Shown: positions 1 to 64,000 of the stretch, in pieces
Layout of the letters: each line of letters begins with the position of its first letter
How positions within the stretch are numbered: the first letter of the stretch is position 1
Assembly (NCBI GenBank): GCA_017448825.1
Contig: JAFSKR010000002.1
Span: 1-64,000, forward strand
Reading direction: 5' to 3'
DNA: 64,000 bases
Source: Bacteroidaceae bacterium
GTDB taxonomy: Bacteria; Bacteroidota; Bacteroidia; Bacteroidales; Bacteroidaceae
Made by a program: the position numbers and the translations under genes
Notes under the pieces: model-generated
What the model saw: the letters and a program-made list of their open reading frames with translations, nothing else
What the model was told of the DNA's origin: nothing
The model's database searches: none

Positions 1-385
1 TCCCTCATCCTCCCATCTTCGCACATCCATCCCCTCGTTCCCCCGAACTTTCCTCCTTCGTCTCCGCACACCCTTCCCCCCTCATCCCCTCACGCTTCCC
101 ATCTTCCCCCTTCATCCTTCCACGCCTTCCCCTGCATACGTGGAAACGGGTGTTTGCCGCACCCATCCATTGTCGGTTCTCGGTATCATTGTATACCTAT
201 CCCCGTTATGATTCATTTCCAATAGCGGCAAACATTTATTTCTTTACCGAGGTTCCTGAATTACCTTTTTGCCCTTTCCCATCGAGAGTGGCATCTGTGA
301 AGCGAAATAAAAAGAGTTGGGGAAGAACGACCAAACGGGAAGGTTGGTAGGAAGAGGAAGAATGAGGAGGAGGAAAGAGAAAACA
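1..385. other. Non-coding, pyrimidine-rich stretch
   Basis: No convincing gene is seen. The first ~140 bases are almost all C and T on the plus strand, with repeated CATC and CTTCC runs. The only open frame of note (150-350) has no family resemblance and no credible start context. The region lies downstream of the GH2 gene terminator. Confidence 0.6.
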
Positions 386-429
386 CAAAAAGCGGGGGCA
401 CTTACCTTGGAATGGTAAGTGCCCCCGCT
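386..429 (-). terminator. Intrinsic terminator of the GH2 gene
   Basis: A perfect 16-bp inverted repeat (391-406 with 414-429, starting AGCGGGGGCA) has a 7-nt loop. Read on the minus strand it is followed by five T residues, so it ends the transcript that carries the GH2 gene. Confidence 0.85.
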
Positions 430-491
430 TTCCGCGTTTATTACGATATATGTCCAGCTTGAACCTTTCGGTTCTTACTATTGAGTTGCTG

Positions 492-3095
492 CTATTGCAT
501 CTCGATGGTGATTTGTGCCGTCTCCAGTCCCTTCGCTTTCACGGTGAGGGTCACGGTGCCTGCTGCATCCTGTGGCTGCACGATGGCAAGTGCCTTGCCT
601 CGAAAGGTTGTGGGACGGAGCGAGCGGAATGACTCCATGTCATAAGGATGTCCAGTTCCTGCCACCACTTTCGCCTTACCCGAGAAGGTGATTTCCAAGG
701 GAACTTCTGCTGTCGGGCAGAAATGGCCTTCTTCATCCTCTACACATATATTAATATAAGAAAGGTCGTTGTGAGAGGCAGAGATGGTGTCTCGGTCGGC
801 CTTGAGGGTGATGCGGGCAGGTCGCAGTGCGGTGATGAACTCCACCGTTTCGGGCTTTGCCTTTTTGGCTGCGGGCACCGTCTGGGCTTTCAGCGAGCCT
901 GGTTCGTATGCCACCGTGAACGTGGCTGTGTACGTCTCTGGGTCGGTGTCTTTTTCGCCCATGATGGAGTCGTTGATGAGCAGCTGCACACGGGGTTCAC
1001 GGCTATAGACATTGACCCGAAGGGAGTCGTCGCGGTGTCCGTTGATGTTGTGGCGTATGTTGCCCACGACATTGGTGGTCTGGTAGTTTTCTGGACGGAT
1101 GTCAACGGGCAGGTATTCCCCTTTTGAATAGGCTTGTGCCTTCCAGTTCCAGTGGTTCTCCTCGGCTGTCCATCCCCACCCATTCACGTCCTCGCGTTCA
1201 CCATGTGTCACGCTGGGACGAACTGCCATCGCTATTTTGCTGCGACGCCAAAGCACATCGCGGTAGTAGCTCTGTGGTTTCTTGTCGCCGATAAGGTCGA
1301 GGTCGCCACACCAAGCATTGAACCAAGGCCATGAGAGGAACTGAATCCAGCGGTTGTCCGAACGTTCGAGCGTATGACCGAGACCCGCCTCACCGATGTA
1401 GTCGATGGCTGTCCAGACGAAGTCGCCAATGACGTATGGATGCTTCTCCACCAAGTTCCAGTTCTGTGCCATCTCCTTGGGGAAGGACTCTGACCCATAG
1501 ATGATGCGGTCGGGGAAGGAGTCGTGGTCGGCCTCGTAGTGTCCCCACTCATAGTTGTAACCACCCACTTCCACATTCTCGAAAGCGCGGTAGCTGTCTG
1601 TTTCCCACTTGAATTTGGGTCTGTCCCAGAAGGAGTTGACCGCCAGCGTGGTGGGACGTGTGCCGTCGTTGTTGTTAGCCACCAAGTTCAGTTCCAGCGC
1701 GATTTCCTTTCCACGGGGGATGTCGGCACGCTGAGCGATTTCGTTGCCGATGCTCCACATGATGACACTCGGATGATTGCGGTCTCGACGCACCATCAGT
1801 GCCATATCCTTCTCATGGTCACGCGTGAAGTACTGGCTGTAGTCGTGACGACGCTTTGCCTCTTCCCACTGGTCAAACACCTCGTCGATGACCAGCATTC
1901 CAAGGCTGTCGCAGGCGTTGAGGAAAGCCTCGGTGGGCAGATTGTGGCTGCATCGCACAGCGTTATATCCCTGTGCCTTCATCAGTTCCACCTTTCTCAC
2001 TTCAGCACGGTCGATGCCAGCGGCACCTAACAAGCCGTTGTCGTGATGCACACAGCCACCATAGAGTTTCAGCGACTTGCCGTTCAGCTTGAAACCTTCT
2101 TCGGCATTGAAACTGATAGAGCGGATGCCGAAAGGCACATACAGCGCATCCTTTTCCTCGCCATATTTCGTGACATACACCTTGGCGGTATAGCGATAGG
2201 GATTGTCCAACGACCACAACTTAGGAGCCTTGACGGTCATCTCTGTGGCAAAGAGTGCCCCGTCCTCTGACACAGGCACCTCGATATCGACTTCGCTGTG
2301 TGCCACCGTATTCTGCTGGTCGTCCATGATGTCCACACACAACTGACCCACCGCATACTGGGTGTCACCGTTGAACACCTTGGCAAAGACCTTCACGTTG
2401 GCATCCTTTCCCTTGTTGATGAGTTCAGAGCCATCCACAAACGTGTCCCATTCGTCCAGATGCAGCTTGTCCGTCTGCTCCAACCACACGTGGCGGAACA
2501 TACCGCTACCCGCATACCAACGAGAGTTCAGGCCTTCGTTCACAGCCTTCACCACAAGGGTCACCTCGCGTTCGTTCTTTCGACGGTTCGCCTCGTCCAT
2601 CAGTATCTTGTTCAGGTTCACCACAAAGGGCATATAGCCATATACATTGACAGCTGCCTTGATGCCGTTCACCCACACTTCCGCCTGATTATAGACACCA
2701 TCGAAGCGCACGTTCACATTGGTTTGTGAGAGAAAGGTTTCCACTGAGGCATTGCCAACGATGGGCAGCTGAAAGGTTTTGCGATACCACCCCACTCCAC
2801 CGACGGTCTGCCCTGTGTCCCAATCGCCAATACTCATACGAGAGAAAGGTCCCACCTGCACATCGTTCCATGTCGTGTTTCGCTGGCGGTAGTCGAGGGT
2901 GTCAAATACCGCCTCCATACTAAAATCGTGCGGCACGGTGAGGGTGCGCCACTTCGAGTCGTCAAAGTCCTTCGCCTCGGCATTTACCACGCCACCACGC
3001 ATGAACTTCCACCCCATGTCCAAACTCTGCTTTCGCTGCGCATGAGCGGCAGCAAACGACAGAAGCATCAAAGAAAACAAAATCAATCGTCTCAT
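492..3095 (-). CDS. Secreted GH2 family beta-galactosidase-like glycosidase
   Basis: This exo-acting glycoside hydrolase has the GH2 layout. A signal peptide (residues 1-20, ending AHAQ) is followed by a jelly-roll sugar-binding domain (~25-215), an immunoglobulin-like domain (~220-330), a TIM barrel (~335-640) and C-terminal beta domains. The likely acid/base is E452 in SIGNEIAQ and the nucleophile E537 in YGSESF, both intact. The length of 867 residues suits secreted Bacteroidales GH2 enzymes. It probably acts in the periplasm on beta-galactosides or related glycans; the substrate cannot be read from sequence. The gene starts 19 nt after the UPF0210 gene on the same strand, so it may share that transcript, although the functions look unrelated. 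Confidence 0.92.
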   Translation of the reverse strand: MRRLILFSLMLLSFAAAHAQRKQSLDMGWKFMRGGVVNAEAKDFDDSKWRTLTVPHDFSMEAVFDTLDYRQRNTTWNDVQVGPFSRMSIGDWDTGQTVGGVGWYRKTFQLPIVGNASVETFLSQTNVNVRFDGVYNQAEVWVNGIKAAVNVYGYMPFVVNLNKILMDEANRRKNEREVTLVVKAVNEGLNSRWYAGSGMFRHVWLEQTDKLHLDEWDTFVDGSELINKGKDANVKVFAKVFNGDTQYAVGQLCVDIMDDQQNTVAHSEVDIEVPVSEDGALFATEMTVKAPKLWSLDNPYRYTAKVYVTKYGEEKDALYVPFGIRSISFNAEEGFKLNGKSLKLYGGCVHHDNGLLGAAGIDRAEVRKVELMKAQGYNAVRCSHNLPTEAFLNACDSLGMLVIDEVFDQWEEAKRRHDYSQYFTRDHEKDMALMVRRDRNHPSVIMWSIGNEIAQRADIPRGKEIALELNLVANNNDGTRPTTLAVNSFWDRPKFKWETDSYRAFENVEVGGYNYEWGHYEADHDSFPDRIIYGSESFPKEMAQNWNLVEKHPYVIGDFVWTAIDYIGEAGLGHTLERSDNRWIQFLSWPWFNAWCGDLDLIGDKKPQSYYRDVLWRRSKIAMAVRPSVTHGEREDVNGWGWTAEENHWNWKAQAYSKGEYLPVDIRPENYQTTNVVGNIRHNINGHRDDSLRVNVYSREPRVQLLINDSIMGEKDTDPETYTATFTVAYEPGSLKAQTVPAAKKAKPETVEFITALRPARITLKADRDTISASHNDLSYINICVEDEEGHFCPTAEVPLEITFSGKAKVVAGTGHPYDMESFRSLRPTTFRGKALAIVQPQDAAGTVTLTVKAKGLETAQITIEMQ

Positions 3096-3114
3096 TGTTC
3101 AGTTCTTCTATTTT

Positions 3115-4479
3115 TCAATTCTTAAAACTATGTATCGGTGCTGGAATACGACCGCCCCTATCGACAAAACGCTGACTGGAGAACGTATTGACAGGCATGA
3201 TGGGCGCATAGCCTAACAAGCCACCAAATTCCACCGTGTCGCCCACGGTCTTGCCCACCACGGGGATGATGCGCACAGCCGTGGTCTTCTGATTCACCAT
3301 ACCGATGGCACTCTCGTCAGCAATGATGCCCGCAATGGTTGTTGCCGGGGTGTCGCCTGGAATGGCTATCATGTCCAGTCCGACAGAGCAGACACAAGTC
3401 ATAGCCTCCAGTTTCTCGATGGTCAAGGCACCTGCTTCCACCGCATCAATCATGCCTTGGTCTTCACTCACCGGAATGAATGCTCCTGACAAACCACCCA
3501 CGTAGGACGATGCCATCACCCCACCCTTCTTCACTTGGTCGTTCAGCAGTGCCAATGCCGCCGTTGTGCCCGGTGCACCAGGATGTTCCACGCCAATACA
3601 CTTCAGGATGTCTGCCACCGAGTCGCCAATCGCCGGGGTGGGTGCAAGACTGAGGTCGATGATGCCGAACGGAATGCCCAGCCTTCGGCTTGCCTCCTGT
3701 GCAACTAATTGTCCCACTCGCGTAATCTTGAAGGCTGTACGCTTGATGGTCTCGCACAACAGTTCGAAGTTTGCATCGGGTATCTGTTCCAAAGCATACT
3801 TCACCACACCAGGTCCACTGACACCCACGTTGATGATGGCATCTGCCTCGCTCACTCCATGAAAGGCACCAGCCATGAAGGGGTTGTCGTCGGGGGCATT
3901 ACAGAGCACGACCAGCTTTGCACAACCCAGCGAGTCCACTTCCTTCGTCTCTTCCGCTGTCTGCTTAATGATGTCGCCCATCAGCCGCACAGCATCCATG
4001 TTAATGCCCGTCTTGGTCGAACCCACGTTCACACTCGAACAGATGCGTTCCGTACATGCCATCGCCATCGGGATGCTACGAATAAGCAGTTCATCGCTCT
4101 TCGTCATGCCTTTCGACACCACAGCCGAGTAGCCTCCGAGGAAATTCACACCTACCTCCTTGGCAGCCTTGTCCAAGGTCTTCGCTATCTGCACATAGTC
4201 GCCAGGGATGCGGCAGCAAGCACTACCCACCAACGATATCGGTGTGATGCTGATACGCTTGTTCACAATCGGGATGCCAAACTCCTTGGCGATGTCCTCC
4301 CCTGTCTTCACGAGGTCGCGTGCCAATGTTGTGATTTTATGGTATATCTTCTCGCACGTCACCGTCAAGTCCTTGTCGGCACAATCGAGCAGACTGATTC
4401 CCATCGTTATCGTTCGGACGTCAAGATTCTCCTGCTCAATCATCTTGTTCGTCTCAATCACTTCCTGCAAGTTAATCAT
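3115..4479 (-). CDS. UPF0210 (PFL/DUF711) family protein
   Basis: The 454-residue protein matches the UPF0210 or PFL family over its whole length. It opens with [13 protein letters not shown] and has the glycine-rich stretches typical of the family ([25 protein letters not shown]). The family resembles a glycyl-radical enzyme fold superficially but its reaction is unknown. The gene immediately follows the ACT-domain gene on the same strand (48-nt gap), an association conserved across bacteria, which suggests the small ACT protein senses a ligand for this one. The cytoplasm is the expected location because there is no signal peptide. Confidence 0.9.
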
Positions 4480-4527
4480 CTTGATAATTTACAATTTGAC
4501 GATTTACAATTTACACTCGTAGTTCCC

Positions 4528-4800
4528 TTAGATTCTGTGCATTTTGTCAAAAATATCCTCCAACTGGCACTTCACCTGCACACCTGTATCGACACCTATC
4601 TTCGCCAGTTCGTCGCTCAGCACATCGAATGCCTTCACCGACTTGGTCAAATCGACTATCATCATCATGTTGAAAAATTCCTGTACGATGGTCTGTGAGA
4701 TGTCCAAAATGTTGATTTCATTATCGGCAAGATAGGTACAAACCTTGGCAATGATGCCCACAGTGTCCTTGCCCACCACTGTAATAATTGCTCTTGTCAT
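4528..4800 (-). CDS. ACT domain-containing protein (UPF0237)
   Basis: This 90-residue protein is a single ACT ligand-binding domain of the UPF0237 family, starting MTRAIITVVGKDTVGIIAK, with the glycine and hydrophobic pattern of amino-acid-sensing ACT folds. It is encoded directly upstream of the UPF0210 gene and probably forms a regulatory dimer for it. No catalytic residues are expected. The ligand is not evident from the sequence. Confidence 0.9.
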   Translation of the reverse strand: MTRAIITVVGKDTVGIIAKVCTYLADNEINILDISQTIVQEFFNMMMIVDLTKSVKAFDVLSDELAKIGVDTGVQVKCQLEDIFDKMHRI

Positions 4801-4822
4801 ATCTCAAATCATTTTACGAATG

Positions 4823-4830
4823 CAAAGGTA
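4823..4830 (-). promoter_or_regulatory. Putative -7 box of the ACT-UPF0210 transcript
   Basis: On the minus strand this reads TACCTTTG, the Bacteroidetes -7 element. It would start transcription about 16 nt before the ACT gene. No clear TTTG is seen at -33, so it is only a partial match. Confidence 0.4.
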
Positions 4831-4901
4831 GTGAAAATTTTGGTATAGTGAATGAAAAGACACTAAAATGCTCTTTTTCTTCAAGGCTTTTCCCCCTTTC
4901 C

Positions 4902-4933
4902 TTTGTTTATATAGATAAAAAAACGTACATTTG
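4902..4933 (+). promoter_or_regulatory. Promoter of the DUF4468 gene
   Basis: TTTG (4902-4905), a 20-nt spacer and TACATTTG (4926-4933) match the Bacteroidetes housekeeping promoter exactly. The predicted transcript has a leader of about 30 nt before the ATG at 4971. Confidence 0.75.
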
Positions 4934-4970
4934 CCCGAAATTTCTTACTTCTTACAAAAGAGAAAACGAT

Positions 4971-5708
4971 ATGAAAAAGAGTATTTTCACGATGTGCACC
5001 ATTGCCGTGCTCACATTTTGTGGGATGACAAATGTACAAGCACAAATCATGAAGGCTGCCGATTTGGAGAAATACGCCAAGGAGCGATATGGTGAGAGGT
5101 GGCTTGATGCCGCTGCCAACCTCGCCAGAACATTGAAACTCGACAAGAATGAGTCGCTGACCTATCAGCAAGTCATCGAGGCACCAGGCAAGACGAAGCA
5201 GCAGCTGTATATAGCCCTCAACTATTGGGCGACCGCCACTTTCAAAGACAAGCAAGCCATCACCCTCAACGACAAGGATGAGGGCTGCATCATCATCTCC
5301 TCCACCATCCCCAACATCGTGGAGCACATGGGAACCCTCAACAAATACTCCGTAAGCATCACGCCTGTCATCCGTATCGACATCAAGGAGGGAAAAATCC
5401 GTGTGACCTACACCGTACAGAATTACGACATTCTTGCCGACATCAGCGGTGGATGGCTCAGCCCTACCGATGATGCTCGCAAGACCTACGGTGACTCCAA
5501 ACGGAAACAGGAAGACAAGACCAATGCCAACCTCTACGACGAGCAATGGGAAATTGCCCGCCACTACCCCTTTGTGGAAAAAGACGCACAGAAACGCACC
5601 TGCGCCAAAGCCCTCGTGATGGCACACGCCTACTCGAACGCCGTGCTCGACAAAGTGGAAGAAGCCATCAAGAACGGAATTGTCGGCAACGAGGATGATG
5701 ACTGGTGA
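4971..5708 (+). CDS. Exported DUF4468 domain protein
   Basis: The start was placed at ATG 4971 because it opens a signal peptide (MKKSIFTMCTIAVLTFC, cleavage near VQAQ) just after a well-formed promoter; upstream in-frame codons overlap that promoter. The mature part carries a DUF4468 (TBP-like fold) region at about residues 55-155, recognisable from the pattern PGKTKQQLY, LNDKDEGCIII and IDIKEGKIRVTYT. A charged tail rich in Lys, Asp and Glu follows. These proteins are common in Bacteroidales and their function is unknown. The gene stands alone, convergent with the NigD-like gene. Confidence 0.75.
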   Translation: MKKSIFTMCTIAVLTFCGMTNVQAQIMKAADLEKYAKERYGERWLDAAANLARTLKLDKNESLTYQQVIEAPGKTKQQLYIALNYWATATFKDKQAITLNDKDEGCIIISSTIPNIVEHMGTLNKYSVSITPVIRIDIKEGKIRVTYTVQNYDILADISGGWLSPTDDARKTYGDSKRKQEDKTNANLYDEQWEIARHYPFVEKDAQKRTCAKALVMAHAYSNAVLDKVEEAIKNGIVGNEDDDW

Positions 5709-5757
5709 TGCCAATTCGGCATCATCGCTCTAAGAGTCCCTCTACGAAAAGACCCTC

Positions 5758-6378
5758 TCAGAAAGTACGGGTATAAATACCTTCGTAGGTGGGAACAGAA
5801 AATGTGAGAGTGGTCACACTGTCAGGAATCGGCATCGACATATAGACCTGTCGGGTGTATGACTCAGCATCGTCAGCAGGACGATGGTGGACAAGGGAAT
5901 AATGCCCTGTGCTGTCCTCGCTGAATGCGTAGGAATGTTTATCAGACCCCGTCGTCATCAATCCCAAGTGTATATTGATATAGCCACCACCACGCCAAAG
6001 GCTCACCACCTTGAGCGGGTCGCGTGGCAATGTGTCAAGATGAAGCGCGCTATCGACCACCGTCTGAATGTCCTCAGCAGGACGGGGACGGGAAGAAAAC
6101 ACATGAGCGATGTTGTATAGTTGCATCTTGTCCCCCTCAAGGGTGTAAGATGCGATGCAACGCAGCAGTGTGTCCTTCGAAGACGAGGCAATCGCCTGGG
6201 CAGAGACATCATAGCGTCCCCCTCCATCTAAAGAGACAGAAGACACGGTGCCTGAAGCATTTGTGCGTGCCACGACAAAGTCTGTGATGAGGGAGGGATA
6301 GTCTTTGTCGTCTGAGCAACTGACCACCATCATCACCCCCAACAAAAGGATGAGGCTAAGACTGAACGGCTTTCTCAT
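5758..6378 (-). CDS. NigD-like lipoprotein
   Basis: The 206-residue product begins with a lipoprotein signal (MRKPFSLSLILLLGVMMVVSC, Cys21 as lipid anchor). The following YPSLITDFVVARTNASG and a later half with short beta strands resemble the NigD-like family, whose members sit in the Bacteroidales envelope and are of unknown function. The start is the ATG at 6378; longer in-frame extensions lie inside the acyltransferase gene in a shifted frame and lack export features. It overlaps the acyltransferase end by 23 nt, so it is probably the last gene of the envelope operon. Confidence 0.7.
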   Translation of the reverse strand: MRKPFSLSLILLLGVMMVVSCSDDKDYPSLITDFVVARTNASGTVSSVSLDGGGRYDVSAQAIASSSKDTLLRCIASYTLEGDKMQLYNIAHVFSSRPRPAEDIQTVVDSALHLDTLPRDPLKVVSLWRGGGYINIHLGLMTTGSDKHSYAFSEDSTGHYSLVHHRPADDAESYTRQVYMSMPIPDSVTTLTFSVPTYEGIYTRTF

Positions 6379-7489
6379 AATTACGGAGGGGGTTAGCATA
6401 CATAGCAGTAATTTTTTCGCGGAGAAAGGGCACATCAGGCTGCTCCACATCAACCATCTGGATGCGTGACTCAATATACTCGTTCCTCTTCCCAGCCAAG
6501 GCATCACGGTTGATGTCGTAAATGCGGTAGTTCTTGTGAATCTCGTGGTCGATATGTTCTGCCACCATGCGGAAGATGTCAGCCTTCTCGATTGTAGAGG
6601 CATCAAGCGTGTCCAGCCACCCGTTGATGCAATCAGCGGCTTGATAGTGGACGTGCCCTTTCTTGCCCCAGATGCCAATCTTCATGTTGTCGAGGTCGTC
6701 CTGCTTTGCCTTCTTCCAACCGGGGATGTCACGCTTGCATTGGAACTCCTTGGCCTTCAGATAGTCACAAGGGTCATACTCGTAGGAAATCGCCAGCGGA
6801 ACGATGTTCATGTGGCGAAGGTTCGCGATGATGTCAGCCGTTGTCTTGCCAGGCGTGGGACCACCCATATTGAGCATCTTGAGCACAGACTCTTGCGTGC
6901 GGTCGTCGGAATCCTTGGCACGTCCTTCGCGCTGTGCAATCCAGATGTTCTCGTGCTTCTCGTTGATGGCGAAGTGCATATACTGGCTCATGTGGATGGA
7001 CGACTTGAGCATCTCCTTCGGTGTCAAACCCCGATTGACGGTGAACGACTTGTTCATGCGCACCAGCGTCTTAATCCACGGATAGATGAGGAGGTTGTCA
7101 CCAATGGCAATCTCCACTGTAGTAGAAAAGCCGTCTCTCAGCATGAATGTATCAAGAAAAGCCGAATCGAGCACGATGTCACGGTGGTTAGACATGAAGG
7201 TGTAGTTGGCTTTGCGATTGAGCGACTTGGGGAACAAGTAGGAATATCCCGTAGAAGCTTTGTGCAGCACATAATAGACCAGCGGCTTCATGTACCGCTT
7301 CTGGAAGTCGAGCGGTGTGTTGATGCCGATGAAAAGCTTGCGGAGGAGCCAGTTGCGCAGCCCCTTCGGGAGGGGAATCAGTCCTTGCAGAATCTTGTCA
7401 AACTGGCGGTCATCCAACATACTGTCGAAGGCGGCCTTCATCTCGCCCTCAGCACATGGACGAATATCGTCAAAATCACTTAATTGCAT
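6356..7489 (-). CDS. Acyltransferase (PlsC/GPAT-like)
   Basis: The 377-residue protein resembles glycerol-phosphate acyltransferases. It has the acceptor motif SNHRDIVLD (His102, Asp108), which carries one residue more than the usual H-x4-D spacing, and the later WIAQREGRAKD, which corresponds to the EGTR-like phosphate-binding motif. It is likely to transfer acyl chains to a lipid precursor at the inner membrane face. It is fourth in an envelope operon, 23 nt after the D-Ala-D-Ala ligase. The exact acceptor is not evident; an ornithine or lyso-lipid acceptor is possible. Confidence 0.8.
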   Translation of the reverse strand: MQLSDFDDIRPCAEGEMKAAFDSMLDDRQFDKILQGLIPLPKGLRNWLLRKLFIGINTPLDFQKRYMKPLVYYVLHKASTGYSYLFPKSLNRKANYTFMSNHRDIVLDSAFLDTFMLRDGFSTTVEIAIGDNLLIYPWIKTLVRMNKSFTVNRGLTPKEMLKSSIHMSQYMHFAINEKHENIWIAQREGRAKDSDDRTQESVLKMLNMGGPTPGKTTADIIANLRHMNIVPLAISYEYDPCDYLKAKEFQCKRDIPGWKKAKQDDLDNMKIGIWGKKGHVHYQAADCINGWLDTLDASTIEKADIFRMVAEHIDHEIHKNYRIYDINRDALAGKRNEYIESRIQMVDVEQPDVPFLREKITAMYANPLRNYEKAVQS

Positions 7490-7512
7490 CTTTTTCTCTC
7501 CCTTTTGAGTAA

Positions 7513-8508
7513 TTACAACAGCTTGTCGGCAATAATCTCATTCAGCACCTCCTTCATCTCCATTCCAGCCGCCTTCACCTGCTGAGGGATGAAGCTGGTG
7601 GCTGTCATGCCAGGGGTTGTGTTGATTTCCAACAGGTTAATCACATCATCTCCCGCCTCGTTCTTTGTCAGGATGTAGTCAATGCGGATGATGCCCGAAG
7701 CCCCAAGGATGTCATAGATGGCTGCGGTCAGTTGCTGCACACGCCTCGTCGTGTCCTCGGGCAGACGGGCAGGCGTGATTTCCTCCACCATGCCATTGTA
7801 TTTGGCATCATAGTCGAAGAAGTCGGTCTTAGGCACCACCTCCGTGACAGGAAACACATGCATCCCCCCGGCCTTGGTGCGGTAAGCCCCATCCGTGATT
7901 TCCACACCCTTCATCTCGCGCTCCACCAACACCTCGTCACACTCCTCCAGGGCCTTTCCGATAGCAGGAAGAAGACCCTCCAGCGTCTTGCAGTGAGTCA
8001 CCCCAAAGCTCGAACCACCTCCATTAGGCTTGACAAAGCATGGCAAACCCACCTTGTCCACAATCTGACGGTCATCCACCTCCTGCCCCTTACGCACCAG
8101 CACATCGTCTGCCACCTTCACGCCAAAGCTTCTCAAGAACTGGTTCAAGGCAAACTTATTGAACGTCAGCGACTCCACCAGCACACCGCTTGTGGAATAA
8201 GGAATGTTCAAGAGGTCAAAATACCCCTGCAACGTGCCATCTTCTCCTGGGGTACCGTGAATGGTGATGTAGGCATAGTCGGGTTTGATGTCCCTGCCCC
8301 ACTCGTCCTTGAAGGAAAAGTTGTGGCGATAGACGGGCGAACGCTTGTCGCCAGGCAGATGCGCCACCCATCCAGAATGGCTCACCTCCACAATATATAC
8401 ATCGTAAAGTTCCTTGTCAATCCATGAATCAATACCAGCCGCACTTCTGAGCGACACATCGTGCTCGGAGCTGTCGCCCCCTGCCACGATTGCAATTACC
8501 TTCTTCAT
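7513..8508 (-). CDS. ddl: D-alanine--D-alanine ligase
   Basis: This ATP-grasp ligase joins two D-alanines for peptidoglycan precursor synthesis in the cytoplasm. The 331-residue length is normal. Visible landmarks are the N-terminal VIAIVAGGDSSEHDVSL, the central FVKPNGGGSSFGV loop that binds ATP, and the C-terminal LLEINTTPGMT that holds magnesium and substrate. It lies 29 nt after the pseudouridine synthase gene and 23 nt before the acyltransferase gene in one operon. Confidence 0.96.
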   Translation of the reverse strand: MKKVIAIVAGGDSSEHDVSLRSAAGIDSWIDKELYDVYIVEVSHSGWVAHLPGDKRSPVYRHNFSFKDEWGRDIKPDYAYITIHGTPGEDGTLQGYFDLLNIPYSTSGVLVESLTFNKFALNQFLRSFGVKVADDVLVRKGQEVDDRQIVDKVGLPCFVKPNGGGSSFGVTHCKTLEGLLPAIGKALEECDEVLVEREMKGVEITDGAYRTKAGGMHVFPVTEVVPKTDFFDYDAKYNGMVEEITPARLPEDTTRRVQQLTAAIYDILGASGIIRIDYILTKNEAGDDVINLLEINTTPGMTATSFIPQQVKAAGMEMKEVLNEIIADKLL

Positions 8509-8537
8509 TTTCGCCTTTCTATTTTATATTTTACACT

Positions 8538-9593
8538 TTACATCCTCACATACCCACGCCACTTCTCCAAGAGGGTGGCGATGTCATCAGGCAGCGGCGA
8601 GTCAAACATCATCTCCTTGCCAGTCCTCGGATGGACAAAGCCCAAGGTCTTCGCATGAAGCACCTGCCGTGGACAAAGCCTGAAACAATTGTCGATGAAC
8701 TGACGGTACTTTGCCGTGGGTTGCCCCTTCAGCACCTCATCCCCCCCATAACGTTCGTCACAGAACAGCGGATGTCCGATGTGACGCATATGTGCACGTA
8801 TCTGATGCGTCCGTCCCGTCTCCAGCACACACTTCACCAACGTGGTATAGCCGAAGCGTTCCAATATATAATAATGTGTAACAGCACACTTCCCAATCTC
8901 AGAATCGGGCGGAAAGACCGCCATACGCATCCTGTCCTTAGGGTCACGCGCGATGTTGCCCTCTATGCGGCCCTCATCCTCTGTGAAATTGCCCCACACC
9001 AAGGCGTTATACTCACGCTTGGTGGTCTTATTGAAAAACTGAAGGCCGAGACTCGTCTTGGCCGAGGCAGCCTTGGCAATGACGAGCAGACCGCTGGTGT
9101 CCTTGTCGATGCGATGCACCAACCCGATTTCAGGGTCGTTGATGTCATACTGCGGCATATCCTTCAGGTGCCATGCCAGCGCATTGAGCAGCGTGCCGTT
9201 CCAGTTGCCAAAGCCAGGATGCACCACCAACCCCGCCGGTTTGTTCACCACGATAAGGTCATCATCTTCATACACAATGTCAAGCGGGATGTCCTCAGGA
9301 GAAATCTTGTTCTCATAGTGCGGGCGGTCGAGCATCACCTGAATGACATCATCAGGCTTCACCTTGTAGGAACGTTTGACGGGTCGCCCATTCGCCATAA
9401 TGAAACCCGCATCCGCCGCTTTCTGCACACGGTTGCGGGAAGTATTGCTCAAATGGTCAAGCAAAAACTTATCGACCCGAAGAAACTTCTGGTTCCTGTC
9501 GGCAACAAAGCGGTGGTGCTCATACAGCTGGGAAGTTTCATCATCCTCCAACTCCTCTTCCTCCACCCGAATGTCCAATTCGTCCACGTTCAT
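8538..9593 (-). CDS. RluA/RluD family pseudouridine synthase
   Basis: The enzyme converts uridine to pseudouridine in RNA, most likely 23S rRNA. An S4 RNA-binding domain lies at about residues 38-90 and the catalytic domain follows, with the signature HRIDKDTSGLL in which Asp163 is the nucleophile. The acidic N-terminal 25 residues (EEEELEDDE) are an extension often seen in this group. It sits between the PASTA protein and Ddl genes, a common order in Bacteroidales. RluD is the likely class, but the exact target position cannot be proven here. Confidence 0.93.
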   Translation of the reverse strand: MNVDELDIRVEEEELEDDETSQLYEHHRFVADRNQKFLRVDKFLLDHLSNTSRNRVQKAADAGFIMANGRPVKRSYKVKPDDVIQVMLDRPHYENKISPEDIPLDIVYEDDDLIVVNKPAGLVVHPGFGNWNGTLLNALAWHLKDMPQYDINDPEIGLVHRIDKDTSGLLVIAKAASAKTSLGLQFFNKTTKREYNALVWGNFTEDEGRIEGNIARDPKDRMRMAVFPPDSEIGKCAVTHYYILERFGYTTLVKCVLETGRTHQIRAHMRHIGHPLFCDERYGGDEVLKGQPTAKYRQFIDNCFRLCPRQVLHAKTLGFVHPRTGKEMMFDSPLPDDIATLLEKWRGYVRM

Positions 9594-9626
9594 CCTAACT
9601 CTTCCTGTATCGAACTCAAAAACTCC

Positions 9627-10265
9627 CTACAATTCTATATCAAAATCATCTCCCCCTTCAATATCCACTCCCCCCAACGAATCCTCATCCTCCATCATCG
9701 TAGAGTCAATCTCACCCCCACCAATCACGATGGTCAACGCACGGTCGCGGGTCACCATCTCGCCTGCATGCACCTCACGATATCCCTGCTTCACCCCCAC
9801 CACAAGGTCTTTGGGTCTGCCCAGCACCTGCTCATGAGGGGTCAACTTAAAACCCAATGACTGGAGCACCGCCACCGCCTCGCGCAAGGAACCATGTCCC
9901 ACCACATCGGGAAATCGGATGACCGGGGCGCCATGCAGATTGACTGTCAGATAGATAACACGCCCACCCTTCACCTCATAGCCTGCCTTGGGCGACTGAT
10001 CCAGCACCGAACCGGGAGCGGCAGACTTCCGATAGACGGAATCCACCACCACAGCCACCAGACCACGCTCCCTCAGCATATCTTCAGCATCAAACACCGA
10101 CTTGCCCACCACGCTGGGCACCTCTATTTTCTCGCCATGATGCGTAAACGTACCCAACAAATACAGGGTGACTGTGGGCACTGCCACGATGATGAGCACC
10201 ATCAGGATGATGTTCACCCAAAACTTGACGCCCGACTTTCCGGTAAAGTAATTTTTCAAAGCCAT
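9627..10265 (-). CDS. Membrane-anchored PASTA domain protein
   Basis: The 212-residue protein has a single membrane span near residues 14-36 followed by two PASTA repeats (about 45-110 and 115-175), recognised by the VPSVVGKSVFDAEDML and FPDVVGHGSLREAVAVL patterns. An acidic tail rich in Asp and Glu ends the protein. PASTA domains bind muropeptides or lipid II in kinases and penicillin-binding proteins. Here there is no kinase or transpeptidase domain, so it is probably an accessory envelope sensor or scaffold. It is the first gene of the operon and has a clear promoter. Confidence 0.88.
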   Translation of the reverse strand: MALKNYFTGKSGVKFWVNIILMVLIIVAVPTVTLYLLGTFTHHGEKIEVPSVVGKSVFDAEDMLRERGLVAVVVDSVYRKSAAPGSVLDQSPKAGYEVKGGRVIYLTVNLHGAPVIRFPDVVGHGSLREAVAVLQSLGFKLTPHEQVLGRPKDLVVGVKQGYREVHAGEMVTRDRALTIVIGGGEIDSTMMEDEDSLGGVDIEGGDDFDIEL

Positions 10266-10294
10266 TGTTTGCTTATATTATTTAATTATGAGTG

Positions 10295-10325
10295 CAAAGG
10301 TACGATTAAGTGGGCACAATACAAA
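10295..10325 (-). promoter_or_regulatory. Promoter of the PASTA-rluD-ddl operon
   Basis: On the minus strand TTTG (10325-10322), a 19-nt spacer and TACCTTTG (10302-10295) form a full Bacteroidetes promoter about 30 nt upstream of the PASTA gene start. Confidence 0.75.
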
Positions 10326-10663
10326 ACAAAAAGGCCATTTTTTGTCTTTATTGCCCAATGCTATCATCAACAACACTCCCGTTTGAACTCAACTCATTTG
10401 TTCATCTAATTACTTCTCCTTTGACCCTCAATGTCCACCGACTCCACTAGCCCGTCATCACCTTGCTCTCACGCTCGTCACTAGTTTGCTCTCATGCTCG
10501 TGTCTTCCGAGGAGGACTTTTCACAGGGATGAAAGGGGACGTTCCAGAGAAATGTTTGAAGACCTTCCGAAGCATAGAATGAAGAACCACTTGGGCACGT
10601 ATAGAACATGAGGAAAAGGAACATAGATGACTCGATAGAATAGAAAAGGTGACTTGAGACAAA
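10326..10663. other. Intergenic stretch with a dispersed repeat
   Basis: No gene is seen. It contains two imperfect direct copies of a 16-mer (10463-10478 and 10486-10501, TTGCTCTCAYGCTCGT, spaced 23 nt) leading into the 80-bp dispersed repeat at 10498-10577. Open frames here lack coding character. Confidence 0.6.
10498..10577 (+). repeat. 80-bp dispersed repeat, copy A
   Basis: This segment matches the reverse complement of 34678-34757 at 68 of 80 positions without gaps. Both copies start TCGTGTCTTC and share GGGATGAA, GGGGACGTT and AATGTTTGAAGAC. Differences do not favour third codon positions in the one long shared frame, so it looks like a non-coding mobile or structured repeat. Confidence 0.85.
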
Positions 10664-10699
10664 CAAAAAAAGCAGGAGTTTGGGAAAACTCCTGCTTTA
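10664..10699 (-). terminator. Intrinsic terminator of rpmH
   Basis: A hairpin with arms GCAGGAGTTT and AAACTCCTGC and a short loop is followed on the minus strand by a T-rich run. It lies about 25 nt after the rpmH stop. Confidence 0.85.
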
Positions 10700-10724
10700 T
10701 TTACGTTCAAGGAAGAACAAATGC

Positions 10725-10880
10725 TTACTTGCCATGATGTTCGCTTGATACAGTGAGGGACTTGCGGCCCTTCTTGCGACGAGCTGCAAGAACGCGGCGA
10801 CCATTGGCAGTCAACATACGATGACGGAAGCCATGCTTGTTTACCCTCTTTCTGTTGTGAGGTTGGAATGTTCTTTTCAT
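10725..10880 (-). CDS. rpmH: 50S ribosomal protein L34
   Basis: The 51-residue product starts [19 protein letters not shown] and continues with the highly basic [16 protein letters not shown] typical of L34, a structural protein of the large ribosomal subunit. The length is slightly longer than the usual 44-47 residues because of a C-terminal SEHHGK tail. It is transcribed divergently from efp, each with its own promoter, and is followed by a strong terminator. Confidence 0.97.
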
Positions 10881-10923
10881 CTTTTTATATGTTTTTTATT
10901 GTTTGTTTCACGGAAAACGACTG

Positions 10924-10954
10924 CAAAATTAGTGATTTTCGAGAAATCAGCAAA
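10924..10954 (-). promoter_or_regulatory. Promoter of rpmH
   Basis: On the minus strand TTTG (10954-10951), 19 nt and TAATTTTG (10931-10924) form a full Bacteroidetes promoter. The leader before rpmH is about 38 nt. Confidence 0.78.
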
Positions 10955-10981
10955 AGAAAAACCCAAAAAACGCAAACTTTT

Positions 10982-11012
10982 TTTGCCATTTTCGTGAAAA
11001 TCCGTAATTTTG
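10982..11012 (+). promoter_or_regulatory. Promoter of efp
   Basis: TTTG (10982-10985), a 19-nt spacer and TAATTTTG (11005-11012) match the consensus. It is back to back with the rpmH promoter. The ~50-nt leader contains repeated TTGTAAAT units. Confidence 0.78.
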
Positions 11013-11067
11013 CACCCGATTTCAACAAGAATTGTAAATTGTAAATACTAAAATCGTAAATTAGATT

Positions 11068-11637
11068 ATGGCTATTTTAGCAGGTGACATCAAGAAGAAC
11101 GTATGCCTCCGTCTTGACGATGGCAAGATTTATGTAGTAATCGATTTCTTGCACGTGAAGCCAGGCAAGGGAAATACTGTGATGCGCACAAAACTTCGCA
11201 ACGTGGAGGATGGTCGTGTGCTGGAACGCACATGGATCGTGTCTGCCAAGCTGGACGATGTGCAAGTATCACACCAGCAGTTCCAGTTCCTCTACAAAGA
11301 GGGCGACGAACTGGTGTTCATGAACACAGACACATACGAGCAGGTGAACATATCAAAGGACGTCATTACAGGCGGCGACTTCCTGAAGGAGGGTGAAACG
11401 ATGGTCATGGCATCCATCGACGAGTCAACAGGCACCATCCTCACCGCCGAGGCTCCCGTAAAGGTTGTCCTGCAGGTGACTTATACTGAGCCAGGCTTTG
11501 CAGGCAACACTGCCACCAACGCCACCAAGCCTGCCACACTCGAAACAGGCGTGGAAATCCGCGTGCCTCTCTTCATCAACGAGGGCGACCTCATCGAGGT
11601 TGACACGCGCGACGGCTCTTACGTGACTCGCAAGTAA
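11068..11637 (+). CDS. efp: Elongation factor P
   Basis: EF-P binds ribosomes stalled at proline runs and helps peptide bond formation. The 189-residue length and three-domain beta structure are standard. The tip loop HVKPGKGN carries Lys34, the residue that is modified in some bacteria. The C-terminal domain has the family-type GVEIRVPLFINEGDLIEVDTRDGSY pattern, with the conserved FINEGD and DTRDGSY. The gene has its own promoter and terminator. No modification enzyme (EpmA, EarP) is seen in this window. Confidence 0.97.
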   Translation: MAILAGDIKKNVCLRLDDGKIYVVIDFLHVKPGKGNTVMRTKLRNVEDGRVLERTWIVSAKLDDVQVSHQQFQFLYKEGDELVFMNTDTYEQVNISKDVITGGDFLKEGETMVMASIDESTGTILTAEAPVKVVLQVTYTEPGFAGNTATNATKPATLETGVEIRVPLFINEGDLIEVDTRDGSYVTRK

Positions 11638-11662
11638 CACATTTCTCTCGGAACAAGCAACA

Positions 11663-11698
11663 GCCTCCCTTTCCAACAGGAAAACGGGAGGCTTTTTT
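11663..11698 (+). terminator. Intrinsic terminator of efp
   Basis: GCCTCCC (11663-11669) pairs with GGGAGGC (11686-11692), with inner pairing TTTCC/GGAAA, followed by six T residues. Confidence 0.85.
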
Positions 11699-11751
11699 GT
11701 GGGTTACAACCCTCCAAGGTGCGCATGAACCATTAAAAACAGGTGAAACAT

Positions 11752-11782
11752 TTTGCCGTGTGCGGACAAAGTCGTAACTTTG
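11752..11782 (+). promoter_or_regulatory. Promoter of the SNF2 helicase gene
   Basis: TTTG (11752-11755), 19 nt and TAACTTTG (11775-11782) give a full promoter. It places the transcript start after 11785 and so supports the ATG at 11813 over an in-frame ATG at 11753, which lies within the promoter. Confidence 0.78.
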
Positions 11783-11812
11783 CACAATTTCCCAAATCAG
11801 AAAAAAAGAAGG

Positions 11813-14800
11813 ATGATTTTCGACAAATACGAACAACTGAGTGAGGATGCACAGCGATTGTTGTGCTACTATGTGGAGATTGCGCTTGGGTCAGGCAAGC
11901 GGATGGACGAAAATCTCTACTACCTGAAACGTTATTGTTTCCCCATCTTCGAGGGAGACCAAGCACAGACGGAGCTGTTCGAGGCTGGCATCTTCAAGAT
12001 GGGGGGGCGAGACTGGTACACGGGGTCGGCCATCACCACTGTCACGTCTGACGACATTGTGCCAGCTCTTTGGTATCTGTATGAGTACAGAAAAGACATC
12101 TTGTTGGCACTCCAAAAATGCAGACATATACAGTCGCAAAACTATATGTTCGTACGGTATGCTGTACGCCAATTGGTGGAAAACGATTATCAGTCCTGCA
12201 CGAGTGCCAACGTGATTGGCCCTGAACAAGCCAAGCTCTTCTATAGTGTTGTTCAAGAGCCGCGTTTTATGCCTCTCATAGAAAATTTCTTGCCAGACAC
12301 GTTCACATCCTTTTTTACGGGTGTGTCCACATACCTCGTCGAACATGATATAGTGGCAGACACCACCCCCATCATGCTGCTTATTCAAAATTATCACGCC
12401 ATCACTGAAAGCACGCGAGGCCACCTGTTTGCCATGATGGATCTATACGACTATATTGCGACAGGGAAAGTGTCTGACTCCGGCTTATTCACCAATATGG
12501 CTGAAGGATTGACGCAGGGGGCATTGCGTTATCTGTGTGCCGGCAATGCGACAGAAGCAGCAAGATGGTTCAGTATGTCATTGAAGATGCAGAACAGGTC
12601 GGAGATGTATAAAGACGTCTATCAAGACGGCTTGCTGTCATTCTTGCTGGTTGTTGCCTACATGACGGTGGTGGATGAGAACAAGAAGGGGAACGAAGCT
12701 GCGGTGCAAACGTGTCAGACGAGGCTGAAAGAGTTTGTCGCAAAACTGGAAACACGTACATGGGGACAGTTGCTGCCTGCCAAGGTGTTGGCAGAAGACT
12801 TCTGCAATATCAACAAGCCGATGCATCAACAGAACGTCGAATCTCTCTACAAGGATGCCACCACGGGCAAACGTCCCCCACTATACCGGCATTTAGCCTT
12901 TCTACTTGCCAACTACTTGGGGATATCAACGTTATCCATGAATGTGAACGAATGTATGCCCAATTTGCTTTTGCTCCGACATGAGATGTCCAAATATCTG
13001 CCGCTCTATGATGCTGAGCGTGAACAACTGCGCCGTCTGTATGGCAATCGTCCAGCCTTAACCAGTATTTATCGCAAGGCTGAGTGGGAGTTTGTCCTGG
13101 AAAGCCTCATGGACGAGGCAGTGGGCAACAAGCCTTTGGAGCAGCAGGAGCAGGACACCCGGCTCATGTACATCAGAGAGTCTGCCGATTCTAATACCAT
13201 CCAGGTGCGTGAGCAGACACGGCTGAAAAATGGTCAATGGGGCAACGGCAAGCGGTTGAGTGATATGCGTTACAGAAAGGGAGATTTGGAGTACATGAAC
13301 AATGCCGACCGCCGCATCTTGGCAAAACTCAACCATAGCGACCACTGGGAGTTGCAATTAGAAGACGTGATAGAAGAAATGGTGGATGACAACCGCCTGT
13401 ATGTGGGGAAGAATGCCCCTTTCCAACAAGCAAAGGTGGAGCGTGACCAGCCCTACCTGATGGTTGAGAACGAGGGGGGGCGCTTTGTGGTGAAGTCGAA
13501 TGTGCCAGTAGGCAAAGCGAAGGACGACCTTGTGATTGTGGAAGACTCGCCCACCCACTACAGCCTCATCAACATCCCCAACGAAATCAGAGACTATTAC
13601 GTAAAGTTGCTACAACTGGGCACTTTGCCGCTGGAGGCAGAGGACACCCTGCGAAGCCTACTGTCGAAGATAGGCGGCAAGGTGGAACTGCACTCGTCGC
13701 TTATTGAAGGTGGCAGCACCCTACCCCTCGTGGAAGGGCAATGGAACGTGGGCTTTAAACTCAGCCCGAGACAAGGAGGAAACTGGGAGGTTGAGGTGTT
13801 TGTGCGCCCCTTGGCAGACGGACGGCGTACCTACCCGTTAGGAGAAGGCGACAGCACCGTGATAGACGAGAATGAGGAGGGGCGCACCAGGGTGAAGCGC
13901 AACATGGAGATGGAACGGTCGTACCTCGATTTGGTGCGTTCTTTTTGGGACAGCAAAGGGCTTGACTATCGGGCGATAGACACCTATCCGCCAGAGTTTA
14001 TGCTCGACCTTGTGCTGATGATACAGGAACACAGCGAAGTTTTCTATGCTGAGTGGCCTGAAGGACAGATGATGAAAGTGAGACGGCTGACGCGCGGTGT
14101 CAGCACATGGAATGGTGTGGTGAAGGCACGCGGACAATGGTTCGACATCGAGGGCGACATCGACATTGACGAGACGACCCGCATGAGCATCAGCGAACTG
14201 CTGGAACTGGTGGGGAAAAGCCGAGGCAAATACATACAGTTGGGCGACGGAGAGTTTCTGGCACTGAGCGAGAAACTGAAGCAGCAGCTCAAAGCACTGG
14301 ATGCCATCGCCAACCGTGAACGTGGAAAAATCAAGATATCGCCCTTCAGTGCGGCACTGATGGGGGAAGATGTACTGCACGGAGACATCGAACTACAACT
14401 GGATGAAAAACTCATGACCATCCGTCAGCGCATCATCGATGGTTCGAATTATAGTCCTGCTATTCCCAAGGAACTGAACGCCACCCTGCGTCCGTACCAA
14501 CAAGACGGCTATCTGTGGATAGCGCGACTGAACAGCTGGGGGGCAGGCGCATTACTGGCTGACGACATGGGACTGGGCAAGACGATTCAGACGATTGCGT
14601 TTCTGTTGCTGAAGAAGGAAGAGGGGCCTTCGCTGGTGGTGGCTCCTGCATCGGTGGCTCCCAACTGGAAGACTGAACTGGAGAAATTTGCCCCGACGCT
14701 GAACGTACAGATTCTCAACTTCGCCCAACAACGCGAGCAAGTCATCAACGATGCCAAGGCAGGCGACGTGGTGGTGGCCACCTACGGCATCCTGCTGAGC

Positions 14801-15847
14801 ATCCAGGAGGTCATCACCAAGAAGCACTGGAATGTGGCTTGCCTGGATGAGGCACACATCATCAAGAACCGAGGTGCAAAGACGAGTGCCGCCGCTATGA
14901 AGATAGAAGCAGACAACCGCGTGATGCTGACAGGCACACCTGTACAAAACCACTTGGGCGAGTTGTGGAGCCTGTTCCAGTTTGTCAACCCAGGATTACT
15001 GGGAGGGTATGAACACTTTTCACAGAAGTTCATCGTGCCCATTGAGGGGTATCAAGACAAAGAGAAGCAGGAGCAGTTAGACAGAATCGTCCATCCCTTC
15101 ATGCTGCGGCGCACGAAACAGGCGGTACTGAAGGAACTGCCCGAAAAGATGGAAATCTATCACTCTGTGGAGCTGAGCCATGAGGAGTTGGCCATCTATG
15201 AGAGCATCCGTGTGAGAGCAGAAAAGATGCTGAAAGCAGCTGGCAACGATTTAGACCTCAACGTGTTGGCAGAAATCACCCGATTGAGGCAAGCGGCTTG
15301 CAGTGCTCAACTGATTGAGCCGAAATGGACAGGAGAGAGTTCGAAGATAACCGCCTTGGTGGAACTGCTGCAAGGAGTCATCGAAGGTGGCAACAGGGCA
15401 CTGGTGTTCAGTCAGTTCGTCAGTTTCTTCGACATCGTCCGGAAGGAACTGGACAGGTTGGGCATGAAATACTTCTACATCGACGGAAGTGTGCCTGTGA
15501 AGAAGCGTACAGAGATGGTGAAAGCTTTCCAAGGAGGAGAGAATCCCTTGTTCCTCATCAGTCTGAAAGCAGGAGGCTTAGGACTGAACCTGACAGGAGC
15601 GAACTATGTGTTCCTGCTCGACCCTTGGTGGAACCCAGCCATCGAGCAACAGGCGACAGACCGCGCCCACCGCATCGGACAGACACAAGCCGTCACAGTC
15701 TATCACTTGGTGAGCAAGAACACCATCGAGGAGAAAATCATCCGTCTGCATCAAACCAAACGCAACTTGGCAGACAACATTCTGGCAGGAACAGACATGA
15801 GTTACAAGCTGACGGGTAAAGATTTGCTCGAAATGGTTGCTCAATAA
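11813..15847 (+). CDS. SNF2/Swi2 family DEAD-like helicase
   Basis: This 1344-residue ATPase of the SNF2 family has the motor in its C-terminal third: DDMGLGKTIQT (Walker A, about residue 916), DEAHIIKN (about 1012), LTGTPVQNHLGELWS and the second RecA lobe ending QATDRAHRIGQ (about 1279). The first 900 residues are mainly helical and not assigned to a family; similar long N-termini occur in Bacteroidetes SNF2 proteins. It probably translocates on double-stranded DNA and may strip proteins from it, but a specific role is not evident. Two tracts of seven G (12001 and 13474 area) lie within the coding sequence. Confidence 0.9.
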   Translation: MIFDKYEQLSEDAQRLLCYYVEIALGSGKRMDENLYYLKRYCFPIFEGDQAQTELFEAGIFKMGGRDWYTGSAITTVTSDDIVPALWYLYEYRKDILLALQKCRHIQSQNYMFVRYAVRQLVENDYQSCTSANVIGPEQAKLFYSVVQEPRFMPLIENFLPDTFTSFFTGVSTYLVEHDIVADTTPIMLLIQNYHAITESTRGHLFAMMDLYDYIATGKVSDSGLFTNMAEGLTQGALRYLCAGNATEAARWFSMSLKMQNRSEMYKDVYQDGLLSFLLVVAYMTVVDENKKGNEAAVQTCQTRLKEFVAKLETRTWGQLLPAKVLAEDFCNINKPMHQQNVESLYKDATTGKRPPLYRHLAFLLANYLGISTLSMNVNECMPNLLLLRHEMSKYLPLYDAEREQLRRLYGNRPALTSIYRKAEWEFVLESLMDEAVGNKPLEQQEQDTRLMYIRESADSNTIQVREQTRLKNGQWGNGKRLSDMRYRKGDLEYMNNADRRILAKLNHSDHWELQLEDVIEEMVDDNRLYVGKNAPFQQAKVERDQPYLMVENEGGRFVVKSNVPVGKAKDDLVIVEDSPTHYSLINIPNEIRDYYVKLLQLGTLPLEAEDTLRSLLSKIGGKVELHSSLIEGGSTLPLVEGQWNVGFKLSPRQGGNWEVEVFVRPLADGRRTYPLGEGDSTVIDENEEGRTRVKRNMEMERSYLDLVRSFWDSKGLDYRAIDTYPPEFMLDLVLMIQEHSEVFYAEWPEGQMMKVRRLTRGVSTWNGVVKARGQWFDIEGDIDIDETTRMSISELLELVGKSRGKYIQLGDGEFLALSEKLKQQLKALDAIANRERGKIKISPFSAALMGEDVLHGDIELQLDEKLMTIRQRIIDGSNYSPAIPKELNATLRPYQQDGYLWIARLNSWGAGALLADDMGLGKTIQTIAFLLLKKEEGPSLVVAPASVAPNWKTELEKFAPTLNVQILNFAQQREQVINDAKAGDVVVATYGILLSIQEVITKKHWNVACLDEAHIIKNRGAKTSAAAMKIEADNRVMLTGTPVQNHLGELWSLFQFVNPGLLGGYEHFSQKFIVPIEGYQDKEKQEQLDRIVHPFMLRRTKQAVLKELPEKMEIYHSVELSHEELAIYESIRVRAEKMLKAAGNDLDLNVLAEITRLRQAACSAQLIEPKWTGESSKITALVELLQGVIEGGNRALVFSQFVSFFDIVRKELDRLGMKYFYIDGSVPVKKRTEMVKAFQGGENPLFLISLKAGGLGLNLTGANYVFLLDPWWNPAIEQQATDRAHRIGQTQAVTVYHLVSKNTIEEKIIRLHQTKRNLADNILAGTDMSYKLTGKDLLEMVAQ

Positions 15848-15867
15848 AAAAACATTTCCTACCTTTG
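15836..15867 (+). promoter_or_regulatory. Putative promoter of the PL11-like gene
   Basis: TACCTTTG (15860-15867) lies 20 nt after GTTG, a one-base variant of the -33 TTTG, at the very end of the helicase gene. The leader before the ATG at 16004 would be about 130 nt. Confidence 0.55.
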
Positions 15868-16003
15868 CCACGGCTTAACGTATATATTATCCTATCCAAA
15901 CTATCCAAACAAATCAAACAAATAATATACCTATAACCGTGTAACTGATAAAATACCTATATATAAGATAAAACGAACACTAACTCAATCTATCTACAAC
16001 ACA

Positions 16004-19000
16004 ATGATGAAGAAAACTATTTTAACCCTTGTCCTTGTCATGGCTGCCGCACTTGGCTTTGCGCAGCGATTCACAGACAAGCTGGATCGTGGTCTTGTCG
16101 CCGTGCCTGGCAGTTCGGGAGGCAACTTCGTAAGTTGGCGCGTGTTTGGCGAAGAATACTACGACGTGACTTACAATCTGTACTGCAATGGCACCCTGCT
16201 GCAAGAAGGACTGAAAGTGTCAAACTACAGCCATTCCAGCGGCACAGCCACCAGCAAATATCAGGTGGCAGCAGTAGTGAAGGGTGTGGAACAAGAGAAA
16301 TGCGCGGAGGTGACCCGTTGGAACAACGGTGTATTGACCATCCCCGTACAGAAAATTACAGGACGTGACGGTACTGACGTGACTTCCAATTATACCATCA
16401 ACGACATCTCGCTGGGCGACCTCGACGGTGATGGCGTAGTGGAGTTCATCGCGAAACGACCATGTAGTGTGGCATCTGATGTATCGCAGAAGAACTGCTT
16501 CCACGTGCTCGACTGCTACGACCATAAGGGCAACCGTCTTTGGTGGATAGACCTTGGTCCCAATATGCTGGCTGGTGCTGACGAGCAGTGGGACTGTGTG
16601 TGCTACGACTGGGACATGGACGGGAAGGCAGAAGTGTTGCTCCGCATTCAGGACAACGCCTACATCCACTATGCCGACGGCACCACACAACTGATTGGCT
16701 CCGCCAGTGTGGACACCCGTTGGAACGGAGTGGAATATACCTCTTCGGGCAACGAATACCTCCTTTATCTGGAAGGTGCAACAGGCAAGCCCTACGAGAT
16801 TGGCCCTGAGAGCCATCCGCTCTGGATGGATTATCCACTGACACGTGTATCTGACGACTGGTGGGGTACAGGCATTGTGGGACACCGTTCCACAAAGCAC
16901 TATTGGGGTGCTCCGTTCCTCGACGGACGTAAAGCCAGCATCTTCCTCGGACGTGGATGCTACACCAAACATAAGTTCACGGCACTGGATGTTGACCCCA
17001 TCACCCACCAACTGACACAACGTTGGTATTGGGAGTGCACCAACAGCAGCAGCCCTTGGTATGGCAATGGCTACCACAACTTTGCCATCGGCGATGTGGA
17101 TTGGGATGGCAGAGACGAAATTATCTTTGGTTCAATGGTCATCGACGACAATGGACTGGGACTTTCCACCACCTCCTACGGACACGGCGATGCACAACAC
17201 TGTTCAGACTTCGACCCCTACCGCAAGTATGAGGAGCAGTTTGCCTGCCTGGAAGAGGGACGTGCCAACTATGGTTGCAACTATCGCAATGCGGTGACCA
17301 GCCAAATCTATGTGAAACATGATGCCGGAGGCGACGATGGTCGTGCCTTGATGGGCAACTTCACCAACGACTATCCCGGCAGTGTGGGACGCAGCGTATC
17401 GTCAAACTGGATTAGTTCGGTAGCCGACAAGTTCATCACCGCCCTCAATGGCGATGCTTTCATCAGTTGGGGTGACCTCAATCAGCGCATCTACTGGGAC
17501 GGTGACTTGTTGGACGAATACTTCGACAGTCCAGGCACTGAAGGCTATGGTGCCATCTACAAACCCGCAGGGGCAGGACGCTGGAACTTCCAAGATTCCA
17601 AATGTAACAATTGGACAAAGAACAATCCAGGTGCCATTGCCGACATCTTTGGCGATTGGCGCGAGGAACTGGTGATGCGCAAGAGCGACAACACCGCCAT
17701 CTTGGTCTATACGACTCCCATCTCCACCAAATACCGCATTCCAACCCTTTGGCACGACCATCAATACCGCAACGCAATGGTTTGGCAAAGCATGGGTTAC
17801 AACCAACCCCCTCACAAGAGCTACTTCCTCGGCGAACTGGAGGGCATCACAGAAGCCCCCCCACCATACACGATGACGGGTCGCACTGAGGTGGTCAATG
17901 GAGGCACTATCAGCACGACGAATGAACACTTGTTGGTGTGTGAGACGAACGACACCAAGGTGACCATCCAAGAGGGTGCAAGCCCCTACATGATTACGTT
18001 CAACGTGCCCTCTTGGGTGCAAGGTTCAGCAGCCAGCAACGCCACGACAAAAGCCACTCCCATTACCTATGACTACTTCACCTGTACCGTAGAAGGTGGT
18101 GCCCTCACTGGGGCGACCCGGGTGGTGAAGCAAGGCGATGGCATCCTCACCTTGCCCAAAGTCGACATGACCTACACAGGAGAGACCAACATCTGGGCTG
18201 GTACCATCAACTTCAACGGCTCCGCCAAGAACTCCCCCATCTGGCTGAATCGCTTTGGAGAACTCAACGCGAATGTAACAACAGCCGAGTTCAAGTCTGT
18301 CAAGGCTGATTATGGGTCAGTGATTCGCCCTGGTGGTGAAAACTCAATGGGTACCATCACCATCGACTCCACCTACTACATGGGATTTGGTAGCCGCTTG
18401 ATGCTGGATGTCTATTCAGACGGCATGAAGTCCGACCAAATCAAGGCTGCCACCCTGCGCATAGAGAAGAAGAACTGGACTTATGGTCCTGCCTATCTGA
18501 TGCCTGTCATCGAAGTGGTGGAACACAAGGCCGATGGGGCCGAGACACTGGAACCTGGACGCTACCTCATCGCACATACCGACTCGCTCATTGGCTCCCT
18601 CGCCAGCATCAAAATCGAGGGTATAACCAGCCACAAAGCAGGCTTGGAATTGGACGAAAAGGGTGACATCTACCTTGTGCTGGGTGCTGTGCGTGGTGCC
18701 AGCGAGATTGTCTGGACAGGACAAAGCTCCTCCATCTGGGACTATGCCAACACAGAAAATTTCTACTTGGCAAGCGACGGGGAGCAGACACCCGATATGT
18801 TCGTAGAAGGCGATATCATCAACTTCACCGACGAGGCGAAGAGTTTCACCGTGACCCTGCAAGACGGGGCAGAACTCCCAGCAGACACACTACGTTTCAA
18901 CAACACCAAGGCTTACACCTTGAAGGGTAACGGCATCATCACCACAGGAGCTTATGTGAAGGAAAACACGGGCACCGTGACGATGGCGGGCGACAACACC

Positions 19001-20668
19001 TACACAGGAGGCAACTACCTGAGAGGTGGCATCACCAAGGTGAGCAGCCTTGCCAACTCCACACAAGCATACGGCAACTTGGGCGGTGTAACAACGGCAG
19101 CCAACAAGTTCATCATCGAGAACGGTGCTGAGTTGCAGACTACAGGAACCGTGAAAATGGGTAGTCCCATCCGTGTACAAGGAGAAGAAGGTGGTGTCAT
19201 CAACAACACTGGCTTGTTCACGATGGAGAAAGCCATCCAAGGCACGACACTCACCAAGAAAGGCGCTGGCACATTTGCCATGCAGGGCAACCTCAACGCC
19301 TCCGAGCTGGTGGTAGCTGCTGGCACATTTGACTACGGTACAGCCTATACGAAGACCACCACACTGAAAGGTTCAGGTGCCCTGACAGGCTTAGCCTTCT
19401 TGACCACCCCCATTGTGGTGGAAGCTGGTGCCAAAGCAAGTCTTACGACCATCAACCGCCAGACGCACACCAACAAGATTACAGGTTCAGGCCAGATTAC
19501 CATCTACTGCGCTACAGAAAAAGGCTCCAACTACTACGCCACCCGTACTCCGCTGCAACTCAACCTGAGCGGCTTTGAGGGAACGGTGGTCATTGGTGCC
19601 ACTTACAACGAATCCATGTCAAATGGTGCCACGGGACGTGTGTTCACCCTCGACACCAATACAGGTGCTCCGAAAGCTACGTTCAACATCCCAACCGACT
19701 TCATCGTACTGAACTCAGGCAAGACCTATAAAATTGGTCAAGTGACAGGTGCTGGTACGCTTGGAGGATTCGCCGCATTCAAAAATGGCGTGTCAAGTAG
19801 CGCCAACACGTGGCAAGTGGGCAATGACGAGAACTTCACTTTTGATGGTATCGTGACTGCCAGCGACAACTTCACCAAGATAGGCGAAGGCAAGATGACC
19901 GTGAAGGGTGTATGGGACAACACTGGTGCCACCAAGGTGAGTGGCGGTGAACTGCACATCAACTCGGGCGCACTCATCGGCAAGGGCGCACTCACCGTAG
20001 ATAAGGACGCTGTGCTCACGGGTGTCACCAAGTCGGGCACTCCTCTGACAAACAGTTCGTTCACCATCAATGGTACCATTCAGCCAGGTTCGAGCGCAAC
20101 CGCTGTGACTGGCGCCATCGACTTCAACGGCAAGAATGTGACCTTTGGCGCTCAGTCGAAAATTATCGTAGGTCTGCGCAAAAGTGCCACCACATCCCCA
20201 CAGAACTCCTATTTGACCAACATGGGTACGCTGAAGATAACAGCAGGTGCCACTATCGCCCCATTCCTCTACAACAACTATGAGCCGACCACCGACGAAG
20301 CCGTAGCAGATTCCTTCTACGTATGGACTGATGCCAAGACCGTCAACATCACAGGCGACCTCAATTTCGAACTGCCCGAACTTGCCTACTGCGATTGGGA
20401 CACCAGCCGCATTGCTGAGGGTCTGCTCTTCGTCCGCTTCAATAAGGAGAAGTATGATGCCTATATCACAGGCATCGGAAACATCAAGGCAGACGAGACC
20501 GTCACTGTAGAAGTAGTGAGCCTCAACGGTGTATCTGTTGGTTCGTTCACTTGTCCGATGGGCAGCGTGAAGTCCTCCTTTGCCAAGACAACCTTGCCAA
20601 AGAGCCTCTACTTGCTCTATATCAAGAGTGAAAGCGGCAAAAAAGGAACAATTAAACTGATGAAATAG
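16004..20668 (+). CDS. Secreted rhamnogalacturonan lyase-like protein (PL11) with autotransporter-type repeats
   Basis: The 1554-residue protein begins with a signal peptide (ends GFAQ). Residues ~20-630 match PL11 rhamnogalacturonan lyases, beta-propeller enzymes that cleave the pectin backbone; landmarks are RFTDKLDRGLVAVP, NDISLGDLDGDGVVEFI and IADIFGDWREELVMRK. The following ~850 residues contain several autotransporter-associated beta-strand repeats, such as GDNTYTGGNYLRGG, KKGAGTFAMQG and KIGEGKMTVKG. The last ~80 residues (ending KSLYLLYIKSESGKKGTIKLMK in outline) resemble a type IX sorting tail. It is followed by a terminator. The enzyme is probably surface displayed. Two start codons are adjacent (16004, 16007). 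Confidence 0.85.
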   Translation: MMKKTILTLVLVMAAALGFAQRFTDKLDRGLVAVPGSSGGNFVSWRVFGEEYYDVTYNLYCNGTLLQEGLKVSNYSHSSGTATSKYQVAAVVKGVEQEKCAEVTRWNNGVLTIPVQKITGRDGTDVTSNYTINDISLGDLDGDGVVEFIAKRPCSVASDVSQKNCFHVLDCYDHKGNRLWWIDLGPNMLAGADEQWDCVCYDWDMDGKAEVLLRIQDNAYIHYADGTTQLIGSASVDTRWNGVEYTSSGNEYLLYLEGATGKPYEIGPESHPLWMDYPLTRVSDDWWGTGIVGHRSTKHYWGAPFLDGRKASIFLGRGCYTKHKFTALDVDPITHQLTQRWYWECTNSSSPWYGNGYHNFAIGDVDWDGRDEIIFGSMVIDDNGLGLSTTSYGHGDAQHCSDFDPYRKYEEQFACLEEGRANYGCNYRNAVTSQIYVKHDAGGDDGRALMGNFTNDYPGSVGRSVSSNWISSVADKFITALNGDAFISWGDLNQRIYWDGDLLDEYFDSPGTEGYGAIYKPAGAGRWNFQDSKCNNWTKNNPGAIADIFGDWREELVMRKSDNTAILVYTTPISTKYRIPTLWHDHQYRNAMVWQSMGYNQPPHKSYFLGELEGITEAPPPYTMTGRTEVVNGGTISTTNEHLLVCETNDTKVTIQEGASPYMITFNVPSWVQGSAASNATTKATPITYDYFTCTVEGGALTGATRVVKQGDGILTLPKVDMTYTGETNIWAGTINFNGSAKNSPIWLNRFGELNANVTTAEFKSVKADYGSVIRPGGENSMGTITIDSTYYMGFGSRLMLDVYSDGMKSDQIKAATLRIEKKNWTYGPAYLMPVIEVVEHKADGAETLEPGRYLIAHTDSLIGSLASIKIEGITSHKAGLELDEKGDIYLVLGAVRGASEIVWTGQSSSIWDYANTENFYLASDGEQTPDMFVEGDIINFTDEAKSFTVTLQDGAELPADTLRFNNTKAYTLKGNGIITTGAYVKENTGTVTMAGDNTYTGGNYLRGGITKVSSLANSTQAYGNLGGVTTAANKFIIENGAELQTTGTVKMGSPIRVQGEEGGVINNTGLFTMEKAIQGTTLTKKGAGTFAMQGNLNASELVVAAGTFDYGTAYTKTTTLKGSGALTGLAFLTTPIVVEAGAKASLTTINRQTHTNKITGSGQITIYCATEKGSNYYATRTPLQLNLSGFEGTVVIGATYNESMSNGATGRVFTLDTNTGAPKATFNIPTDFIVLNSGKTYKIGQVTGAGTLGGFAAFKNGVSSSANTWQVGNDENFTFDGIVTASDNFTKIGEGKMTVKGVWDNTGATKVSGGELHINSGALIGKGALTVDKDAVLTGVTKSGTPLTNSSFTINGTIQPGSSATAVTGAIDFNGKNVTFGAQSKIIVGLRKSATTSPQNSYLTNMGTLKITAGATIAPFLYNNYEPTTDEAVADSFYVWTDAKTVNITGDLNFELPELAYCDWDTSRIAEGLLFVRFNKEKYDAYITGIGNIKADETVTVEVVSLNGVSVGSFTCPMGSVKSSFAKTTLPKSLYLLYIKSESGKKGTIKLMK

Positions 20669-20696
20669 GCTTTTTAAGAGAATAATTACAAAAAAA

Positions 20697-20729
20697 GAGC
20701 GAAACCTTTTTGCGGTTTCGCTCTTTTTT
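20697..20729 (+). terminator. Intrinsic terminator of the PL11-like gene
   Basis: GAGCGAAACC (20697-20706) pairs perfectly with GGTTTCGCTC (20714-20723), followed by TTTTTT. An A-run before the stem makes it potentially bidirectional. Confidence 0.9.
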
Positions 20730-20836
20730 CGTTTCTTTGCAACCAAAATGTTTGGGTAGCGACTCAAACAAACTCATGACAAAAGTACTTTTACAAATTC
20801 TATATTTTTATTAACTTTTTAACTGATCTAACTTTT

Positions 20837-23800
20837 ATGAAGAAAATCTTTACGCTTGCACTTTCAGCAATGTTTTTGCTGGGAGGAGTGAATGTCTTCG
20901 GACAGGAAGAGGATGTGACCAATTACATCACCAATCCTGGGTTTGATGAGGACTTGACATGGACTTCTGATGGTTCCACAAAGGAAATCGTCAACACAGA
21001 CAAGGAATTGTCTTCCAGAAGCTATGGTTATCTTGCTGCCGACAGCACTGTGTATGCCTTTGGTAGAGGCACTCGTCCTGACGGTATGTCTCCTGCATGG
21101 AATGGTTTCTTTGGCCAGATTGAAGGATGGACCAAAGGTGACCAATCCTATACAGGAAAGTCTTATTACCCTTATGGTGGCGATTCTCCAGAATGGGTGT
21201 ACTTCGGTTCCATGCCTTATGACTTGGGAAATACAGCCATACCATGTGCTGATGACGGAACCACGTTCTTTGCCCCACCATCATCTAAGCCGGAAACAGA
21301 CAATGGCGACGACAACATCGCTTTCCTCTATCTGCGTGCAGGTTGGGGCGGTGCTGCCACTTACAAGCAGGTGGTGAGCCTTCCTTGTGCACAGTACCGC
21401 TTGGAGTACTGGGCCATCAACCTCAACCCATCCGCTTCCAACGGTGAGAACCTTTCACGAGTTGTATGCCGCAAGGATGAGTTCAAGGACGAAACGGGCT
21501 TCAACGACACCGAGTGGACCAAGCACGTCATTGAGTTCACCCCGACCTCCGACTTCACCATTGAGTTTGGTTTCAAGTCAAGCGGTGGTTCTGGCAGCAA
21601 CCCATTCCTCTGCATTGATGCCATCAAGCTCTACCGCATTGGTGATGCAGATGCTGAAGAGTTGCTCCGTGCCGATATCACAGACGAAGTAGATGAACTC
21701 TACAACATGATGGGCGAAGAGCCATACGCTAACTACAAAGGCCTGTTGAACGAGATGAGCGATGCCATTGGCGAGGCAGAAGATGCCGACGGCGAAGAGG
21801 CCATGACCGCAGCACTCAAGGAAATCAAGGCATTCAAGCAGATGATGATTGACTTGAAGGAAACCCTCGAGACCTACGAAGCTTCTATGGTAGAGGCTGA
21901 AGCATTGTTGGATGCTGCCGAAACTTATCCTGGCATTAGCGACTTCGAGAAGGCTCTTGAAGACATCGCAACTGAAATGGATGACGCAACCTCTGACCTA
22001 ATTGAAGGCATCATCGACGAACTGACACAAGCTATGCAGGCTTACTATATGTCTCAGGAAGCAACCGCTGACAACCCTGCCGACTATAGCTTCTTGATAC
22101 AGAACCCCTATTTCACGACAGCCAAGGCTACTCCAACCATCACACGCGACGCTGATGGTGCCATCGAATCAGTGACTTATCCAAACGAAGCTGACTACAC
22201 CGCAGGTTCTGCTCCATCGGATGCCACCAGCGAAGGTTGGTACAAGGCTGGCACATCAGAAGGCGACCAGCGTCTGAACTTCGTACAGGGTCGTGTCTGC
22301 TGGAATGCTTGGCGTCAGAATGCAGATGACGTAGCTGTGGCAACCGACCTGGTTGACCTGCCTAATGGCTACTACACAGTCAGCGCAGAGATGATCACTC
22401 AGTCTGCTTACGTCAGCAACCAGCACGTTTATGCGAAGAGCAATCTTGGCAGTGCCGTTTCCCCATCGCTCACCTCGGGCAACTGGGACGACACCAACAC
22501 GGGTACTTGGGACTACCTGACCACCGAGAAGGTGCTTGTCAACGATGGCAAACTGACCATTGGTGCATTGGGTTCTGCTCTTGACGGCAGCACTGACCAG
22601 ACAGGTTGGTTCTGTGTGACGAACTTCCGCCTGATGTACTACGGCAAGGCAACCGACGAGGAAATCGCTGCTGCACTCACTGCTCGCTACAACGAGGCTG
22701 ATGCCATCGCAGAGGCTATGCACCTCGCAGCCGACCAAGCTGCCGTGAAGGAAGCCATCGCTGCTGCCAAGGCTATCGAAAACCTTGACTCGCTCAATGC
22801 AGCCATTGATATTGCCGAGGCTTCTGAGAAGGAGTACAATGGAATCATGGTTGGCACATACGCTGCCCTGCAGGATTCTGTGGCCAACAACGCCAACTAC
22901 TCTGCAGACGCTGCCAAACTTGTGAAGGTTCCTGTTGACTACATGACTGCTTACCTCGGTTCGGCTGAGGCTACCTACAAGAACACAGGTGCCATCACAA
23001 CCATTCTCCGTTACTACCGTGACACCCTCATCCCAGCACTCCAGAGCGCTGAGGCAACCAAGGCTGCCATCTCTGCTGCCAATGGTAAGGCTGTCATCGA
23101 AGGCACTATCGCATCTGTCGTTGCAGCTCTCGCTGAATATACTGACAGCACAGCATACCTTGATGAACAGGTAGATTACCTCAAGAAGGCCATCAACTTG
23201 GCTGAAATGGCTGACATCGACATCTCTGATGGTGCCGACGTAACAGCATACATCACCAACCCAACCATCGACGACACCTACGCCAAGGGCTGGACAATTT
23301 CCAAGATTGTGGGCGACGGCAATGGTGCCAAGACTGGCCAGCAGTATGATGGCGGTTCCGGTTACTACATGGATACTTGGAATGCGGCAGGTGGTCTCCG
23401 CGCCACTTGGTATCAAGTGCTTGACGTGCCTAACGGTACCTACACCATCAAGAACATCATGCGTGCTCCTGGCACAGGTGCTTACCTCTTCCTCTCCGAC
23501 AAGGCTCCTATCACTACCGGTGAAGGCGACACTGAAGTGCTCTCTCTCGACCCAACAGCAACAACAGTTCTTGCCGAGGCTAAGAATGTGAACACCAACT
23601 TGACACAGTATCTTGACAAGTCTCTCCAGGCAGAGGCAGGTGGTGACTCCATCAGCACAGCAGCCGACATCTACGGTGAACTCTGGATGAATGCTATCGA
23701 CGAACTGATTGCCAGCGGTATGCCAATCGAAAAAGCAAGAACACTTGACGACGGCACACTCTATCCTCTCAGAGACCAGATTGAAGACTACTTGGCTGAA

Positions 23801-24199
23801 GATCCTATCTTGACAGATGCTCAGAAGGCCAACATTGCCATCGTCGAGGCTAACAGCGGCAACGGTCGTGGTTGGTTCCACAACTCCATCGCTTCGTTCG
23901 AGGTGACAAACCACGTTCTCGTTGTAGGTGTAACTTGCGACTACGCATTCGTCAACAAGACAGAGGAAGATGCCTTCACAGGCGCATGGTTCTCAGCTGA
24001 CAACTTCACGCTGACACTTGACAAGGCAGGCAACAACGAAGGTTGGGATCCAACTACAGCTATTGCCAACGTTGAGACGGCAACTTCTGTAAAGGCAACT
24101 GCCATCTACTCTATCACTGGTGCTCGCCTCAATGGTCTCCAGAAGGGCATCAACATCGTGAAGAGAGCTGGAACAGTGAAGAAAGTGTTTGTGAAGTAA
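20837..24199 (+). CDS. Large secreted protein with beta-sandwich and helical modules, type IX tail
   Basis: This 1120-residue protein is not assigned to an enzyme family. It has a signal peptide (ends VFGQ). Three beta-sandwich, carbohydrate-binding-like modules are suggested near residues 25-275 (begins DVTNYITNPGFDE), 410-610 and 790-1080 (begins DVTAYITNPTIDD, a clear echo of the first). They are linked by Ala/Glu-rich helical segments at about 280-400 and 615-780, similar to FIVAR-like spacers. The C-terminus (AIYSITGARLNGLQKGINIV followed by a short basic end) is a typical Prevotella type IX sorting tail. It follows the PL11-like gene, so a role in binding or holding plant glycans is plausible, but no catalytic residues are recognisable. 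Confidence 0.8.
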   Translation: MKKIFTLALSAMFLLGGVNVFGQEEDVTNYITNPGFDEDLTWTSDGSTKEIVNTDKELSSRSYGYLAADSTVYAFGRGTRPDGMSPAWNGFFGQIEGWTKGDQSYTGKSYYPYGGDSPEWVYFGSMPYDLGNTAIPCADDGTTFFAPPSSKPETDNGDDNIAFLYLRAGWGGAATYKQVVSLPCAQYRLEYWAINLNPSASNGENLSRVVCRKDEFKDETGFNDTEWTKHVIEFTPTSDFTIEFGFKSSGGSGSNPFLCIDAIKLYRIGDADAEELLRADITDEVDELYNMMGEEPYANYKGLLNEMSDAIGEAEDADGEEAMTAALKEIKAFKQMMIDLKETLETYEASMVEAEALLDAAETYPGISDFEKALEDIATEMDDATSDLIEGIIDELTQAMQAYYMSQEATADNPADYSFLIQNPYFTTAKATPTITRDADGAIESVTYPNEADYTAGSAPSDATSEGWYKAGTSEGDQRLNFVQGRVCWNAWRQNADDVAVATDLVDLPNGYYTVSAEMITQSAYVSNQHVYAKSNLGSAVSPSLTSGNWDDTNTGTWDYLTTEKVLVNDGKLTIGALGSALDGSTDQTGWFCVTNFRLMYYGKATDEEIAAALTARYNEADAIAEAMHLAADQAAVKEAIAAAKAIENLDSLNAAIDIAEASEKEYNGIMVGTYAALQDSVANNANYSADAAKLVKVPVDYMTAYLGSAEATYKNTGAITTILRYYRDTLIPALQSAEATKAAISAANGKAVIEGTIASVVAALAEYTDSTAYLDEQVDYLKKAINLAEMADIDISDGADVTAYITNPTIDDTYAKGWTISKIVGDGNGAKTGQQYDGGSGYYMDTWNAAGGLRATWYQVLDVPNGTYTIKNIMRAPGTGAYLFLSDKAPITTGEGDTEVLSLDPTATTVLAEAKNVNTNLTQYLDKSLQAEAGGDSISTAADIYGELWMNAIDELIASGMPIEKARTLDDGTLYPLRDQIEDYLAEDPILTDAQKANIAIVEANSGNGRGWFHNSIASFEVTNHVLVVGVTCDYAFVNKTEEDAFTGAWFSADNFTLTLDKAGNNEGWDPTTAIANVETATSVKATAIYSITGARLNGLQKGINIVKRAGTVKKVFVK

Positions 24200-24227
24200 A
24201 AGAACTTGACGTAAAATTCTGATAATG

Positions 24228-24260
24228 GGCACAAGGTCTTCGGACTTTGTGCCTTTTTTT
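24228..24260 (+). terminator. Intrinsic terminator of the 1120-residue protein gene
   Basis: GGCACAAGGTC (24228-24238) and GACTTTGTGCC (24243-24253) form an imperfect 11-bp stem followed by seven T residues. Confidence 0.85.
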
Positions 24261-24291
24261 GTGCCCCCATCACAGATTTTTCACGTTTCAC

Positions 24292-24322
24292 TTTCCCCTT
24301 TTCACTTAAATGACTACCTTTG
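24292..24322 (+). promoter_or_regulatory. Putative promoter of fhs
   Basis: TACCTTTG (24315-24322) is a full -7 box. The -33 position holds TTTC instead of TTTG at the right spacing of 19 nt. Confidence 0.6.
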
Positions 24323-24352
24323 TGGCATCTAACCTAAAACCCTCATTTTTAT

Positions 24353-26020
24353 ATGAAGACAGACATCGAAATTGCACGTGAATGTCAACTCAAACCCATT
24401 GAGGACATTGCACGCTACATTGACGTTCCAATTGACGAGCTGGAACAGTATGGCAAGTACATTGCCAAGGTGCCTAACCACCTCATTGACGAGAAGAAAG
24501 TGGCCAAGAGCAACCTCATCCTCGTCACCGCCATCACCCCTACCAAGGCTGGCATTGGCAAGACAACAGTAAGCATCGGATTGGCGCTCGGACTGAATAG
24601 AATCGGGAAGAAAGCCGTATGCGCCCTGCGAGAGCCATCACTGGGTCCCTGCTTTGGCGTGAAAGGTGGAGCTGCAGGAGGTGGCTATGCCCAGGTGTTG
24701 CCCATGGAAAAAATCAATCTCCACTTCACGGGCGATTTCCATGCCGTCACCTCTGCCAACAACATGATTGCCGCCCTGCTCGACAACTACATCTACATGC
24801 ACCGCGAGGAAGGCTTTGCCTTGAAGGAAGTGCTCTGGAAACGAGTGCTCGACATCAATGACCGCAATCTCCGATTCGTCGTCACAGGACTCGGTGCTAA
24901 GTCCGACGGACTCATCGCCGAGACAGGCTTCGACATCACCCCAGCCTCCGAAATCATGGCAATACTCTGCCTTGCTACTGACGTTGACGACCTGCGCCGG
25001 CGCATTGGCAACATCATCCTCGGCATCAAGATGGATGACACCCCCTTCCGCGTGAAGGACATGGGTGTGGATGGAGCCATCACCGTGCTCCTGCTCGATG
25101 CCATCAAGCCCAACCTCGTACAAACCACCGAACAGACCCCTGCTTTCGTGCATGGTGGCCCCTTCGCCAACATCGCCCACGGTTGCAACACCGTCATCGC
25201 CACACGCATGGCCATGACCTACAGCGACTACGTGGTGACAGAGGCTGGATTCGGTGCCGACCTCGGAGCCGAGAAGTTCTTCAACATCAAGTGCCGCAAG
25301 AGTGGACTGCAACCCAAGCTCACCGTCATCGTCGCCACCACTCAAGGACTGAAGATGCATGGTGGTGTGCCTGTCGATAAAATCAAAGAACCTGATATGG
25401 AGGGACTCGTAAAGGGTTGCGAAAACCTTGACCGCCACATCCGCAATATGCAGAGCTTCGGACAGAGCGTGGTGGTTGCCTTCAACCGCTACGCCACCGA
25501 CACCGACGAGGAACTGGCACTTGTACGCCGCCACTGTGAGAACATCGGTGTGGGATTTGCCGTCAACAACGCCTTCCTCGAAGGCGGCACTGGCGCTACT
25601 GAACTGGCGCAAGTGGTTGTTGACACCATCGAGCAGCGTCCCGCCAAACCACTCACCTTCACCTACAACGACACCGACCCCATCAAGACAAAAATAGAGA
25701 AAGTCGCCAAGAATATCTACGGAGCCGCAACCGTCACCTTCAGCAAGGCCGCTGAAAGGCAGCTCCTTCGCATCCAGAAGATAGGCTTGGAGCACTACCC
25801 CGTATGCATTGCCAAGACCCAGTACTCCTTCTCAGCCGACAAAGCCCTCTACGGATGCCCCAAAGACTTCAACGTCAACATCCGCGACCTCGTCATCAAC
25901 TCTGGTAGCGAGATGATTGTGGCCATCGCTGGCGACATCATGCGTATGCCTGGACTCAGCAAGTCGCCACAGGCCGAACGCATCGACATCGTCAACGGAC
26001 TCATTGAGGGACTTTCATGA
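24353..26020 (+). CDS. fhs: Formate--tetrahydrofolate ligase
   Basis: The enzyme makes 10-formyl-THF from formate, THF and ATP, feeding one-carbon metabolism and purine synthesis. All 555 residues fit the family. The P-loop [11 protein letters not shown] is at residues 62-72, and the conserved [30 protein letters not shown] and [13 protein letters not shown] blocks follow. It stands alone with its own promoter and ends convergently with the sulfur cluster. Confidence 0.97.
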
Positions 26021-26026
26021 CAAGAA

Positions 26027-26058
26027 GCTCCGTGCTATCTTCACAGACAGCACGGAGC
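26027..26058. terminator. Hairpin between fhs and the desulfurase gene
   Basis: GCTCCGTGCT (26027-26036) pairs perfectly with AGCACGGAGC (26049-26058). It lies between two convergent genes. No strong T-run follows on either strand, so termination is inferred only from position. Confidence 0.5.
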
Positions 26059-26107
26059 GGACAAAAAACTTCATCTTGGCATAAAGCCCTATGATAGAAG
26101 TTCCATA

Positions 26108-27613
26108 TTATCGTTTCTGCACGTCTGCCACAATCTTCTGAAGCGCGATGACCAGGCGGTCCACTTCCTCCTTGGTATTATAGACGGCAAACGTGGGACG
26201 TACTGACATCTCGTAGCCGAGGGCTCGCAGGGCTGGCTGGGCGCAGTGATGACCTGCACGGACAGCGATGCCCTCTTTATCGAGCAGTTGTCCCACTTGG
26301 GGAGCGGGAATGCCGGGGATGTCGAGAGAGATGACACTCACGCGCTTCTTGGGGTTGCCCATGATGGTGATGCCCGGAATGCGGCTAATCTGCTGACGGG
26401 CATACTCGGTGAGTTCGTGTTCGTGGCGTTCGATGTTGTAGATGCCAACACTCTGCACGAAGTCAAGCGCATAGCCCAGTCCGATGGCATCGGCAATGTT
26501 GGGTGTGCCTGCCTCGAAACGTGCGGGTGGGGCGTTGAACTCGGTGTGCTCAATGGTCACGTCCTTAATCATGTTTCCACCACCCTGCCAGGGCGGCAGT
26601 TGTTCGAGCCACTCCTTCTTGCCATACACCACTCCGATGCCTGAAGGCCCATAGATTTTGTGGCCTGAGAAGACGAAGAAGTCGCAGTCAAGGTGTTGCA
26701 CGTCCACCTTCGTGTGGGCAATGGATTGTGCGCCGTCGATGAGCACGGGGATGTTGTGGGAGTGTGCCGTGCGGATGATGCTCTCCACGTCGTTGATGGT
26801 GCCGAAGGTGTTGTTGACGTGCCCCACGCTGATGAACTTGGTGCGTGGCGTGATGAGCCTTTCCAGTTCCGAGAGGATGAGGTCACCGTTCTTGTCAATG
26901 GGGATGGCACGGAGTTCTGCCTTTTGCTGCTTGCACACTTGCTGCCACGGCACGATGTTGGCGTGGTGGTCGAGCGTGGAGACAATCACGTTGTCGCCCT
27001 CTTCCAAGAACTTTCTGCCGAACGTCTGTGCCACCAGGTTGATGCCTTCTGTCGTGCCACGCACAAAGAGAATGTTCTCCTTGGCAGGGGCATTGATGAA
27101 GTGTGCCACCTTCTCACGGGCTCCTTCATATTGGTCGGTGCTGCGAGCTGCCAAGGTGTGGGCACCACGGTGAATGTTCGAGTAGTCCGTCTTATAGAAC
27201 TCGCTCAACCCGTCGATGACACGCAGCGGCTTCTGAGTGGTCGCCCCATTGTCGAACCACACGAGGTCGTGACCGTTCACCTTCTGGTGGAGGATGGGGA
27301 ACTGCTTGCGAATTTCGTCGGTGCTGACCGTGTCAGCCTCGTCGTAGTGGAGGTTGCGCACGATGTCCGTCTCGGGAATGCCGATGCCGAAACCATTGTC
27401 AGAGAAGGAAAGCCCCCCGTCCCCCAAAGGGAGAGGGCTACCGCCTTGTTGGCCACGAGAAGTCAATTCCTTCAGCAGAGAGACACCGCGACAGTCCTCT
27501 TCCTTTGGGGGCTGGGGGGAGTCGTCCGAGAAGTATTTAGCGACGACACCCTTGAAGAGCTCCTCGTCAGCGTGGCTGAGCAATCCCGTTTTATCTAACT
27601 CGTTCAGATACAT
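26108..27613 (-). CDS. Cysteine desulfurase (SufS-like), probable encapsulin cargo
   Basis: A PLP enzyme that removes sulfur from cysteine as a persulfide. Group II (SufS/CsdA) features are complete: YFDNGATTQKP-like VWFDNGATTQKP, PLP lysine K319 in FSGHKIYGPSG, and catalytic C457 in RAGHHCAQP. The catalytic body starts near residue 98, whereas ordinary SufS starts almost at its first residue. The 98-residue extension is unlike SufS proteins and resembles, in position and low complexity, the shell-targeting region of desulfurases loaded into Family 2 encapsulins. Residues ~32-67 are translated from a repeat element (27413-27519). The gene begins 1 nt after the encapsulin stop, so co-translation is likely. 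No sufBCD genes are nearby, which argues against a general Fe-S role. Confidence 0.92.
   Translation of the reverse strand: MYLNELDKTGLLSHADEELFKGVVAKYFSDDSPQPPKEEDCRGVSLLKELTSRGQQGGSPLPLGDGGLSFSDNGFGIGIPETDIVRNLHYDEADTVSTDEIRKQFPILHQKVNGHDLVWFDNGATTQKPLRVIDGLSEFYKTDYSNIHRGAHTLAARSTDQYEGAREKVAHFINAPAKENILFVRGTTEGINLVAQTFGRKFLEEGDNVIVSTLDHHANIVPWQQVCKQQKAELRAIPIDKNGDLILSELERLITPRTKFISVGHVNNTFGTINDVESIIRTAHSHNIPVLIDGAQSIAHTKVDVQHLDCDFFVFSGHKIYGPSGIGVVYGKKEWLEQLPPWQGGGNMIKDVTIEHTEFNAPPARFEAGTPNIADAIGLGYALDFVQSVGIYNIERHEHELTEYARQQISRIPGITIMGNPKKRVSVISLDIPGIPAPQVGQLLDKEGIAVRAGHHCAQPALRALGYEMSVRPTFAVYNTKEEVDRLVIALQKIVADVQKR
27413..27519. repeat. 107-bp MITE-like element inside the desulfurase N-terminus
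   Basis: Terminal inverted repeats of 18 bp (27413-27430 and 27502-27519) match at 16 positions; each has a CCCCC...CCTTTGG or complementary G-rich core. The element sits in frame in the coding sequence and supplies about 36 residues (Pro, Gly, Lys and Glu rich). The structure suggests insertion of a small non-autonomous element. Confidence 0.7.
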
Positions 27614-27614
27614 T

Positions 27615-29054
27615 TTACTTTTCTATTTTATTACGGTGCTGATAGTCATGATAGTAGCCTACCTCCACGTTCTCCAGCACGGCAATGGCGTCGTCGGTGA
27701 GAGACGCGAGGCTGAAGTACTTGGTGAGCAGGTAGCTGGCCACGCCGTATTGGTCGAGACCCATGAGGCGTGCTGAGAGGCTTGGGGCGATTTCGCCTGG
27801 GATGCCTGCCTGGTGCAGACCTACCACTCCTTGCTCTTTCTCGCCTGTGCGCACGAGGATGATGTCTGTCGTGCCCACACCGCGGTTGGTCAGATACTGA
27901 CCCTTCACTTCCACCTTGTCAGATGGGATGATGGGCACACCGCGCCAAGTGATGACCTTGGTGCCGAAGAGGTCGATGGCCACAGGAGGCACGCCACGCC
28001 AGGTGCATTCGCGCTCGAAGGCCGCGATGGCGCGTGGATTGGCGATGAAGAAGGCAGGTTCTTTCCATACGAGTGAAAGCAGTTCGTCCAAGTCGTCTGG
28101 AGTCGGAGCCCCATAGCGTGTACTGATTTTGTAGCCTGGGGCTGTCTGGGCGAGGAGACCGAACTTCTTGTTGTTGATGAGTTCCCACTCTTGTCGCTCC
28201 TTGATGCTTTCGATGGAGAGGCGGAGCTGCTGTTCGAGCTGGTTGTAGGGGGCATTGTAGAGGTCGCTGACGCGGGTGTGTACGCGCACCACGGTCTGCA
28301 GGGTGTTGAGCGAGTATTCCGTGGGGTTCTCCTCGTAGTCGATGTAGGTTTCGGGGATGATGTTGTCCTCCTCATGGCCGCTCACCAGGTCGATGTGCTT
28401 CTCGCCATGCTCGTTGACGGTGGCCTTGAGGCGCAGCTGCTTGTCCACGGCACCCGTGAACTGCTCACGGAAGTCGGGGATTTCCTCAATGAGCGACTCC
28501 AGCACGGGGGTGTCGAGCACCAGGAACACCGAGTCGGTGACGGAGCGGACGCTGACAGTGGAGTCGGCGGCACTCAGGAGGTCGGCCTCGCCGAAGTACT
28601 CGCCGTTGCCCAAAAGTGCGATGCGCAGTTCTTCGCCGTGAGTGCCTGTGCTGATGACCTCGGCCTGACCATTTGCCACGATGAAGAAACGCTGCTTGTC
28701 CTTGCCCTGCGTGACGAGGTTCTTGCCGCGTGCGACTTCCACGGGCACGAAGTTACGGGCCAAACGTGCTACGATCTCCTGCTTGATGTTCTGGAAGAGC
28801 GGGATGGCGCGGAGGTTCTTCGCCGTGAAGCTTGGCACGCCGTCGAAGTACTGAATCTCGATGCGTTCCGCCTTTTTCAGTTCCACCTTGGTGCGGTTGA
28901 CGCGGTAGGTGCCGCTTTCCACCTGTGTCCAGGGAAGGAGCTTGAGGAGGAGCCTCGGTGTGATACTGCCCATCTGTGGAGGGGTCTTGGTGGTGTTCGC
29001 CAGTTTGCGAGCTGTCGCAGTCGTGATGCTGCGCTGAATGTTGTTGTCTGCCAT
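27615..29054 (-). CDS. Family 2B encapsulin shell protein
   Basis: The 479-residue protein has the hallmarks of Family 2 encapsulins (SrpI-like HK97-fold shells). The N-arm reads TARKLANTTKTPPQMGSITP and is followed by LLPWTQVESGTYRVNR; the C-terminal half (about 240-479) contains YGAPTPDDLDELLSLVWKEP and LSARLMGLDQYGV, typical of the coat fold. A cyclic-nucleotide-binding-type domain is inserted at about residues 78-210 (FIVANGQAEVI, FGEADLL), which defines subfamily 2B. The phosphate-binding cassette lacks the usual Arg after FGEADLL, so nucleotide binding may be altered or lost. The next gene is the probable cargo enzyme. Assembly into an icosahedral compartment is expected from the family. 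Confidence 0.92.
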   Translation of the reverse strand: MADNNIQRSITTATARKLANTTKTPPQMGSITPRLLLKLLPWTQVESGTYRVNRTKVELKKAERIEIQYFDGVPSFTAKNLRAIPLFQNIKQEIVARLARNFVPVEVARGKNLVTQGKDKQRFFIVANGQAEVISTGTHGEELRIALLGNGEYFGEADLLSAADSTVSVRSVTDSVFLVLDTPVLESLIEEIPDFREQFTGAVDKQLRLKATVNEHGEKHIDLVSGHEEDNIIPETYIDYEENPTEYSLNTLQTVVRVHTRVSDLYNAPYNQLEQQLRLSIESIKERQEWELINNKKFGLLAQTAPGYKISTRYGAPTPDDLDELLSLVWKEPAFFIANPRAIAAFERECTWRGVPPVAIDLFGTKVITWRGVPIIPSDKVEVKGQYLTNRGVGTTDIILVRTGEKEQGVVGLHQAGIPGEIAPSLSARLMGLDQYGVASYLLTKYFSLASLTDDAIAVLENVEVGYYHDYQHRNKIEK

Positions 29055-29108
29055 GATTAAATTTACAGTTTAATGATTTACTATTATTTACAATTGGATG
29101 ATTTACCA

Positions 29109-29507
29109 TTATCTCAGCGGATACTTCTCCTTCACTTCGCCGTCCACGATGCGGAAGGCGTTCAGTGCGGGCTTTTCCTCTGCCAGCGAGAGGATGAAGT
29201 AGAGGATGTTGGGGTCGAGCGCCAGCCGCTTGTCCTCCTCCGACGGACGCGAGGGAGAGGCTGGATGGCTGTGCCAGTTGCCCACGATGGTCAGCCCTTT
29301 CCTGCGGGCATACTTGATGGCGGCGAACTGCTCCTTGGGGTCGAAGCTGAAGTGCTCTTCGGAGTGGTCGGCATTCGTCATGGGATAGTTCTCCGTTGCC
29401 GTCTCCTTGTCCGTGCCGAGCAGGTAGCCGCACGACTCCACGGGTGCATCCTTCTGCGCCTGTGCCAGGATGGACTGATAGGTCGATTCGGTGATGATTA
29501 CGTTCAT
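29109..29507 (-). CDS. JAMM/MPN+ metalloprotease (Mec+/HcyD/QbsD-like)
   Basis: This 132-residue protein is a stand-alone JAMM domain. The zinc site is complete: E24, then HSHPASPSRPSEED giving His79, His81, Ser89 and Asp92 in the H-x-H-x7-S-x2-D pattern. Bacterial JAMM proteins encoded beside ThiS-like carriers trim residues after the carrier's Gly-Gly and release the cysteine or homocysteine attached to it. The carrier in this operon indeed has three residues beyond its glycines. It lies 4 nt after the TusA-like gene and 54 nt before the encapsulin gene. Confidence 0.92.
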   Translation of the reverse strand: MNVIITESTYQSILAQAQKDAPVESCGYLLGTDKETATENYPMTNADHSEEHFSFDPKEQFAAIKYARRKGLTIVGNWHSHPASPSRPSEEDKRLALDPNILYFILSLAEEKPALNAFRIVDGEVKEKYPLR

Positions 29508-29511
29508 GTGT

Positions 29512-29736
29512 TTACTTCAATATCGTTACTTTGTGTACGTTGCCCTCCACGTGTTCCACGCTGAGGACATTGTAGCCCTGCTCCCTGGCCGAGCGGGGGA
29601 CGTTCTCCAGAGGTTCACCCTCGGTGAGGAGTACTTCGAGCGTGTCGCCGGCCGCCAACTGTGCCAGCTTGAGCTTTGTCTTCACGAATGTCATCGGACA
29701 ATGCTCTTTCGTGATGTCGAGTGTGTGAGTTGCCAT
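29512..29736 (-). CDS. TusA-like sulfurtransferase
   Basis: A 74-residue single-domain sulfur carrier of the TusA/SirA family, with the signature CPMTFVKTKLKL in which Cys13 is expected to hold persulfide sulfur. The CP pair and the following helix are intact. Proteins of this type accept sulfur from cysteine desulfurases or DsrE-like partners, both of which are encoded in this operon. A large inverted repeat sits upstream of it, between it and the DsrE-like gene. Confidence 0.9.
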   Translation of the reverse strand: MATHTLDITKEHCPMTFVKTKLKLAQLAAGDTLEVLLTEGEPLENVPRSAREQGYNVLSVEHVEGNVHKVTILK

Positions 29737-29759
29737 GATTTCATTTACAATTTAGCATG

Positions 29760-29820
29760 TACAATGTACAATTTGCCATGCGGCTTGCTTGCATCGCGTC
29801 AGCCTAAATTGTACATTGTA
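29760..29820. repeat. Inverted repeat between DsrE-like and TusA-like genes
   Basis: A perfect 15-bp inverted repeat (29760-29774 TACAATGTACAATTT and 29806-29820) encloses a 31-nt loop that itself could fold. It lies in the longest gap of the distal operon (104 nt) and may set RNA processing or expression differences between the proximal and distal genes. No T-run follows. Confidence 0.65.
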
Positions 29821-29840
29821 AATGGTACATGATACATTTT

Positions 29841-30320
29841 TTATATAAACAAAGTTTGTCCTCCCTCGCTGATTTGCAGGAAGGTAGCCACGCCCAGCAC
29901 GTCCTTCACCTCATGGATGAAGTCCCTCTTCTCCAGCCCGAGCACGTGCATCGCCATCTCACACGCATAGAGGTTCACGCCCAGCGCATTGGCGGCATCG
30001 ACGAGCTCTTCCAGCGTCGCCACATTGTTCTTCTTCATCAGGTGGCGGAACAACCGTGGCCCGATGCCCCAGAAGTTGAAGCGGCTGGTCGGCGTCGCGC
30101 TCAGTCCGCCCATCATGAAGCCGAACATCTTGGTCAGCCAGTTGCCCCCCGTGAAGCTGCGCCCCCGCTTCTGCTTGATGGCATCCAAACCCCAGAAGGT
30201 GAAGAAGATGTTTACCTCATACCCCACCGCCGCCGCACCCGTCGCCAGGGTGAACACAGCGGTCAGCTTGTCGAAGTCGCCCGAGAAGGCAATCAATGAA
30301 AGTTTCTTCTGTTCAGCCAT
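29841..30320 (-). CDS. DsrE/DsrF/DrsH-like family protein
   Basis: The 159-residue protein matches the DsrE-like family that carries or transfers sulfur. It starts KKLSLIAFSGDFDKLTAVF and has the family core FFTFWGLDAIK and LYACEMAMHVLGL, in which Cys120 is the expected sulfur-binding residue. Members partner with TusA and rhodaneses. The gene begins 3 nt after the E1-like gene ends, consistent with translational coupling. A direct role in passing sulfur from the encapsulated desulfurase to TusA or to the thiocarboxylate carrier is inferred. Confidence 0.88.
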   Translation of the reverse strand: MAEQKKLSLIAFSGDFDKLTAVFTLATGAAAVGYEVNIFFTFWGLDAIKQKRGRSFTGGNWLTKMFGFMMGGLSATPTSRFNFWGIGPRLFRHLMKKNNVATLEELVDAANALGVNLYACEMAMHVLGLEKRDFIHEVKDVLGVATFLQISEGGQTLFI

Positions 30321-30323
30321 GTG

Positions 30324-31139
30324 TCAATGCTTTTTGAGGTCGCAAGCGGCCTGTTCATAATCAATCAGTTCCTTAACCGAAGGGTTCGCGCCGCAGATGG
30401 GGCACTTGTCCGTCTTCCTCACGTTAATCTTGCGGAAGTCCATCGTCTTCGCGTTGAAAGTCAGCAACTTGTTGGTGAGCAGCTCGCCCACACCCGTCAG
30501 AAACTTCAGCGTCTCCGCAGCCTGAATCGTGCCGAGCATACCGGCGATGGCGCCCAGCACCCCAGCCTGGCTGCACGTGGGAACCGCTCCCGGTGGCGGC
30601 GGAGACTTGAACATGCAGCGGTAGCAAGCCGAGCCCGGCACATGCGTGAACGTCTGACCCTCAAACCTGAGGATGCCGCCATGACTGAACGGCTTGCCAG
30701 CCATCACGCAGGCATCGTTAATCAGAAACTTCACGGGGAAATTGTCGGTGCCGTCCACCACGAAGTCATACTCCCTGACAAGGTCGAGCGCGTTGTCCGC
30801 CATCAGGAACTCGCGATGAGTCTCCACCCTCACGTGGGGATTGATGGCGTTGATGGTCTCCTTGGCAGACTCCACCTTCCACTTGTCCACGTCCGCCGTG
30901 GTGTGGATAATCTGCCGCTGCAGGTTGCTCAAGTCCACCACATCGCCATCCACAATGCCGATGGTGCCCACGCCCGCCGCAGCCAAATACATCGCAACCG
31001 GCGCGCCCAGTCCGCCAGCCCCGACCACGAGCACCCGGCCCTGCCGAATCCGCTCCTGCCCCTCCACGCCAACGTCCTGCAAGAGAATGTGGCGCGAGTA
31101 ACGCTGAAGCTCCTCTTCTGAGAAATCAAACATACGCAC
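30324..31139 (-). CDS. MoeB/ThiF/HesA-type E1-like adenylyltransferase
   Basis: The enzyme adenylates the C-terminal glycine of a ubiquitin-like sulfur carrier. The nucleotide loop VGAGGLG is at residues 39-45; the zinc site is formed by Cys172, Cys175, Cys246 and Cys249 (CYRC and CPIC); and Cys189 in PTCSQAGVLG is the candidate active Cys. The 271-residue length is that of MoeB without a rhodanese domain, so sulfur must come from another protein or from free sulfide. Its start overlaps the end of the ThiS-like gene by 14 nt, marking the pair as a unit. No molybdenum-cofactor genes are nearby. Confidence 0.93.
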   Translation of the reverse strand: MRMFDFSEEELQRYSRHILLQDVGVEGQERIRQGRVLVVGAGGLGAPVAMYLAAAGVGTIGIVDGDVVDLSNLQRQIIHTTADVDKWKVESAKETINAINPHVRVETHREFLMADNALDLVREYDFVVDGTDNFPVKFLINDACVMAGKPFSHGGILRFEGQTFTHVPGSACYRCMFKSPPPPGAVPTCSQAGVLGAIAGMLGTIQAAETLKFLTGVGELLTNKLLTFNAKTMDFRKINVRKTDKCPICGANPSVKELIDYEQAACDLKKH

Positions 31140-31341
31140 CTCCTCCCATGAAATAAAGGAAATCCACCTCGTCCCCGTCCTTCAGCTGAAGCGTCGAGAA
31201 CTCCTCACGGTCAACGAACTCCTCGTTCACCTGCACACTCACCATGTCAGGCTGAGCCACATGGTTCTCTCTGATGACATCTGCCACCGTGGCAGGGAGC
31301 AGCACCTCCTGCTCCCCACCGTTTACAATCAATTTTGCCAT
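31126..31341 (-). CDS. ThiS/MoaD-like sulfur carrier protein with C-terminal extension
   Basis: This 71-residue beta-grasp protein (MAKLIVNGGEQEVLLPATVADV in outline, then DGDEVDFLYFMGGG) ends in GGG-Ala-Tyr-Val. Ordinary ThiS and MoaD end exactly at Gly-Gly. The three extra residues must be removed before activation, as in carriers processed by JAMM proteases in thioquinolobactin, homocysteine and cysteine pathways. No thiamine genes are near; instead the neighbours are an E1-like enzyme, a JAMM protease and two sulfhydrylases, so the carrier most likely delivers sulfur to amino acid synthesis. Confidence 0.9.
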   Translation of the reverse strand: MAKLIVNGGEQEVLLPATVADVIRENHVAQPDMVSVQVNEEFVDREEFSTLQLKDGDEVDFLYFMGGGAYV

Positions 31342-31371
31342 GATAATGAAGTTTTTTGTCTATAACAAATT

Positions 31372-32307
31372 CTATTCCTCTGAAAAAAGCGGCGTGCTCA
31401 AGTAGCGTTCGCCAGTGTCGGGCAGCAGCACCACGATGGTCTTGCCCGCATTCTCCGGGCGACGGGCAACCTCGATGGCGGCATGAGCCGCCGCACCGCT
31501 GCTGATGCCCACCAGCACACCCTCCGTCTTAGCCAACTGACGGGCCGCGGCGAAGGCATCCTCGTTCTTCACACGGAAAATCTCGTCATACACAGCCGTG
31601 TTCAGCACCTCCGGCACGAACCCCGCACCGATGCCCTGCAACTTGTGAGGCCCAGGCTTGCCACCCGACAGCACCGCCGAGTCCGTTGGCTCCACAGCCA
31701 CCACCTTCACCCTGGGGTTCAGCCCCTTCAGCACCTCGCCCACACCCGTGATGGTGCCGCCCGTACCCACGCCAGCCACGAAGATGTCCACCCTCCCAGC
31801 CGTGTCTTCCCAAATCTCCTTGGCGGTCGTCTCACGGTGAATCTGCGGATTAGCCTCGTTCACAAACTGTTGGGGAATGAACGCGTCAATCTCGGCAGCC
31901 AACTCCTGCGCCTTGCGGATGGCGCCCGGCATCCCTTCATAGGCAGGCGTGAGCACCAGCCTTGCACCAAGGCTCCTCAGGAGCGTCCTGCGCTCAATGC
32001 TCATGCTGTCGGGCATCGTCAGGATGAGCTTGTAGCCACGCCGCGCAGCCACCAGAGCCAGCGCCACACCCGTGTTGCCGCTGGTAGGCTCGATGATGAC
32101 GGTGCCACGATTGAGCAAGCCCTGTCGCTCCGCCTCCGCTATCAAGGCATAACCCACGCGGTCCTTCACGCTTCTGCCAGGGTTCAGATACTCCAGCTTC
32201 GCCAATATCCGCGCTTGAAGCTTCTGCTTCTTTTCTGTTTTTGAGAGTTCCAACAGTGGTGTCCTGCCTATCAGTTCCACCAAGCTGTTTGCTATCTTTC
32301 TTGCCAT
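31372..32307 (-). CDS. Cysteine synthase (O-acetylserine sulfhydrylase)
   Basis: A PLP enzyme of the CysK/CysM fold that makes cysteine from O-acetylserine. The PLP lysine is K48 in NPGRSVKDR, the substrate loop TSGNTG is at residues 75-80, and the glycine-rich [10 protein letters not shown] phosphate loop is intact. The 311-residue length is standard. It lies 30 nt before the sulfur carrier gene. In mycobacteria a similar enzyme (CysM) accepts sulfur from a carrier thiocarboxylate rather than from sulfide; the same is possible here but cannot be read from the sequence. Confidence 0.93.
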
Positions 32308-32405
32308 AGTTGTATGAAGTTTTTTTAGTCGTTAAATCTGCTGCAAAGTTCGTTGTTTTCAGCCAATCCCGAAATCCCATCTGTATGGTAATCTCCCTAC
32401 CCTGT

Positions 32406-33683
32406 TTATGGTAGGCTCTCCACCGCCTGCACGATGTCCGCAAAGATGTCCTCCACATCTTCCAGCCCCACAGAGAGGCGGATGGTGGTGTCCTTCACAT
32501 CCATCGCCTCCTTCTGGCTTCGGCTGAAAGGACCAAAGATGGTGCTGTAAGGATGGATAGCGAGACTCTTATTGTCAAACAAATTCGTCGCCCTTCGGAT
32601 GAGTCTGAGATGGTCGATGAAGTGGAAACAAGCCCGCTTGTCCGCCAGGTCAATCGTCAGCATCGCACCGCTCGTTTCGCCAAACTGCCTGCGAGCCAAG
32701 GCATAGAAAGGATTATCCTCCAAGCCGATGTAGTTCACCCGTTTGATTTCAGGCACACCCCGCAACTTCCTTGCCAATGCCAGCGCATTGGCCGACTGCA
32801 CCCGATAGCGAGCCTCCAGCGTCTCCAAGCCCAATGACTGCATGTACGCCGCATGAGGAGTCATATAACAGCCCACGTTAAAAATCAACTCGGAGCGGAT
32901 GCGCACCCCCACCTGCAGGAAGTGGCCATAGTCGATGACCAGCCCGCCCAACGAGGTTGCGCCGCCTGAGATGTACTTCGTGCTGCTCACCACCTCAATA
33001 TCCACACCCAATGCCTTAGCACTAAACTCAGTGAAGGGGATGATGGTTGTGTCGGCAATCAGCGGAACGCCGTGCCGGTGAGCGATGTCGGAAAGCGCAG
33101 CCAAGTCGGCCACTTCCATCTGCGGATTCGTCACAATCTCCAAGAAAAGACAGGCAGTCCCCTCATCGATGGCGGCTTCCACGGCCTCAAGGTCAAGCAA
33201 GTTCACCATACGGGTCTCCACGCCAAGCCGCCCCAACGTGTTCTTCATCAGCCCCACCGTGTTGCCAAACAAGTGGTTGGACGTAACAATGTTCTTTCCT
33301 GCCTCCACCACCGCCAGCAAAGCATTGGTGATGGCCGCCATGCCCGTGCCGAAAGCAAACACATTGGCCGCATCGGTCAAAGCCCTCACCGTGTCCTCCA
33401 GATGCATCACCGTCGGATTCATCATGCGCGAATAGTCGGGGGCGACGACACGCCCACAAAAGGCATCCGCCATATCCTTCGCCGTCTTGAACTCATACGC
33501 TGCCGTGTGATACACCGGCATCGCAATCGCCCCGTAAGCATCCTGCCGAGGCAGCGGCGTGTCTATTGCTATGGTACAGACCCCCTTTGTCCTGCGGACA
33601 TTTCCCCCTCGGTTCACCCCCCCAAGGGGAGAACCATCCGGACGGTTCCTGTACAGACTTTCACTTCTGTTTTCTTGATCCAT
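32406..33683 (-). CDS. O-acetylhomoserine sulfhydrylase-like PLP enzyme (MetY family)
   Basis: The 425-residue protein belongs to the Cys/Met metabolism PLP family. Landmarks are MPVYHTAAYEF, YSRMMNPT, FGTGMAAI and the PLP lysine K236 in SSTKYISGG. The family includes MetY, MetZ and cystathionine gamma-synthase; the arrangement with a carrier, an E1 and a JAMM protease favours MetY-like homocysteine synthesis, as in the Wolinella thiocarboxylate route. Residues ~13-35 (rich in Gly, Pro, Arg) come from a GC-rich repeat element, so the ATG at 33683 is uncertain; no other ATG fits before the conserved body. Confidence 0.87.
   Translation of the reverse strand: MDQENRSESLYRNRPDGSPLGGVNRGGNVRRTKGVCTIAIDTPLPRQDAYGAIAMPVYHTAAYEFKTAKDMADAFCGRVVAPDYSRMMNPTVMHLEDTVRALTDAANVFAFGTGMAAITNALLAVVEAGKNIVTSNHLFGNTVGLMKNTLGRLGVETRMVNLLDLEAVEAAIDEGTACLFLEIVTNPQMEVADLAALSDIAHRHGVPLIADTTIIPFTEFSAKALGVDIEVVSSTKYISGGATSLGGLVIDYGHFLQVGVRIRSELIFNVGCYMTPHAAYMQSLGLETLEARYRVQSANALALARKLRGVPEIKRVNYIGLEDNPFYALARRQFGETSGAMLTIDLADKRACFHFIDHLRLIRRATNLFDNKSLAIHPYSTIFGPFSRSQKEAMDVKDTTIRLSVGLEDVEDIFADIVQAVESLP
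33579..33643 (+). repeat. GC-rich hairpin repeat within the MetY-like N-terminus
   Basis: The element reads GACCCCCTTTGTCC at its start, has a TGTCC-TGC-GGACA hairpin, then TTTCCCCCTC and GGGGAGAACCAT near its end. It is homologous to the oppositely oriented copy at 33708-33760. It is translated in frame at the start of the MetY-like gene. Confidence 0.7.
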
Positions 33684-33707
33684 TTTACATTACATTTTAT
33701 CTTCACA

Positions 33708-33760
33708 CCCCGCATGGTTCTCCCCATAGAGGGGGAGATGCCCGAAGGGCAGAAGGGGTC
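33708..33760 (-). repeat. GC-rich hairpin repeat upstream of the MetY-like gene
   Basis: On the minus strand it begins GACCCCTTCTGCCC, has the hairpin TGCCC-TTC-GGGCA, then CTCCCCCTC and GGGGAGAACCAT. The hairpin differs from the copy at 33579-33643 by paired changes that keep the stem. It abuts the stop codon of the LuxR-type gene. Confidence 0.7.
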
Positions 33761-34420
33761 TCAAATATAGTATTCCACCATCTCCACCAATCCGGCACGC
33801 AAGGCATACTTCGTCGCCTCATACACCGTGTTCACCTTGATTTTGCGGAAGATGTTCTTCTTGTGCGTCGCGATGGTGTGGATGCTCGAATTGCGCTCTG
33901 CCGCCACCTCCTTCACCGACTTGCCCAGCGCGATGAGACGCAACACGTCGCGCTCGGTCGTTGTGAGCGGATCCCCGTGTTCTTGCAGCGCTGACGGCAT
34001 GAGCAACAAATTCGTCACCTGATGGCAAAGAAAGCGCACCCCCGTCACCGCACACTTCAATGCGGTGATGATTTCCTGCGCCGAATCGCCCTTCAGAATC
34101 ATGCTGAACTGCTGCTCCACGCTCAGCCGACGAATCAGCCCTTCCGTCAACTCATCGGAGAACACCACCCACAGGACGAAGGGGAAACGCTCGCTCAGGT
34201 TCAGCAAATCGTCACTGCTACCCAAGTCGAAGCACGTGTAATCTATCACCACCACCGACGAAGGGTTCTCCTTCAGTTCCGCAATTAGTTCCGCCCTGCG
34301 GCTGAGTTCCTTCACCGTCAACCCCTCCACATCCTTCAGGGCAATCCCCACCAGGGTCTTCAACCCCAACCGCGTGATGTCCTGATTGTCTGCCAAGATA
34401 ATATGTCTTGTCTCTTTCAT
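33761..34420 (-). CDS. LuxR/NarL-type response regulator
   Basis: The 219-residue protein has a receiver-like N-terminal domain (starts MKETRHIILADNQDITRLG; IDYT supplies the likely phospho-Asp; ILKGD the conserved Lys) and a C-terminal LuxR helix-turn-helix (TTTERDVLRLIALGKSVKEVA, then HTIATHKKNIFRKI). The start was placed at ATG 34420 because the receiver beta-strand begins there; an earlier in-frame ATG adds only a poorly conserved lead. No histidine kinase is next to it. It precedes the sulfur cluster on the same strand, separated by 77 nt, and may control it. Confidence 0.88.
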   Translation of the reverse strand: MKETRHIILADNQDITRLGLKTLVGIALKDVEGLTVKELSRRAELIAELKENPSSVVVIDYTCFDLGSSDDLLNLSERFPFVLWVVFSDELTEGLIRRLSVEQQFSMILKGDSAQEIITALKCAVTGVRFLCHQVTNLLLMPSALQEHGDPLTTTERDVLRLIALGKSVKEVAAERNSSIHTIATHKKNIFRKIKVNTVYEATKYALRAGLVEMVEYYI

Positions 34421-34533
34421 ACTGATAAAGTCAAAGTCTTTTTTCCATTCTGCTCGTCCCCCCACATAGCCAAACGAGTGCCAGTTCTACGCTTTCGTGG
34501 CGGATGAAGCGCTTCGAGCCATCATTTTGGGTG

Positions 34534-34541
34534 CAAAGGTA
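34534..34541 (-). promoter_or_regulatory. Putative -7 box of the LuxR-sulfur cluster transcript
   Basis: On the minus strand this is TACCTTTG followed by C, about 110 nt before the LuxR-type gene. The -33 match is poor. Confidence 0.45.
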
Positions 34542-34677
34542 AAGGACATGGAAAGATGCAACAAGAAGAAGCCCCAATTTCAGAAAATTTTTCTAAAAAG
34601 AGCCTTTTGGCAGTAAATTTTTTCTACACCATACCGAACCTTAGGTTTATAAGTTCGGAATTTATGCACTACTAAAA

Positions 34678-34757
34678 CTATACTCCGAAACGTCTTCAAA
34701 CATTCCACTGAAACGTCCCCATTCATCCCTATGAAAAGTCTTCATCAGAAGACACGA
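34678..34757 (-). repeat. 80-bp dispersed repeat, copy B
   Basis: The reverse complement is 85 percent identical (68 of 80) to 10498-10577. It contains a perfect hairpin GTCTTC-TGAT-GAAGAC near its start. The rest of 34542-34973 holds no gene; it also contains CCGAAC/GTTCGG pairing near 34635-34660 and the palindrome at 34799-34860. Confidence 0.85.
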
Positions 34758-34798
34758 ACCAGAGGACGGCAAGATGACGCCCCAGAGACCTCCAAATC

Positions 34799-34860
34799 GA
34801 CGTGCCCCACGTCGGTCAACCGATGTGCCCCACGTCGGTCGACCGACGTGGGGCACATCG
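34799..34860. repeat. Direct repeat and perfect 40-bp palindrome
   Basis: The segment 34821-34860 is a perfect palindrome with 20-bp arms (CGATGTGCCCCACGTCGGTC and its reverse complement). It is preceded at 34799-34820 by a near-identical direct copy of the first arm. There is no T-run on either side, so it is not an ordinary terminator. Confidence 0.85.
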
Positions 34861-34973
34861 ATTTCCCCTCACATCCATGTTGGAAATAGCACTTCTCTTG
34901 ACCCAACAATAACCACACAAATATAGCACCCAAGCGACCATTGGAAGTCGTCCCGATATGATTTCTTATGACC

Positions 34974-35021
34974 GATAGACGAAAAAAGGATGGACGCGCG
35001 TCCATCCTTTTTTCGTCTATC
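34974..35021. terminator. Bidirectional terminator, perfect 48-bp palindrome
   Basis: The 48 bases centred between 34997 and 34998 equal their own reverse complement (GATAGACGAAAAAAGGATGG then mirror). The stem is A-rich before and T-rich after a GC core, so it can stop transcripts from either side. It lies 1 nt after the phosphopantetheinyl transferase stop. Confidence 0.85.
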
Positions 35022-35022
35022 A

Positions 35023-35682
35023 TCATAAGTTTTTAGGGGAAAGGGATTCAGTAAGATTCCCCTCTGCCACACTAACCACGTAACCCTTTTGGGGATACAC
35101 CTCGGTGTGGAGTGACACATTATTATATTTTAGAAGAAGATTCTTAAGGTCATCGTCGATGCCTCGACCCGTGAGCTTGACGATGGCCTCCTTTTGTGTC
35201 CAATAACGAGTGAAGGCTGTTTGAGGGTCGGAAGAGGAAATGACATGGTTGTACTCTTCGTCGTTGAGGACATGGCGAGCAAGGGGGTCCTTGAAACGCC
35301 CTATACTCTCGACATCTACCCCCACTTCATGAGAGGAAATCACACAGGCGATGGCGGCTTTGCAATGGGAGAGGTTGAAATGAAGCTTCTCCCCTACCCC
35401 CACCTGCGGGGAAGAGCCGGATGGGGTGTCGGAGAAGAATAATTCGGGTTTGCCATGCTCCCCGATGATGAAGTTGGGTTGCTCGTCAATGCCATACGTT
35501 TCGTGCAAGGCACGGCAGAGCAGGAGGTAGGAGAATGCACATTCCTTCTGTCCCTGTTCGTGCTTGAAGCGCAGGGCTTTCTCACGTCGCCATTCGGGCA
35601 GGGAGGCGATGGCCTGTTGGAGCTGCCTGGGAGTGATGGCGTGGAGGGTGTCGTCGATGTATAGCCTATAGGCGTTCTCCAC
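35023..35682 (-). CDS. 4'-phosphopantetheinyl transferase superfamily protein
   Basis: The enzyme attaches phosphopantetheine from CoA to carrier proteins. The signature motifs GVDVES (Asp123, Glu125) and WTQKEAIVKLTG (Glu165) that bind magnesium and CoA are intact. I place the start at GTG 35682, which gives a short lead to the first conserved strand (AYRLYIDD) and overlaps the channel gene by only 17 nt; the next upstream ATG (35769) would add 29 residues encoded within the channel's zinc ribbon. Residues ~86-100 (TPSGSSPQVGVGEKL) interrupt the normal loop before HFNLSHC and derive from a GC-rich repeat. Confidence 0.87.
   Translation of the reverse strand: MENAYRLYIDDTLHAITPRQLQQAIASLPEWRREKALRFKHEQGQKECAFSYLLLCRALHETYGIDEQPNFIIGEHGKPELFFSDTPSGSSPQVGVGEKLHFNLSHCKAAIACVISSHEVGVDVESIGRFKDPLARHVLNDEEYNHVISSSDPQTAFTRYWTQKEAIVKLTGRGIDDDLKNLLLKYNNVSLHTEVYPQKGYVVSVAEGNLTESLSPKNL
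35386..35432. repeat. GC-rich repeat-like insertion in the phosphopantetheinyl transferase gene
   Basis: CTTCTCCCCTACCCCCACCT, then CTGCGGGGAAGAGCC and GGATGGGGTG, has the C-run/G-run composition of the intergenic elements at 33579 and 33708 and adds about 15 residues in frame to a surface loop. Homology to those copies is by composition and arrangement, not a clear alignment. Confidence 0.45.
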
Positions 35683-36493
35683 AGTGTTTGCAGTAGTTAG
35701 CTTTGAGGTCGGTCTTTTGGTTGCAACGCGGGCACCTGCCGTTGCTGCCCTTCTTGTTGGTCGTGTCAATCATGGTGGCAGACACGATGCCAGTGGGCAC
35801 AGCGATGATGGTGTAACCCAATATCATGATAAAGCTGGAAAGCATCCGTCCAATCAGCGTGACAGGGGTGATGTCGCCATAGCCCACGGTGGTGAGGGTG
35901 ACGATGGCCCAATAGATGCTGGTGCCGATGTCTGTAAACTGGGTGCCTGGTTGCCCTCCTTCCACCATGAACATGATGGTGCCGAGGATGGTAACGAGGA
36001 TGAGCACAAAAAGGAAATAGACCGCTATCTTGTGGAGACTCTTCTTGATGCTCTCCAAAAGCAGGAATCCCTCATTGATGAAGGTGAAGAGACGGAGCAC
36101 TCGGAAGATGCGCATCAAACGGAAGACACGCAGAATAAAGAAGTAGCGCGTGGTGGAAAGGCAGGGTATGAAGGAAAGATAGAGAGGCAGAATAGCCAAC
36201 AAGTCAATGATACTAAAGATGTTAAGAGCTTCCTTCTTGGTGTCGGGAGAGGAGTAGAGGCGCAACACGTACTCGATGGTGAAAAAGAAAGTGAGCACAT
36301 ACTCCAACACCGTGAGCACAGTCTTGAAATGTCCCACTACCGCTGGCTTGCTCTCAACGAATGCAACCAAGATGCTGATGACGATGGCGACCATCACGGT
36401 GATGTCGAACACTTTTCCCGCTGGTGTATCGTCGTTTGCCACGATGTTGTAGAGCCGTGGCTTGTCTTTTAAGAGCGCAAAAAACTTTTTCAT
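35666..36493 (-). CDS. Voltage-gated potassium channel-like ion transporter with zinc ribbon
   Basis: A 275-residue six-helix channel. The start at ATG 36493 (MKKFFALLKDKPRLYNIV) opens the conserved lead. S4 has regularly spaced arginines (LRVFRLMRIFRVLRLF), and the pore loop carries the selectivity filter TTVGYGD, so potassium is the expected ion. The C-terminus ends in a small zinc ribbon, CPRC with CKHC, an unusual addition to this channel type. The -7 promoter box lies so close that the transcript may be leaderless. The last bases overlap the phosphopantetheinyl transferase gene. Confidence 0.9.
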   Translation of the reverse strand: MKKFFALLKDKPRLYNIVANDDTPAGKVFDITVMVAIVISILVAFVESKPAVVGHFKTVLTVLEYVLTFFFTIEYVLRLYSSPDTKKEALNIFSIIDLLAILPLYLSFIPCLSTTRYFFILRVFRLMRIFRVLRLFTFINEGFLLLESIKKSLHKIAVYFLFVLILVTILGTIMFMVEGGQPGTQFTDIGTSIYWAIVTLTTVGYGDITPVTLIGRMLSSFIMILGYTIIAVPTGIVSATMIDTTNKKGSNGRCPRCNQKTDLKANYCKHCGERL

Positions 36494-36498
36494 GGGTG

Positions 36499-36506
36499 CA
36501 AAGGTA
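36499..36506 (-). promoter_or_regulatory. Putative -7 box of the ion channel gene
   Basis: On the minus strand this is TACCTTTG followed by C, ending 5 nt before the ATG at 36493. Transcription would start at or beside the start codon. The -33 region has only TTTT-like sequence. Confidence 0.45.
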
Positions 36507-36775
36507 CGAAATGAAACGAAAAAGGAAAAACGAAAAGTGAAAAAATTAAAAAGTAAATGCGCTCCACTAAATGATAAATGATAAATGACAAGTGAAAGAT
36601 GAAAATGGTAAGTGATATACCATTCGCCCTTTATCATTTTTCTTTTATCATTTAGACGTAGCCGCCTTTTACCACACCTTTTGCACATCGTTTTTTGAGG
36701 TGTGCATTTTTTTTCGCCATTTTTTACACACTTGGCAAAAGTATGTGTAAAATGCTCATTTTTATATCTTTTTTA
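36507..36775. other. AT-rich intergenic region with inverted repeats
   Basis: No gene is seen. It contains ATGATAAATG units mirrored by TTTATCATTT (about 36568-36655), a CACACCT/AGGTGTG pair near 36673-36704, and a clean 9-bp inverted repeat TTTTACACA (36722-36730) and TGTGTAAAA (36744-36752) just upstream of the acyl-CoA synthetase promoter. The last could be an operator. Confidence 0.45.
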
Positions 36776-36807
36776 TTTGTTCAAACCGACATTTGTGTGT
36801 AATTTTG
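36776..36807 (+). promoter_or_regulatory. Promoter of the acyl-CoA synthetase-oxidoreductase operon
   Basis: TTTG (36776-36779), 20 nt and TAATTTTG (36800-36807) form a full promoter, with a leader of about 118 nt before ATG 36931. Confidence 0.75.
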
Positions 36808-36930
36808 AAGCCGAAAACGACACTCGATTGACTGAGTGTGCATTTTTTGTACGGCAAAACACAGACACAATTACGAAAGAGATGTGCGTGTCGTACCCAA
36901 CCCATCAGAAGTGACAGAAAGAGACAGAAT

Positions 36931-38607
36931 ATGACCAATATGATGCTTGACAGGTTCCTGAAAAAGTCAACCTTCATCTCTCAAGAGGATTTCGAGAAGA
37001 ACTTTGAGTTCGTGATTCCCGAAAATTTTAACTTTGCATACGACGTAATGGACGCATGGGCTGAAGAGACTCCCGACCGCCTTGCCCTGCTCTGGTGCAA
37101 CGACAAGGGGATAGAACGCCGATTCACTTTTGCTGACATTCGTCGTGAGTCCAACAAAGTGGCGAGTTACCTGCTCTCGTTGGACATCAAGAAGGGTGAC
37201 TTCGTTATGCTCATCATGAAGCGTCGCTATCAGTTCTGGCTCACGATGCTGGCACTGCACAAAATTGGTGCTGTAGCCATCCCCGCATCTTTCCTGCTGA
37301 CCAAGAAGGACATCGTTTACCGTGTGAAAGCTGCGGGCGTGAAGGCGATTGTGGCAACGGGAGACCCTGAGATTCTGCGCCATGTGGACGAAGCGCATGC
37401 CGAATTCCCAGCCTTGAAACACCGCATCAGCATCGGTCCCGTCGTGCCCGAGGGATGGGACAACTTCAAAGCTGGCGTGCGAGTGTCGCCCGAATACAAG
37501 AAGGAGCGCGTGACCAAGTCTTCTGACTATATTTTGATGTACTTCACGTCGGGCACCAACGGACAGCCCAAGATGGCGATTCACGACCACACCTACCCAC
37601 TGGGGCATATCGGCACGGGAGCCTACTGGCACGACCTGCACATTGGCAGCTTGCATCTGACGGTGGCTGACACGGGCTGGGCCAAGGCTACATGGGGAAA
37701 GATGTATGGTCAGTGGATAGCCGGTGCAACCCTCTTCGTATATGACCACGAAAAGTTCAATGCTGCCGACATCCTGACGAAAGTGGGACAATACCGCATC
37801 ACCAGCTTCTGCGCACCACCCACCATCTACCGCTTTATGATTCGCGAGGACTTGAGCCGCTTCGACCTCAGTTCGTTGGAGCATGTGACCACGGCGGGCG
37901 AAGCGCTGAACTCTGCTGTTTACGACAAGTTCCTCGAAATCACAGGATTGGAAATCAAGGAGGGCTTTGGACAGAGCGAGGGCACCTGTCTCATCGGCAC
38001 CACGCCGTGGATGAAGACAAAACCTGGCTCGATGGGCAAGCCCATGCCGCAATATGACATCCATCTGCTGAAGAGCGACCTGACCGAGGCTGAGGTGGGT
38101 GAAGAGGGGCAGATAGCCATCCGCACCGACCGCAAGAAGCCCATTGGCTTGTGCGTGGAGTACTACCGCAACCCCGAGGCCACCAACAAGGCTTGGCACG
38201 ACGGTTACTACTTCACAGGTGACTTGGCCTATAAGGACGAGGACGGCTACTACTGGTTCGTGGGGCGTGCCGACGATGTCATCAAGTCGAGCGGCTACCG
38301 CATCGGTCCTTTCGAGGTGGAAAGCGCGTTGATGACTCATCCCTCAGTGGTGGAATGCGCCATTACGGGAGTTCCTGACGACATTCGAGGCATGGTGGTC
38401 AAAGCCACAATCGTGTTAGGCAAGGAATGGAAAGATAAGGCGGGCGAAGACTTGGTGAAGGAACTACAAAACCATGTGAAGAAGACAACAGCCCCCTACA
38501 AATACCCACGCATCATCGAATTTGTGGATGAACTACCCAAGACTCACTCTGGAAAGATTCGTCGCGTAGAAATTCGTAACAATGATGCAAAGAAAATAAA
38601 TGGGTGA
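36931..38607 (+). CDS. AMP-forming acyl-CoA synthetase (MACS-like)
   Basis: The 558-residue ANL-superfamily enzyme activates a carboxylic acid as acyl-AMP and transfers it to CoA. Motifs include YFTSGTNGQPKMA (P-loop), EGFGQSEGT, YYFTGDLAYKDEDGYYWFVGRADD and the C-terminal lysine region HSGKIRRVEIR. The resemblance is to medium-chain or branched acid synthetases rather than acetyl-CoA synthetase. I use ATG 36931; ATGs at 36940 and 36943 are alternatives, and the upstream open frame overlaps the promoter. It heads an operon with a 2-oxoacid:ferredoxin oxidoreductase, which suggests uptake of branched-chain acids such as isobutyrate for amino acid synthesis. Confidence 0.9.
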   Translation: MTNMMLDRFLKKSTFISQEDFEKNFEFVIPENFNFAYDVMDAWAEETPDRLALLWCNDKGIERRFTFADIRRESNKVASYLLSLDIKKGDFVMLIMKRRYQFWLTMLALHKIGAVAIPASFLLTKKDIVYRVKAAGVKAIVATGDPEILRHVDEAHAEFPALKHRISIGPVVPEGWDNFKAGVRVSPEYKKERVTKSSDYILMYFTSGTNGQPKMAIHDHTYPLGHIGTGAYWHDLHIGSLHLTVADTGWAKATWGKMYGQWIAGATLFVYDHEKFNAADILTKVGQYRITSFCAPPTIYRFMIREDLSRFDLSSLEHVTTAGEALNSAVYDKFLEITGLEIKEGFGQSEGTCLIGTTPWMKTKPGSMGKPMPQYDIHLLKSDLTEAEVGEEGQIAIRTDRKKPIGLCVEYYRNPEATNKAWHDGYYFTGDLAYKDEDGYYWFVGRADDVIKSSGYRIGPFEVESALMTHPSVVECAITGVPDDIRGMVVKATIVLGKEWKDKAGEDLVKELQNHVKKTTAPYKYPRIIEFVDELPKTHSGKIRRVEIRNNDAKKING

Positions 38608-38809
38608 CGACCAACAGTTGAGGAAAGGGATGACAGAACAGGAGTGGATTCGGCAAGGCAAGGCTGCTTATGCACGTCAAGATTGGAAAACCTGTCTTGA
38701 TTCCTACGCCGAGGCCATCCGGCTGAACCCTGCATCGGAAGCAGTCGAACTGCGCCGTATGGCCATGAGCATCATCGAGTTCTACTGCAAGGACAGATTC
38801 AACCCATAA
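38600..38809 (+). CDS. Small TPR-like protein
   Basis: A 69-residue protein with one tetratricopeptide-like helix pair (EWIRQGKAAYARQDWKTCLD and SYAEAIRLNPAS). It overlaps the synthetase end by 8 nt and precedes the ferredoxin subunit, so it is co-expressed and may help assemble the oxidoreductase. No enzymatic residues are seen. Confidence 0.75.
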   Translation: MGDDQQLRKGMTEQEWIRQGKAAYARQDWKTCLDSYAEAIRLNPASEAVELRRMAMSIIEFYCKDRFNP

Positions 38810-38841
38810 AGAAGGAAATAAAAGCAAAATAAATTATAATT

Positions 38842-39069
38842 ATGGCAAAAATGAGAGGCGCTATCGTTGTAGATATCGAGCGTTGCAAGGGATGCAACCT
38901 CTGCACGATAGCATGTCCATTACATCTTGTCACACTGAGTGCCACCGTCAATCACAAGGGCTACAACTATACCGAACAGACAGATTGGGAGAAGTGCAAC
39001 GGTTGTACCAGTTGTGCCATCGTATGCCCCGATGGGTGTATCACAGTTTATAAGAAAAAGGAGGAGTAA
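38842..39069 (+). CDS. 4Fe-4S ferredoxin subunit (delta) of 2-oxoacid:ferredoxin oxidoreductase
   Basis: The 75-residue protein has two four-cysteine motifs, CKGCNLCTIACP and CNGCTSCAIVCP, each binding a [4Fe-4S] cluster. It passes electrons between the thiamine enzyme core and ferredoxin. It lies 4 nt before the alpha subunit gene. Confidence 0.93.
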   Translation: MAKMRGAIVVDIERCKGCNLCTIACPLHLVTLSATVNHKGYNYTEQTDWEKCNGCTSCAIVCPDGCITVYKKKEE

Positions 39070-39073
39070 AAGA

Positions 39074-40207
39074 ATGGACAACCAGAAAGATTTTGTGTTG
39101 CTGAAGGGCAACGAGGCAATCGCCAAGGCCGCCATCCGCTATGGTTACGACGGTTTTTTTGGCTATCCTATCACCCCACAAAGCGAAGTGCTGGAAACGC
39201 TCGCCGCCGACAAACCTTGGGAAACCACAGGCATGGTCGTGTTGCAGGCAGAGAGTGAGTTAGCATCCATCAATATGCTGTACGGTGCAGGCTGCACTGG
39301 CAAATTGGTGTTCACATCGAGTTCCTCCCCAGGCATCGCCTTGATGCAGGAAGGACTAAGTTATATGGCAGGCAATGAGTTGCCAGGCGTGATTGTCAGC
39401 GTCGGTCGTGGTGGTCCTGGCTTGGGCACCATCCAACCAGGTCAGGCAGACTACTATCAAGCAGTCTATGGCGGTGGCAATGGTGATTACAACACCATCG
39501 TGCTCGCCCCCAACAGTGTGCAGGAGATGTGCGACTGCATGGGCAAGGCTGCCGAATTGACCTTCAAGTGGAGAATGCCTGTCATCGTGCTGTCAGACGG
39601 TATGATAGGACAGATGATGGAGAAAGTAGAACTTCCTCCCTATCGTCCACGCCGCACCGACGAGGAAATCGCCAAGCAATGCCCTTGGGCAACCAACGGT
39701 ATTGGCTTGAAAAACCGCAAGTACAACTTCATGTCCACGCTGGAGTTCGATCCGGCTGTGATGGAGGAGCGCAACCAGAAGATGGCTGCCAAGTACCATC
39801 AGGTGGAGGCAGAGGAAGTGGATTACGAACTTTACCGTGTGGACGACGACACCGAATACCTCATTGTGGCATACGGCATTTCGTCACGCATCAGCATGAA
39901 GGCGGTTGACCTGTTGCGCGAAACAGGCGTGAAAATTGGTATGCTCCGCCCCAAGACCCTCTGGCCTTTCCCCAACAAGATAATCAGCCAACTGTCTGAA
40001 CGCATCAAGAGCATCCTCTGCGTCGAGCAATGCGAGGGACAGATGATTAACGACGTGCGTCTCGCCACCGAAGGTCAAGCCACCGTGTTCCACTCTGGAC
40101 GCTCTGGTGGCATGGTCTCCTCACCAATGGAAGTGGTCGAGGACTTCAAAAGCATGGCACGCGAGAAAATGAGTAACAACTGGCCCAAAGGCTACTGGAT
40201 GAAATAA
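39074..40207 (+). CDS. vorB: 2-oxoacid:ferredoxin oxidoreductase subunit alpha (VorB-like)
   Basis: The 377-residue subunit carries the pyrimidine-binding half of the thiamine site (GYPITPQSEVLE, VVLQAESELASINMLYGAG) and the later domain GRSGGMVSSPMEV. The start at ATG 39074 follows an AGGAG sequence at good distance. The family best fits 2-oxoisovalerate (VOR) or 2-oxoglutarate enzymes that interconvert a 2-oxoacid with acyl-CoA and CO2 using ferredoxin. Together with the acyl-CoA synthetase it could carboxylate branched acyl-CoAs to make valine, leucine or isoleucine precursors. The specificity is inferred. Confidence 0.9.
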   Translation: MDNQKDFVLLKGNEAIAKAAIRYGYDGFFGYPITPQSEVLETLAADKPWETTGMVVLQAESELASINMLYGAGCTGKLVFTSSSSPGIALMQEGLSYMAGNELPGVIVSVGRGGPGLGTIQPGQADYYQAVYGGGNGDYNTIVLAPNSVQEMCDCMGKAAELTFKWRMPVIVLSDGMIGQMMEKVELPPYRPRRTDEEIAKQCPWATNGIGLKNRKYNFMSTLEFDPAVMEERNQKMAAKYHQVEAEEVDYELYRVDDDTEYLIVAYGISSRISMKAVDLLRETGVKIGMLRPKTLWPFPNKIISQLSERIKSILCVEQCEGQMINDVRLATEGQATVFHSGRSGGMVSSPMEVVEDFKSMAREKMSNNWPKGYWMK

Positions 40208-40218
40208 GGAAGAAAATT

Positions 40219-40995
40219 ATGACACGAGAAGAACTCATCATACCCGAGAACAGAATATATGGCAAACCGACCTTGATGAACGACACGCCGATGCACTACT
40301 GCCCTGGTTGCAGCCACGGCGTGGTTCACAAACTCGTAGCCGAAATCATCGAAGAGATGGGCATGGAAGAAGACACCATCGCCATCTGCCCTGTGGGATG
40401 CGCCGTGTTCGCCTACCGCTATGTGGATGTCGATTGGATTGAAGCCAGCCACGGACGCGCTCCAGCCTGTGCCTCTGCCATCAAACGCCTCTGGCCTAAC
40501 AAGCTCGTCTTCACTTATCAGGGTGACGGCGATATGGCTTGTATCGGTACGGGCGAAACGATTCATGCGCTCAACCGCGGCGAGAACATCGCCATGATTT
40601 TCATCAACAACGCCATCTACGGCATGACGGGCGGCCAAATGGCACCCACCACGTTGATGGGCATGAAGACCGCCACCTGCCCATACGGTCGTCAGGCAGA
40701 CCTTCACGGATATCCGCTTCACATCACCGACCTTGCCGTCAACCTTGAAGGCACCTGCTACGTGACCCGTCAAGCAGTCAATACCGTTGCTAACATCCGC
40801 AAGGCAAAGAAGGCGATTCGTCAGGCATTCGAAAATTCAATGAACAAGAAAGGCACCTCCCTTGTCGAAATCGTCTCCACCTGTGCATCAGGTTGGAAGA
40901 TGACACCCGAACAAGCCAACCAGTGGATGGTCGATAATATGTTTCCCTATTACCCTTTGGGTGACTTAAAGAATACAGTAGTAAACGAAAAATGA
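40219..40995 (+). CDS. 2-oxoacid:ferredoxin oxidoreductase subunit beta (TPP-binding)
   Basis: The 258-residue subunit holds the thiamine diphosphate site: GDGDMACIGTGE followed by FINNAIYGMTGGQ, the classical GDG-x-NN motif. The CPGCSHGVVHKL region near the N-terminus supplies a conserved Cys pair. It follows the alpha gene after 11 nt. The catalytic core is complete with the alpha subunit. Confidence 0.93.
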   Translation: MTREELIIPENRIYGKPTLMNDTPMHYCPGCSHGVVHKLVAEIIEEMGMEEDTIAICPVGCAVFAYRYVDVDWIEASHGRAPACASAIKRLWPNKLVFTYQGDGDMACIGTGETIHALNRGENIAMIFINNAIYGMTGGQMAPTTLMGMKTATCPYGRQADLHGYPLHITDLAVNLEGTCYVTRQAVNTVANIRKAKKAIRQAFENSMNKKGTSLVEIVSTCASGWKMTPEQANQWMVDNMFPYYPLGDLKNTVVNEK

Positions 40996-41069
40996 AAAGT
41001 GAAAAATTTGCTACCGCAGCTGTTTATCAATGGGTAGCACACACTCGCAGTAGCAAATTTTTCACTTTT
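40995..41069. repeat. Perfect 20-bp inverted repeat between beta and gamma genes
   Basis: AAAAGTGAAAAATTTGCTAC (40995-41014) is exactly mirrored by 41050-41069, with a 35-nt loop. It lies in the only long gap of the oxidoreductase operon and could stabilise or cut the message. The open frame starting at 40992 runs through it, so the true gamma start is later. Confidence 0.8.
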
Positions 41070-41096
41070 AGTTTTTTAACTCTTCAACTTAGAACT

Positions 41097-41642
41097 ATGA
41101 CTGAAGAAATTATCATATCAGGATTCGGAGGACAGGGAGTCCTCTCTATGGGCAAGATACTTGCCTATGCTGGCATCATGGAGGGCAAAGAAGTGAGTTG
41201 GATGCCCGCTTACGGACCTGAACAGCGCGGTGGAACAGCCAACGTGACCGTCATCGTGAGCGACGACATGGTCAGTTCACCCATCGTCAGTTCCTACGAC
41301 ACCGCCATCGTGCTCAACCAGCCCTCTCTCGAAAAGTTCGAGCCACAAGTGAAACCTGGTGGTGCCATCATCTACGATGGGCACTCCATCATCCAACCGC
41401 CCAAGCGTGACGACATCAACGTCTATCGCATCGACGCAATGGAAGAAGCTGCCCGCACAGGCAACTCCAAAGTGTTCAATATGCTCGTCCTCGGTGGCTA
41501 CCTCAAAGTACGCCCCATCGCCACCGTCGAAGACGTGGTGAAAGGACTTCACAAAGCCCTGCCCGAACGCCACCACAAACTCATCCCCATGAACGAAGAG
41601 GCGATACGAAGAGGCATGGAACTCATCAAAAAGATGAACTAA
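41097..41642 (+). CDS. 2-oxoacid:ferredoxin oxidoreductase subunit gamma
   Basis: The 181-residue subunit starts MTEEIIISGFGGQGVLSMGK, the usual beginning of this family, so ATG 41097 is chosen over 41 kb upstream in-frame ATG at 40992, which lies in the inverted repeat. PAYGPEQRGGTANVTV is conserved for cofactor contact. It completes the delta-alpha-beta-gamma set and is followed by a terminator. Confidence 0.92.
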   Translation: MTEEIIISGFGGQGVLSMGKILAYAGIMEGKEVSWMPAYGPEQRGGTANVTVIVSDDMVSSPIVSSYDTAIVLNQPSLEKFEPQVKPGGAIIYDGHSIIQPPKRDDINVYRIDAMEEAARTGNSKVFNMLVLGGYLKVRPIATVEDVVKGLHKALPERHHKLIPMNEEAIRRGMELIKKMN

Positions 41643-41661
41643 ACATCACTTCATCTCATAC

Positions 41662-41697
41662 AAAAAACGGAGGCACTGACGCCTCCGTTTTTTTGTA
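41662..41697. terminator. Bidirectional terminator between the oxidoreductase and cyd operons
   Basis: ACGGAGGC (41667-41674) pairs with GCCTCCGT (41681-41688), flanked by A-run and T-run, so it can serve both convergent operons. Confidence 0.88.
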
Positions 41698-41708
41698 TAA
41701 TAATCTAT

Positions 41709-42848
41709 TCAATATGCTTCATCCGTCACGATTTCCTGCTTGTCGAGTTTCTTGCTGTCTATCTTGCGCCAAGCGACAACGATGTAGGCAAGAACGAAGG
41801 GGATGAGGAGGCTGACGAATGCCATCGTGCGGAGCGTGAACTCGCTGGAGCAAGAGTTAGCGATGGTCAACGATGACTGTAGGTCGGCTGTGGAAGGATA
41901 GTAAGCGGTGTTGTTCCATCCCGCACAAAGCAGGAGAGCAAGGACGGTAAGCACCACACCGATACCGACTGGCCAGATACCGCCAATGTAAGTCTTGCTG
42001 ATGATGGTACGGATGATGCCATAAAGGACGAGCACCACACCTACGAGCAAGAGGACAAGCAAGTACCACATCTCCATGAAGTTATTGAGATACTTCAGCG
42101 GTTCGATGGAGATAACACCCGTGACAGAATCGTAAGCATAGCCATCCTTCATGAGCAGATGGACGAGGTATGCCACGAAAAGGAGGAGGAACACGATGGT
42201 GGAACCCACCAACCGCACGGAAGCGCGCGAACGGATGTCCTCGTCGTTCACATTATTCATCACATAGAGGATGCCGAGGATGCGTGCCAAGAAGAACACA
42301 GCAAATCCGAAGACGAGTACCCACGGATTGAGCAGAGCATCAAGCCCGTGCGAGGCGTTTGCCCACTGGCTGATGACGGGTTGCATGCCCGTAAGGTTAT
42401 CCTTTGCCACAATGAAGTTCGAGCCTTCAAAGAAAGTGGCAACCGCACCGCCAAGGAGCAGCGGCCCCACAATGCCATTGATGACGAGAAACATCTGGAA
42501 GGTACGGGCACCCAACAGGTTACCGAGTTTGTTCTGAAACTCATAACTCACCGCCTGCAACACGAAGGAGAACAGGATAATCATCCACAGCCAGTAGGCA
42601 CCGCCGAATGAGGTGCTATAGAACAATGGGAAGGAGGCAAAAAACGCACCGCCGAACGTGACGAGCGTGGTGAATGTGAACTCCCACTTGCGCCCTGTGG
42701 AGTTGATGATTAGCCGACGTCCTTCGGCCTCACCACCCAAAGAACCAACCAAGGAGTTAGCTCCCTGCACAAACATCAGGAAGACCAACAAGGCTCCCAG
42801 CAACGAAACGAGGAACCACCAGTATTGCTGTAAAAATTCATAACTCAT
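41709..42848 (-). CDS. cydB: Cytochrome bd ubiquinol oxidase subunit II
   Basis: A 379-residue membrane protein with eight to nine hydrophobic helices, beginning MSYEFLQQYWWFLVSLLGA. With CydA it forms the quinol oxidase that reduces oxygen at low tension. It overlaps the end of cydA by 11 nt, so translation is coupled. The SLGGEAEGRRLIINSTGRKWE segment after helix 1 is typical of Bacteroidetes members. Confidence 0.93.
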   Translation of the reverse strand: MSYEFLQQYWWFLVSLLGALLVFLMFVQGANSLVGSLGGEAEGRRLIINSTGRKWEFTFTTLVTFGGAFFASFPLFYSTSFGGAYWLWMIILFSFVLQAVSYEFQNKLGNLLGARTFQMFLVINGIVGPLLLGGAVATFFEGSNFIVAKDNLTGMQPVISQWANASHGLDALLNPWVLVFGFAVFFLARILGILYVMNNVNDEDIRSRASVRLVGSTIVFLLLFVAYLVHLLMKDGYAYDSVTGVISIEPLKYLNNFMEMWYLLVLLLVGVVLVLYGIIRTIISKTYIGGIWPVGIGVVLTVLALLLCAGWNNTAYYPSTADLQSSLTIANSCSSEFTLRTMAFVSLLIPFVLAYIVVAWRKIDSKKLDKQEIVTDEAY

Positions 42849-44406
42849 ATTCAGGCCCTTTCTTTATTTGTTTCATTAAAATACTGATTTCTACTGCCAG
42901 CATCGTGGTGAAGAGGATGAGGAAGATGAAGAAGGTGAGCATCACGCTGGACGATTGCAGGTTGCTCACAGATGCCCACGTGGGCAGCAAGTCTTGAATC
43001 GTCCACGGTTGGCGGCCAAACTCTGCAACGAGCCAGCCACTCTCAGAGGCGATATAAGCCAAGGGCACCATAGCAATGGCGACCCAATGCAGCCATTTGG
43101 GAGCCATCACGATGTCCTTCTTATAGGCGAAAAAGAGCACCACCATGAAGAAGAGGATGAGCAGACAACCCACACCCACCATGACACGGAAGGCATAGAA
43201 ATTGATGGGCACGAAGGGCACCAAATCAGCCTTGTCCTGCACGTAGCCATAGCCGAAGTAGGGCATATTCTCTTGCAGAACCTGCAAGTGGGAAGCCGCG
43301 ATGGAACCATCGTCGCTGGAGCCAAACTTAGCAGCACGATAGGCGGCCAGAGCATCGATGGCCTTCTTGCCACGTTCGATTTTCTCGTCAGCAGAGGGTT
43401 CGATGGTGCCGTCGGGACGAGTGTAGCCGTTCAGAATGTCGTTAATGCCCGGCACATAACCATGTGGGTCGTTGGTGGCAAGGATAGAGAGGGCGTAGGG
43501 CACGGCAATCTTCAGTGGAGCCTCTGCCTCGTTCGCATAGTCGGGCTGCACGAAGGGGTTGACCAAGGCGATGCCCGTGAGACTTTGGTCAGTTCCACCG
43601 TTGTAGAGAGCCTCCATTGCCGCCAGCTTCATCGGCTGCACCTTCGCCACGCGGAAAGCCGACTGATGTCCTGACAGGGCGGCACCGACTGATGCCACAA
43701 GTCCCACGATGGCACCAATCTTGATGCTCTCCACCGCCAACTTTTTCTCTCTGCCTTTCAGCAGATACCAACAGGAGACAGCCACCGTGAACACGGCTCC
43801 GATAATCCATGCCGAAATGACCGTATGGCAGAACTTGTCGATGGCAAAGGGCGAAAGGGCGACCTCAGCGAAGGAAACCATCTCGTTGCGCATCGTGTCG
43901 GGGTTGAACACACAGCCCACAGGGTTCTGCATCCAGGCGTTCGCCACAAGTATCCACCATGCTGAAATGGTGGCTCCGACACCCGTCAGCCACGTCGCCG
44001 CCAGATGGAAGCCAGCGGAGACTTTCTTCCAGCCAAAGAACATGACCGCCACGAAGGTGCTCTCCATGAAGAAGGCGACGATGCCCTCGATAGCAAGGGG
44101 AGCACCGAAGATGTCGCCCACGAACCACGAATAGTTTGACCAGTTGGTGCCAAACTCGAACTCGAGGATGATGCCTGTCGCCACGCCCATCGCAAAGTTC
44201 ACGCCAAACAGTTTTTGCCAAAACCGCGCCGCATCCTTCCAGAACACGTTGCGGGTACGGTAATAGCATGTCTCCATGATGCCCATGATAACCGCCAAAC
44301 CGAGGGTCAGGGGCACAAACAGCCAGTGATAGATGGCCGTCAGCGCAAACTGCGCCCTTGACCACTCTATGGTTCCAGCGTCAATACTTAAAAGAATGTT
44401 GCTCAT
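42838..44406 (-). CDS. cydA: Cytochrome bd ubiquinol oxidase subunit I
   Basis: The 522-residue subunit carries the hemes. It begins with WSRAQFALTAIYHWLFVPLTLG, where the conserved His is a heme ligand, followed by GVNFAMGVATGIILEFEFGTNW, and later GHQSAFRVAKVQPMKLAAME, which lies in the quinol-binding loop. It provides oxygen tolerance and energy under microaerobic conditions in an otherwise anaerobic lineage. The DUF4492 gene precedes it. Confidence 0.95.
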   Translation of the reverse strand: MSNILLSIDAGTIEWSRAQFALTAIYHWLFVPLTLGLAVIMGIMETCYYRTRNVFWKDAARFWQKLFGVNFAMGVATGIILEFEFGTNWSNYSWFVGDIFGAPLAIEGIVAFFMESTFVAVMFFGWKKVSAGFHLAATWLTGVGATISAWWILVANAWMQNPVGCVFNPDTMRNEMVSFAEVALSPFAIDKFCHTVISAWIIGAVFTVAVSCWYLLKGREKKLAVESIKIGAIVGLVASVGAALSGHQSAFRVAKVQPMKLAAMEALYNGGTDQSLTGIALVNPFVQPDYANEAEAPLKIAVPYALSILATNDPHGYVPGINDILNGYTRPDGTIEPSADEKIERGKKAIDALAAYRAAKFGSSDDGSIAASHLQVLQENMPYFGYGYVQDKADLVPFVPINFYAFRVMVGVGCLLILFFMVVLFFAYKKDIVMAPKWLHWVAIAMVPLAYIASESGWLVAEFGRQPWTIQDLLPTWASVSNLQSSSVMLTFFIFLILFTTMLAVEISILMKQIKKGPEYEL

Positions 44407-44509
44407 AGTGTTGATTGGTATTGAAGTTAGTATATTGTGCGGTTGTACGATTATGGGGGCATACGGTTATGCAATCACTTTGCCAACCCAACCGAACAAC
44501 CATGAAACC

Positions 44510-44731
44510 TCAGAATCGTCTTTCTATCAATTCTGTTGCTACAAACTCGCTTTCCTCCCCTTCCCTCGCGTTCTCCTTCAGAAAGTTCGGAAAGAAGAAC
44601 AGCTTCAGCACCACAAAGATGATGAACAGCTTCACCAAAATGACCACCCACAACGTCTTCCCCAACGTCATGTTGCGGAACCCGTCATAATAGAGGTCAA
44701 ACGCCCTATGCCAAAAGCCTTCCTTCTTCAT
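44510..44731 (-). CDS. DUF4492 small membrane protein
   Basis: A 73-residue protein with one central hydrophobic helix (LWVVILVKLFIIFVVLKLFF) between a basic lead (FWHRAFDLYYDGFRNMTLGK) and an acidic tail. It matches DUF4492, which is regularly found just before cydA in Bacteroidetes. It may be a small accessory subunit of the bd oxidase, as CydX is in proteobacteria; this is inference from context. Confidence 0.8.
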   Translation of the reverse strand: MKKEGFWHRAFDLYYDGFRNMTLGKTLWVVILVKLFIIFVVLKLFFFPNFLKENAREGEESEFVATELIERRF

Positions 44732-44786
44732 CCTTTACAGTTTCTGAATTCCTTTGTCATACCCACAATCATCCTTTTTGTTGTTG

Positions 44787-44794
44787 CAAAGATA
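44787..44794 (-). promoter_or_regulatory. Putative -7 box of the DUF4492-cydAB operon
   Basis: On the minus strand this is TATCTTTG followed by C, about 55 nt before the DUF4492 gene. No good TTTG is seen at -33. From here to 45015 no gene is seen; the sequence is AT rich. Confidence 0.45.
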
Positions 44795-45015
44795 AAACAA
44801 AAAAACTATTTGACATCAAGAAGATGCATCTTTTTTCATCTAAAGAGCTGAAAGGACACACTTTTCCCCCGTCACTACCACAGAATCAAACTTAATTCTT
44901 TATGAATCATTCATCTTTTCTCAACAAATAATTGCCATGAACCTTTCGTTCGGCAAAAACAACGCCCACAAATGAGCTTATTTTTTATATTGTCAGACAA
45001 ATGTCAGGAAAGATA

Positions 45016-45048
45016 TTTGGAAGGAAAAGTGATTTTGTCGTAGCTTTG
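45016..45048 (+). promoter_or_regulatory. Promoter of the M60 peptidase gene
   Basis: TTTG (45016-45019), a 21-nt spacer and TAGCTTTG (45041-45048) match the consensus. The leader is about 65 nt. Confidence 0.72.
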
Positions 45049-45116
45049 CAGGCGAAATATCGAGTCATCGACGTTTCGCATATCTTCAAATAAAAGGTAA
45101 AAAAAACAAGACGACC

Positions 45117-47267
45117 ATGAACAAGAAAAACAAGTCACGACGCAACGTCACCTACCTACGGCCTTTCATCACCATGCTGTTTGCCCTTGTCATACTTCCT
45201 GTGACAGCTCAAGAACTCATCTGGCAGAAATGCAACGAGGCTCTTCCATCTTCCACACGCATCATGCCTGTTCGCTGCCATGACAACAACCACCAAGAAG
45301 GTTTGCCATTTGACTCGGGTGTAGAAGCAACGATTGACGGCAAACTAAACACCAATTGGCATACCGCCTATTATCCGGAGCACAAAAAAGTAACCCCAGA
45401 TACCCCAGCCGAACTTGTCTATGACTTTGAAGGAACGGAACGTATTGACAGAATGGTGTATGTGCCGCGACAAGTGGGTTACAACGGCAACGTGACCCAA
45501 GCGGAAGTCTATGTAAAAACAAAAGAAGATGAAAAGGAGCGTTTCGTGGGACACTTCGACTGGCAACCCGACTCGGATTGGAAAACCGTCCATTTCCAAG
45601 ATGGGATAAAGCCGCTTTCCATCAGGGTGCGCATACTCAGCGGTGTCAACGATTTGGGCTCCTGCGCCGAGATGAAGTTCCTACAGGATGACAATACCTC
45701 ATGGTCGTCTTCACTCTTTGCTGATGACTTGTTGACGAAGCTGAAAGATAATGTAACAGACGAAGACATAGAGCATGAGACGGTTCCCTTGCTCCGTGAG
45801 TTGGCGAGGCAATTGCGGTGTGGCACGTACAATACCACCTATCGGGTGGCCACCTACGAATGCTATGACTCGCCACAATGGCTATCTGAGCAATGGAAGA
45901 CACCCGGCAAATGTTACGACATCCTACAAGGTGTTACAGGTATCCTGATGGAACCAGGGAATCATCTCGTCATGGTCAGCGGCCTTGGCGAACAGCAGGA
46001 AGTCCGTTTGAAAGTGGTTGCTTGGTACACGGGATCGACAGGAAAGAATTTCAACGGTGGCGACCCCGATATCCAGACATTCCACTTGAAAAACGGCCCC
46101 AATATCGTTGAATACGACAGTCCTTGGAGTGGCCTTGCCTATGTGTCCTATTTCTCCAATGGCCATGCTGACGAATGCCCACCCATCCGCGTTCACTTCG
46201 TGGGTGGCACAGTCAACGGCTACCTTTCGTCCGACATGACCAACGAGCAGATGCACCAGATGACAGCTGCCGCACCATCGCGCTTTATCGATTTGGTCAG
46301 CCAGAAAGTCCATGCCGTATGGACCTCTGCGGGGATGCATGAGTTTTGCAAGGCCGACGACGGCAAATCGCCCGGATACCGCCAGTATATGAACATCCTT
46401 GATACGCTGATGACATGGGAACAGAGGCTTGTCGGCTTTGAGAAGTATGGTCGCATCCCTCGCAACCGCACGTTACTTTATGTCAACTTCACCTTCGGAA
46501 GCCTCTTCCAAGGAGGGCTTGGCATCAGTTCCCATGTGGACAACGAACCCTCACTACTCAACTGCCAATCGCTCATCCACAACGAGTCGGAAACCATCTG
46601 GGGGCTTAGCCACGAGTGGGGTCACCAGCATCAAGTGAATCCCTATTTCTGTTGGGGTGGTATGGCAGAGGTTACAAACAACATCAACTCCTACTTCAAC
46701 GTGATGCACATGGGTTATCGCTATGACCAACTGGATGCCAACAAACGCAAAGGGTTGGAGAATGCCATCAAGCATTACATCGACGAGACGACCGACGACT
46801 GCATCCTACAATCGGCTGACCTCTTCGAACGCCTCTGCCCGTTCCTGCAACTCTACAAATACTTTACAAACGAACAACCACCAGCAGGCAAGCAGGGTTC
46901 GGACAAAGTCGGCAAAAACGATTTCTTTCCAGACCTCTACGAGCGGCTACGCCATTCAGAGGTACAACCCGACTCCACCAACGTCATACCCTACGTCCTG
47001 AACTTCATCCGCCAATCCTCTCTCGTTAGCGGCTACGACCTGACACCCTACTTCGAGCACTTCGGATTCCTGCGCATCCGTGATTTCGAGATTGAAGACT
47101 ACGGAAAGTATTATTATCATCTGACACAAGAGCAACTCGACGACTTCCGCCGTAGCATGAATGCCTTGGTTCGGAAAAAGAAACTCAAGCCCATGCCTGC
47201 CGACATGATTGAGAGGATTGCGCACACACCTCATGTAGAATATGAACGTCCAAACTTTGAGAACTAA
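45117..47267 (+). CDS. Secreted M60-family (enhancin-like) metallopeptidase
   Basis: The 716-residue protein has a signal peptide (cleaved near VTAQ), an N-terminal discoidin-like domain (~40-185; TNWHTAYYPE, ELVYDFEGTERIDRMVYVP), and an M60 catalytic region with the gluzincin motif HEWGH at about residues 499-503 and a downstream Glu in GGMAEVTNN as likely third zinc ligand. M60 peptidases of gut Bacteroidales cut mucin-type O-glycoproteins. No type IX sorting tail is evident, so periplasmic or outer-membrane location is possible. It is a single-gene transcript. Confidence 0.9.
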   Translation: MNKKNKSRRNVTYLRPFITMLFALVILPVTAQELIWQKCNEALPSSTRIMPVRCHDNNHQEGLPFDSGVEATIDGKLNTNWHTAYYPEHKKVTPDTPAELVYDFEGTERIDRMVYVPRQVGYNGNVTQAEVYVKTKEDEKERFVGHFDWQPDSDWKTVHFQDGIKPLSIRVRILSGVNDLGSCAEMKFLQDDNTSWSSSLFADDLLTKLKDNVTDEDIEHETVPLLRELARQLRCGTYNTTYRVATYECYDSPQWLSEQWKTPGKCYDILQGVTGILMEPGNHLVMVSGLGEQQEVRLKVVAWYTGSTGKNFNGGDPDIQTFHLKNGPNIVEYDSPWSGLAYVSYFSNGHADECPPIRVHFVGGTVNGYLSSDMTNEQMHQMTAAAPSRFIDLVSQKVHAVWTSAGMHEFCKADDGKSPGYRQYMNILDTLMTWEQRLVGFEKYGRIPRNRTLLYVNFTFGSLFQGGLGISSHVDNEPSLLNCQSLIHNESETIWGLSHEWGHQHQVNPYFCWGGMAEVTNNINSYFNVMHMGYRYDQLDANKRKGLENAIKHYIDETTDDCILQSADLFERLCPFLQLYKYFTNEQPPAGKQGSDKVGKNDFFPDLYERLRHSEVQPDSTNVIPYVLNFIRQSSLVSGYDLTPYFEHFGFLRIRDFEIEDYGKYYYHLTQEQLDDFRRSMNALVRKKKLKPMPADMIERIAHTPHVEYERPNFEN

Positions 47268-47331
47268 CCATAAAGAAGAGTTTGTGCCACCATGAGTTCA
47301 AGACATAACGGCAACTCATGGCCGAATCGAC

Positions 47332-47955
47332 CTATTCCTCACGCTTGTCAATCATCTTATATCCCTTGTACTGATTTCGGGGGAAGGTGAAGGTATCTTC
47401 GGTGATGCCACCTGATTGGAAATCTGAGATTTGGACATTTGCCCAAATGAAGGCCACCTTGATACGAAGTTGACGAGGACAGCGAGTGGTCTTGTCGATG
47501 AGGGCACGAATCTCCTTCATCGCTTTCACACCCTTCTTGCCTTTGAGGGTGATGAGATAACCTTGTGGGTCGTTGGCAATGTGGTAAGTGTAATTCTCTG
47601 GCTCAAACTTGAAGTCATCGCCGAAACGGCTTTGCTTGGAAGAATTGGCATCATAGATTTCCACCTCCTTCTTGTTGCCTCTGATGACATACGCCGACAC
47701 CCCATCATTCCAAGCCTTGCTGTTCTTGGAGAGATATCGGCTCTTATTTCCCTTATACCAGATGGTGCCTTCCGTCTTGTAGAGGCTCGCCACATTCACA
47801 TTATAGTGCAACGTCGCCCCCTGCTCACCAAACACATTCTGATACACCTCGTCAAACATCTTCCGTGCCTGACGGGCATTCGCATTCTCCTGTGCCTGCA
47901 AACCAACGGCTGAAAGCATCACCACCAACCAGATAACCCATTTTGTCTTCATCAT
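47332..47955 (-). CDS. LolA-like outer-membrane lipoprotein carrier protein
   Basis: The 207-residue protein has a signal peptide (ends GLQAQ) and then the LolA-like beta fold, in which GTIWYKGNKSRYL and FGDDFKFEPENYTYHIAND are typical. It would ferry lipoproteins across the periplasm, though Bacteroidetes encode several such paralogues. It is convergent with the M60 gene. Confidence 0.78.
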   Translation of the reverse strand: MMKTKWVIWLVVMLSAVGLQAQENANARQARKMFDEVYQNVFGEQGATLHYNVNVASLYKTEGTIWYKGNKSRYLSKNSKAWNDGVSAYVIRGNKKEVEIYDANSSKQSRFGDDFKFEPENYTYHIANDPQGYLITLKGKKGVKAMKEIRALIDKTTRCPRQLRIKVAFIWANVQISDFQSGGITEDTFTFPRNQYKGYKMIDKREE

Positions 47956-47982
47956 TGTGAATCAGATTTATCTATTGACAAC

Positions 47983-48019
47983 AAAAGTCCTCTACACAGC
48001 ATGATTGCAGAGGACTTTC
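47983..48019 (-). terminator. Terminator of tRNA-Leu
   Basis: AAAGTCCTCT (47984-47993) pairs with AGAGGACTTT (48009-48018). On the minus strand the stem ends in CTTTTGT directly after the tRNA. Confidence 0.8.
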
Positions 48020-48022
48020 TTG

Positions 48023-48104
48023 TACCCAGAGCCGGGATCGAACCGGCACGGATTGCTCCATTGGTGTTTGAGACCAACGCGTCTACCAATTCCGCCATCT
48101 GGGC
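48023..48104 (-). tRNA. tRNA-Leu (CAA)
   Basis: The minus strand begins GCCCAGATGGCGGAATTGGT and folds as a cloverleaf: acceptor GCCCAGA/TCTGGGT, anticodon loop CTCAAAC giving CAA, a long variable arm typical of leucine tRNAs, T-arm GCCGGTTCGATCCCGGC, and A as discriminator. No CCA is encoded. Confidence 0.97.
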
Positions 48105-48125
48105 ATACGTTTTCTTTTGCGAGTG

Positions 48126-48133
48126 CAAAGGTA
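48126..48133 (-). promoter_or_regulatory. Putative -7 box of tRNA-Leu
   Basis: On the minus strand this is TACCTTTG followed by C, about 20 nt before the tRNA. The -33 element is not clear. Confidence 0.5.
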
Positions 48134-48259
48134 AGAAATTATTGGGAATTAGACACGAAGAATGAGGTTTTTTTTGCAAAAAGCAGAAAAAAATGCCAAA
48201 AGAGAAGAGGAAACGGGGTGAAAAGCATAAGAAAACCTCATTGATGTGCCTTTTATCGC

Positions 48260-48338
48260 AATTACGCTATACCCTACAACGTAATTACGCTATGCCCTGC
48301 AAGGTAATTACGCTATACCCTGCAAGGTAATTACGCTA
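48260..48338. repeat. 23-bp tandem repeat, about 3.4 copies
   Basis: The unit AATTACGCTATACCCTGCAA plus GGT occurs at 48260, 48283, 48306 and, truncated, at 48329. Copies differ at only a few bases. There are no spacers. The rest of 48134-48439 holds no gene. Confidence 0.9.
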
Positions 48339-48439
48339 CCGAAACAAGCGGCTCACGCGTGTTTCGTATGGGGATTACACAAAGTTTCGCCTTTTCCCCG
48401 ACACTTCAAAACCTTTTTTTGAGATTTGAAGAAAAAATA

Positions 48440-48471
48440 TTTGGTTGTGCCAAAGATTCTCCGTACTTTTG
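48440..48471 (+). promoter_or_regulatory. Promoter of the structured RNA upstream of hsdM
   Basis: TTTG (48440-48443), 20 nt and TACTTTTG (48464-48471) form a full Bacteroidetes promoter nearly 300 nt before hsdM. Confidence 0.78.
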
Positions 48472-48477
48472 CAACTA

Positions 48478-48697
48478 ATCACTGGCGTAATGCCTCGGCG
48501 GAGGTGCCGGTGTGACTTATTAAAATAATAACAGCATTAGCAGTTATTCGGCGTGTCTGAAATGTAGGAAGTTTCAAAAACGTGCTCGCTATAGAATAAG
48601 TGTTGATGTCTGCGTCTTTAGGCGTGGACATTTCACTTATCAAGCGAGCGGGCATCTTCCTACAGCCTCAGACACGGATAAGCGTCCACGCTTTTTC
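48478..48697 (+). ncRNA. Candidate 6S-like structured RNA
   Basis: After a strong promoter, the sequence folds into a small 5' hairpin (CACTGGC/GCCGGTG, 48480-48512) and a long interrupted rod: GTGTCTGA (48553) with TCAGACAC (48668), TGTAGGAAG (48563) with CTTCCTACA (48656), a large asymmetric internal loop, GCTCGCT (48584) with AGCGAGC (48643), ATAAGTG (48596) with CACTTAT (48634), and ATGTC (48606) with GACAT (48627). A short stem AAGCG-TCCA-CGCTT plus T-run ends it at about 48697. The rod with a central bubble recalls 6S RNA and the Bacteroidales-1 RNA class. It could instead be the long leader of hsdM. Confidence 0.55.
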
Positions 48698-48766
48698 GTG
48701 TCTATGTGGTTGTGGTGAGTGCCCGTTGCCCGATAAGTGCTTTTGCCCTAAAACCTATAGACATCT

Positions 48767-50326
48767 ATGTCCAACCTACAACAACGAGACGAACTGCACC
48801 GCACCATCTGGACAATGGCGGACGACCTGAGAGGTCAGGCAGGAGGATGGGAGTTTAAGGCATACGTGCTGGGCACCCTTTTCTATCGATTCATCTCTGA
48901 GAACCTGACCGACTACATCAACCACCTGCAAGCCGAGGCAGGGGTGGACGGCTTTGACTATGCCGACATGACGGACGAGGAAGCCGAGGCGGCACGCGAA
49001 CAGATGGTGGCGGAAAAGGGGTTCTTCATTCTGCCCTCCCAACTGTTTCAGAACGTGTGCAAGACCTGCGAGCAGGACGAGAACCTGAACATGACGCTTG
49101 CCAAAGTGTTCAAGGAGGTGGAGGCATCTGCCATCGGCACCCCATCGGAGGACGACATGAAGGGCTTGTTCAGCGACTTCAACGTGGACAGCATCTTCTT
49201 GGGCAACGATGTGAAGACCCGCAACAAGAACATGGCGAAGGTGCTGCTGAAGATTCGCGACATGAACCTTGGCGAAGATTTTCAGGACAACAAAATCGAC
49301 GCCTTCGGCGATGCCTACGAGTTCTTGATGACCATGTATGCCAGCAACGCCGGCAAGTCGGGCGGCGAGTTTTTCACGCCACAGGAGGTGAGCGAACTCT
49401 TGGCACGGTTGGCGGCTGCCGACGGGCATGAGATTCGTTCGGTGTACGACCCTGCTTGTGGCAGCGGCTCGCTCCTGCTCAAGTTCTCGAAGACTATCGG
49501 ACGGGAAAATCCCAACCTGATGTACTACGGTCAGGAAATCAATCCCACCACCTACAACCTGTGCCGCATCAACATGTTTCTGCACAACATCAACTACGAC
49601 AAGTTTGACATCCAGTTGGGCGACACATTGGTGAACCCTTTGCACCGCCAGTTGGAACCCTTCGATGCCATTGTCAGCAATCCTCCTTACAGCATCGAAT
49701 GGGAAGGCTCGAAAAATCCCCTGCTCATCAACGATGACCGCTTTTCAGGCCCTGGTGTGCTGGCACCCGACAAGACTGCCGACTTGGCGTTTACGCTCCA
49801 CATGCTGTCATCGCTCAGCGAGAGCGGCACGGCAGCCATCGTCGAGTTCCCTGGTGTGCTCTATCGGGGCGGCAAGGAGAAGGCGATTCGTCAGTGGCTC
49901 ATCGAGAACAACCGCATCGACACCATCATCCAACTGCCCCAAAATCTTTTCTTCGGAGTGGGCATCGCCACCTGCATCATCGTGTTGCGAAAGGGATTGC
50001 GTCCTGATAATCGGGTGCTCTTCGTCGATGCCTCTCGCGAGTATGTGAAGAACGGCAACAAGAACCGCCTCACCCCCGACAATCAAGACCACATCTTCCG
50101 TATGTTTGCCGAACGGAAGGAAGAGCAATACTTCTCTCGCCTCGTCCCCAATGCCGACATTTTGGCGAACGATAGCAACCTCTCCGTCTCGTCCTACGTG
50201 GAGCAAGAGGATACTCGCGAGGTGATTGACATCGCCAAGGTGAATGCCCATCTGAAAACGCTGATTGCCGAAGGCGAAGAGTTAAATAAAAGGATTGATG
50301 AGATTGTAAAAGAATTGGGAGAGTAA
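48767..50326 (+). CDS. hsdM: Type I restriction-modification DNA methyltransferase subunit
   Basis: The 519-residue protein methylates adenine at N6 and also forms the core of the restriction complex. It has the N-terminal helical HsdM domain, the SAM motif DPACGSG (228-234) and the catalytic NPPY (305-308). The helical region is followed by FFTPQEVSELLARL, also typical. It is first in the hsd operon, immediately after the structured RNA region. Confidence 0.96.
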   Translation: MSNLQQRDELHRTIWTMADDLRGQAGGWEFKAYVLGTLFYRFISENLTDYINHLQAEAGVDGFDYADMTDEEAEAAREQMVAEKGFFILPSQLFQNVCKTCEQDENLNMTLAKVFKEVEASAIGTPSEDDMKGLFSDFNVDSIFLGNDVKTRNKNMAKVLLKIRDMNLGEDFQDNKIDAFGDAYEFLMTMYASNAGKSGGEFFTPQEVSELLARLAAADGHEIRSVYDPACGSGSLLLKFSKTIGRENPNLMYYGQEINPTTYNLCRINMFLHNINYDKFDIQLGDTLVNPLHRQLEPFDAIVSNPPYSIEWEGSKNPLLINDDRFSGPGVLAPDKTADLAFTLHMLSSLSESGTAAIVEFPGVLYRGGKEKAIRQWLIENNRIDTIIQLPQNLFFGVGIATCIIVLRKGLRPDNRVLFVDASREYVKNGNKNRLTPDNQDHIFRMFAERKEEQYFSRLVPNADILANDSNLSVSSYVEQEDTREVIDIAKVNAHLKTLIAEGEELNKRIDEIVKELGE

Positions 50327-50329
50327 GTG

Positions 50330-50599
50330 ATGGATTTATTGAAAGAACTAAATACAATAGAAGGGTGGACATTGATAGTGGCGATTGCTACCCTCATCGT
50401 AACTTGCTGGGCATATATCTACACTCGCCGGAGTGATAGGCGTCGTGTTAAGGCAGAAATTGCTCGAAAAAAGGCAATGCTTGCCACATTGAATGACAAC
50501 TTTACAATGATGGGTGTAGAACACACTGTCGCAGAAAGTTTTAGAGTACAGAAATCGCTACTCCAGGCCGAAATTAGACAATTAGAGGAGGAAATGTAA
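50330..50599 (+). CDS. Small membrane protein within the hsd operon
   Basis: An 89-residue protein with one membrane helix (WTLIVAIATLIVTCWAYIY, about residues 11-29) followed by a basic and then charged coiled-coil-like tail (ARKKAMLATLND, LLQAEIRQLEEEM). ATG 50330 is used; a GTG lies one codon before. It starts 3 nt after hsdM stops and ends 1 nt before hsdS, so it is co-translated. No family is recognised, and hsd operons do not normally contain a membrane protein. Confidence 0.75.
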   Translation: MDLLKELNTIEGWTLIVAIATLIVTCWAYIYTRRSDRRRVKAEIARKKAMLATLNDNFTMMGVEHTVAESFRVQKSLLQAEIRQLEEEM

Positions 50600-50600
50600 T

Positions 50601-51761
50601 ATGGTCGAATGGAAAACTATAGGAGAAATTGGCTCTAATGTTTTTGCAGGGGGTACTCCGAGCACGCAACATTTAGAATATTATGATGGAGACATACCTT
50701 GGATAAGGTCTGGTGAAATTGATTTCAATGTTATTACAAAAGCCGAACGTAATATAACATCAGAGGGTTATAACAACTCATCAGCAAAACTTATTCGTAA
50801 GGGTAGTGTTGTTATGGCAATGACTGGAGCAACTGTCGCAAAATCCGCAATTGTTGATTTTGAAACATCTGCGAATCAATCGGTTTGTGCAATAGAAACA
50901 GACGAGTCTATAGCGAATTATAGGTTTGTTTACTATAGTTTAGCCAAAGACTATTTTAAAATAAAGTCTTCTGCACAAGGAGCCTTGACGAGTTTAAATT
51001 TAGCGATGATAAAGCAACTTCGAATTCCCATTCCTCCTCTTTCCGAACAAACTCGTATTGTTTCCATTCTCGACACCTTCACCTCCTCCATCACCAACCT
51101 CAAACAACAAATCGCAGAGCGTCGCAAACAATACGAACACTACCGCGACCAACTGCTGGATTTGGAAGGAAAAGAAGGGGTGGAGATGAAAACATTAGGA
51201 GAGGTGGTTTCGTCTGATTGTTCATTATCTTATGGAATAGTACAGCCTGGTGAAGATGTTATAGATGGAATTCCTGTTGTTCGTCCAGTCGATTTGATAT
51301 CCACATATATTAAACTTGATGGATTAAAGAAAACACAACAGCAGATATCAGAATCCTATAAGAGAACTATTTTGAGAGGAAATGAGATATTATTTTGTGT
51401 GCGTGGCACCACTGGAACAATGGGACTTGCAACAAGTGAATTAAAGGGGTGTAATGTAACAAGAGGAATTGTCCCTATTTCATTTGACAATGAAATCACA
51501 AAGATGTTTGTTTTTTATCAGTTGAAAAGTTTTCGACTTCAAAAGATTATTGATGAAAAGACCAATGGTACTGCATTAAGGCAGATTAACATTAAAGATT
51601 TGCGATTGTTACATCTTTGTTTCCCTCCTCTTTCCGAACAATCCCGTATTGTTTCCCTTCTTGACACCTTCGAAGCATCCATCTCAAACTTGGAGGCTCA
51701 ACTGAAAGAGCGTGAGAAGCAATACGAATATTACAGAAATCAACTCTTAAGTTTCAAATGA
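50601..51761 (+). CDS. hsdS: Type I restriction-modification specificity subunit
   Basis: The 386-residue protein sets the recognition sequence. It has two target-recognition domains (about 1-150 and 195-345), each followed by a conserved coiled-coil linker: PPLSEQTRIVSILDTF with RRKQYEHYRDQLLDLE, and PPLSEQSRIVSLLDTF with REKQYEYYRNQLLSFK. The target-recognition segments are much more AT rich than the linkers and hsdM, as expected for exchanged domains. The 3' end overlaps the PIN toxin gene by 22 nt on the other strand. Confidence 0.95.
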   Translation: MVEWKTIGEIGSNVFAGGTPSTQHLEYYDGDIPWIRSGEIDFNVITKAERNITSEGYNNSSAKLIRKGSVVMAMTGATVAKSAIVDFETSANQSVCAIETDESIANYRFVYYSLAKDYFKIKSSAQGALTSLNLAMIKQLRIPIPPLSEQTRIVSILDTFTSSITNLKQQIAERRKQYEHYRDQLLDLEGKEGVEMKTLGEVVSSDCSLSYGIVQPGEDVIDGIPVVRPVDLISTYIKLDGLKKTQQQISESYKRTILRGNEILFCVRGTTGTMGLATSELKGCNVTRGIVPISFDNEITKMFVFYQLKSFRLQKIIDEKTNGTALRQINIKDLRLLHLCFPPLSEQSRIVSLLDTFEASISNLEAQLKEREKQYEYYRNQLLSFK

Positions 51762-52180
51762 GAAAGAATCTCTCTTTCAAAAGTCGGAGCATCGACAATG
51801 CGGCAAGTGGACACTTCGAGGAGCACAAGAAGGTCTTGATCGCCTGTAACCAGATAATGGGCATGGGAGTCGATGGCAAGTGCCAAAAGATAGTCGTCGG
51901 CCTTGTCACGGCATATAGCAACCTGCTGAGTGGGAACAAATTTCTCACCAATCAGTTGCATAAACTCGAGCAGGGATTCCACTTCTGGCTGTGGAAAATA
52001 GTGAACAAACTTAGGACGGCTGGCAACTTCGCGAATCTCGTCAAGCAGTTCATCGCAAATGATGAGTTGGATGTGCTCATCACTCAACAGGTCAACGAGT
52101 TTTCCGAGTCGTCTGCCTATCAGGAAACTAATCCAGCAATTGGTATCAACAATGACACGAAGTTTAATTTTTCTTGGCAT
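51740..52180 (-). CDS. PIN domain toxin (putative type II)
   Basis: A 146-residue PIN domain RNase of the COG1569-like toxin group. The metal-binding acids appear in RVIVDTNCWISF, ICDELLDEIREV, RDKADDYLLALA and TGDQDLL. It overlaps the upstream antitoxin gene by 17 nt, the usual toxin-antitoxin coupling. It is inserted antisense between hsdS and hsdR. Confidence 0.88.
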   Translation of the reverse strand: MPRKIKLRVIVDTNCWISFLIGRRLGKLVDLLSDEHIQLIICDELLDEIREVASRPKFVHYFPQPEVESLLEFMQLIGEKFVPTQQVAICRDKADDYLLALAIDSHAHYLVTGDQDLLVLLEVSTCRIVDAPTFEREILSHLKLKS

Positions 52181-52385
52181 AGCGAGTTTGTCTCACCGCT
52201 TTTACTTCGGCAAGAATGTCTTCCTCAGAGATTTCGTCTGTGCGGAAAGTTTCGAGGAAATGAGTCAGTTCTGCACGGATATTCTGGCGAGTCAATGCTT
52301 TGCCGAGCCGCAACTGCGAACGAACTGGCATCTGCTGAATAAGGGTCAGAATCTGATTGTAACTGATGTCAATGGTTGCATTCAT
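52164..52385 (-). CDS. Antitoxin of the PIN module
   Basis: A 73-residue protein with a short N-terminal strand and helix (MNATIDISYNQILTLIQQMP) and a charged tail (EISEEDILAEVKAVR). The position before and overlapping the toxin, the size and the tail fit antitoxins of PIN toxins. It has its own promoter in the direct repeat. Confidence 0.8.
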   Translation of the reverse strand: MNATIDISYNQILTLIQQMPVRSQLRLGKALTRQNIRAELTHFLETFRTDEISEEDILAEVKAVRQTRYAKKN

Positions 52386-52408
52386 AATAGCACATTATAT
52401 ATTGGCTG

Positions 52409-52438
52409 CAAAGATAGGTATAATTTCTGAATAACAAA
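52409..52438 (-). promoter_or_regulatory. Promoter of the PIN toxin-antitoxin module
   Basis: On the minus strand TTTG (52438-52435), 18 nt and TATCTTTG (52416-52409) resemble the consensus with a slightly short spacer. An almost identical promoter serves the second module at 53895. Confidence 0.6.
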
Positions 52439-52499
52439 AATAAAACAAAAATAAATTTTTCATGCAAGACCACAACATCATAGCAGAGCAGGAGCACAC
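52409..52499 (+). repeat. Direct repeat copy 1 (hsdR upstream and 5' end)
   Basis: About 91 nt match 53895-53985 at roughly 92 percent, offset by exactly 1486 nt. The block includes the divergent toxin-antitoxin promoter and the first 13 codons of hsdR. Confidence 0.9.
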
Positions 52500-52579
52500 C
52501 ACACCCTATGCGTATGGCAAACGGGATGAACTTGTTGAATACAAAATGTTACAGAAATCTGTTATTGACGTTTGAATGA
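52462..52579 (+). pseudogene. Chimeric vestige: hsdR start joined to hsdS end
   Basis: From ATG 52462 the sequence encodes MQDHNIIAEQEHTT, identical to the real HsdR start, then jumps to a segment whose end (52547-52579) reads YRNLLLTFE-stop in another frame, matching the HsdS tail YRNQLLSFK. The 36-70 nt tail recurs at 53258-53328. It is a scar of recombination, not a gene. Confidence 0.8.
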
Positions 52580-52587
52580 AGATGGAG

Positions 52588-53232
52588 TTATTTGCTGATT
52601 TGCTTGATTTCCGCATCTACCACAAAGATGTCGCCCTCATCGTCAACAAGAACATTGCGAGGAACGATGTCCCACACTTCATACTGGCTATTGGTGAAGC
52701 GACCCACGGAAGTTGTCTTCTGGAACCCCAATGCTGCCATATAGGTGTCAATCATAATCTGAGTGGCAGGACGAGCATTGGCTATGCGTGGTTGCACAAT
52801 GACGGGTTGTACGGTGCGACCATCAAAACCTGCAAACGCATGAAAAGAATAGGCTGTGTCGGGGAAAATGAGATTGTGCATCAACACTTTTCTGAGCAGT
52901 TTAACAATGCTGCCGCTGTTCAGAAGATTGTTCACTTTGTAAACGACATGGTCAGCCACATAGGTGTCGTTCTCGTTTCCACTGGGACCAGGTACGCCCA
53001 AACAGAAAACATCTGCCATCGGAAGCCAATAGCCATCCGCTTTCGCCATTGTTTCAGCGGCCCGGTGTTCCACCTCAAGATGACCTACATTTTGTTGGCT
53101 ATCTCCAGATTGCGCTTCATGTACTCTGCAAAGTCGTTCGAGTTGATTGGCAATTGCTGCAATGCGGCTATTTTCCGCTTCTTGCGCTCGGTCACTTCCT
53201 TGTGGAATTGGTTGAGAAATGTCATAATTCAT
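52588..53232 (-). CDS. Kinase-like protein (polyvalent-protein kinase type)
   Basis: The 214-residue protein is not firmly assigned. Features recalling the small kinase domains of phage and plasmid polyvalent proteins are VVYKVNNLLN (possible ATP lysine) and, near the end, VWDIVPRNVLVDDEGDIFVVDAEI, with the D-x4-N...D arrangement of a kinase catalytic loop. A Gln- and Glu-rich helix lies near the N-terminus (EAENSRIAAIANQLERL). It stands alone antisense to the hsd operon between two hsdS-tail vestiges. It may be a mobile-element-derived guard or toxin, but function is uncertain. Confidence 0.6.
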   Translation of the reverse strand: MNYDISQPIPQGSDRAQEAENSRIAAIANQLERLCRVHEAQSGDSQQNVGHLEVEHRAAETMAKADGYWLPMADVFCLGVPGPSGNENDTYVADHVVYKVNNLLNSGSIVKLLRKVLMHNLIFPDTAYSFHAFAGFDGRTVQPVIVQPRIANARPATQIMIDTYMAALGFQKTTSVGRFTNSQYEVWDIVPRNVLVDDEGDIFVVDAEIKQISK

Positions 53233-53257
53233 GTTGTTATAGAAAGGTTCATCCTAA

Positions 53258-53328
53258 GCGTATGGGAAAACGGGACGAACTTGTTGAATACAAAATATTA
53301 CAGAAATCAGTTATTGACGTTTGAATGA
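53258..53328 (+). pseudogene. Vestige of an hsdS 3' end
   Basis: The last 33 nt (53296-53328) translate as YYRNQLLTFE-stop. Compared with the real hsdS end, the codons differ mostly by synonymous changes (CAA/CAG, CTC/TTA, TTA/TTG, TTC/TTT), so it descends from an hsdS coding sequence. The block is about 90 percent identical to 52508-52579. Confidence 0.78.
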
Positions 53329-53336
53329 GAATGAAC

Positions 53337-53609
53337 TTACTTGTCACCATAATGGCCGTATGTGGTAAGCACGTTCACATGAACCTCTGTTTCGAAGATA
53401 CGATATACCAAACGATGTTTCTTCGTGATGGTGCGACTCCAACGGTTTTCTGGTTGCCCTTTCAGGGGTTCAGGATGCCCTGTACCGCTTTTAGGATGTA
53501 CGGCGATTTCATTCAACAACTTGACCGCCTTCTTGAAGGCTGCCGGCTCACTTCGTTTCAACTTGGCAAGCCCTTCTTGGGCTTCAGGAGCATAGGTGAT
53601 AGTGTACAT
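53337..53609 (-). CDS. YoeB/Txe family toxin
   Basis: The 90-residue protein is a RelE-fold mRNA interferase of the YoeB/Txe type: FKKAVKLLNEIAVHPKSGTGHPEPLKG, then ENRWSRTITKKHRLVYRI and a C-terminal GHYGDK. It is preceded by its antitoxin with a 2-nt gap. It probably cleaves mRNA at the ribosome. Confidence 0.9.
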   Translation of the reverse strand: MYTITYAPEAQEGLAKLKRSEPAAFKKAVKLLNEIAVHPKSGTGHPEPLKGQPENRWSRTITKKHRLVYRIFETEVHVNVLTTYGHYGDK

Positions 53610-53611
53610 GG

Positions 53612-53869
53612 TCAGAGCGAGTTAAGCCAACGGTTCATGTCGTCGAGGTTCGTAAAGGTCGTGCCCTTGCCTTCGGCTATTTCTCTTTCAGCCTTGTCCA
53701 CACGAGCAAAGAATTCCTCACGGGTCATTTCCGCAGGGTCGGCTTTCCGCTCCGCAACGAGTTTCTTGGCATATCGGGTCAGACGCTTCATCAGGGGTTC
53801 GCTGTCGGCAATGGCTCCGATGCTCTGCCAAAGTTCTATGTTCATGGAATTGAGTTGTATGGCTGTCAT
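53612..53869 (-). CDS. Antitoxin of the YoeB-type module
   Basis: An 85-residue protein with a long charged helix (LMKRLTRYAKKLVAE, EEFFARVDKAEREIAEGKG) and a C-terminal MNRWLNSL that would plug the toxin. The size and position before the toxin fit a type II antitoxin. It shares its promoter type with the first module. Confidence 0.82.
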   Translation of the reverse strand: MTAIQLNSMNIELWQSIGAIADSEPLMKRLTRYAKKLVAERKADPAEMTREEFFARVDKAEREIAEGKGTTFTNLDDMNRWLNSL

Positions 53870-53894
53870 GTCGATTCAATGGTTTATTTGCCTG

Positions 53895-53924
53895 CAAAGA
53901 TAGATATAAATTCTGAAAAACAAA
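53895..53924 (-). promoter_or_regulatory. Promoter of the YoeB-type module
   Basis: On the minus strand TTTG (53924-53921), 18 nt and TATCTTTG (53902-53895), the same as at 52409. Confidence 0.6.
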
Positions 53925-53985
53925 AATAAAACAAAAACAAATTCTTTATGCAAGACCACAACATCATAGCAGAACAGGAGCACAC
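53895..53985 (+). repeat. Direct repeat copy 2 (hsdR upstream and 5' end)
   Basis: Partner of 52409-52499. Recombination between the copies would remove 1486 bp with the kinase-like gene and the second toxin-antitoxin pair, leaving hsdR intact. Confidence 0.9.
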
Positions 53986-56900
53986 GACCGTGATGGCGCA
54001 TTATGAGGCGCTGGAACGGGAAGACTTAAGTTATCAGAGCGAGGCGGAACTGGAAGCGGCTTTCATCCAGCAACTGGTGGCAGGGCAGGGATATGAGCGT
54101 GTACACATCACCAGCGAGGTGGGGTTGTTGACGAACTTCCGCAAGCAAATGGAACGGCTGAACGGATTGACACTCTCGGACAAGGAGTGGCGGCAGCTGC
54201 TGGAACAGCATATCGCATCACCACAGATGACGATAGAGGACAAGACGGAGCGGATGCAACGTTCGGAAATCGTAAACATCACTCGCGACAACGGTGACAC
54301 ACAAAACATCAAACTCATCGACAAGCGGGACATCCACAACAACCACCTGCAAGTGCTGAACCAGTATGTGCCCGAAGGGGGTAGGTATCAAAACCGCTAC
54401 GATGTGACAATCCTGGTGAACGGCCTTCCCTTGGTACACATAGAACTGAAGAAGCGAGGAGTGCCGCTGAAGGAGGCGTTCAACCAAATCAACCGCTACG
54501 AAAGGGATTCCTTCTGGGCAGGATGCGGCTTATACGACTACGTGCAGGTGTTCATCATCTCGAACGGCACCCAAACGAAATACTACTCGAACACGACCCG
54601 CTTTGCCCATGTGGCAGCGATGAGCGGTCAGCGACAACGGGTGAAGACACAATCACAGTCGTTTGAGTTCACCAGTTACTGGAGCGATGCGGAGAACAAC
54701 CCGATTTTGGACTTACGGGATTTCACTCGAACGTTTCTGACGAAGATGACGCTACTGAACGTGCTGACGAAGTATTGTGTGTTCACGGTAGATAAGAACC
54801 TGATGGTGATGCGTCCTTACCAGATTGCCGCCACAGAGCGAATCCTGCTGCGCATCAAACAAGCCACCATGAACAAGTGGCAGGGCAGCATCAGGGCTGG
54901 CGGCTACATCTGGCACACGACGGGAAGCGGCAAGACGCTCACCTCGTTCAAGACGGCACAGTTGGCGAGCCAGTTGCCCTATGTGGACAAGGTGCTGTTT
55001 GTGGTCGATAGAAAGGATTTGGATTATCAGACAATGAAGGAGTATGACAACTTTGAGAAAGGTTGTGCCAACTCCAACACCTCGTCTGCCATTCTGCAGA
55101 AGCAACTGAACGACCCGCACGACTCGAAGAAAATCATCATCACGACAATTCAGAAACTCACCTCGTTGCTGAAGAGCAAGAAGGAGGTGGCGTGTACGGA
55201 CAAGAATGTGGTGCTGATATTTGACGAGTGCCACCGCTCGCAGTTCGGCGATATGCACGTGCTGGTGACGAAGGCGTTCAAGAAGTATTACCTGTTCGGC
55301 TTCACGGGCACACCTATCAGTACGGTAAACATCGCTGCTGGCAAATATGCCAACCTGCGCACGACGGCTCAGGCGTTTGGCGGCGAACTGGACGAGAATG
55401 GAAATCACACCCTGCCGCTGCACACTTACACCATCATCGATGCCATCCGAGACAAGAACGTGCTGCCCTTCAAGGTGGATTACATCCAGACGGTGCGGAT
55501 GAAGGGTGATGTGGAAAGCAAGAAGGTGTGGGGCATCGAGACGAAGGAGGCACTGATGGACGAGAAACGCATCGCCAACAACGTGCGCTACGTCTTGGAG
55601 CATTATACACAGAAGACGAAGCAACGGCAACGATACACGTATAGCGTCATCACGAATGTGGTGGATGTGGCAAAGAACAACAAGGTGGAGGTGGAGAAGC
55701 GGAAGAATCTGCTGGGTGGCTTCAACTCTATCTTGTGTGTGGAGAGTATCCCGATGGCGATGCAGTATTACAAGGAGTTTCAGAAGCAGCAAGCCGACAG
55801 GGAGGACAAGCTACGCATCGCGACCATCTTCACCTTCTCTGCCAACGAGGCGGAGGACGAGATGGGGCTGATGGAGGACGAAGACCCTGCCGCAACGGAG
55901 GGGATGGATGCCACATCGAGGGATTTTCTGGAACGTGCCATCGGAGAGTATAACGAGATCTTCGGCACAAAATACTCGACGGACAGCGAGAAGTTTCAGA
56001 ACTACTACAAAGACTTGTCGCTCAGGATGAAGAACAGGGAGGTCGATTTGCTGATTGTGGTGAGCATGTTCCTGACGGGCTTCGATGCCAAGACGCTGAA
56101 CACGCTGTGGGTCGATAAGAACCTGCGAATGCATGGGTTGCTGCAAGCCTACAGCCGCACGAACCGAATTCTGAACAGCATCAAGGACTGCGGCAACATC
56201 ATCTGTTTCCGCAATCTGGAGGAGGAGACGAATGCCTCGCTGGCACTCTTCGGCAACACGGGAGCGAAAGGCATTGCCATCATGCGCCCCTTCAAGGACT
56301 ACTACGAAGGATACGACGACGAAAAAGGCAAGCACCACGATGGGTATGTGGAGATTCTGGCGGCTCTGCTGGCAAAGTATCATCTGCCGCTGAACCCCAT
56401 GCTGTTCACGCTGGATGAGAAGAAGGTGTTTGTCAAGCTGTTCGGTGCTTTCCTGAAGATGCAGAACCTGCTTTCGGTGTTCGACGAGTTCACGACGGAG
56501 GAAAGGATTATTTCAGACTTTGACACGCAGGATTATCTGTCATGGTATATTGACCTGCGTGGAGAACTGCACCCAACGGGCAGCGACGGCACGAAGGATG
56601 ACATCGTGGATGACTTGGTGTTTGAAACGGAACTGGTAAAGCAGATTCAAATCGACATTCCCTACATTCTCCAACTCATTCAGCTGTATCGCGACAAGCA
56701 CGGAGAGGACAAGACAATTGTCGTGAAGATTCAAAAGGCGGTCAATTCGAGTCCTGACCTCAGAGATAAGAAGGAACTCATCATGCAGTTCATCGAGCGT
56801 ATGACTCCAACGCCAGGAGAGATACAAGACGAACAGAAGGACATTGGCGAGGAATGGGCAACATACGTGAAGGAGGAAATGGAGAAGGAACTGAATGCCA

Positions 56901-57214
56901 TCATCGAGGAGGAAAAACTGCGCCAAGAGGAAACGAGGCGATTTGTGGAACAGGCTTTCTCGGATGGCTATGTGACCACAACGGGAATCGCCATCACAAA
57001 GGTGATGCCTCCATTGCCACTCTTCGGAGGAGGAACGCAAGGCGGTTCTGCCCGCGAGGAGAAGAAGGAGCGTGTTCTCACCAAACTGACGGCGTTTTTC
57101 CATCGATATTTCAATCTCTCGTGGAGCCATCACATGGAACTGGGAAAAAGCGTCAAACTTTATCAGTATCCAACCGAGGACTCTTATTCAAGCAGGGCGG
57201 CTGAAGAATCATGA
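53948..57214 (+). CDS. hsdR: Type I restriction endonuclease subunit R
   Basis: The 1088-residue motor and nuclease subunit translocates DNA and cuts it. The PD-(D/E)xK nuclease lies near residues 145-170 (RYDVTILVNGLPLVHIELKK), Walker A HTTGSGKT at about 323, and the DEAD-like DECHRSQFG at about 425, followed by FTGTPIS. The helicase and C-terminal helical domains are complete. The gene is separated from hsdS by the accessory array, so it may need its own transcript or read-through across antisense genes. Confidence 0.95.
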   Translation: MQDHNIIAEQEHTTVMAHYEALEREDLSYQSEAELEAAFIQQLVAGQGYERVHITSEVGLLTNFRKQMERLNGLTLSDKEWRQLLEQHIASPQMTIEDKTERMQRSEIVNITRDNGDTQNIKLIDKRDIHNNHLQVLNQYVPEGGRYQNRYDVTILVNGLPLVHIELKKRGVPLKEAFNQINRYERDSFWAGCGLYDYVQVFIISNGTQTKYYSNTTRFAHVAAMSGQRQRVKTQSQSFEFTSYWSDAENNPILDLRDFTRTFLTKMTLLNVLTKYCVFTVDKNLMVMRPYQIAATERILLRIKQATMNKWQGSIRAGGYIWHTTGSGKTLTSFKTAQLASQLPYVDKVLFVVDRKDLDYQTMKEYDNFEKGCANSNTSSAILQKQLNDPHDSKKIIITTIQKLTSLLKSKKEVACTDKNVVLIFDECHRSQFGDMHVLVTKAFKKYYLFGFTGTPISTVNIAAGKYANLRTTAQAFGGELDENGNHTLPLHTYTIIDAIRDKNVLPFKVDYIQTVRMKGDVESKKVWGIETKEALMDEKRIANNVRYVLEHYTQKTKQRQRYTYSVITNVVDVAKNNKVEVEKRKNLLGGFNSILCVESIPMAMQYYKEFQKQQADREDKLRIATIFTFSANEAEDEMGLMEDEDPAATEGMDATSRDFLERAIGEYNEIFGTKYSTDSEKFQNYYKDLSLRMKNREVDLLIVVSMFLTGFDAKTLNTLWVDKNLRMHGLLQAYSRTNRILNSIKDCGNIICFRNLEEETNASLALFGNTGAKGIAIMRPFKDYYEGYDDEKGKHHDGYVEILAALLAKYHLPLNPMLFTLDEKKVFVKLFGAFLKMQNLLSVFDEFTTEERIISDFDTQDYLSWYIDLRGELHPTGSDGTKDDIVDDLVFETELVKQIQIDIPYILQLIQLYRDKHGEDKTIVVKIQKAVNSSPDLRDKKELIMQFIERMTPTPGEIQDEQKDIGEEWATYVKEEMEKELNAIIEEEKLRQEETRRFVEQAFSDGYVTTTGIAITKVMPPLPLFGGGTQGGSAREEKKERVLTKLTAFFHRYFNLSWSHHMELGKSVKLYQYPTEDSYSSRAAEES

Positions 57215-57292
57215 GGCCCTTTTCTGGCTCAAGTTTCGCAAGAACCTCGCAAGCTAAAAGAGAATCCCGCAAATAGGTATGCTTGAACCCCA

Positions 57293-57365
57293 AAAAGGGG
57301 AGAGAGTCTCACCCTGATAGGGGTAAGACTCTCTCCTTGGTAAGGGTGAGACTCTCACCCCTTTT
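57293..57365. repeat. Inverted repeat with tandem palindromes between hsdR and proC
   Basis: Arms at 57293-57315 and 57343-57365 match at 22 of 23 positions. Inside are three related palindromic units built on GGGTGAGA-C-TCTCACCC, one perfect. It lies between convergent genes and may terminate both, although T-runs are short. Confidence 0.75.
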
Positions 57366-57381
57366 GAGGTTGTTTCTGCCT

Positions 57382-58161
57382 TCACTTCAGCCCTGCCTTC
57401 AATGAGCGGATGACGGCTGAATTGAAGCCTGCATGGTCGAGTTCGTTGAGTCCCTTGATGGTCACGCCACCAGGTGTGGTGACCTTGTCGATGGCTTCTT
57501 CGGGATGCCAGCCAGTAGCTTTGAGGAGGGAAACGGTACCCTGCATGGTTTGGAGGGCAATCTGCTTGGCTTGCTGAGGATAGAAGCCCATCTCGCAGCC
57601 ACCTTCCATCTGGGCACGGATGTAGCGCATCACGTAAGCGATACCACAGGATGCCATCATCATGCCAGGACCAACGAGGTTTTCGCCCACCACAAGCGTG
57701 TCGCCATCGATGGCATAGAGTTCCTCCACCTTCATGAGGCTCTCGTCGGAAGCACCTGCACCCTTGGCTATGAAGCTCATGCTGGCACCAAACTCGGCAG
57801 CGATGTTGGGGATGACGTAGAAGAACTGACCGTCCTGTCCCAGTTCCTCGGCAAGCATTCCTGTGGTAAAGTTGGCGGCATCGGAGATGATAATTTGCTT
57901 CTCCAAGTCAAGCACGTGCTTCACCTCGGCCAACACCAGTTTCATCAACCAAGGCTTCACCACCAACACGATGATATCGGCATCTTTCACCGCCTCTATG
58001 TTGTCAGTCGTCGTATTAAGGGCTGGATATTCTTTTTTGAACTGAGCCAGTAATGCCTCGTTCTTGTCAGCCACTGTGATGTTGCTAATCTTTCCACTTT
58101 TTGCCCATCCTTTGATGAGCGCGCCGCCCATATTGCCAGCGCCAATAACAGTAAGTTTCAT
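57382..58161 (-). CDS. proC: Pyrroline-5-carboxylate reductase
   Basis: The enzyme reduces pyrroline-5-carboxylate to proline with NAD(P)H. The start at ATG 58161 gives MKLTVIGAGNMGGALIKGW, the Rossmann glycine loop; the longer in-frame start lies beyond the promoter. The C-terminal TPGGVTIKGLNELDHAGF contains the conserved substrate-binding segment. At 259 residues it is standard in length and complete. Confidence 0.95.
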   Translation of the reverse strand: MKLTVIGAGNMGGALIKGWAKSGKISNITVADKNEALLAQFKKEYPALNTTTDNIEAVKDADIIVLVVKPWLMKLVLAEVKHVLDLEKQIIISDAANFTTGMLAEELGQDGQFFYVIPNIAAEFGASMSFIAKGAGASDESLMKVEELYAIDGDTLVVGENLVGPGMMMASCGIAYVMRYIRAQMEGGCEMGFYPQQAKQIALQTMQGTVSLLKATGWHPEEAIDKVTTPGGVTIKGLNELDHAGFNSAVIRSLKAGLK

Positions 58162-58409
58162 AATTATTTGTCTCCTTTTGAAATAATGAGTATCTTTGCA
58201 TAAGATAAGATGCGCCTCAGCATAGCTCAAGCAAGCTTGGCTCTGCATTCGGCTTTCATTATCTTTGCAAGTACAAAGTTACGACTAAGTGAGGGAACGA
58301 CCAAATTTATTTGTGTTTTTCCGAACAAAAGTCGCTTACGTACGATGAAAGTAGGGGCAAACTCCACTTATCACAAAATAAATTGTGGTTTTTCTCGTTT
58401 TATTAAGTG
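58162..58409. other. Intergenic region between proC and porT
   Basis: Besides the proC promoter it holds two plus-strand -7-like boxes, TATCTTTG at 58191-58198 and 58260-58267, each followed by GCA. They flank a stretch with AAGCAAGCTTGG. Either could start the porT transcript; no -33 partner is clear. Confidence 0.5.
58274..58305 (-). promoter_or_regulatory. Promoter of proC
   Basis: On the minus strand TTTG (58305-58302), 20 nt and TAACTTTG (58281-58274) match the consensus. The leader is about 105 nt. Confidence 0.72.
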
Positions 58410-59132
58410 ATGAAATCTACACATTATTATATTATAGCGATTCTGACAGCCCTTTTCTCGCTTCTACCCTCTACAGAGATACAGGCTCAGAAACGGAAGG
58501 TGATGAACCGTCCCTACATCGACCAGCGCAAGTTCCACTATGGTTTCTTGGCGGGTATGCACCTGCAAGACATCGAACTGGAGCAGAACGGTTTCCGCGA
58601 TATTGACGACAACGAGTGGTATGCCGAGACCCCCAACTACGAGCCAGGCTTCTCGGTCGGCATCCTCGGTGAGTTCTACTTGACGAAGTATTTAGGGTTG
58701 CGCATCATTCCCTCCATGCACTTCGGTACGAAGAACCTCACCTTCCGCAACGAAAAGGACGGCGCACGTGAGTACCAAACCATCAAATCGACCTACTTCT
58801 CCGTGCCCATCGATGTGAAGTTTGCGGCAGAACGCTTCAACAACTACCGCCCTTACCTTGTGGCAGGTGTCAATCCTGTGCTTGACCTCACCGTAAAGAA
58901 ACAGAAGCAGTATCTGCTCACCAACACCGACGTCTATCTGGAGTTGGGATTTGGATGTGACTTCTACCTACCCTTCTTCAAGTTCATCCCCGAAGTGAAG
59001 TTCCTGTACGGACTTACCAATGTCATTAATAAGAAACGTTCAGACCTCACCGACGTGGATCGACTCATCTTCACCCAGTCGGTCAACAGCGCGAAAAGCA
59101 AGATGATTGTTTTCACGTTCTATTTCGAGTAG
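58410..59132 (+). CDS. porT: PorT family outer-membrane protein of the type IX secretion system
   Basis: A 240-residue outer-membrane beta-barrel with a signal peptide (cleaved near IQAQ). KFHYGFLAGMHLQDIELEQNG and NYEPGFSVGILGEFYLTKYLGLRI match PorT (SprT), a component needed for type IX secretion. The C-terminal aromatic residue (FYFE) fits a barrel end. It agrees with the type IX-like tails on large secreted proteins of this window. ATG 58410 is used; a GTG lies one codon earlier. Confidence 0.87.
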   Translation: MKSTHYYIIAILTALFSLLPSTEIQAQKRKVMNRPYIDQRKFHYGFLAGMHLQDIELEQNGFRDIDDNEWYAETPNYEPGFSVGILGEFYLTKYLGLRIIPSMHFGTKNLTFRNEKDGAREYQTIKSTYFSVPIDVKFAAERFNNYRPYLVAGVNPVLDLTVKKQKQYLLTNTDVYLELGFGCDFYLPFFKFIPEVKFLYGLTNVINKKRSDLTDVDRLIFTQSVNSAKSKMIVFTFYFE

Positions 59133-59160
59133 TTACTTCTCAAATACTCACTAGAAACCA

Positions 59161-60228
59161 ATGAAATACTCTGTTATCATCCCCGTATATAACCGTCCCG
59201 ACGAAGTGGACGAACTGCTGGAGAGCCTCACCCACCAGGCCATAAAGGACTTTGAGGTGGTGGTGGTGGAAGATGGTTCTGCCGTTCCCTGCAAAGAGGT
59301 GGTGGACAAATACACCGACCGCCTCGATGTGCAGTATCTGACCAAGAAGAATGGTGGACCTGGCCCTGCCCGCAACTATGGAGTCGAACACGCCAAGGGC
59401 GAGTATGTGCTTATCCTCGACAGCGACTGTGTTCTGCCCCCTGGCTACCTTGCCGCCGTAGAAACAGAGCTGAAGATGAACCCTTGCGACGCCTTCGGGG
59501 GGCCTGATGCAGCACATGAGTCCTTCACCCCCGTTCAGAAAGCCATCTCCTACAGCATGACCTCCTTTTTCACCACGGGTGGCATCCGCGGAGGCAAAAA
59601 GAAGGGAGCGATGGACAAGTTCTACCCCCGTTCGTTCAACATGGGCATCCGCCGAGATGTCTATCTGAAACTGCATGGTTTCAGCAAGATGCGTTTCGGC
59701 GAAGACATCGACTTCAGTTACCGCATCGTCGAGGCAGGTTACACCAGTCGCCTCTTCCCCGACGCATGGGTATGGCACAAACGTCGCACCGACATGGACA
59801 AGTTCTTCAAGCAGGTGTTCAACTCAGGCATTGCCCGCATCAACCTTGAGAAGCGCCACCCTGGCACCATGAAACTGGTTCATCTGTTGCCAATGGTGTT
59901 CACCGTAGGAGTGTTGCTGCTGATTGCAGGGGCGGTGTTCTTCCGCTTGTGGGACTATTATCACCAAACTGCCACTGGGTTGTTGCTGCCCAACGGCGGC
60001 TTCATCCCTGCATATGCGCTATGCTTGTTGCCGATAGCACTATATATGCTACTCATCTTTGTGGATTCGAGTATCAAGAACAAGAGCATGGTCATCGGTT
60101 TCCTTAGTGTGGAGGCTGCCTTCGTGCAACTGATGGGGTACGGCTTCGGCTTCCTCAAGGCATGGTGGCTGCGATGTGTGCAGGGCAAGGACGAGTTCAC
60201 CGCTTTCGAGAAGAACTTCTATGATTAG
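59161..60228 (+). CDS. Glycosyltransferase family 2 protein
   Basis: The 355-residue protein has a GT-A domain: KYSVIIPVYNRPDEVDELLE, VVEDGS and the metal motif in ILDSDC, then GFSKMRFGEDIDFSYRI, all typical of family 2. Two hydrophobic helices near residues 240-260 and 280-300 suggest it is bound to the inner membrane. It may extend a surface polysaccharide or lipid-linked glycan. It begins 28 nt after porT. Confidence 0.88.
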   Translation: MKYSVIIPVYNRPDEVDELLESLTHQAIKDFEVVVVEDGSAVPCKEVVDKYTDRLDVQYLTKKNGGPGPARNYGVEHAKGEYVLILDSDCVLPPGYLAAVETELKMNPCDAFGGPDAAHESFTPVQKAISYSMTSFFTTGGIRGGKKKGAMDKFYPRSFNMGIRRDVYLKLHGFSKMRFGEDIDFSYRIVEAGYTSRLFPDAWVWHKRRTDMDKFFKQVFNSGIARINLEKRHPGTMKLVHLLPMVFTVGVLLLIAGAVFFRLWDYYHQTATGLLLPNGGFIPAYALCLLPIALYMLLIFVDSSIKNKSMVIGFLSVEAAFVQLMGYGFGFLKAWWLRCVQGKDEFTAFEKNFYD

Positions 60229-60295
60229 CCCTCAAACAATCGTTAGAAAATCTCACCATAGCAATATCTCACTATCTATTACACTAACTAACTAT

Positions 60296-63200
60296 ATGAG
60301 AAAGATTTACCTATCATTGACCGCAAGCATCATGGCTTGCATGTTTCTATCGTTTATTCCAGCACAAGCACAAGAGGACATGGCAACATTCCGCACATGG
60401 GCTTTGACTCCGCCGATGGGCTGGAACTCATGGGACTGCTATTATTCTTCCGTCACCGAGAAAGAAGTGATGCAGAACGCGCAGTACTTGGTTGATAACG
60501 ATTTGGTGAAGCACGGCTGGGAGTATGTCGTCATCGACATCCGCTGGTACTGCAACCACCCCTCGTTAGGTGGTGGCAACTACAATCAGAATGGCACACA
60601 GGACTATGTACTTGACGAGTACGGACGCTACCTGCCCTCCCCCACCCGCTTCCCGTCCTGCATGGTGGACGGCAAGAACCAAGGCTTCAAAGCCATTGCC
60701 GACAAACTGCACGGAATGGGGCTGAAGTTTGGCATCCACATCATGAGAGGTGTGCCGAAGAGCGTGGTAGGCTCGTCGTATAAACTGAAAGGCAGCGAGG
60801 ACACACCGTGGACACAGGTCTATAACGGCACAGCCTCGCCCTGCACATGGCTGAAGGACAACCTGTTGGTGAGGAACAACGAGGCTGGACAACTGTACTA
60901 CAACAGCATCATGGATCTTTATGCCGAATGGGGAGTCGATTTCATCAAGGTGGATGACCTGAGCCGTCCTTTCTACACCGACGAAATCCACATGATTCGC
61001 AAGGCGATTGACCAGACGGGGCGTCCGATGGTGCTGTCGCTGAGTCCTGGAAAAACTCAGTATCAGTATGCCGACGAATGCTTGGAGAACGCCAACCAAT
61101 GGCGTATGATGGACGACCTGTGGGACAACTGGAGCGATGTGGATGCGGTCTTCAACGAAGCACACGCCTGGGAAACCGTCACCCGCCCCGGCAACTATGC
61201 CGACTGTGATATGCTACCTCTGGGACAGATTGCCATGACCATCGGCGATGCTGGCTACACCTCGGCACAGAATGGACGCTGGACAAACCTGACACAGAAC
61301 GAGCAGCTGACGATGATGACACTGTGGGGCATCTGTCACTCACCCCTTTTCTTCGGTGGCGAGATGACGAAGAATGACGCTTTCACTCTCTCGCTGCTCA
61401 CGAACGAGGAATATCACCAGATGCATAAATACGGCGAGAACGCCCATCAGGTGCTCAATGATGAAGACAACGGTCACGTGGTGTGGACATCGACCGACCC
61501 AGCCACGGGCAACCGCTATTTGGCATTGTTCCAAAGGGACAACACCCGATGGGTGGTGGGCAATAAGGCTCTGTACAAGTCGGAGACGGTGGCATACACG
61601 ACCGACGGTCATGCCGTGAATGTGGACATCGAATGGCCAGAGGGACAGAAGACTCTTGTGCTGGTGGTGGATGACGGTGGTGACAACTACAACTACGACC
61701 ACGGTGACTGGATTAACCCCACACTGGTGCTGCGCGACGGTACCGAGGTGGAGTTGACTGGCACCTACAAGATACGCGCCTACACGGCTTCGTACTTCAA
61801 CCGCGTGTATGAGAACAAGAATGTGGACAACGGCGGCAAGATGAAAGTCTTGGGTGTGGCGTATGACCGAGGCTTTTCTACCGATGCCAACGCAGCCATC
61901 TTCTTTACTATTCCCGACGAGATGGACGTGGTGCGCTTCAAGGCAATGGCTGCCGCTGATGACTCAGGCATCGGACAGACAGGTGCCACAACCAGCATCC
62001 GCTTTATGGTGTTTGACCAAAACCCGCTCACCAGCGAACAGGATGATGCTGCGGCACGCTCAGGACTCATCTCACGCAAAGGCACGAAGTCGAAGCAGAT
62101 GGAATGTGACGTGACGGGAGCCGAACAACTGAAGATTGTGGTGAGCAACTACGGCGATGGCTTTGCCTACGACCGTGCTGACCTCATCAACCCCGTGCTG
62201 ATTGATGCAGAGGGTAACGAGACCTCACTCACCACGCTGACCGCCGCATCTTATACCTCCGAATGGAGCACACTCCACGTCAACCAGAACGTGGAGGGCG
62301 GCACGCTGAAAGTGGAGGGGCAATCATACGAGACTGGTCTTGGCATGAATGCCCAATGCACCCTCATCTACGACCTGCCCGAAGGCCACAACTACAAGAC
62401 CTTCCGTGCCCTCTGTGGCTACGACTCCAGTTGTGACACCGACAACACATCCTCCACGGGTACCACGATGGAGTTCCTGTTCTATGTCACCACCAACGAT
62501 GCCTACACTTTCGACCTCACCCAACTCGGCTACGGAGCAGACGAAGCTGTCCCCGTCTATGACATCTGGCAGAAGCAGAGCCTCGGCACAGCCACAGGAA
62601 CCATCACCACGAATGTGCCAAGTCATGGTGTGAAACTCTTCCGCATGGGCGACAATAAGGCTGATGACAACCCCGACGAGACACAGTTTGAGTCAGCCCG
62701 CGAAGCGGTGGATAACATGGCTTTGGGTTGGAACCTGGGCAACACCCTCGACAGCAACTCGGGCGACGTGAACAATATGTGGATTGAGGCATGGACGAAA
62801 CGCACTCCCTCTGACTATGAACAGGCATGGGGACAACCCGTCACAAAACCAGAACTGCTGCAGATGTTCAAGGAGGCAGGCTTCAATGCCATCCGCGTGC
62901 CAGTCACCTGGTATCCGCACATGGAGGCAACGTTCAGTTCCGTGAAGTGGAACAATGCCACACAGTCACTAAATGCCTGGGACATGGCTAACGACGACAT
63001 CGGCACAAAGGTACAAAAGGCATGGATGAAGCGTGTGCATGAAGTGGTGGATTATGTCATTGACCAAGGGATGTACTGTATCCTGAACATCCATCACGAT
63101 ACAGGAGCAGCCAACACCGCTTGGCTTATTGCCGATGAAGACATCTATGCCCAAGAGCATGAACGGTTTGAAAAGGTGTGGACACAGATAGCCGAAGAGT

Positions 63201-64000
63201 TTAAGGACTACGACGAGCATTTGCTCTTCGAGGGCTACAATGAGATGCTTGATGTGAAAGACTCGTGGTGCTTTGCCTCGTTTGCAGCCAATGGCAACTA
63301 TGATGCAGCCATCGCCAACTCTGCCTACAATGCCATCAACAGCTATGCACAGAGTTTTGTCAAAGCCGTCCGAGCCACAGGCGGCAACAACGCACAACGC
63401 AACCTCATCGTCAACACTTACGGGGCTTGCGACGGGAGTGGCACATGGAACAGCCACCTGCAAGACCCCCTGAAACAGATGAAACTGCCAAGTGACGATG
63501 CCGATGGGCACCTCATCTTCGAGGTTCACTCCTATCCCAGCATCAGCAACCTCACATCAGCCAAGACCGCACTGCGCACCACTATCAGCAACCTGAAAGC
63601 TCATCTGGTGGCAAAGGGAGCACCCGTCATCTTCGGCGAATGGGGTGAAGGTTCCGGCAAGGCCTACGATGAGAACCGTGAGAACTGGCTCAACTTTGCC
63701 CGCTACTTCGTGGAACAGGCAAAAGCCAACAATATGGGCACCTTCCTTTGGATGGGACTCTCTGACGGCGAGCACCGCAGTGTGCCAGAGTTCAACCAAC
63801 CCGACTTACTCGAAGCCTTGCAAAAAGGATACTATGGAGAAGAAGGATATGTGGATGCCATTCAGCCAGTAGTGCCCAACCTTGAATCCGGTGTTGCTTA
63901 TTTCGACCTGAGCGGCAGGAAGATTGATGAGACAAGTATTCGGAAAGGCATCTACCTAATGAAGCAGGCAAACGGTGAGGTCAAGAAGATATACATGAAA
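60296..64000 (+). CDS. Secreted bimodular GH27-GH5 glycosidase with type IX tail (runs to window end)
   Basis: From ATG 60296 the frame stays open for exactly 1235 codons to base 64000; the stop must lie just beyond. After a signal peptide (ends PAQAQ), residues ~28-450 are a GH27 domain (TPPMGWNSWDCYYS, nucleophile region FIKVDD with Asp220, acid/base region RMMDDLWDNW). Two beta modules of the NPCBM type follow (about 500-600 and 640-745). Residues ~800-1175 are GH5 (LGWNLGNTLDS, acid/base E983 in GYNEM, nucleophile E1115 in FGEWGE). The end (GIYLMKQANGEVKKIYMK) resembles a type IX sorting tail. The pair suggests attack on a galactose-decorated beta-glycan such as galactomannan or xyloglucan. 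Confidence 0.9.
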   Translation, partial: MRKIYLSLTASIMACMFLSFIPAQAQEDMATFRTWALTPPMGWNSWDCYYSSVTEKEVMQNAQYLVDNDLVKHGWEYVVIDIRWYCNHPSLGGGNYNQNGTQDYVLDEYGRYLPSPTRFPSCMVDGKNQGFKAIADKLHGMGLKFGIHIMRGVPKSVVGSSYKLKGSEDTPWTQVYNGTASPCTWLKDNLLVRNNEAGQLYYNSIMDLYAEWGVDFIKVDDLSRPFYTDEIHMIRKAIDQTGRPMVLSLSPGKTQYQYADECLENANQWRMMDDLWDNWSDVDAVFNEAHAWETVTRPGNYADCDMLPLGQIAMTIGDAGYTSAQNGRWTNLTQNEQLTMMTLWGICHSPLFFGGEMTKNDAFTLSLLTNEEYHQMHKYGENAHQVLNDEDNGHVVWTSTDPATGNRYLALFQRDNTRWVVGNKALYKSETVAYTTDGHAVNVDIEWPEGQKTLVLVVDDGGDNYNYDHGDWINPTLVLRDGTEVELTGTYKIRAYTASYFNRVYENKNVDNGGKMKVLGVAYDRGFSTDANAAIFFTIPDEMDVVRFKAMAAADDSGIGQTGATTSIRFMVFDQNPLTSEQDDAAARSGLISRKGTKSKQMECDVTGAEQLKIVVSNYGDGFAYDRADLINPVLIDAEGNETSLTTLTAASYTSEWSTLHVNQNVEGGTLKVEGQSYETGLGMNAQCTLIYDLPEGHNYKTFRALCGYDSSCDTDNTSSTGTTMEFLFYVTTNDAYTFDLTQLGYGADEAVPVYDIWQKQSLGTATGTITTNVPSHGVKLFRMGDNKADDNPDETQFESAREAVDNMALGWNLGNTLDSNSGDVNNMWIEAWTKRTPSDYEQAWGQPVTKPELLQMFKEAGFNAIRVPVTWYPHMEATFSSVKWNNATQSLNAWDMANDDIGTKVQKAWMKRVHEVVDYVIDQGMYCILNIHHDTGAANTAWLIADEDIYAQEHERFEKVWTQIAEEFKDYDEHLLFEGYNEMLDVKDSWCFASFAANGNYDAAIANSAYNAINSYAQSFVKAVRATGGNNAQRNLIVNTYGACDGSGTWNSHLQDPLKQMKLPSDDADGHLIFEVHSYPSISNLTSAKTALRTTISNLKAHLVAKGAPVIFGEWGEGSGKAYDENRENWLNFARYFVEQAKANNMGTFLWMGLSDGEHRSVPEFNQPDLLEALQKGYYGEEGYVDAIQPVVPNLESGVAYFDLSGRKIDETSIRKGIYLMKQANGEVKKIYMK

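Follow-up and report, generated by a model that had tools for sequence, protein, structure and literature searches.

In Mycobacterium tuberculosis, a single operon encodes the sulfur carrier, JAMM protease and cysteine synthase of the CysO–CysM–Mec+ system, and the HcyS–HcyF–HcyD–MetY genes of Wolinella succinogenes reportedly form a carrier/E1/JAMM set for homocysteine. The latter is cited as a thiocarboxylate pathway in a passage of PMC6225789, and the section on class 4e in Iyer 2006 (PMC1779556) describes carrier trios (ThiS, E1 and JAMM) without rhodanese that always occur with SirA/TusA, in sulfate-assimilation operons including that of Wolinella. Desulfurase encapsulins belong to another literature: an excerpt of PMC8346489 counts 199 Family 2B desulfurase operons, and passages of PMC8049743 give two possible fates for sulfur from encapsulated desulfurases, handover to a carrier and storage.

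The window analysed here, a 64,000-nucleotide stretch of a Bacteroidaceae contig, holds nine open minus-strand genes that run from 33683 to 26108 in the order MetY, CysK, ThiS, E1, DsrE, TusA, JAMM, encapsulin and cysteine desulfurase (Table 1), in line with the gene families named in a preliminary description of this DNA. Pfam cut-offs were passed for DsrE_2, TusA, ThiS, ThiF, Prok-JAB, PALP and Cys_Met_Meta_PP. The run had been called tight: its genes are close, and the desulfurase does start 1 nt past the encapsulin stop (27613 and 27615), but gaps of about 98 nt (MetY–CysK) and about 104 nt (DsrE–TusA) exist. Motifs had been described as intact; HxHx7SxxD, PTCS, paired CxxC, GHHCA, HCP and the DsrE cysteine are widely kept in the window and across the loci compared below. 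The LuxR-like gene is a possible regulator of the set.

Table 1. Genes of the sulfur locus and its upstream neighbour, with the basis of each assignment
Feature	Coordinates	Strand	Basis
MetY-like O-acetylhomoserine sulfhydrylase	32406..33683	-	Cys_Met_Meta_PP; nearest solved relative Wolinella succinogenes 3RI6
CysK (cysteine synthase A rather than CysM)	31372..32307	-	PALP; TIGR01139
ThiS-like ubiquitin-fold sulfur carrier, end ...FLYFMGGG-AYV	31126..31341	-	Pfam ThiS; TIGR01683
E1-like adenylyltransferase without rhodanese domain	30324..31139	-	Pfam ThiF only; motifs
DsrE2-like sulfur relay protein, conserved Cys	29841..30320	-	PF13686 (DsrE_2) 138 bits
TusA-like sulfur relay protein	29512..29736	-	PF01206
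JAMM (Prok-JAB) metalloprotease, putative trimmer of carrier tail	29109..29507	-	PF14464; HxHx7SxxD
Family 2B encapsulin shell protein, cNMP-binding-like insert	27615..29054	-	NF041163
SufS-type cysteine desulfurase, N-terminal extension, candidate cargo	26108..27613	-	SufS family model
LuxR/response-regulator-like protein, immediately upstream of the set	33761..34465	-	GerE domain

The shell protein was assigned to Family 2B, as had been proposed, because it scores 557 bits with the NCBIfam model encap_f2b (NF041163, cut-off 400) and contains a SrpI-like domain (PF19307, 373 bits) and a cNMP_binding (PF00027) stretch at 105–190; the nearest solved chains are 9bje and SrpI 6x8m. Control of the shell by cyclic nucleotides was considered and rejected: true cAMP sites carry an arginine in the phosphate-binding loop, and the loop in the loci (...STVSVR) lacks it. 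According to a passage of PMC12407261, the inserts of Family 2B do not bind cyclic nucleotides. The shell and desulfurase genes adjoin in 100 of 101 loci, and in the window the enzyme beside the shell gene combines a SufS-like domain, scoring above the SufS family cut-off, with an N-terminal extension. The 2A-cargo model NF041166 matches this enzyme from residue 92 onward (685, below the cut-off of 800), which leaves about 90 N-terminal residues outside the model. The extension, previously described as long, is present but shorter than in 16 long-form desulfurases compared, which have 235–356 residues ahead of the catalytic start. An FG[IVL][GD][IV]PE motif precedes the catalytic domain in 91/96, and GHHCA is found in 96/96 (loci and window). 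We regard the desulfurase as candidate cargo that would be loaded into the shell. A helix resembling the known NTD motif pattern was picked out in many extensions; a link of the extension to LARLANEFFS was weak (9 of 56 non-redundant extensions beat shuffles at p<0.05) and was not retained.

The ThiS carrier (TIGR01683, 57 against a cut-off of 37.5) bears a tail after GG(G) in 89/89 loci, and HxHx7SxxD is kept by 87/87 JAMM proteins (loci and window); cleavage of the residues behind GG is predicted from this pairing. One thiamine ThiS ends at GG and has no tail. The E1 comprises 271 aa with a ThiF domain only, so that it differs from the rhodanese-fused E1 of the CysO–CysM–Mec+ type, of which MoeZ is, we presume from its model name, an example; its nearest PDB relatives are MoeB/ThiF/Uba4, and PTCS and paired CxxC were found in 89/89 (loci and window). 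Because the start position is conserved among loci, the true E1 start is probably the ATG at 31133, two codons inside the listed GTG. The E1 tree contained 45 sequences. DsrE scores 72 with NF047629, under the cut-off of 210, and its cysteine is conserved in 99/100; TusA keeps HCP in 95/99 (both counts loci and window) and resembles (48%) the TusA domain at the C-terminus of a sulfite reductase fusion.

The MetY is closest to 3RI6 (358 bits; runner-up 231), the Wolinella enzyme (PMC11568248), and scores 305 with TIGR01326, below the cut-off of 495, and a paralogue encoded in this genome has other enzymes as its closest relatives; on sequence grounds it would be of the Wolinella type. MetY relatives without shell, JAMM or trio occur in two genomes (76% identical in G141, 63% in G042). 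CysK passes TIGR01139 (455 bits, cut-off 351), falls below the models for CysM, the carrier-dependent type of synthase (TIGR01138, 277 against 394), and has ordinary CysK enzymes as solved relatives, and so appears to be an ordinary, sulfide-type enzyme. The earlier proposal that thiocarboxylate serves the synthesis of both amino acids is not supported: MetY is nearest 3RI6, yet CysK is ordinary by family models and solved relatives. The genome also encodes a second, untagged SufS, a second CysK and two more full-length proteins of the MetY family, which leaves the operon copies spare for specialised work.

With the genes, their motifs, their co-inheritance and an exchange of partner with sulfite reductase observed, we lean, by a modest degree, towards reading the nine genes as one two-module system that would move cysteine sulfur to a carrier thiocarboxylate and on to homocysteine. 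In the first module (shell, tagged desulfurase, DsrE2 and TusA), sulfur from cysteine would become protein-bound sulfane sulfur inside or at the encapsulin. In the second (ThiS carrier, JAMM and E1), JAMM would remove the residues behind the carrier glycines, E1 with ATP would adenylate the carrier, and TusA and DsrE2 would hand sulfur over to give the carrier thiocarboxylate, replacing the rhodanese domain or the sulfite reductase–TusA fusion used elsewhere. MetY would form homocysteine with this thiocarboxylate, and CysK would most likely replenish cysteine from sulfide for the desulfurase. Desulfurase loading, all transfer steps and the products are what we infer here. Ambient free sulfide could supply the trio with no gene required, which speaks against this scheme, as do the MetY relatives in genomes without shell and JAMM, and CysK and desulfurase handling the same sulfur would run a futile loop if they were not active at different times. 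A linear path without such a loop is offered by transsulfuration without storage, in which CysK would turn sulfide into cysteine and the desulfurase would send that sulfur on, by way of TusA and ThiS, for MetY to form homocysteine, the shell serving only to insulate the desulfurase from the cysteine pool. This overlaps with the two-module scheme, from which it differs in the role of the shell, and it suits the sulfide-type CysK and the MetY nearest 3RI6; we nevertheless consider it improbable, as with the additional MetY proteins and CysK a direct sulfide route should exist. Rather doubtful, too, is a broader idea that the encapsulin is a rechargeable depot, storing cysteine sulfur when it is plentiful and releasing it through TusA/DsrE2 and carrier thiocarboxylate for both homocysteine and cysteine in anaerobes without sulfate reduction.

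Conservation was assessed in 101 loci, reduced from 124 by identical encapsulin DNA; the count leaves out L001–L031 (short copies) and L112–L141 (short f18 loci), and L220, L221 and L222 duplicate the public loci L059, L052 and L051. Matches to a LuxR-like/GerE protein lie near the shell gene in 40/101. Among the 53 of 101 loci with at least 6 kb on each side of the shell gene (full-flank loci), desulfurase, DsrE and TusA are each present in all 53, so that the rhodanese-less E1 is accompanied by TusA; ThiS/E1/JAMM occur in 50, MetY in 46 and CysK in 45. The three loci without the trio (L079, L080 and L168) are contigs of G171, G199 and G049, where JAMM is encoded at another site, next to ThiS and E1. 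Across 399 genomes of the family, which are related and do not represent independent events, JAMM accompanies the shell in 43 of 45 genomes and occurs in 5 of the 354 that lack a shell, and within the genus of the window in 21/21 against 0/13. The two shell genomes without JAMM, G209 (78% complete) and G230 (86% complete), are partial assemblies in which the shell gene lies close to the end of a contig. Beyond the family, 5 of 6 additional Bacteroidales with a shell have an operon-type E1 (at least 70%). The E1 matches at about 55% found in G141 and G230 were rejected as trio members, as their neighbours place both in thiamine clusters.

Such conservation across loci and genomes excludes a chance assembly of the gene set. 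Gene content is kept in Bacteroidales but order is not, with 18 arrangements among the full-flank loci; co-occurrence under this shuffling gives good support to shell, desulfurase and carriers as one functional set, and the condition that had been named as refuting the proposal, shell and desulfurase routinely without carriers in close relatives, was not observed. SufS-type enzymes generally supply Fe–S assembly, so the desulfurase might instead serve another acceptor (Fe–S clusters, thiolated tRNA or cofactors), with the carrier genes as passengers; the separate untagged SufS homologue and the survival of the set through so many arrangements make this very improbable. Near distant shell–desulfurase pairs (10 f18 loci and 6 f4/f6) no DsrE, TusA or JAMM match was found, which makes the coupling a trait of this Bacteroidales lineage and not of shells generally. 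The f18 shells (L192–L201) were rejected as trio carriers: only 4 (L196, L198, L199 and L200) have ThiS and E1 matches, which we read as thiamine genes from the radical-SAM/BATS and ThiG-like proteins beside those of L198, the one locus with annotated neighbours.

In relatives, the same carrier trio accompanies a sulfite reductase–TusA fusion. Long matches to this fusion occur in 9 of 80 genomes, all nine with JAMM, and in 0 of 30 genomes without shell and JAMM; it is absent from 39 of 45 shell genomes. NIR_SIR (PF01077) was unmatched in 14 of 16 sampled shell-bearing genomes (G000 and 13 more), in which no sulfite-reduction source of sulfur was thus found, and the window operon contains no sulfite reductase or sulfate genes. 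Taken together, the fusion in relatives and the missing NIR_SIR matches suggest that the trio may draw its sulfur from shell, desulfurase and TusA instead. For a flow of sulfur from the desulfurase to the thiocarboxylate carrier the support is indirect: it consists of the missing NIR_SIR matches and of the fusion of TusA to sulfite reductase where the trio accompanies that enzyme.

The trio is also separable from the shell, as five genomes carry it without one. Three JAMM-bearing, shell-less genomes have sulfite reductase, a context that proves sulfide-derived sulfur as an alternative feed. G039 retains CysK and all three trio genes, plus one that resembles a serine acetyltransferase gene. The shell is unmatched there, a complete desulfurase of the operon type is missing and DsrE and TusA survive as remnants, so that the trio can do without the first module. 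Together with the absence of carriers near other Family 2 desulfurase shells and the sulfate-assimilation genes that adjoin shell operons in L046, L057, L061, L064, L065 and L159, these cases favour two separate, co-regulated modules, in which the encapsulin would store cysteine sulfur, with DsrE2/TusA as its outlet or inlet, and the trio, MetY and CysK would assimilate sulfide, no sulfur passing between them and the shared operon reflecting a common response to sulfur supply. Sulfur storage is the role given to encapsulated desulfurases in a passage of PMC12407261. We consider such a separation a serious possibility, though less probable than the two-module transfer scheme: the shell is nearly always accompanied by the trio in the family despite frequent reshuffling, the dependence holds also where NIR_SIR is unmatched, and in G851 ThiS lies within the shell operon, away from its own E1, which is grouped elsewhere with MetY, JAMM and sulfite reductase.

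Literature searches combining encapsulin with thiocarboxylate or with TusA returned no report, the supplementary Family 2B neighbour tables of PMC8346489 and PMC8049743, where such neighbours may already be listed, lying outside the search, and searches for Hcy gene names gave unrelated matches only. The operon thus joins two fields, encapsulins and thiocarboxylate carriers, that did not overlap in the papers searched. Retention of shell and desulfurase with sulfur carriers in many gut Bacteroidales suggests where the sulfur may go, and the carriers resemble the kind used elsewhere for building methionine. The operon offers concrete candidate acceptors, TusA, DsrE2 and then the ThiS carrier, plus two enzymes at the end of the path; as these occur in relatives of gut Bacteroidales of a cultivable type, the fate of the sulfur can be tested directly. 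New here is the exchange of the trio's partner between sulfite reductase–TusA and shell–desulfurase–TusA, a swap that would show one carrier module being fed by different sulfur sources.

Compared with the described systems, the locus shares with the SrpI–CyD desulfurase encapsulins of Families 2A/2B (PMC8049743, PMC8346489) the shell fold and an adjacent SufS-type desulfurase with an N-terminal extension, and some of the Family 2B operons counted in PMC8346489 may be of the window type. In the portions of these papers considered, however, the accessories are serine acetyltransferase and rhodanese, whereas the window has DsrE2, TusA, ThiS, E1, JAMM, CysK and MetY; its extension is also shorter, with FGxGIPE where PMC8049743 quotes AASPYYFLDG. 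With CysO–CysM–Mec+ the locus has in common a carrier, a JAMM protease and a cysteine synthase in a single operon, but its synthase is of the CysK type, its E1 lacks rhodanese and its carrier is tailed. With HcyS–HcyF–HcyD–MetY and class 4e, as set out in the relevant section of PMC1779556, it shares a tailed ThiS-like carrier, JAMM, a rhodanese-less E1, TusA/SirA and a MetY near 3RI6. Encapsulin and desulfurase stand in place of the sulfite reductase and sulfate genes of the Wolinella set, and we propose that the system works like HcyS–HcyF–HcyD–MetY but with another source of sulfur.

The nine gene families of the shell operon were all backed by Pfam in the window proteins, and NCBIfam assigned the shell to Family 2B encapsulins (557 bits against a cut-off of 400), bearing out the gene content and minus-strand placement of the preliminary description. 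One nucleotide separates the shell stop from the start of the desulfurase, the candidate cargo, whose N-terminal extension falls outside the NCBIfam model for Family 2A cargo; FGxGIPE-like residues lie just before its catalytic domain in 91 of 96 cases, and the remaining five have FG[IV]GLPE. The host genome, G000 (2.95 Mb, 75 contigs, 86% complete), contains one PF19307 match, and near-identical shells occur in ruminant-gut MAGs labelled Bacteroidaceae, Prevotellaceae or Bacteroidales. A LuxR/response-regulator-like gene, a candidate sulfur regulator, is also found where the shell is absent.

Features in the window and in related loci (L numbers)
Feature	Location	Strand	Remark
MetY-like enzyme, CysK, ThiS-like carrier, E1-like adenylyltransferase, DsrE2, TusA, JAMM protease, Family 2B encapsulin, SufS-type cysteine desulfurase	window 33683 to 26108	minus	
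LuxR/response-regulator-like gene	window 33761-34465; L203:7216-7857; L215		recurs beside MetY or the ThiS/E1/JAMM trio
Sulfite reductase with C-terminal TusA fusion	L203:12670-15012		matches in 8 further genomes
CysK, ThiS, E1, JAMM, then serine acetyltransferase-like gene	L204:1664-5299		genome G039

Around related shells, 124 loci (80 public and 44 from further genomes) yielded 101 with distinct encapsulin DNA. Near the shell, these contained the desulfurase in 100, DsrE in 99, TusA in 98, ThiS and E1 in 89 each, JAMM in 87, CysK in 82 and MetY in 79; in the 53 loci with at least 6 kb on each side, the desulfurase, DsrE and TusA were always present, accompanied by ThiS, E1 and JAMM (50 each), MetY (46) and CysK (45). 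The three fully flanked loci without the trio of ThiS, E1 and JAMM come from genomes G171, G199 and G049, each of which has a trio elsewhere. All nine genes occurred together in 36 of the 53. For gene order, whose conservation had been proposed earlier as a check, we counted 18 arrangements: the trio may precede or follow the shell or be inverted, and MetY may lie to either side or be divergently oriented. Retention of the members through such changes of order means that selection acts on the whole set. Pairwise protein distances among 51 members correlated between the shell and the desulfurase (r = 0.95), E1 (0.90), JAMM (0.89), DsrE (0.72) and ThiS (0.71), as would also arise from common descent alone.

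Among 399 genomes drawn from the family, 45 had a shell (PF19307 over the cut-off; a weak 46th match, G124, was counted as lacking one), 48 had JAMM matches and 43 had both. Two genomes had the shell only (G209 and G230) and five JAMM only (G028, G039, G217, G236 and G360). Shell and desulfurase routinely found without carrier genes in close relatives, which had been named as a refuting outcome, is thus not the pattern. In the genus of the host, JAMM was present in 21 of 21 genomes with a shell versus 0 of 13 without. Fisher's test for shell against JAMM in the family gave approximately 1e-49; because related genomes are not independent, our argument leans on the reshuffling instead. An order-wide draw of 295 genomes contained seven over the PF19307 cut-off, including G000, and five of the six others encode an E1 of at least 70% identity, the exception (G1024) being 65% complete.

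The carrier has residues behind FMGG(G) in 89 of 89 loci, mostly one to three and up to forty, the longest possibly reflecting mis-set frames; one thiamine ThiS examined ends at GG. A trimming JAMM would require just such a tail, and HcyD and QbsD reportedly trim their carriers. The solved structure nearest to MetY is 3RI6 (358 bits; next 231), a Wolinella enzyme according to PMC11568248. The MetY on contig C14 of G000 is nearest to other structures (510 bits; 3RI6, 254); a second CysK lies beside it (62%), and G000 also has an untagged SufS (48%). The operon CysK passes the NCBIfam CysK model, fails the CysM models and has ordinary solved relatives, which weakens the thiocarboxylate route to cysteine in the preliminary description; its proposal of one system is kept.

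Several observations count against one linked system. G039 (92% complete) retains the trio and CysK, with short remnants at the DsrE and TusA positions, no PF19307 match and, elsewhere, a SufS-like match that is short only. The carrier module can therefore persist once the shell is gone, and the module of the shell seems to include DsrE and TusA, although MAG misassembly is a possible cause of this pattern. The serine acetyltransferase-like call in G039 is a sequence reading; for a similar gene in L198, the matches were to hexapeptide transferases. MetY occurs in G141 (76%) and G042 (63%), both lacking shell and JAMM, so the operon-type MetY is not trio-dependent everywhere. DsrE, TusA and JAMM gave no match near the shell in ten more distant shell-desulfurase loci (L192-L201) and six 2A-type loci. 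Gut sulfide could also feed the trio directly. Modules that are simply co-regulated neighbours are a possible, if less likely, reading, set against the retention of the set through rearrangement. We lean towards delivery of sulfur from the shell-desulfurase module to the carrier, which would serve MetY above all; the remaining probability is spread over other rivals.

In L192-L201, from one family in another class of the phylum, a shell of Family 2B size and a long-form desulfurase are preceded by CysK and, in L198, by a hexapeptide transferase.

G851 (L217 and L235), an outlying, 99% complete genome from another family, has CysK, ThiS, DsrE, TusA, shell and long-form desulfurase together; MetY, E1, JAMM and a sulfite reductase match form a second group on that contig, at a distance of approximately 20 kb. 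ThiS had no match in the latter group; if the shell-operon carrier is the sole one of its kind in the genome, it must serve both. Nitrogenase-like genes, read from the sequences, adjoin this shell operon.

Relative to the preliminary description, we add sulfite reductase as an alternative sulfur source. In G028, the trio shares a cluster with genes for a substrate-binding protein, a transporter, PAPS reductase and CysN- and CysD-like proteins, and for a 780-residue protein combining sulfite reductase domains with a C-terminal TusA domain. This fusion lies directly beside the trio in G236 as well; in G360 the trio borders the transporter genes, and the fusion is on another contig. The fusion lies beside trio genes or in the same genomes. 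Long matches to it occurred in 9 of 80 chosen genomes, all with JAMM: three without a shell (G028, G236 and G360) and six with one (G023, G049, G183, G262, G274 and G294). The 30 chosen genomes without shell and JAMM gave no long match, and the remaining shell genomes matched through the TusA part only. Of 16 shell genomes sampled, 2 had a PF01077 match and 14 had none, 13 of the latter being at least 90% complete; G360 and 11 of the 14 controls did have one. The natural fusion hints at direct hand-over of sulfur. We infer that TusA is a common socket, to sulfite reductase in some genomes and to the shell-desulfurase module in others. In a tree of 45 E1 sequences (support values uninspected), some sulfite-reductase-linked E1s grouped with the shell-linked ones and others fell apart from them, a pattern that fits partner exchange. 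Substrate-binding protein and transporter genes recur next to the trio or within the sulfate cluster (L202, L203, L210 and L211); matches are weaker in other loci, with weak ones (20-28%) near some shell operons.

Both halves of the system are of known kinds. Benisch 2024 is said to concern sulfur storage. Encapsulins with cysteine desulfurases are already described, and 199 Family 2B desulfurase operons have been counted (PMC8346489); TusA, DsrE, sulfur carrier, ubiquitin and JAB are absent from the main text of that paper. Among the papers searched, none paired encapsulin with thiocarboxylate or with TusA, and the union of the halves was not found. For the trio, Iyer and colleagues (PMC1779556) describe its occurrence together with SirA/TusA and sulfate genes, SirA always being present where E1 lacks rhodanese, and propose that TusA takes the part of rhodanese. 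The window E1 likewise lacks rhodanese by Pfam and is accompanied by TusA.
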